Virus record (IMG/VR): IMGVR_UViG_3300042879_003803
Location: 1-21,156 of that record
Origin: a virus
Length of the DNA: 21,156 nucleotides
Reading direction: 5' to 3' (one strand)
In this document: one piece after another, positions 1 through 21,156 of the stretch
Numbering within the stretch: position 1 is the first letter of the stretch
How the letters are laid out: the number at the start of each line of letters is the position of its first letter
The notes under the pieces: model-generated
Database searches by the model: none
The model's input: the letters and a program-made list of their open reading frames with translations, nothing else
What the model was told of the DNA's origin: nothing
Made by a program: the position numbers and the translations under genes

Positions 1-2
1 TT

Positions 3-272
3 TGGCGCAGCCAGCCCAGTCAGCCTGCGCCGACCGATCGGATCACGGATTGGGCCGGGGTTGTCGATGGCAATCCGATCCACCTGACGCTGCTGCGCGT
101 GGTGCTGGATCAGTTGTCAGGCCCGCCGCAACCGATCGCAGCCCAGCTGGATGCCGCGCTGATCCAGAACATCAAGGCGCTGATCGAGCCCAAGCCGGCG
201 CCTGTCGTCGAAGCGCCGAAGCCAGCAAAGCCGAAGGCGGACGCCCGCCCCCAACTCAAGAGGAACTGGTGA
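3..272 (+). CDS. C-terminal fragment, possibly end of large terminase subunit (partial)
   Basis: The reading frame is open from base 3 to the TGA at 270-272, so the 89 residues seen are the end of a gene that starts before the window. It has a helical stretch containing LLRVVLDQL and AALIQNIKALIEP, then a low-complexity Pro/Ala/Lys linker (KPAPVVEAPKPAKPKAD), ending in LKRNW. No catalytic motif is visible. In lambda-like genomes the large terminase subunit lies just upstream of the gpW and portal genes, and a basic tail ending in Asn-Trp is compatible with a GpA-type terminase C-terminus. That assignment rests mainly on position. It could equally be an unrelated small late protein. The next gene starts one base after this stop, so the two are probably co-translated. 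Confidence 0.5.
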   Translation, partial: WRSQPSQPAPTDRITDWAGVVDGNPIHLTLLRVVLDQLSGPPQPIAAQLDAALIQNIKALIEPKPAPVVEAPKPAKPKADARPQLKRNW

Positions 273-273
273 C

Positions 274-576
274 ATGGACCGATCTGACCGCGGCCCGGGT
301 TCCGTGCGGAACATGGGCGATGAGCCCGACCTGATCCAGTGGGTCTACGACGCCGCCAAGGCGGGAATGAGCGTCGACGAAGTGCGCAAGAGCTTCGGTG
401 CGCAGCGCGTCTATATCCCCGCGAAGCCGCAGCTGAGCAGCGAAGAGCGCGACCGCATCGCCCAAGAACTGCAGAGCCGCACTGCTGCCGAAGTGGCCCG
501 GCGGCACGGTATCAGCGTTCGGCAGGCCTATCGCATCCGGAAGCAGGCGAAGCCCAGCGGCCCGCCCGGTCTGTGA
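274..576 (+). CDS. Mor-family transcription activator-like DNA-binding protein
   Basis: This encodes 100 residues. The N-terminal half (about residues 19-51) carries the pattern LIQWVYDAAKAGMS followed by FGAQRVYIPAKP, which matches the dimerisation region and YiP strand of the Mor/Mu-C family. Residues about 60-92 form a helix-turn-helix (AAEVARRHGISVRQAYRIRK). Mor proteins activate middle or late phage promoters as dimers on imperfect palindromes. The gene starts one base after the preceding stop, with AGGAA upstream of the ATG. Its TGA is directly followed by a palindrome, CCCTGACA-N13-TGTCAGGG, that recurs after the portal gene. A role in regulating the late genes or itself through these sites is inference. 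Finding a Mor-like gene between packaging and gpW genes is unusual. Family assignment is fairly sure; the target is not known. Confidence 0.82.
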   Translation: MDRSDRGPGSVRNMGDEPDLIQWVYDAAKAGMSVDEVRKSFGAQRVYIPAKPQLSSEERDRIAQELQSRTAAEVARRHGISVRQAYRIRKQAKPSGPPGL

Positions 577-605
577 CCCTGACATTTTGCCTAGCCGTGT
601 CAGGG
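577..605. repeat. Palindromic element, copy 1
   Basis: CCCTGACA (577-584) and TGTCAGGG (598-605) are perfect 8-base inverted arms separated by 13 bases that begin TTTTGCCTA. The element starts at the base after the stop codon of the Mor-like gene. A second copy with the same arms, the same 13-base spacing and the same TTTTGCCTA in the spacer lies at 2361-2395. There is no T tract after the right arm, so a simple terminator is unlikely. The two half-sites are about two helical turns apart, as expected for an operator of a dimeric regulator. Operator, mRNA hairpin or small dispersed repeat are all possible. The rest of the spacer to base 663 shows nothing else clear. Confidence 0.7.
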
Positions 606-663
606 GGCTGCTTCGCAGAGTCCGCCGGGGCGCGGCATTCGCGTCGAATCGAAACCACCCGCC

Positions 664-879
664 ATGGCCTACACCCAAGCCGATCTTGACCGTCTTGACC
701 GAGCGATTGCCAGCGGCGTGCTGACGGTCGAAGTCGCCGGTCGGCGCATGACCTACCAGGACGTCGATGCGCTGCTGAAGGCTCGCTCGCATGTCGCCAG
801 CCAGCTTGCCGGTGTCGGCGCGCAGCCTCGCTCTGGCGCCACCAAGCGCTTCACTTTCACCAGCCTGCGGGGCGACTGA
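664..879 (+). CDS. gpW-like head-tail joining protein
   Basis: This encodes 71 residues, close to the 68 of lambda gpW. Residues 1-16 form a helix (YTQADLDRLDRAIASG). A strand follows, VLTVEVAGRRMTY, corresponding to the central beta hairpin of gpW, then a second helix (DVDALLKARSHVASQL) and a basic C-terminal tail ending FTFTSLRGD. In the family the protein plugs the portal after DNA packaging and provides the platform for the FII connector. Position supports this: it ends one base before the portal ATG. The start follows an 87-base gap with the palindrome and has only a weak ribosome-binding site. Small size limits certainty, but size, secondary structure pattern and position agree. Confidence 0.8.
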   Translation: MAYTQADLDRLDRAIASGVLTVEVAGRRMTYQDVDALLKARSHVASQLAGVGAQPRSGATKRFTFTSLRGD

Positions 880-880
880 C

Positions 881-2350
881 ATGGCCAAGCGCAAGCGCAA
901 GACGACGCGCACCCACGCCCGCGCGGCAGCGCAGCCCGTCGCGGCACAGCGCGCCTACGAAGGCGCCAACCCGAAGGACGGCTGGCGGCCGCGCCGCGGA
1001 GGCGCCAGCGCCAATGCCGATCACCGCGCTGACTCGATCCCGCTGCGCGTGCGCGCCCGGTCGCTGTACCAGAACGTGCCCTACGTCACCCGCGCGATCG
1101 ACTCGCTGGTCGCGGCCTGGGTTGGCAGCGGCATCAGCATTTACAGCACCTCGAAGTCGAAGCGCACGAAGCGCCTGTACGAAGAGCGGCTCAAGACCTG
1201 GCAGTACGAATGCGATGCCGATGGCCTGCGCTCGCTCGATGCGCTGATCCACGGCGCCGAGCTTGCTGCCGCCATCGATGGCGAGTGCCTGATCCGCCGC
1301 CGGCCGCGCCGCGAAAGCGATGGCCTGTCGGTGCCGCTGCAGCTGCAGCTGCTGGAGATCGACTGGCTGGACAGCACCCGCAACGGGCCCGCGCCCAGCG
1401 GCAACGGCAGCGTGATGATCAACGGGATCCAGTACAACGCTATCGGCCGCATCGAGGGCTACTGGCTGTTCGATGCGCACCCTGGCGACACGTACACCAA
1501 CACCGGGCGATTCGACAGCCGGCTGGTGCCCGCCAGCGAGATCATCCACTACTTCGAACCGAAGCGGCCGGGACAGGGGCGCGGCATCAGCCGCCTGCAC
1601 TCTGTCATTGCGCGGGTGCGCGACTTCGCCCTCTACGAAGACGCAGAGCTCGCGCGCAAGAACCTCGAGTCGCGGTTCGGCATTGTCGCCTCGGCGGACG
1701 TCGACGCGCTGGCCAATCCCGCGGTCGGCGCCACGCAGGTCACGGACCAGCAGCTCATCGAGGGCGACCTGGGCATGCTGCCTTCGGGCGGCATCACGCA
1801 ACTGCCGCCCGGCCTGAACCTGACCAAGATGGAGCCGGCCGCCGCGCCCGGCATGGTCGAGTACTCCAAGCTCTCGCTGCACCTGATCTGCGCGGGCGTT
1901 GGTGTGCCGTACCACATGGCCACCGGCGACGTAAGCGAGGTCAACTTCAGCAGCGCTCGCATCCGCGACATCGACTTCCGCCGCGACGTCGACCAGCACC
2001 AGTGGATGTGCACCGCCCCGCGGCTGATCCGCCCGATCATGAAGTGGTTTGCCGATGCGATCGAACTGAGCGAAGGGCTGCGTGCCGACTACGGCTTCGA
2101 GTACTCGATGCCCAAGTGGGACTACGTCAACCCCAAGCAGGACATCGATGCCGAGCGCGGCGCGCTGGAAGGCGGCCTGACCACGCTCAGCGAGTCGCTG
2201 CGCCGCCGTGGCTTCAAGCCCGAAGAGGTCTTCGCCGAAATGGCGCAGGACTTCGAGGCTCTTGAGAGCAGCGGCGCCATCAAACTGCTGCAGCTGATGC
2301 GCGGGGCTGCGGCCGCCGCCTTGCCGCCTGCGGAGCCAGGGCAAAACTGA
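881..2350 (+). CDS. Phage portal protein, lambda family
   Basis: This encodes 489 residues, compared with 533 for lambda gpB. The portal dodecamer sits at one head vertex, is the channel for DNA entry and exit, and binds the terminase. Features typical of the lambda portal family are the N-terminal RVRARSLYQNVPYVTRAID segment (around residues 50-70), the motif VPASEIIHYFEPKRPGQGRG (around 212-231), ISRLHSVIARVRDFALYEDAEL, and the late motif HMATGDVSEVNFSSARIRDID (around 346-366). The N-terminus is very basic (MAKRKRKTTRTHARAA). I chose the ATG at 881, one base after the gpW stop and preceded by GCGGGGCG, rather than an in-frame upstream codon at 791 that would lie inside gpW. The gene ends 10 bases before the second palindrome. 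Confidence 0.95.
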   Translation: MAKRKRKTTRTHARAAAQPVAAQRAYEGANPKDGWRPRRGGASANADHRADSIPLRVRARSLYQNVPYVTRAIDSLVAAWVGSGISIYSTSKSKRTKRLYEERLKTWQYECDADGLRSLDALIHGAELAAAIDGECLIRRRPRRESDGLSVPLQLQLLEIDWLDSTRNGPAPSGNGSVMINGIQYNAIGRIEGYWLFDAHPGDTYTNTGRFDSRLVPASEIIHYFEPKRPGQGRGISRLHSVIARVRDFALYEDAELARKNLESRFGIVASADVDALANPAVGATQVTDQQLIEGDLGMLPSGGITQLPPGLNLTKMEPAAAPGMVEYSKLSLHLICAGVGVPYHMATGDVSEVNFSSARIRDIDFRRDVDQHQWMCTAPRLIRPIMKWFADAIELSEGLRADYGFEYSMPKWDYVNPKQDIDAERGALEGGLTTLSESLRRRGFKPEEVFAEMAQDFEALESSGAIKLLQLMRGAAAAALPPAEPGQN

Positions 2351-2360
2351 TCGCGCCCCC

Positions 2361-2395
2361 CCCCCCTGACATTTTGCCTATTTCTGTCAGGGGGG
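2361..2395. repeat. Palindromic element, copy 2, with an 11-C tract
   Basis: CCCCCCTGACA (2361-2371) and TGTCAGGGGGG (2385-2395) form a perfect 11-base inverted repeat around a 13-base spacer beginning TTTTGCCTA. It matches copy 1 at 577-605 in arms, spacing and the first part of the spacer. The left arm is part of an uninterrupted run of 11 C (2356-2366). Right of the element lies TAGGGGGAAG (2396-2405), which together with the right arm is the only purine-rich sequence that could serve the protease-capsid start at 2417. A hairpin here could therefore influence translation of that gene, but this is inference. Operator function is the alternative. Confidence 0.72.
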
Positions 2396-2416
2396 TAGGG
2401 GGAAGCATGCGACCCC

Positions 2417-4360
2417 ATGAACGCGAAAACCCGCACGCTTCCCAACCAGATCCGACTGGCGACCCTGCAGCCGGACACCTTCAACCCCGAAGCCCGCACC
2501 GTCGAAGTGGTCTGGACTACCGGCGCCCGCGTGCGGCGCTATGACTGGTGGGAAAACGAGTACTACGACGAAGAGCTGGAAGTCTCCAGTGCTGCCGTCG
2601 ACCTCGCGCGCCTCAGCAGCGGCGCAGCGCCCGTCCTGAACTCGCACCGCACCGGTGACCTGTCGAGCCAGATCGGCGTGGTCGAGCGCGCATGGATCGA
2701 CGGCAACGAAGGCCGCGCCGTGCTGCGCATGTCGGGCCGCGAAGACCTTGCCGGCATCGTCGCCGACATCCAGGCCGGAATCATTCGAAACATCAGCGTC
2801 GGCTACAGCGTGCAGGAGTACGCCGTCACTCGCGCGCAAGGGCAAGTGCCTGTCTACCGCGCCGTTCGCTGGAGCCCCTCGGAACTCAGCTTCGTCACCG
2901 TGCCGGCCGATGCACAGGCCGGCACGCGCGACGCCCCACAGCAGGGCACCCCCTGCGTCTTCAACACCAAGGAAACCACCATGGACCGTAATGATCCGGC
3001 GGCCACCGCCGATGACGCCGCTGATCCCGCGGCCAACTCTCAGACCGTTGTCGCGCCGGCGCCTGCCGCCTCGGTGGACGAAGGCGCCATTGCGGCGCGC
3101 TCGGCCGAAGTGATCGAGCTGGCCACCCGCCACGGCTTTGCCGACCGCGCCGCCGGCTGGGTGCGCGAAGGCAAGAGTCCCGATCAGGTACGCAAGCTGA
3201 TCCTCGACGACCAGGCCACCCGCGACGCCAACAGCGGCGGCCACGTCAACCGCGTATCGGCCGGTGAAGACCAGGCCGACAAGACCCGCAACGCAGCCGT
3301 CAATGTGCTGCTGGCGCGCGGTCAGGTGATCGACCCCGCCAGCAAGCAGCGCATCATCGTCGACGGCGCCAACCCCTTCCGCGGGCACAGCCTGGTCGAC
3401 ATGGCGCGCAGCGCTCTTGAGCGTGCCGGCGTGCGCACCGAAGGCATGGACAAGATGGGGCTGGTCGGCCGTGCGTTCACGCAGGGCACCAGCGACTTCC
3501 CGATCCTGCTCGAATCGGCGATGCACAAGACGCTGCAGAGCGCCTACGTGCTGGCGCCCGACACCTGGTCGCGCTTCTGCGCCCGCGGCAGCGTCAGCGA
3601 CTTCCGCGCGCACAACCGCTACCGCGTCGGCAGCATCGGCAACCTTGACGCGCTGAATGAGCATGGCGAGTACAAGAACAAGCCGATCCCGGACGGTGAG
3701 CGTTCGCCCATCCAGGCCGGCACCAAAGGCAATACGATCAACCTGACGCGCCATGCCATTATCAACGATGACCTGGGCGCCTTCCTGGGGCTGGCCACGG
3801 CCTTTGGCCGCAGCGCGCGCCGCACGATCGAAGCAGACGTGTACGCCCTGCTGGCGTCGAACCCGGTGATGCCGGACACCTTCGCCCTGTTCAGCACCGA
3901 GCACGGCAACCTCGCGAGCTCCGCGGGCGCGCCGAGTGTCGACACCCTCGAAGCCGCGCGCGTGCTGATGGCCAAGCAGAAGGACGTCGGCAACAACGAC
4001 TTCCTCGACCTGCGCCCGGCCATCTGGCTGGGCCCCATGGGCACCGGCGGCGACGCTCGCGTGGTGAACGACGCGCAGTACGACCCCGACACCGCCAACA
4101 AGCTGCAGCGCCCGAACAAGGTGCGTGGCCTGCTGCGCGACATCGTCGACACGCCGCGCATTCTCGACACCAAGTGGTACCTGTTCGCCGATCCGAGCGA
4201 AGCGCCTGTCATCGAGGTCGCCTTCCTCGACGGCCAGGACCAGCCCTTCCTCGACATGGAAGAGGGCTTCAGCGTCGACGGTGCCCGCTGGAAGGTTCGT
4301 CTGGACTACGGCGTGGCCGCCATCGACTACCGCGGCGCCGTCCGCAACAACGGCAGCTGA
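2417..4360 (+). CDS. Fused prohead protease (S78-type) and major capsid protein
   Basis: This is a single 647-residue frame. Residues 1-185 are an HK97-type prohead protease. The expected His, Ser and Glu of that serine protease family are visible as H77 (VLNSHRTG), S127 (IRNISVGY) and E156 (PSELSFVTVPA). Residues about 190-290 are an Ala/Asp-rich then helical segment that could act as scaffold (delta) domain. Residues about 291-647 are a HK97-fold capsid protein, with FTQGTSDFPILLESAMHK and TRHAIINDDLGAF in the core and WKVRLDYGVAAIDYRGAVRN at the end. The protease would cleave scaffold from capsid during head maturation. An internal ATG at 2981 with AAGGAAA upstream could yield capsid alone. 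The fused arrangement is known in some siphoviruses. The start at 2417 lacks a well-spaced ribosome-binding site (AGGGGG lies 14 bases away). Confidence 0.95.
   Translation: MNAKTRTLPNQIRLATLQPDTFNPEARTVEVVWTTGARVRRYDWWENEYYDEELEVSSAAVDLARLSSGAAPVLNSHRTGDLSSQIGVVERAWIDGNEGRAVLRMSGREDLAGIVADIQAGIIRNISVGYSVQEYAVTRAQGQVPVYRAVRWSPSELSFVTVPADAQAGTRDAPQQGTPCVFNTKETTMDRNDPAATADDAADPAANSQTVVAPAPAASVDEGAIAARSAEVIELATRHGFADRAAGWVREGKSPDQVRKLILDDQATRDANSGGHVNRVSAGEDQADKTRNAAVNVLLARGQVIDPASKQRIIVDGANPFRGHSLVDMARSALERAGVRTEGMDKMGLVGRAFTQGTSDFPILLESAMHKTLQSAYVLAPDTWSRFCARGSVSDFRAHNRYRVGSIGNLDALNEHGEYKNKPIPDGERSPIQAGTKGNTINLTRHAIINDDLGAFLGLATAFGRSARRTIEADVYALLASNPVMPDTFALFSTEHGNLASSAGAPSVDTLEAARVLMAKQKDVGNNDFLDLRPAIWLGPMGTGGDARVVNDAQYDPDTANKLQRPNKVRGLLRDIVDTPRILDTKWYLFADPSEAPVIEVAFLDGQDQPFLDMEEGFSVDGARWKVRLDYGVAAIDYRGAVRNNGS
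2969..2983 (+). promoter_or_regulatory. Internal ribosome-binding site and ATG for separate capsid translation
   Basis: Inside the protease-capsid frame, AAGGAAA at 2969-2975 is followed after a short spacer by the in-frame ATG at 2981 (residue 189). It lies exactly where protease sequence ends and the scaffold/capsid part begins (FNTKETT then MDRND). Translation from here would give a 459-residue scaffold-capsid protein in excess over protease, as lambda does with its nested C and Nu3 frames. The site is visible in sequence; its use is inference. Confidence 0.55.
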
Positions 4361-4392
4361 TCGGCGCTCGCCGAACCCACTGACAGCCAAGC

Positions 4393-4417
4393 GCCCGGGC
4401 CCATTCGCGGCCCGGGC
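4393..4417 (+). other. GC-rich hairpin between capsid and decoration genes
   Basis: GCCCGGGCC (4393-4401) and GGCCCGGGC (4409-4417) are perfect 9-base complementary arms around a 7-base loop, within the 77-base gap after the capsid gene. No T tract follows. The hairpin ends 20 bases before the decoration gene ATG, upstream of its GAGGAAA ribosome-binding site. It could slow transcription, protect an mRNA end or be a weak terminator. Nothing else is seen in this gap. Confidence 0.5.
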
Positions 4418-4437
4418 CACCAATCGAGGAAAGCAAC

Positions 4438-4818
4438 ATGGCTACCAACTATCAGCAGGCGGGTGCAGTCATCGACTGGACCAACGGCACCGGCGCCAGC
4501 GTCGCGGCCAATTCGATCGTTCGCATGGGGCACATCCTGGGCGTTGCGCTCGCCACCATCGCGAACGGCGCGACCGGTGCGGTCGCTGTCGAGGGTGTGT
4601 TCTCCGGCATTCCCAAGGTGTCCGGCGCCGAGTTCGCGCAGGGCGAGAAGCTGGTCTGGGATATCAGCGCCAACAGCAACGCGGGTGCGTTCGACGACAG
4701 CGCGGCGACGCCTGCCACGGGCGACATCACGGGCGCTGCTGTGGCGTGGGTGGCGGGCACCAACGGCCAGACCACCTGCACGATCAAGCTGACCCCGGGC
4801 AACGCAACCCGCACGTAA
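4438..4818 (+). CDS. Capsid decoration protein, DUF2190 type
   Basis: This encodes 126 residues, almost entirely short beta strands rich in Ala, Gly, Thr and Val, with no signal peptide or membrane helix. The pattern is that of DUF2190-type phage proteins: an N-terminal YQQAGAVIDWTNGTGASVAANS, then VVRMGH-like strand, GATGAVAVEGVFSGIPK, and FAQGEKLVWDIS. These proteins sit on or stabilise the mature capsid surface, like lambda gpD in role. Position directly after the capsid gene supports this. GAGGAAA lies 9 bases before the ATG, a good ribosome-binding site for an abundant protein. The gene is followed by a strong hairpin at 4828-4855, so it probably ends the head transcription segment. Confidence 0.88.
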   Translation: MATNYQQAGAVIDWTNGTGASVAANSIVRMGHILGVALATIANGATGAVAVEGVFSGIPKVSGAEFAQGEKLVWDISANSNAGAFDDSAATPATGDITGAAVAWVAGTNGQTTCTIKLTPGNATRT

Positions 4819-4827
4819 CCCCCGAAC

Positions 4828-4855
4828 CGCATCGCCCGGTTCGCCGGGCGGTGCG
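4828..4855 (+). terminator. 12-base-pair hairpin with UUCG loop, terminator-like
   Basis: CGCATCGCCCGG (4828-4839) and CCGGGCGGTGCG (4844-4855) pair over 12 positions (one T-G wobble) around the loop TTCG. UUCG closed by a strong stem is a well known very stable RNA tetraloop. It begins 9 bases after the decoration gene stop. The sequence after it, TCTGCCCTTGCCTT, is pyrimidine-rich but not a clean T run, so it may be a partial terminator, a pause site or an mRNA 3'-end protector rather than a full stop. It separates the head genes from the lysis and membrane genes. Confidence 0.6.
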
Positions 4856-4882
4856 TCTGCCCTTGCCTTGAGTCCTGATGCC

Positions 4883-5269
4883 ATGACTGCAGTGCAGTGG
4901 ATTGCTGCCATCGGTTCCGCGCTCGCCCTGCTCGGCACTGTGTTCGGTGCGTGCTGGTGGGTGGTGCGGCATTCGCTGCACGTTCAGCGGTTCGCGCTCG
5001 AAGCGATCGCCGACATGAAAACGCGGATCGCCGCGCTCGAGCTGCAGGCTATTGACGGCAAAGAGCTGGATGCCGCTTTGGAGAAAGCCCTGGCAAAGCT
5101 GATGAATCAGATCGAGCGGCGTCTCGATGGCATGGAACAGGGCCTGCGGTCGGCGACCAGCGAAATGCACCAGGTGCGCGTCGACCTTGCGGTGCTGAAG
5201 GACCGCGAAGGTGGCGTCGACTACAGCGAGCACAACCGTCGAGTGATGGGGGTGGCCCGCAATGGCTGA
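4883..5269 (+). CDS. Membrane-anchored coiled-coil protein of the lysis region
   Basis: This encodes 128 residues. Residues about 4-30 (VQWIAAIGSALALLGTVFGA then CWWVV) are one transmembrane helix. Residues about 40-110 are strongly helical and charged with heptad-like spacing (IADMKTRIAALELQAIDG, LEKALAKLMNQIERRLDG, VRVDLAVLKDREGG), indicating a coiled coil, probably exposed outside or inside the inner membrane. I do not recognise a named family. Single-helix coiled-coil proteins occur among holin-like and spanin-like phage proteins, and the neighbours (endolysin, holin candidate, spanins) make a lysis or membrane role likely. I chose ATG 4883 so that the membrane helix begins at the N-terminus; a TTG five codons upstream (4868) is possible. 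It overlaps the next gene by 8 bases. Confidence 0.75.
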   Translation: MTAVQWIAAIGSALALLGTVFGACWWVVRHSLHVQRFALEAIADMKTRIAALELQAIDGKELDAALEKALAKLMNQIERRLDGMEQGLRSATSEMHQVRVDLAVLKDREGGVDYSEHNRRVMGVARNG

Positions 5270-5612
5270 CCTGGGCAACGCCGACGCCATCGAACGCATC
5301 AGCGCAATCACTCGTGCTCTGGGCGCGGGCAGCAGCAACGCCAGCGTCAAGGTCGAGATCAACGCCGGCGGCTTCGGCGTGGTGGTCGCTGCGGGCTGCT
5401 GCGTGCTGATGCTGCTGCTGTCGTGGGTCTTGCTGTGGCTGGTCGGCGACATGCGGCACAGCACCGAGCAGGCCGCCATCGAAACGCGCGCCCAGCTCCG
5501 CGAGCACGGCCACCAGCTCAACGCCATCTACCGCGTCGCCCCCAGCGTCGAGCGCGAGGTGCGCGCCCGGCTTGAAGAAGACGCCCGCCTGCGCGCGCAG
5601 GCCTCGGAGTAG
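5262..5612 (+). CDS. Single-helix membrane protein, unknown function
   Basis: This encodes 116 residues. Residues 1-36 are soluble, and about 37-62 form one hydrophobic helix (GVVVAAGCCVLMLLLSWVLL then WLVG). Residues 63-116 are charged and helical with coiled-coil character (HSTEQAAIETRAQLREHGHQ, EREVRARLEEDARLRAQ). It starts inside the end of the preceding membrane coiled-coil gene and ends 5 bases before the endolysin ATG, so the three are probably translated together. The pairing of two one-helix, coiled-coil membrane proteins ahead of an endolysin suggests a partner complex, but no family is recognised. A holin-like or anti-holin-like role is possible. Confidence 0.72.
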   Translation: MADLGNADAIERISAITRALGAGSSNASVKVEINAGGFGVVVAAGCCVLMLLLSWVLLWLVGDMRHSTEQAAIETRAQLREHGHQLNAIYRVAPSVEREVRARLEEDARLRAQASE

Positions 5613-5617
5613 CCAGC

Positions 5618-6055
5618 ATGTCCACCGTCATCATCCTCGACCCCGATCCCGAAGAGACCGAACTGGTCAGCGCCAGCGGCTGGTCGGCCTACCCGAACTT
5701 CAGCCGCGCCGAGTTCGCCTGCAAGCATACCGGCGCGTGCCACATGCGCCGCGACTTCATGGCGGTGCTGCAGCGCATCCGCAACGACTTCGGGCCGCTG
5801 CGCATCACCAGCGGCTACCGGCACCCCTCGCACCCTGTCGAGGCCCGCAAGGGCCACACCACGGGCGAGCACACGCAGGGCGCGGCGTGCGACGTGGCGG
5901 TGAGCGGCGCCGACGCGCTGCGCTTGATCCAGATCGCCACCGTGCGCGGCATCACTCGCATCGGCGTGCAGCAGAAGGGCCCGCAGAACACGCGCTTCAT
6001 CCACCTCGGCCTAGGCGGGCGCGGCCTGGCCTCGCCGGCGATCTGGAGCTACTGA
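5618..6055 (+). CDS. M15-type peptidase, probable endolysin
   Basis: This encodes 145 residues, one complete catalytic domain without signal peptide or wall-binding domain. It matches the M15 (D,D-carboxypeptidase-like, Peptidase_M15_3) fold: NFSRAEFACKHTG near the N-terminus, ITSGYRHPSHP (63-73), the zinc motif HTQGAACD with H85 and D92, and the third zinc ligand H129 in RFIHLGL. Such enzymes cut peptide cross-links in peptidoglycan. With no export signal it would depend on a holin to reach the wall, and a holin candidate lies two genes downstream. The ATG is 5 bases after the previous stop, with GGAGTAG nearby as ribosome-binding site. A tail-borne peptidase is the alternative, less likely given the neighbours. 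Confidence 0.92.
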   Translation: MSTVIILDPDPEETELVSASGWSAYPNFSRAEFACKHTGACHMRRDFMAVLQRIRNDFGPLRITSGYRHPSHPVEARKGHTTGEHTQGAACDVAVSGADALRLIQIATVRGITRIGVQQKGPQNTRFIHLGLGGRGLASPAIWSY

Positions 6056-6056
6056 C

Positions 6057-6434
6057 ATGCAGCCCGTGACCGGCTACATCCGCACCGGCGAGCGCATCCC
6101 CAACACGGCGCGCCGCTTCGGCGCCGCGCTGGAATACATCGTCGTGCACCTGCTGCAGCCGGGGCAGGACCCGCAGCCCGTGCTGCTCACCGTCGAACAG
6201 ATCCGCGACGGCGTCGACCGCGCCAAGACCAACCCCGAAGACTGCCCGCCGTTCGAGCCCGAGCAAGTGCGCATCGAGTGCGCGGTGGCGATCGCGCGGA
6301 AGGAAGAGCGGGCGCAGGTGGTGGCGTCGATGCTCGCTGAATGCCGGTACGTTCGGCGCCGTGCGCTCTTCATCGGCTACCTCGGCGGTGCGTCGCTCGC
6401 GCTGGCCGTCGTCGCCTTGGGGCGGCTGCTGTGA
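6057..6434 (+). CDS. C-terminally anchored membrane protein, unknown
   Basis: This encodes 125 residues. Residues 1-100 are soluble and partly charged, with YIRTGERIPNTARRFGAALE and PVLLTVEQIRDGVDRAKTN, and two cysteines at about 63 and 75. Residues about 102-122 (RALFIGYLGGASLALAVVAL) are a single C-terminal transmembrane helix preceded by arginines, so the bulk of the protein should stay in the cytoplasm. The ATG lies one base after the endolysin stop, and the TGA overlaps the GTG of the holin candidate. No family is recognised. From position it may modulate the holin or endolysin, which is inference only. Confidence 0.75.
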   Translation: MQPVTGYIRTGERIPNTARRFGAALEYIVVHLLQPGQDPQPVLLTVEQIRDGVDRAKTNPEDCPPFEPEQVRIECAVAIARKEERAQVVASMLAECRYVRRRALFIGYLGGASLALAVVALGRLL

Positions 6435-6796
6435 TCCGTGCCGGCTGGGACCTGCTGCTGCACGTCGTCGGCACTGCCCCGCAGTGGGTGGGTCCGATGG
6501 TGCTGGCGTGGCTGATCTCCGTCGGCGCCACGCAGGCCATCAAGCCGTGGCTGCCCGAGAGCCTCAACGACCGCAGCCGCCACCGCGCCACGCAGGCCAT
6601 CGCCCTGGGCTTCGGCCTCGCTACTTCCTACGCGCTGTGGCCGGCCGAGCTGGACTGGCGCACCGGTGCTGCTGTGGGTGGCGCCGTAGGCCTGTGGGGC
6701 CCGGTCAGCTACGCCCTGTTCCGCCGCATCGCCGAACACCGCTGGCCCTGGCTGCGCGAGCGCCTGAGCGGCGACCGCCCCAATCTCGAGGACTGA
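6431..6796 (+). CDS. Putative holin with three transmembrane helices
   Basis: This encodes 121 residues from a GTG start whose GTGA overlaps the stop of the previous gene. An in-frame start at 6341 would extend it with 30 Arg-rich residues that lie inside the upstream gene, so I prefer 6431. Three hydrophobic segments are visible at about 17-37 (PQWVGPMVLAWLISVGATQA), 53-71 (ATQAIALGFGLATSYALW) and 77-97 (RTGAAVGGAVGLWGPVSYAL), followed by a charged C-terminal tail (RRIAEHRWPWLRERLSG). Small size, multiple helices, charged tail and position between an endolysin and spanins fit a phage holin, which forms holes in the inner membrane at lysis time. No specific holin family is certain. Confidence 0.82.
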   Translation: MIRAGWDLLLHVVGTAPQWVGPMVLAWLISVGATQAIKPWLPESLNDRSRHRATQAIALGFGLATSYALWPAELDWRTGAAVGGAVGLWGPVSYALFRRIAEHRWPWLRERLSGDRPNLED

Positions 6797-6800
6797 CACC

Positions 6801-7553
6801 ATGCGCACCCTGATCACCCTGCTGTTGCTCTCCGCGCTGCTGCTGCTCAGCGGCTGCGCCACCACCGGCGAGGCTGCGTTCTATGCGCGGCAGGAAGCCG
6901 CCGAGCAGGCCCGCGCCGTGCGCATGGCCGCGCTCGCCGACACCAGCGCCTGCAACGGCGACGCGACCTGCGTGGTCGCCGCCAAGGGCTTCGCCGCGAT
7001 AGCCGAACTCGGCGGTGGCAGCGCCCAGCCGCAGCAGTACGTGCCGCAGCCCAGCACCGCCGCGCGCGTGGGCCTGGCGCTGATCGGCCAGCTCAGCCCG
7101 CTGGCTTCTGCGGCCGTCGCGTGGCGTAGCAGCGACAACAGCGTCCGAACTGCCGAGGCGCAGTTCGGGTTCCTTGGCGGCGTAGTGAGCGATGTCTCCA
7201 ACGCCAGCGCGCGCAGCGCTGAGGCCGCGTTCAACGTGCTGCCGCAGCTCGGCCCGCGCATCGACGTCGGTGGCGATTACGTCAGCGGCACCCAGCACGT
7301 CGGTGACGCCACCACGGTGGGCCGCGACCAGATCGGCCGCGACCAATTCCAAGGGGATTGGCGCACCGGTGACGACACCCGCCGCGACACCATCGGCCGC
7401 GACCGTATCGACAACGCCGGCAACCTCGGCGACGGCAACCGCCAGAACAGCCCAGACGACAACAGCACCACCTGCGAGGGCCCGGGGTGTCAGGGCGTCA
7501 ACCGCCCGATCACCAACCCGCTGCCTGAGCCCGAGCCGGAGGAGGAGGGCTGA
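6801..7553 (+). CDS. Lipoprotein with GRD-type repeats
   Basis: This encodes 250 residues. Residues 1-18 are a lipoprotein signal (MRTLITLLLLSALLLLSG) with lipobox LLSGC and C19 as the expected lipidated residue. Residues 24-150 are Ala-rich and helical with a cysteine pair (C51, C57). Residues 154-205 hold a repeated Gly-Asp pattern: VGGDY, HVGDA, then GRD at 174, 179 and 199 and RRD at 194, spaced by short hydrophobic residues (VGRDQIGRDQ). The C-terminus is low complexity (NPLPEPEPEEEG) with another cysteine pair (C225, C230). Repeats of this kind can form a small beta solenoid or beta prism. Outer-membrane targeting is inferred. It may belong to lysis, superinfection exclusion or virion release. 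No family is recognised. Confidence 0.8.
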   Translation: MRTLITLLLLSALLLLSGCATTGEAAFYARQEAAEQARAVRMAALADTSACNGDATCVVAAKGFAAIAELGGGSAQPQQYVPQPSTAARVGLALIGQLSPLASAAVAWRSSDNSVRTAEAQFGFLGGVVSDVSNASARSAEAAFNVLPQLGPRIDVGGDYVSGTQHVGDATTVGRDQIGRDQFQGDWRTGDDTRRDTIGRDRIDNAGNLGDGNRQNSPDDNSTTCEGPGCQGVNRPITNPLPEPEPEEEG

Positions 7554-7957
7554 TGCTCGCCCTCGGCGCCACCGCCAAGGTGATCGGCATCGCCGTCGCC
7601 CTGCAGATCGCCACCCTCGCGGGCTGGTGGCTGCATGTCAGCAGCGCGCGCGCGGACAACACCCAGACCGCGACCGACCTGGGTGCGTGCACCGCTGCGC
7701 GCGACACGGCGGTCGCGGAGAACGCCGAATGGGAAACCGGCGCGCTCGAAGCCCAGCGCGGCCTCGCCCAGTGCCAGGCGCAGTGGGCTGAGGCCAAGGC
7801 CGACGCCGAGTTTCACGCCGCTGCCGCCGCCGAGCACCGCCGCAACGCCGTCCGCTGGGCCGAGGCCTTTGCCGGCCGCTACGCCGGCAAGACCGCCCAA
7901 TGCGCCGCCGCGCTGCAGGCGCTGGACCCGGCCTGCCCTGAGCTGGAGGGGTACTGA
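7553..7957 (+). CDS. Rz-like inner-membrane spanin candidate
   Basis: This encodes 134 residues. Residues about 8-28 (AKVIGIAVALQIATLAGWWL) are an N-terminal signal anchor. The rest is a periplasmic, helical, Ala/Glu-rich segment with regular spacing and several cysteines (CTAARDTAVAENAEWETGA, AQWAEAKADAEFHAAAAAEH), as in the coiled-coil ectodomain of inner-membrane spanins. The ATG overlaps the lipoprotein TGA by one base and has GGAGGAGGG just upstream. The gene overlaps the start of a small lipoprotein gene, the usual Rz/Rz1 arrangement. Together they would bridge inner and outer membranes and disrupt the outer membrane at the last step of lysis. Rz proteins diverge strongly, so the call rests on architecture. 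Confidence 0.78.
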   Translation: MLALGATAKVIGIAVALQIATLAGWWLHVSSARADNTQTATDLGACTAARDTAVAENAEWETGALEAQRGLAQCQAQWAEAKADAEFHAAAAAEHRRNAVRWAEAFAGRYAGKTAQCAAALQALDPACPELEGY

Positions 7958-8226
7958 TGCGCGCGCTGCTCGCTCTCGCGCTGCTGGCCCTCACCGCCTG
8001 CACGCCCGACCCGGTCTACATCACCCGCCCGGTCTACATCGACCGCGTGCAGCAGGTGGTGCAGCCGATCCCGGCCGAGCTGCTGCAGCCGCACGCCATC
8101 GCCGAAGGTGCGCCCAGCCAGTGCCCCAGCATTGCCGCGCAGCGCCGTGCCGAGCTCGAAGCCTGCAACGCCGACAAGGCCGCCATCCGCGCCATCGCTG
8201 GCGCGAAGGGGCAGGGCAGTGACTAA
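7957..8226 (+). CDS. Rz1-like outer-membrane lipoprotein spanin candidate
   Basis: This encodes 89 residues. The signal peptide MRALLALALLALTAC ends in lipobox LTAC with C15 as lipidation site. The mature part is short, begins with a proline-containing stretch (TPDPVYITRPVYIDR) with a duplicated PVYI(T/D)R unit, and continues with VVQPIPAELLQPHAI. A final helical part holds two cysteines (C46 in SQCPS, C64). Short, proline-containing outer-membrane lipoproteins encoded right after an Rz-like gene are typical o-spanins. The ATG overlaps the TGA of the previous gene by one base, and the end overlaps the GTG start of the connector gene. It closes the lysis block. Confidence 0.78.
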   Translation: MRALLALALLALTACTPDPVYITRPVYIDRVQQVVQPIPAELLQPHAIAEGAPSQCPSIAAQRRAELEACNADKAAIRAIAGAKGQGSD

Positions 8227-8548
8227 CGCCTGGCTGGCCGACTTCGACGCCATCGCGCACACCGCCTTCGCGGATGCCGGGCTCGCCGACACCGCGGTGC
8301 TGCGCGCCCCTGGCGGCGCCGTGCACGGCGATGTCCGCTGCATGGTGAGCCGCGGCGTGCAGGTGCTGGCCGACGAAGGCTCAGTGACCAGCAACCAGAC
8401 CACGGTCGACCTGTTGAAGGCAGACCTGCCGGCGTCGATCACGAAGGCCTGGGTGGTGGTGCTGTCCGACGGCGAATACCTGATCGACAGCCAGCCGCTG
8501 TCGTCTGACGAATCTCTGGTGCGCTACCTGTTGAGGCGCAAGCAATGA
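8219..8548 (+). CDS. gpFII-like head-tail connector (stopper)
   Basis: This encodes 109 residues from GTG 8219, which overlaps the spanin stop. An in-frame upstream start at 8108 would add 37 low-complexity residues that are a shadow of the spanin gene, so I reject it. The N-terminus WLADFDAIAHTAFADAGLAD resembles the opening helix of lambda gpFII (DFDNLFDAAI). The middle and end are beta strands with VTSNQTTVDLLKADLP and the loop DGEYLIDSQPLSSDESL, also matching the FII layout of strand, exposed loop and final strand. FII binds gpW at the portal and forms the surface to which the tail attaches. Length fits (lambda FII is 117). Confidence is limited by divergence. Confidence 0.75.
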   Translation: MTNAWLADFDAIAHTAFADAGLADTAVLRAPGGAVHGDVRCMVSRGVQVLADEGSVTSNQTTVDLLKADLPASITKAWVVVLSDGEYLIDSQPLSSDESLVRYLLRRKQ

Positions 8549-8922
8549 GCTGCGATCCCATCTACATCCGCGCGGGCGACTCGCTGGGGGGTCTGCGTCT
8601 GGACTACGTCAGCAGTGATGCCGACGACGCGCCCAACGTCGCGCTGCCGGGCACGCACTCGATCGTCGAGTTCCGCGTGGGCGGCCGTGTGCTGCTCAAG
8701 CTCACCGAAGGGGCAGGTGTCACGACGCTGCGCGACGAGGGCCAGCTGCTGTTCGCTGCCACCGCCACGCAGACCAGCCAGCTGGCGCCGCCGGCGGGCC
8801 TGAACGCGCACGAGGTCAATCTGGCCTGGCGCAACTACATGCCGGCCAGCGAAGAGACCAACAGCGAGACCCTGGCTGACCTGACCGTGATCGTCCTCGC
8901 GCAGGAGGTCGCACGCCCGTGA
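8545..8922 (+). CDS. Small beta-rich structural protein ahead of fibre gene
   Basis: This encodes 125 residues, with ATGA overlap to the connector gene. It is a predicted beta sandwich: IYIRAGDSLGGLRLDYVSSD, HSIVEFRVGGRVLLKL, EGQLLFAATATQTSQLAPP, NLAWRN and a final strand ADLTVIVLAQEVA. The order GDS, strand, R-containing strand, then a 'Gln-Thr-x-x-Leu' turn followed by a strand to the end resembles the N-terminal domain of baseplate upper or fibre proteins of the BppU type. Such domains link fibres to the virion. Its position immediately before a fibre-like gene supports an adaptor role. The family call is tentative. An AGGAGGT at 8903-8909 near its end serves the next gene. Confidence 0.7.
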   Translation: MSCDPIYIRAGDSLGGLRLDYVSSDADDAPNVALPGTHSIVEFRVGGRVLLKLTEGAGVTTLRDEGQLLFAATATQTSQLAPPAGLNAHEVNLAWRNYMPASEETNSETLADLTVIVLAQEVARP

Positions 8923-10400
8923 GTTCTGTTCGCGTCACTGCAGTCGAGCGCGTGGTGCGCATCGTGGCGCGCGGCGTCACCGGCGTGGCCACGGTCAATG
9001 TCGAGGCCCCGCTGATCACCACCGGCGGCGCCACGCCGACGCTGTCGATCGCGCCGGCGACGCCGACCACGCCGGGCAGCCTGTCGGCCGCGGACAAGGC
9101 CAAGCTCGACGCGCTGGCGGATCCGACGCTCAGCGATGCGCTGCCGCAGGCGGTGGGCAATGCCGGGCCCGGCACGTCTACGCGCGCGGCCCGCGGCGAC
9201 CATGTGCACGCCCACGGCGCGCAGGCGGGCGGCGGGCTGCATGCCACGGCGACGCCGCAGGTGGCCGGCTTCATGTCCGCTGCCGACAAGACCAAGCTCA
9301 ACAGCATCGCCGCGGGTGCCCAGGTCAATGTGCCGACCAACCTCGGCGTGGGTGGCACGGGCGACGCGCGCACCATCACCAGCAGCACCGGCAGCTCCGC
9401 GGCGCTGCCGCTGGCCACGTCGACCACTGCCGGCCTGCTGTCCAGCTTCTACTTCACCCTGCTCAGCACCTTCGCCGCCAACGTGCGCGACCAGGTGCTG
9501 GCCATGCTGCAGCAGGGCGCCAACATCACGCTCACGCCGAGCGGCACCGGTGCATCGCGCACGCTCACCATCAGCTCGACGGCATCGGGCGGCGGTGGCT
9601 CGGGCACGGTGACCAGCGTCGGGCTTTCGCTGCCCGGCATCTTCGCCGTCTCCGGTTCGCCGGTGACGGGATCGGGAACACTGACCGCCACGCTGGCATC
9701 GCAGACCGCCTCGCGCGTGTGGGCCAGCCCTGCTGGCTCCGACGGCCCTCCAGTATTCCGCGAGCTGGTGCAGAGCGATATTCCCGCCCTGTCCGCCGGC
9801 AAGATCGTGCTGTCCGATGATCGGCTGCTGGGCCAAATCGCAGGCGGCAGCGCAGCCGCTCAGATCGCGCTCGGCACGGGCCTTTGGTTCTCCGGCCTGA
9901 ATCTGGTTTTGTCCACCAACCTGCAGGGCTGGCATGCGATTGCGCCGAGCGCGAAGCAGGACACGCTCACCCCTGGCAGCGGCATCAGCATCGTCGGCAA
10001 CACGATCAGCGCGACGGGCGACGGCGGCTCAGCAGTGCGCCCGATCACGGTCGGCTTCGACGCCGGCCGCGTCAATGGCGTAGACCAGCCGCTCACCACC
10101 GGCCTGCGCTTCGAGCTGCGCGCGCCGGTCGGGCTCGAGCCGACTGCTTGGACCCTGCTGCCCAAGGCGGGCAGCACCGGCGACATCACCATCGAGGTGC
10201 GCAAGCGCCCGTTTCCCAGCGGCACCTTCACTGCGATTACCGCCGGCTCGCCGCCGTCGATCTCGGCCGGCGCGCGCGGCACTGCGTCGGCTTCCGCGTG
10301 GACCGCAATTGATGCCGGCGACCTCATCGAGTTCGAGGTGACGGCCGTCTCCGGCCTGGTCACTGGCGCAAACCTGATCATCGAGGCGACTGAAGCATGA
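8919..10400 (+). CDS. Tail-fibre-like protein
   Basis: This encodes 493 residues from a GTG with a perfect AGGAGGT nine bases upstream. The N-terminal part has two related units, TPGSLSAADKAKLDALAD (51-68) and VAGFMSAADKTKLNSIAAG (115-133), a sequence signature common in phage fibres. Between them is a histidine cluster HVHAH (95-99). The middle is Gly/Ser/Thr-rich with a glycine hinge (ASGGGGSGTVTSVGL) and repeated fibre strands (SGSPVTGSGTLTATL; FRELVQSDIPALSAGKI). The last 130 residues are a beta sandwich (TVGFDAG, TGDITIEVRK, AWTAIDAGDLIEFEVTAVSG), a C-terminal domain often seen in phage surface proteins. It probably forms a trimeric adhesin for host recognition. Unusually it lies between head-tail connector and tail terminator genes. 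Confidence 0.88.
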   Translation: MSSVRVTAVERVVRIVARGVTGVATVNVEAPLITTGGATPTLSIAPATPTTPGSLSAADKAKLDALADPTLSDALPQAVGNAGPGTSTRAARGDHVHAHGAQAGGGLHATATPQVAGFMSAADKTKLNSIAAGAQVNVPTNLGVGGTGDARTITSSTGSSAALPLATSTTAGLLSSFYFTLLSTFAANVRDQVLAMLQQGANITLTPSGTGASRTLTISSTASGGGGSGTVTSVGLSLPGIFAVSGSPVTGSGTLTATLASQTASRVWASPAGSDGPPVFRELVQSDIPALSAGKIVLSDDRLLGQIAGGSAAAQIALGTGLWFSGLNLVLSTNLQGWHAIAPSAKQDTLTPGSGISIVGNTISATGDGGSAVRPITVGFDAGRVNGVDQPLTTGLRFELRAPVGLEPTAWTLLPKAGSTGDITIEVRKRPFPSGTFTAITAGSPPSISAGARGTASASAWTAIDAGDLIEFEVTAVSGLVTGANLIIEATEA

Positions 10401-11386
10401 GCGTCACCACCTACCGCAGCACCGACTCGGGCGCGCCCGTCCTGAATGGCACCACGGGCAACGGCTTCGTCAATCTGCTGACGACGTGCCTGACTGGCAC
10501 CGGGACTGCTTACGGATCGCTACCCAAAAAGGGCTGGACGCTGCTTTTTACGGGGACGAATAAGGCCGTTTACCGAACTGTTGACGGTGTTGGATTCCTT
10601 CGCGTTGTCCACGACGGCACCGGCACGGGCGGTTTCCGCGAGGCGCTTGTGCGCGCCGCCGAAGGTGCGACGAACGTTGACACGCTGGTTGATCCGTTTC
10701 CGACTGTTGCCGAGGTGACTGACCTTGCCTGCGTTTGGCGAGCATCGAACACGCTTGACACTACCGCCCGAGCTTGGGAACTGGTTGCGGATGACAACTG
10801 GTTCATCCTGAGCGTTTTGCATGATTCGGCAGCGGCTGATACCTACATGTTCGGGAAGTATTCGCCGAGCCGGTCGGCTAACTCTTGGCCGTATCTTGTT
10901 TCTGTAAGGGGAACCGCAAACTCAAATGCTGATGGAACCGCTGCCGCTATTTATCAGGCTGCCACGGCAGCCTTCAACACAGCCCGGCTTTTTGCAATGA
11001 GAAATTCGACAGGGACAGTGAAGTCCCCTCGTGCTGTGTTTTTGACAGAATCGGCAAGCTCGACTTCTAACTATACGGCCCCCGGTCAGCTTGGCCCGCC
11101 TATTCCAAACTCTGATGGCCTGATCTTCATGAGCCCTCCGCAGCTTTGGGTTAATGGCGTTGGCGGGTCGAGCGTGTCAGATCCTCAGTCCGCCGGGTTT
11201 TTTTCCAACCTCTGGAGTCCGTTGCACAACTTCAACTCTGCGGGCCGCGCCGCATTTTGGGGGGACACGTTCAATGCGGCTGGCTATGACCCGTCTGCGC
11301 AATTCGTTTTGCGCGGCGCTCGCGGAGACACTCAAGGTAAGCACATCATCGAAACTACCGACACTTGGCAGGACCCGTTAGCATGA
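10397..11386 (+). CDS. Phage structural protein of unknown function, lower G+C
   Basis: This encodes 329 residues, with ATGA overlap to the fibre gene. The N-terminus TTYRSTDSGAPVLNGTTGNG, followed by a WTLLFTGTNKAVYRT strand and the motif FLRVVHDGTGTGGFREALVR, resembles a class of uncharacterised phage structural proteins that I know only by pattern. The rest is mixed beta sheet with many aromatic residues (NSWPYLVSVRG, FFSNLWSPLHNFN). No enzyme motif is visible. Base composition is clearly lower in G+C than neighbours: rows 10861 and 10921 each hold 33 of 60 G+C, against 43 of 60 in row 9301, and codons end in A or T far more often. This suggests recent acquisition. A receptor-binding or decoration role is inferred from position after a fibre gene. 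Confidence 0.8.
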   Translation: MSVTTYRSTDSGAPVLNGTTGNGFVNLLTTCLTGTGTAYGSLPKKGWTLLFTGTNKAVYRTVDGVGFLRVVHDGTGTGGFREALVRAAEGATNVDTLVDPFPTVAEVTDLACVWRASNTLDTTARAWELVADDNWFILSVLHDSAAADTYMFGKYSPSRSANSWPYLVSVRGTANSNADGTAAAIYQAATAAFNTARLFAMRNSTGTVKSPRAVFLTESASSTSNYTAPGQLGPPIPNSDGLIFMSPPQLWVNGVGGSSVSDPQSAGFFSNLWSPLHNFNSAGRAAFWGDTFNAAGYDPSAQFVLRGARGDTQGKHIIETTDTWQDPLA

Positions 11387-11730
11387 GCGACTTGGGCGAC
11401 ATTGGCGAGGTCATTCCTGACGGCCTGCGGTCTGTCATGTTCTCGTTTGGTGGCCGCGCTGTGGCTGTCGTTTCTGGCACTGGCGCAACACCGGGCAGCG
11501 AAATCCTGATTTCGTTCCGCCGCAGTCAGGTCGCGACCGTGCAAGCCGACAACGCCGGCAACTGGACAGTCGGTGGACTGAACGACGGAACATATTGGGC
11601 GTCTGAGCTGGGCACCGTGCGCGGCTGGTCCATTGTGGTGTTCGGCACGTCGGTCACCGTCACCGAAGAGGAAGCCCCCGACAGCGGCGATGTGATCACC
11701 GCCGGCCAGGCCTACGGGTGGATCGGATGA
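11383..11730 (+). CDS. Small beta-rich structural protein, unknown
   Basis: This encodes 115 residues from ATG 11383, whose ATGA overlaps the previous stop; an in-frame codon at 11365 lies inside the previous gene and is not needed. The protein is mostly beta strand: GGRAVAVVSGTGATPGSE, ILISFRRSQVATVQADNAGN then WTVGGLNDGTYW, and WSIVVFGTSVTVTEEEAP. The DNAGNWTVGGLNDGTYW stretch resembles an Ig-like or carboxypeptidase-regulatory-like repeat turn, common in bacterial and phage surface proteins. Position at the end of the fibre module suggests a fibre chaperone, cap or attachment protein. G+C rises back to the local level over its second half. No named family is recognised. Confidence 0.72.
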   Translation: MSDLGDIGEVIPDGLRSVMFSFGGRAVAVVSGTGATPGSEILISFRRSQVATVQADNAGNWTVGGLNDGTYWASELGTVRGWSIVVFGTSVTVTEEEAPDSGDVITAGQAYGWIG

Positions 11731-12242
11731 GCGCGCTGCCCCTCTCCGAACGCGCCCTGCGCGCCATCGAGTGCCGGCTGCGGAAGATTCGCAAGCCCGG
11801 CGGCTTCGCCACCGATGCCGGGCGCAACGTGCTGCGCGAGGCCGAGTCGGTGTCGGCCGATGAGCTGCCCTGGATCAGCGTGTTCGACGGCGGCGAGACG
11901 CCCGACGACGGCGCGGGCAATCGCGCGGCCATGACCATGCGGCTCAACGTCGAGGTGCAGGCGGCGCTGCGCGTGGAGTGCGCTGGCACCGATGCGCAGC
12001 TGCTCAAGGCCGACATCAAGCGCGCGCTGTTCGGCGGCTTTGGCGGAAAGCTCAGCGACGACCTCGGCGACATCGGCGCCATCAGCTATCGCGGCACCAC
12101 CGCGCTGAACCGGCAGGACGGCGGCGACGCCGCGCTGCTGCGGGTGAGCGTGACGGTCAGCTACCCCGAAGGACAGGGCAACCCCTACGGATCACAGGAC
12201 GCAAGCCATGGACCGCATCGACTCGATCAATTGCTGTCCTGA
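11727..12242 (+). CDS. Tail terminator / tail completion-like protein
   Basis: This encodes 171 residues from ATG 11727, overlapping the previous stop by ATGA. It opens with a helix typical of tail completion proteins (LSERALRAIECRLRKIR). An ordered alternation of strands and helices follows: DELPWISVFDGGE, RAAMTMRLNVEVQAALRVE, the helix TDAQLLKADIKRALFGGFGG, and a final strand LLRVSVTVSYPEG before an unstructured tail. Lambda gpU and relatives have the same strand-helix-strand layout and cap the tail tube at the head-proximal end. The gene lies directly upstream of the major tail protein, as U does before V. Sequence identity to gpU is not evident, so the call rests on layout and position. 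Confidence 0.7.
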   Translation: MSALPLSERALRAIECRLRKIRKPGGFATDAGRNVLREAESVSADELPWISVFDGGETPDDGAGNRAAMTMRLNVEVQAALRVECAGTDAQLLKADIKRALFGGFGGKLSDDLGDIGAISYRGTTALNRQDGGDAALLRVSVTVSYPEGQGNPYGSQDASHGPHRLDQLLS

Positions 12243-12375
12243 GGCTCCACGCATCGATCTGCCGGAACACAAGGCACCCCGCCTGCGTGATCTCGGCGCC
12301 GGCCAGATCGTCGACACGCCAGCGGCTGCAGGCGCAAGCCCGCAGTCGAGCCCGAGACCACGCACGCGGCTCTGA
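12208..12375 (+). CDS. Possible small gene, 55 residues
   Basis: ATG 12208 opens a 55-codon frame to TGA 12373-12375 that overlaps the last 35 bases of the terminator-like gene in another frame and fills most of the gap before the major tail protein. AGGACG lies eight bases upstream of the ATG. The protein starts MDRIDSINCCPEAPRIDLPE, then HKAPRLRDLGAGQIVDTP, and ends in a Ser/Pro/Arg-rich tail. It has a Cys-Cys pair and no membrane helix. Codon choice is mixed, with G or C at third positions mostly but not always. It could be a real small tail-assembly protein or a chance frame in GC-rich sequence. If it is not real, 12243-12410 is a 168-base intergenic gap. Confidence 0.45.
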   Translation: MDRIDSINCCPEAPRIDLPEHKAPRLRDLGAGQIVDTPAAAGASPQSSPRPRTRL

Positions 12376-12410
12376 TGCCGCGCACCCCACCCGCCACAGA
12401 GGACACCGAC

Positions 12411-13439
12411 ATGGCAGCTCCCAACATCACCCCGTACGCCAAGGCCTACAAGTTCGGCCGCGGCCGCCTGTTCTTCAACCCGCTGGTCGACGGCATTTAC
12501 CAGGGCTTCCAGCCGTTCGGCAACTGCCCCGGCTTCGAAGTCAGCGTCGAGGGCGAGACCTTCGAACACCAGTCGTCCGAGGGCGGTATCTCGGAAACCG
12601 ACTTCACCGTGCCGCTGGGGATCACCCGCAGCGCCACCATCACCTGCGACAACCTGTCGAAGTCGAACATCGCGCTCTTCCTGGCCGGTGAGCAGGTCAC
12701 AGTCACGCAGGCCGCCACGCCGGTCACCGACTACGTGATCGACCAGGTCAACCCGGGCCGCTTCTACCAGCTCGGCAAGACCGAATCGAACCCGTCGGGC
12801 GTGCGCGGTGTGTCGGCGGTGGCCGTGCGCATCAAGGAAGGCGACGACGCCCCGGCCCGTGCCAACAGCACGGCCTACGTGGCGGGCGACTTCTACGTGC
12901 CGGCGTCGGCCAACGGCCGGTTTTACCTCTGCACCGTGAGCGGCACCTCGGCCAGCTCGCCGCCGGTGTTTACCACTGACGGCACCACCTTCACCGATGG
13001 CACGGCGACGTTCATCGACATGGGTCTGGTGGTCGTGCCCTCGACGGCCAACGTCAACTACCGCCTCGACGCCGGCCTGGCCCTGCTGTCGGCCACCACG
13101 GACGGCACCATCGCCCAGGCCAATACCAAGTACGCCGCGGTGGTCTCGGGCGGCCGCCTGTCGCTGCACGTCGACTTCACCCCGGCCGCCAACACCCGCG
13201 AGCAGGTGCGCACGGGCGGTGAGCAGAGCGTGGTCGGCGAGCTGAAGTTCATCGCCGACAACCCGGGCGGCTCGGACAACGAGGACCTCTACTGTCCGCA
13301 GGTCACGCTGACCCCGAACGGCGCGCTGCCGTTCATCACCGGCGACGACATCGCGAGCGTCGAGTTCAACGTCGGCATCGGCATCAAGGACAGCGTCACC
13401 CGCGCGATCTACATCGACGGCCGTCCGGCCGGGCTGTAA
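12411..13439 (+). CDS. Major tail protein with an inserted module
   Basis: This encodes 342 residues from ATG 12411 preceded by AGAGGAC. The N-terminal part (NITPYAKAYKFGRGRLFFNP, FQPFGNCPGFEVSVEGETFE, FTVPLGITRSATITCDNLSK) and the C-terminal part (GELKFIADNPGGSDNEDLYC, ITGDDIASVEFNVGIGIKDS) fit a tail tube protein that stacks as hexamers around the DNA channel. Between them, residues about 150-205 hold an inserted unit running from TAYVAGDFYVP through NGRFYLCTVSGTS to DGTTFTDGTATFID. This unit follows the same pattern as a unit in the last gene of the window (residues about 515-578). It may project from the tube surface. The gene is followed by a 110-base structured spacer. Confidence 0.85.
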   Translation: MAAPNITPYAKAYKFGRGRLFFNPLVDGIYQGFQPFGNCPGFEVSVEGETFEHQSSEGGISETDFTVPLGITRSATITCDNLSKSNIALFLAGEQVTVTQAATPVTDYVIDQVNPGRFYQLGKTESNPSGVRGVSAVAVRIKEGDDAPARANSTAYVAGDFYVPASANGRFYLCTVSGTSASSPPVFTTDGTTFTDGTATFIDMGLVVVPSTANVNYRLDAGLALLSATTDGTIAQANTKYAAVVSGGRLSLHVDFTPAANTREQVRTGGEQSVVGELKFIADNPGGSDNEDLYCPQVTLTPNGALPFITGDDIASVEFNVGIGIKDSVTRAIYIDGRPAGL

Positions 13440-13451
13440 GCGCACGGCATT

Positions 13452-13525
13452 GCCCCGCGCGCCCGAACCCTCACGCTGAGTGCGTGGGACCGGCCAGGGA
13501 GATCCCAGGCTAGGGCGCGCGGGGC
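13452..13525 (+). other. Large inverted repeat between major tail protein and chaperone genes
   Basis: GCCCCGCGCGCCC (13452-13464) and GGGCGCGCGGGGC (13513-13525) are perfect 13-base complementary arms 48 bases apart. Inside lies a hairpin CACGC-TGAGT-GCGTG (13472-13486) and a weaker GGGA/TCCC pair (13486-13506). CTCTTCTT follows the right arm, a pyrimidine-rich but not pure T tract. It is placed after the most highly expressed tail gene, so a terminator, an mRNA-stabilising fold or a translation-uncoupling element are the likely roles. Nothing else is seen in the 110-base gap except the GAGGAC ribosome-binding site of the next gene. Confidence 0.6.
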
Positions 13526-13549
13526 CTCTTCTTCGAGGACAGATCACAC

Positions 13550-13912
13550 ATGGCGAGCATCACCGTGGCAGACAAGGCCCATCCCCTCGGCGAGCTGACT
13601 GCGCGCAAGACGCTGGCGTTCATGCGCCTGCGCGCGCTGGTCGATTCGGCCGGCGCCGAACCCGACGCGCTGACCACGCCGGAAGCGCTGGCGGCAGTGG
13701 TGGCGCTGTGCGAGGCCTTCGGCATCGATGCGGGCAACCTGCCGCTGCATGAGTGCATCAAGGCCACGCGCGAGATCATCGCCGCGGCGGCGGTGCAGTG
13801 GGGTGGCTACCTCGCCGGCCCGGTGCTGGCCGAGATCCAGCAGACCAATGAGCTGGCACAGGTGGTGCTGCAGGGCCTGAAGGGTGCGGCGAATGGCGCG
13901 CCTGCGAAATAA
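13550..13912 (+). CDS. Tail assembly chaperone (gpG-like)
   Basis: This encodes 120 residues, mostly alpha helical: LGELTARKTLAFMRLRALVD, TTPEALAAVVALCEAFGID, IKATREIIAAAAVQWGGYLA and VLAEIQQTNELAQVVLQGLK. Lack of strands, size and position between the major tail protein and the tape measure match lambda gpG-type chaperones, which coat the tape measure during tail assembly and are absent from the virion. GAGGACAG lies upstream of the ATG. In lambda a -1 ribosomal frameshift extends G into T; near the 3' end here I see no XXXYYYZ slippery heptamer, and the following gene is gpZ-like rather than T-like. The frame overlaps the next gene by 20 bases. Confidence 0.7.
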   Translation: MASITVADKAHPLGELTARKTLAFMRLRALVDSAGAEPDALTTPEALAAVVALCEAFGIDAGNLPLHECIKATREIIAAAAVQWGGYLAGPVLAEIQQTNELAQVVLQGLKGAANGAPAK

Positions 13913-14531
13913 GAAGAACCAGGCGCTGCGCTTCTTCACCAACGGCAAGCGCGCCGACGATGCCTTCGGGCTGTCGGCGTTTGTCGGCCAGCTGGTGCGG
14001 CGCACCGAGCAATCGACCAGGCGCGCGGTGGCGACCACGGCGCGCAAGCTGGAGCCGCTCGCCAAGCGCGAGGTCACGGCCAGCTTCAACGTGCCGGTGA
14101 GCAAGCTGCAGGGCAAGTTCCGCGTGGTCACCACGCCGGACAGCATCCGCCTGTTCGCCAGCGATCGACGGCTGCCGGCGATTGACTTCGGCGGGCGCTG
14201 GGGCGGCATCAAGACGCCGGGCGCCAGCGCGCAGATCGAGCGCAGCGGCGGTGCGCAGGTGTTCGCTGGCGCCTTCATCAACACCGTGCGCGGGCTGCAG
14301 TCGATCCGCGAGCGCAAGATCCGGCAGGGCAAGCGCGCAGCGCGCGGCCCGCTGATCATCATCCGCGGCCCGTCGCCCCGAATGATGGTGCTGGGCCAGC
14401 GCGCCGACCAGCGCCGCAACCCGCTGAGCGGGTACGACAGCGTGCCGGCCGAGGCCATCCTGGCTGAGCTGCGCACCTTCTACATCACCGAACTGCAGCG
14501 GCAGATCGCCTTAGGGGTCCGCAGTGGCTGA
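13893..14531 (+). CDS. gpZ-like minor tail protein
   Basis: This encodes 212 residues and is strongly basic. I chose ATG 13893; a GTG three codons upstream (13884) is possible. The layout matches lambda gpZ (192 residues): an N-terminal helix, then TTARKLEPLAKREVTASFNV and VSKLQGKFRVVTTPDS, resembling the arginine/lysine-rich segment of gpZ. A strand RRLPAIDFGGRWG follows, then AGAFINTVRG and GPLIIIRGPSPRMMVLGQ, corresponding to the 'GAFI ... R ... P' order of gpZ. A C-terminal helix ends the protein (AEAILAELRTFYITELQRQI). gpZ acts at the head-proximal tail end to allow DNA entry and tail completion. In lambda Z lies before U and V; here it lies after the chaperone, directly before the tape measure. 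Confidence 0.72.
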   Translation: MARLRNKKNQALRFFTNGKRADDAFGLSAFVGQLVRRTEQSTRRAVATTARKLEPLAKREVTASFNVPVSKLQGKFRVVTTPDSIRLFASDRRLPAIDFGGRWGGIKTPGASAQIERSGGAQVFAGAFINTVRGLQSIRERKIRQGKRAARGPLIIIRGPSPRMMVLGQRADQRRNPLSGYDSVPAEAILAELRTFYITELQRQIALGVRSG

Positions 14532-17500
14532 CAATTTCCAGCAGGTCATCGAAGTCGCGCTGCGGTCGGCCACCGACCCCAGCCTGCGCGTACTGCTCGA
14601 GGACCTGCGCGACCTCGGCACGCAGGGCGAGCTCACCGATGAGCAGCTCTCCGCTGTCACTGGCGCGGTCGAAGAGCTCAACCAGCAGGCCGCCGCTGCC
14701 AACGGGCTGCAGGCCTCGATCACTGCGCTGCAGCAGTACCGCGGCGAGCAAGAGCGTCTGGCCGATGCCGTCGACAAGGCCGCGCTGCGGCTCAAGCTGG
14801 CGGCCGAGCAGGAATCGGCCTCGGCTGCCGCGCTCAAGCAATCGGAGCAGGCGCTGGCCGAGCTGCGCGCCGAGCGCGACCGCTACAACGCCAGCGAAGA
14901 GCGCACCACCGAAGGCGCGCGCCAGTTCGCCGCCAGCCTGAAGGAAGCGCAGGCCGCGCAGAAGGCCGCGCAGGCGGAATACGCGGCCGCCGCCGGCACG
15001 CTGCGGCAGGCCACCACCGAATACGACCGCGCCGTCACCGCGCAGGACAAACTCACCGCCAACATCGGCAAGAGCGAGGACGCGATCAAGGCCGCGGGTC
15101 TGTCGGTCGAGGACCTCGGCAACGCGCAGGCCGAGCTGCAGAAGCGCCTGGCGCAGACCGGTGCGACCACGCAGACGCTGGCCACCAACCTGCGCGAGCA
15201 GGTCGCGGTGAACCAGCAGGCCGCCGCGGCCGCGCGCCAGAACGCCGCGGCGCAGCAGGCGCTGGCCGATGCCAACGCCACGCTCGGCCGGCGCAGCTTT
15301 GCCGAGGTGCGCGCCGAGATCGAGAAGGTCCGGCAGGCCTACGAAACCCTGCGCGCCAGCGGCACTCTGACGGGCCGCGAGCTGGCGCAGGCGCAGTCGC
15401 TCACCATCGAGCGCACGCGCCAGCTGCGGGCCGAATACGGCAGCCTCGGCCAGTCGCTGCGGCAGGTGCAGGGCAGCCTGATCGCTGCCGGCGCCAGCCT
15501 GTTCACCGCCACGCGGCTGCTGGGCAATGCCGCCGCCGCGGCCAGCCAGTTCCAGCGATCGCTCGCCGCGATCAGCACCATCGCCCCGCAGGCGGATCTC
15601 GATGCCCTGGGCGCCAGCGTGCGCGAGCTGACGCGCGAGTTCGGCGGCGACGCCAGCCGCAATGCGGCGGCGCTGTATGAAATCATCGCGGCCGGCGTCG
15701 AGGACACGACGCAGGCGCTGCAGATCCTGCGGGTCGCGAATCAGCTGGCCATCGGCGGCTTGGCCGACACCGAAGTCGCGGCCAGCGGTCTGGTTGCCAC
15801 GCTCAACGCCTACGGCCTTGCCGCCGAAGAGGCCACGCGCGTGAGCGATGCCTTCTTTGTCGCCGCAGCGGCCGGCAACACCACCATCGAGGAGCTGTCG
15901 CAGAGCATCGGCGGCGTTGCCCCGCTGGCGGCCTCGGTGGGCGTGTCGGTCGAGCAGCTGACCAGCGCGGTGGGTGCGCTCACCGCCGGTGGCCTCGACA
16001 CCGGGCAGGCGTTCACGCAGATTCAGAGCGCGCTCACGGCCGTGGTCAAGCCCACAGCCGAGGCGAAGCGCGCGGCCGAAGAGCTGGGCATTCAGTTCGA
16101 TGTCGCGGCGCTCCGCTCGCAGGGGCTGCAGCAGTTCCTGCAGGGCGTGTCGACCGCAGCGCAGGGCAATGAGACCACGCTGGCCACGCTGTTCGGCCGC
16201 GTCGAAGCGTTGCAGGGCGTGCTGGCGCTCACGGGCAACCAGGCCGACGCCTTCGCCAAGGCGCTGAGCGATATGGAGAACGGCGCCGGTCGCACGGCCG
16301 AAGCCTTGGCCAAGCTGCAGGACACCCCGGAGGGAAGGCTGCGGGTGTTCCGCGCCGCTGTCGCGGATCTCGAGCTGAGCTTTGGCCAAGCCGTCACTTC
16401 TCTCACGCCCTTGCTGGACGGCTTAACCAGCCTCATCAACCTATTCAACGAGCTTCCGGCCGGGGTGCGCACCACCGTTGCCGGGCTGGGCGCGCTGACG
16501 GCAGTGGTGGCGCCGCTGGCCATCGCCATCGTGCAGAGTCGTGCCGCCCTGGTGCTGCTGCTCGGAAGCCTGCGTGCGATCGGTCCGGCGGCTGCGAGCG
16601 CTGGTGCTGGTGTCGGTGTCTTCACTACGTCGGTGACTGGTGCGACCGCAGCATCGGGCGCCTTGCGGTTTTCGCTGCTTGCGCTTGGGACCGTGCTTAC
16701 TTCGGTGGGCGTTGCGTTTGCCGGGTTCAAGGCCGGCGACGTGCTGGCGGAAAGCCTCAATGAGGCGCGCGTTGCATCAAGCGAAGCCGGGCAAGCAGTC
16801 ATCCGGATGTCGCAGGAAATCCAAGCCGCGGGCGAGGCGGGCCGTCTGCAGGCGGCCGAGTTCTCGAACTTCGCCAGTGTGCAGGTCAAGTCCGCCGAGG
16901 CGTCTGCGCAGCTGGGCGAGGCCCAGCGCGAGGCCTACCGCGTCGCGCTCGAAGGCCTTGAGCAGTATCTGCTCGGCCGCGGGCGCGAGCTGATCGCCAT
17001 CAAGCAGCGCGGCGAGGCCACCTCGCAAGAGCTGGCGGAGCTGGGGCAGGTCAATGCTCGGCTGGTGCAGGTCCGCGCGTCGTTCGAAGGGCTGGACCAG
17101 GCGGGCCTGGGGGCGGCCAAGAGCATCGCGGCCATCTCTGAGGCCGTGGACTTCTCTGCGGTGGCGACACTCGCATTGAATCTGCGCGCTGCCGCCAAAG
17201 ACGGCAAGGCGCTGGGCGATGCGCTGGCGGCTGCTTTTGATGGCATCGACTTTGAGAATGGCGCCTCGCGCCTCGCTGAGCTAGCACTGGGCCTTGAGAA
17301 GGCGGCGAGTGGTGGAACGGCCGCCGCCATTGCCATCCGCGATGGCCTCGCACAAGAGCTGGCGAAGCTCTCGGGCGAAGAGTTGCTGCGCTTCCAGCAA
17401 GCCGCACAGTTTGCCTTCGACAGCGCGGGCGCCAGCGCCGGTGCGGCCTCGCAGGTGCTCGATGCCACCCTGGCGGAGAGCTACCGGCGTCTGGGCGTCA

Positions 17501-18921
17501 ACGTCGAGGCCGCCGGCGTCAAGATCACGGAGCAGGGCAGGGAGATCATCGCCAGCTTCCGCGCCATCGCTGCCAGCGGCAATGCATCGGCGCAGGCGAT
17601 CGGGGCGGCGTTCTCGGCTGCCCTGAACAAAGCCCAGACAACCGGCGAGGTGCAGGCGCTTGAGGAAGCGCTGCGCGCGGCTTTCACTGCCGGGAAGATC
17701 AGCGCTCAGCAGCTTGGTGCGGCGCTTTCTGCAGCCGGCGCCCGCACCGCGGACATCACGAATGGTGCGCTTGAGGCGCAGGGGGCAATCGCAGGCATAA
17801 GCGATGCCGGCCGGCGCATGACGCGCGAGCTGATCGCCACACTTCAAGCCTCGCGCGCAACGCTGGCGGCAGAGGCGAACGTCATCGCCCAGAAGATCGG
17901 CGAGGCCTTTGCCACCGGAGCGCCAACCGAAGCGCTGCGCGAGCAGCTGGCGGGCATCGAGGCACAGATCCAGGGCGCCAACACCCAGATCTCGGATCTG
18001 GAGAAAGGCGTCGCCGGCATCGGCGATGAGTCCGCCCGCACGGCCGATCGAAGCAACGACAGCTTCAACAAGATCAGGGACGACCTGAAGAGCGCCGCCC
18101 TGCAGGCCAAAGAGACCGCGGCAGCGGTGGGCGGCATCGGCGATGAAAGCCAGCAGGCGGGCGAAGAGGTCGAGCTCGGCGTGTCCAACGCGCTACTCGG
18201 CCTGATCCAAGTGACGAAGGACGCCCGCGACGCGGTCGCCGAGCTGGGCCCTGCTGCCGTCGAGGCGTTCGACCGCCTGCGCGGCGAGCTGGGCGTGGTC
18301 AACACCACCGGCCGCAGCACCGCCGACGTGATGCAGCTGATCGCCGACCGCGCCGCTGCGGCTGCCCGCAATGCCGAAGAGCTGAAGCTGCAGGTGGGCG
18401 ACACCGAGGCGGCCGTGAAGCGCACGCGTGAGGAGATGGCGCGGCTGGCGCAGCAGACGGCCGAGGCCACCGATGAGCTGGCCAGCCTGAACCGCCAGCT
18501 GCAGGACGAAGCCGACCGCCGAGCCGGCAACGAAGAGGCTGTGCGCCGCCGCGAGTACGAAGAGCAGCTGCGCCGCATCGCCGAGCTGGAGCGCAAGGGC
18601 GGACAGTCGGCCGCCACGCAGGCGAACCAGGCCCGCGAGCTGGCGCGCCGCAACTTCGAAGCGGACCTGCGGGAGATCCGCGAGCGCGAGCGCGAGCAGA
18701 TCAACTCCAACCGCCGCGTCGACGACGACCGCCGACGCGCGTCCGGCACCAGCAGCGGTGGCGGTGGCCTGGCGCCGGTCCGCGCGCCGGCCGCGCCGCC
18801 GCCCATCGCGCCGAACATCACCATCAACGGCGTCACCGACCCCCAAGAGGTGGCCCGCAAGGTCGCCGTCGAGCTCGACCGCCTGCAGCGTCGCGGCTTC
18901 AACCCGAGGACCGGAACCTAG
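14524..18921 (+). CDS. Tail tape measure protein
   Basis: This encodes 1465 residues from a GTG that overlaps the gpZ-like stop, with AGGGG eight bases upstream. Residues about 50-320 are Ala/Gln/Glu-rich coiled coil. Residues about 330-620 carry the TP901-type tape measure core (FQRSLAAISTIAPQADLDAL, LTREFGGDASRNAAALYEII, IEELSQSIGGVAPLAASVGV, VEQLTSAVGALTAGGLDTGQ). Residues about 645-745 are hydrophobic with probable membrane-spanning helices (LGALTAVVAPLAIAIVQSRA, LRFSLLALGTVLTSVGVAFA). The rest is helical, with two GIGDES segments near residues 1167 and 1206. It ends in a Ser/Gly/Pro linker and a helix. The tape measure sets tail length and helps DNA pass the inner membrane. No lytic domain is seen. 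Bases from about 16380 to 17800 have more A/T-ending codons than the first 1.8 kb. Confidence 0.95.
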   Translation: MADNFQQVIEVALRSATDPSLRVLLEDLRDLGTQGELTDEQLSAVTGAVEELNQQAAAANGLQASITALQQYRGEQERLADAVDKAALRLKLAAEQESASAAALKQSEQALAELRAERDRYNASEERTTEGARQFAASLKEAQAAQKAAQAEYAAAAGTLRQATTEYDRAVTAQDKLTANIGKSEDAIKAAGLSVEDLGNAQAELQKRLAQTGATTQTLATNLREQVAVNQQAAAAARQNAAAQQALADANATLGRRSFAEVRAEIEKVRQAYETLRASGTLTGRELAQAQSLTIERTRQLRAEYGSLGQSLRQVQGSLIAAGASLFTATRLLGNAAAAASQFQRSLAAISTIAPQADLDALGASVRELTREFGGDASRNAAALYEIIAAGVEDTTQALQILRVANQLAIGGLADTEVAASGLVATLNAYGLAAEEATRVSDAFFVAAAAGNTTIEELSQSIGGVAPLAASVGVSVEQLTSAVGALTAGGLDTGQAFTQIQSALTAVVKPTAEAKRAAEELGIQFDVAALRSQGLQQFLQGVSTAAQGNETTLATLFGRVEALQGVLALTGNQADAFAKALSDMENGAGRTAEALAKLQDTPEGRLRVFRAAVADLELSFGQAVTSLTPLLDGLTSLINLFNELPAGVRTTVAGLGALTAVVAPLAIAIVQSRAALVLLLGSLRAIGPAAASAGAGVGVFTTSVTGATAASGALRFSLLALGTVLTSVGVAFAGFKAGDVLAESLNEARVASSEAGQAVIRMSQEIQAAGEAGRLQAAEFSNFASVQVKSAEASAQLGEAQREAYRVALEGLEQYLLGRGRELIAIKQRGEATSQELAELGQVNARLVQVRASFEGLDQAGLGAAKSIAAISEAVDFSAVATLALNLRAAAKDGKALGDALAAAFDGIDFENGASRLAELALGLEKAASGGTAAAIAIRDGLAQELAKLSGEELLRFQQAAQFAFDSAGASAGAASQVLDATLAESYRRLGVNVEAAGVKITEQGREIIASFRAIAASGNASAQAIGAAFSAALNKAQTTGEVQALEEALRAAFTAGKISAQQLGAALSAAGARTADITNGALEAQGAIAGISDAGRRMTRELIATLQASRATLAAEANVIAQKIGEAFATGAPTEALREQLAGIEAQIQGANTQISDLEKGVAGIGDESARTADRSNDSFNKIRDDLKSAALQAKETAAAVGGIGDESQQAGEEVELGVSNALLGLIQVTKDARDAVAELGPAAVEAFDRLRGELGVVNTTGRSTADVMQLIADRAAAAARNAEELKLQVGDTEAAVKRTREEMARLAQQTAEATDELASLNRQLQDEADRRAGNEEAVRRREYEEQLRRIAELERKGGQSAATQANQARELARRNFEADLREIREREREQINSNRRVDDDRRRASGTSSGGGGLAPVRAPAAPPPIAPNITINGVTDPQEVARKVAVELDRLQRRGFNPRTGT

Positions 18922-18923
18922 CC

Positions 18924-21156
18924 ATGCGCTACCTGATGAACCGCGACAACCTGGCCCGCACCGGCACCGTGGCTGCGACCAACCTCGTACCCAGCACTGC
19001 CATCACGCGCACCGACACCGCGCCCAAGGCGGGCGGCGGGGCCGTGTCGCTGTCCGGCGCGTACACAGGCAGCGCGGACGCGACGCTCGAGGTCGAGATC
19101 ATTGGCGACGGCGGCACCAGCCGGCGGGTGAGCGCGCCGCAGTTCGTGGGCGTGGGCAGCGGACAGATCAGCGGGCTGGCAGCGTCCAACAGCGTCGACG
19201 CGCAGACTGTGACGGTGACGCTGGAGAACCTGGGCGTGGAGACGCGCGCCGCGCAGGCGCCGTTTCAGTCAGCCATGCTGGTGGCGAAGGAATCAGGCAC
19301 CGGCGGCAACGCGATCACGGTCACCGTGGACAGCAGCGGGCTGGTGGACACGCCGACCGACTACGCGCTGCAGGAAGAGCTGCGCGAGGGCGTCAACGAA
19401 TACATCGGCGACCAGTGGAACTTCGGCGCTGTGGCGCTGAACCCCGACGGCACGATCCCGGCCAACGCGCCGCGCATCCGCTTCGGCATTGATCCGCAGG
19501 TGTACCGGCCCTTCAAGCGCTACACGGCCGGCCGCTGGGTCTACAGCTTCACCCCGGCGCCCGTGCGCTCTGTGCCTGCCGGCACGCCGATCAAGGCCGT
19601 GTCGGGCAGCCGCACGATCACGATCACCGACCAAGTGGACGTCGAAACCTTCGGCGGCGTGGTGACGCTGTTCGATGCGCTCACCGCGATCCGCGACGGC
19701 TCGGACCTGGTGCGCGTCGACGGCGCCATCGTGGCGGACTTCCGCCCGGGCGGACAGGGCATCACTGACCTTTCCGTCTACACGCAGAGCTACGCCGCCA
19801 GCCGATCGGCCGACGGCACCGAGTACGCGCGCGAGGCCGAGTTCGCGGTGACCGTGGCGCCGACCGCGCCGACCGAGACGCTGACCATTCGCTGCGTGGA
19901 CGCGAGCGAATCCGGCCGCGAGCGCTGGAGCGTGCGCGGGCAGGTGTCGGGCCGGCTGCAGGATGCGATCACCAATGCGCTCTACAGCTCCGGCGCCTAC
20001 GGCTTCCAGATCCCGCTGGTGCCGAGCCCGATCATCCCGACCGTCTCTGCCATCGACGTCAAGCTGGCCGCCGACCGCAGCAACAACGCGCAGCGCCCGA
20101 CGCTGTGCGTCGAGGACGCGCTGGTCGGCCGCTTGGCCAAGGCCACCACCTACGAGTTCACCTGGGTGACGCGCCCCGAGCCGTGCCCCTGCGACACCAA
20201 CGCCGACATCGAGGGCGGCCCCGACCCCGACCTACTGGGCATCGCACTGCCCGAAGGAGCTGCAACCATGTCTGAGGCATCGCGGATCATCCGCGTGGAG
20301 CGCCTCGCCAAGTACGCCAACCAGTTCGTGCAGGCCAACACCGGCGCGCCTCCCGGCCCCGGCCCGTCGCCGTACATCCCGGCGCTCGCCGAGAATGACC
20401 TGCGGTTCATCCGCGAGTCCGCGCGCATCCTGAGTTCGGCTCTGCGCAAGATCGCCGGCGGCAGCGTGACCTATCCGGTGTGGACGGCAGAAGCGGCAGT
20501 GGGCGCGGACGTGGTGCGCGAGAGTACCGACCGCAACGGCTACCGCTACGCCTACAGCGGCGGCACGACGGGCGAGACGGAGCCGACCTGGCCGACGACG
20601 ATCGGCGGCACGGTGAGCGACGGCGATGGCACCTGGACCTGCATCGGCCTCACCGTGTGGGCGATGTGGGATGCGGCGTTCGAGGCATTCAAGACGGACG
20701 CCGACAACCTGTTCGGCATGGCCGACGGCGAGGACCTGTCGCCGCGGATCATCATCGAGGGCGACACCACGCGCGAAGAGCGCAACCCGCCGGAGCTGTA
20801 TTTCCAGCGCTATCAGGCGGCGATGAACGAAGTGATCGCGGCGGCCGGGGTCGACCCGGATTTTGAGGGGGCCGGGCTGGACGGAAACCGCGTCTGGACC
20901 GATCGCGGCGGGGTGGCATGGTTCGAGTGCACGTCACACGACCTGCTGCCCATCCAGCCCGGCTACTACTACCACAGCGCACGTCTGGGCACGGATGACA
21001 CCGGCCGGCGCGTTCCGGTGTCCACGCAAGAGTTCGGCGTGGGCATCGACATTCCCTGCGAGGCGCTCATCGACGGCGACCGCCTCTCGATCACGATTGA
21101 CCTGGCCGGCGTGCCGCGGGCGACCTACCAGCAGGGCGATGAGTTCGTGCTGCAGA
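18924..21156 (+). CDS. Large tail-tip or tail-fibre protein, truncated by window end
   Basis: From ATG 18924, two bases after the tape measure stop, a frame stays open for 744 codons to the last base. It has steady GC-ending codon use, so it is a real gene whose end lies outside. Residues 1-415 are mostly beta strands (TVTVTLENLGVETRAAQAPF, FGIDPQVYRPFKRYTAGRWV, AALKF-free regions of VTVAPTAPTETLTIR). C421-P422-C423 begins a negatively charged linker (DTNADIEGGPDPD). Residues about 450-512 are helical. Residues about 515-578 form a unit also seen in the major tail protein (AVGADVVRES, NGYRYAYSGGT, EPTWPTTIGG, DGDGTWTCIG). Beta-rich sequence follows to the end. Position just after the tape measure suggests distal tail or tip protein; no catalytic motif is visible. 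A specific family is not recognised. Confidence 0.85.
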   Translation, partial: MRYLMNRDNLARTGTVAATNLVPSTAITRTDTAPKAGGGAVSLSGAYTGSADATLEVEIIGDGGTSRRVSAPQFVGVGSGQISGLAASNSVDAQTVTVTLENLGVETRAAQAPFQSAMLVAKESGTGGNAITVTVDSSGLVDTPTDYALQEELREGVNEYIGDQWNFGAVALNPDGTIPANAPRIRFGIDPQVYRPFKRYTAGRWVYSFTPAPVRSVPAGTPIKAVSGSRTITITDQVDVETFGGVVTLFDALTAIRDGSDLVRVDGAIVADFRPGGQGITDLSVYTQSYAASRSADGTEYAREAEFAVTVAPTAPTETLTIRCVDASESGRERWSVRGQVSGRLQDAITNALYSSGAYGFQIPLVPSPIIPTVSAIDVKLAADRSNNAQRPTLCVEDALVGRLAKATTYEFTWVTRPEPCPCDTNADIEGGPDPDLLGIALPEGAATMSEASRIIRVERLAKYANQFVQANTGAPPGPGPSPYIPALAENDLRFIRESARILSSALRKIAGGSVTYPVWTAEAAVGADVVRESTDRNGYRYAYSGGTTGETEPTWPTTIGGTVSDGDGTWTCIGLTVWAMWDAAFEAFKTDADNLFGMADGEDLSPRIIIEGDTTREERNPPELYFQRYQAAMNEVIAAAGVDPDFEGAGLDGNRVWTDRGGVAWFECTSHDLLPIQPGYYYHSARLGTDDTGRRVPVSTQEFGVGIDIPCEALIDGDRLSITIDLAGVPRATYQQGDEFVLQ

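Follow-up and report, generated by a model that had tools for sequence, protein, structure and literature searches.

We describe two palindromes that are very probably the operators of two activator-dependent late promoters in a phage genome, with a Mor-family protein encoded at 274-576 as the proposed activator. The window, by which we mean the whole 21,156-nucleotide stretch analysed, carries one copy before the gpW-portal genes and the other before the protease-capsid gene (Table 1). Comparison across related phages shows that the positions are conserved, that the palindromes stand at a fixed distance from a -10 core, and that the half-site letters covary with the recognition helix of the Mor-like protein. 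The sequence-only reading had left three options, namely an operator, an RNA control element and a small dispersed repeat. An operator for the Mor-like protein is now strongly supported by this covariation, by the fixed -10 distance and by half-site variants, including asymmetric ones, that are shared between the copies of a genome; the other two options lose ground for the reasons given below.

Two palindromes beside the connector and capsid genes

The earlier description of two homologous palindromes, each just after a stop codon, proved accurate. Both copies are real, with perfect arms, at 577-605 and 2361-2395; the first lies directly 3' of the TGA of the Mor-like gene and the second 10 nt 3' of the portal TGA at 2348-2350. 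Both have a 13-nt spacer that opens with the same nine bases, TTTTGCCTA. With up to three mismatches allowed, the arm pattern matches these two places only in the window, and shuffles average 0.75 loose matches. The composite TGACA-N13-TGTCA-N14-A-N3-T was matched at exactly two places in the window and in none of 100 shuffles. A relaxed-pattern search of the window found no third site, and a search of the rest of the genome added nothing, the record being a single 21,156-base virus record.

Both copies are unchanged in L003 (92% identical to the window) and in the near-identical L004, the only viral contigs in which an exact-pattern scan found the window's own element. The short prefix CCCTGACATTTTGCC, used as a search pattern, gave matches that mostly lacked a palindrome. 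Outside the core half-site the arms vary, and the C run before operator 2 (window 2354-2365) differs in length between the window and L003 (CCCCCCCCCCCC versus ACCCCCC).

Table 1. Features of the two proposed promoters and their genes, in window coordinates
Feature	Position	Strand	Sequence or evidence	Remarks
Mor-family transcription activator	274..576	+	100 aa; recognition helix S-V-R-Q-A-Y-R-I	proposed binder of both palindromes
Operator 1 (proposed)	577..605	.	CCCTGACA-N13-TGTCAGGG; half-sites TGACA 580-584, TGTCA 598-602	same place in ~100 relatives
-10 core, promoter 1 (putative)	616..621	+	CAGAGT; A 617, T 621	predicted start ~628, leader ~36 nt
gpW-like head-tail adaptor	664..879	+	phrog_2545, head-tail adaptor Ad1, E 4.7e-19	first gene after promoter 1
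Portal protein (lambda family)	881..2350	+	PF05136, E 7e-81	
Operator 2 (proposed)	2361..2395	.	CCCCCCTGACA-N13-TGTCAGGGGGG; half-sites TGACA 2367-2371, TGTCA 2385-2389	second site in 70 relatives
-10 core, promoter 2 (putative)	2403..2408	+	AAGCAT; A 2404, T 2408	predicted start ~2415, two bases 5' of ATG 2417
Fused prohead protease and major capsid protein	2417..4360	+	PF25209, E 2e-48; PF04586, E 3e-4; phrog_4523, E 7e-210	first gene after promoter 2

A pair of nearly identical hairpins between genes could also be terminators, or copies of a small dispersed or mobile repeat with no regulatory role, and we regard this as extremely improbable. Neither copy has a T tract, as had been noted from the letters, and a scan found no terminator-like site. 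The sites are positionally fixed: there are just two, and they precede the same pair of genes in relatives with differently lettered palindromes. Additionally, a scan of 84,980 prokaryotic genomes matched the exact pattern once, in an unrelated bacterium of the Anaerolineae. That match, on a metagenome-assembled contig (L117:3205-3240), reads CTTCCTGACATTTTGCCCAAAATGTCAGGAAG, a perfect dyad whose left half is the same as the window's.

Conservation of both sites in relatives

A portal search recovered relatives at 49-100% identity, the more distant ones carrying GTCTCA-N13-TGAGAC immediately 3' of the Mor-like gene and ahead of gpW, in the same place with other letters. Each of the longer contigs in this first set has exactly two copies, both in one orientation. 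Wider searches, which took in 80 of 324 portal relatives, yielded 177 loci with a Mor-like gene, reduced to 129 distinct combinations of gene and flank. Across about 100 related uncultured phages, a differently lettered palindrome adjoins the Mor-like gene upstream of gpW, and the protease-capsid gene, kilobases away, has a second copy in front of it. The gene after site 2 was the protease-capsid fusion in all of the genomes checked (9/9), and Peptidase_S78 was confirmed for that gene in L124. Contig L051, found by the DNA pattern alone, carries CACCCTGACATTTTG(G/C)CTT(G/A)AATGTCAGGGTG twice, at both homologous places; both it and L084, which was likewise retrieved by DNA pattern, turned out to have Mor-family genes with the R-Q-A helix that had been predicted.

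A third copy of the operator and -10 promoter occurs at L335:10659 and L312:12169 (+), in L335 directly upstream of a holin-like gene (named a holin from its sequence by eye). This suggests that the regulon takes in lysis in some relatives, and such a site fits a late regulon. In L219, L228 and other loci with an S-T-(A/Q) helix, site 1 is degenerate (TTCTCAAGTTTTAAAGAATCAA) and site 2 is a full TCTCA/TGAGA dyad, a difference that may grade the two promoters.

A -10 core at a fixed distance

Both window copies are followed at an equal distance by a -10-like hexamer that the sequence-only reading had not mentioned. The hexamers are weak (CAGAGT and AAGCAT), and a scan for a sigma70 promoter with a -35 at the window sites came back empty. 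Because symmetry and the -10 served as scoring aids when sites were called for the helix/half-site survey, we drew -10 counts only from other site collections. One of these comprises TCTCA-N(11-17)-TGAGA sites gathered without any condition on downstream sequence (n=117). In 116/117 of these TCTCA-class sites, an A stands at +14 and a T at +18 after the proximal half-site, corresponding to -11 A and -7 T in a -10 element; the largest A/T count at any offset in 2000 shuffled flanks was 16. The pattern is kept before two unrelated genes, gpW and protease-capsid, and thus is not coding conservation. From dyad centre to -11 A the distance is 26 nt for both window copies, 26.5 nt for both L051 copies and 25.5 nt in every member of the class resembling phage S1. 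The arrangement is that of a Mor/C-type promoter, in which a dyad operator replaces the -35 at a fixed distance from the -10.

In 95/117 sites the first ATG falls 25-27 nt after the half-site, which is +1 to +3 of the expected transcript, so that little or no leader is predicted for these mRNAs. In the window the prediction of a near-leaderless start concerns copy 2, with a 2-nt leader, and not copy 1, with one of about 36 nt.

The candidate activator and a helix code

The protein encoded at 274-576 matches PF08765 (E 1.1e-7, 32.3 bits, above the gathering cut-off of 24.9) as well as PHROG 836 and 532, late transcriptional activator. Our own profile matches Mu Mor (PDB 1rr7) at E 1.1e-5. The PF08765 gathering score is also passed by L051, L084, L121, L263 and L279; it is not reached by L212 or by gp5 of Stenotrophomonas phage S1, the sole S1-like member tested, which we placed by our own profile and by gene position. 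An AlphaFold model of the window's protein (pLDDT 79.7, pTM 0.48) has 1rr7 Mor as its top Foldseek match, but a weak one (E 0.21), and its predicted helix-turn-helix (HTH) part aligns to Mor and C at Z 5.5-5.7, scores that other HTH proteins reach as well. A tblastn search of 50,697 cultured phage records gave no matches to this protein or to one of the TCTCA class.

Writing the half-site as T-X-Y-C-A, we found that XY tracks the recognition helix of the Mor-like protein across the roughly 100 related phages. By residue, Ala, Ser or Gly goes with TCTCA, Pro-His with TCGCA, Val with TTTCA, Arg with TG(A/C)CA and Thr with T(T/C)CCA. By helix, XY is CT for S-R-(A/G/S)-(T/S)-V, CG for S-R-P-H-V, GA for R-Q-A (the window's) and R-H-A, and TT for V-T-V; it is GC or GA for R-T-V, with one half-site GT, and TC or CC for T-T-V, with a few other halves (TT, AC). 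A G in the half-site is present in 11/11 Arg loci and absent in 85/85 others, and Ala/Gly/Ser agrees with TCTCA in 95/96 loci, the sole discordance being L192 (Ser), with TCCCA on one side only; these loci are related, so the counts are not independent. Mutual information between helix and half-site reaches 1.21 bits, where permutations gave at most 0.43, the code having been found and scored on one and the same data set with no held-out part.

On a tree built without the helix columns, Arg and half-site G changed 5 and 5 times, and Ala/Gly/Ser and TCTCA 12 and 13 times. Where branches are well supported, the independent pairs all point in the same direction, 2/2 for Arg/G and 5/5 for Ala/Gly/Ser/TCTCA (p 0.06), five pairs being all that such branches provide. 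The recognition-helix arginine probably reads the half-site guanine.

Matched sites within a genome

In the 70 genomes with a detectable second site, that site carries the half-site variant of the first, in a comparison where an equal spacer was worth one point in the score. The few half-site differences within a genome all fall inside the Thr and Arg classes. Asymmetric half-sites are common to both copies, as with TCCCA..TGAGA in L192 and TGACA..TGGCA in L269, and unpaired arms are retained in both copies in L192, L208, L239 and L269. Unusual spacers also agree within a genome, with whole cores of 26/26 in L221 and 25/25 in L266, L292 and L294 in the unconditioned site set; the exception in spacer length is L220, with 23 versus 24.

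These matched asymmetries bear directly on the possibility that the palindromes act as an RNA hairpin in a readthrough transcript, controlling the stability, processing or translation of the downstream genes. Stable hairpins are indeed predicted (copy 2 has z -3.56), the arms are paired in most relatives, and the S1-like class has long stems with compensatory changes. However, the predicted fold of copy 1 is no more stable than those of shuffles (z -0.90), genomes such as L192 and L269 retain asymmetric, unpaired arms in both copies, and no Rfam family reaches its gathering score in positions 1-5000. Furthermore, the half-site letters track a protein helix residue and the -10 core keeps a fixed distance. 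A hairpin in the RNA gives no account of the code, of the matched copies, of the fixed -10 distance or of the retained asymmetry, and we judge it very unlikely. A shared trans factor that reads the DNA through a Mor-like helix would explain all four.

Proposed mechanism

We suggest that the Mor-family protein binds each 23-bp dyad, TGACA-N13-TGTCA, centred near -37, and that, at a promoter with a -10 and without a -35, it recruits the host's sigma70-type RNA polymerase or activates it. Promoter 1 (577-621) would drive gpW-portal expression, and promoter 2 (2361-2408) would drive the protease-capsid gene from an almost leaderless mRNA. We infer both the binding and its activating direction, and the transcription starts are predicted positions.

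The same protein could instead bind both palindromes and repress, or autoregulate by blocking readthrough. The sites do cover the -35 region, where repressors act too, and operator 1 begins where the regulator's own gene ends. Against this, a lone -10 would need an activator, the characterised family members Mu Mor and C are activators, and the targets are structural and lysis genes. Activation is thus the likelier direction, given the missing -35 and the protein family, and repression appears decidedly unlikely.

Comparison with Mu and phage S1

In the Mu promoter Pm, the site bound by Mor is a 16-bp element with two 5-bp repeats and its centre at -43.5 (PMC4287176, PMC4390567). The proposed operators of the window share its plan: a Mor-family dimer site of two 5-bp inverted repeats that replaces the -35, a -10 hexamer, and a position upstream of phage genes. 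The window sites nonetheless depart from strict Pm architecture (23 bp versus 16 bp; about -37 versus -43.5). In the phages studied here the dyad spans 23 bp, is centred at about -36 to -37.5 if the -10 assignment holds, and has other half-site letters; there are two matched sites, they precede connector and capsid genes, and the predicted starts are mostly near-leaderless. Compared with the Mor site of Pm, the operator here is wider by 7 bp and lies about 7 bp closer to the -10, so the contact with polymerase should differ.

Mu C activates the late promoters lys, I, P and mom (PMC4461284). As with C, one Mor/C-family protein here would serve several late operons from an activator site at the -35 region, and some relatives have a third site ahead of a lysis gene. 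Unlike the C promoters, these phages have a different operator and usually two sites (gpW-portal and protease-capsid), and they carry a lambda-type portal in place of Mu's head genes.

The gp5-gp6 gap of Stenotrophomonas phage S1 (NC_011589) has the same order of parts, with a small HTH gene followed by a dyad, a -10 core 25.5 nt from its centre, and gpW-portal. It differs in its half-site, GTGCGGGTGAGT, and in having a single site, a second having been sought in S1 and not found; its portal and protease genes overlap. S1 gp5 (L150:5285-5605, YP_002321455.1) is annotated as 'putative peptidase a' and reads as a Mor-like HTH regulator. We found no such operator or helix code in the Mu Mor/C papers located, and the literature searched, in which subscription papers are covered incompletely, yielded no report of this operator or code in other phages.

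Implications

On present comparisons it is reasonably likely, though far from assured, that Mor-family activators with a geometry of their own serve a large and mostly uncultured lineage of phages. Half-sites 18 bp apart would straddle the -35, the matched connector and capsid promoters would start at or beside the start codon, and operator specificity would have been rewired repeatedly at one helix position. If true, this would amount to a recognition code found in nature, with all the sites of one genome changing in concert, and to a rule for predicting late promoters from one protein residue. It would turn an unexplained repeat into a testable capsid-gene switch in phages known almost only from metagenomes. 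The lineage would additionally offer a series of naturally co-evolved activator-operator pairs in the Mor/C family, which are candidates for orthogonal switches.
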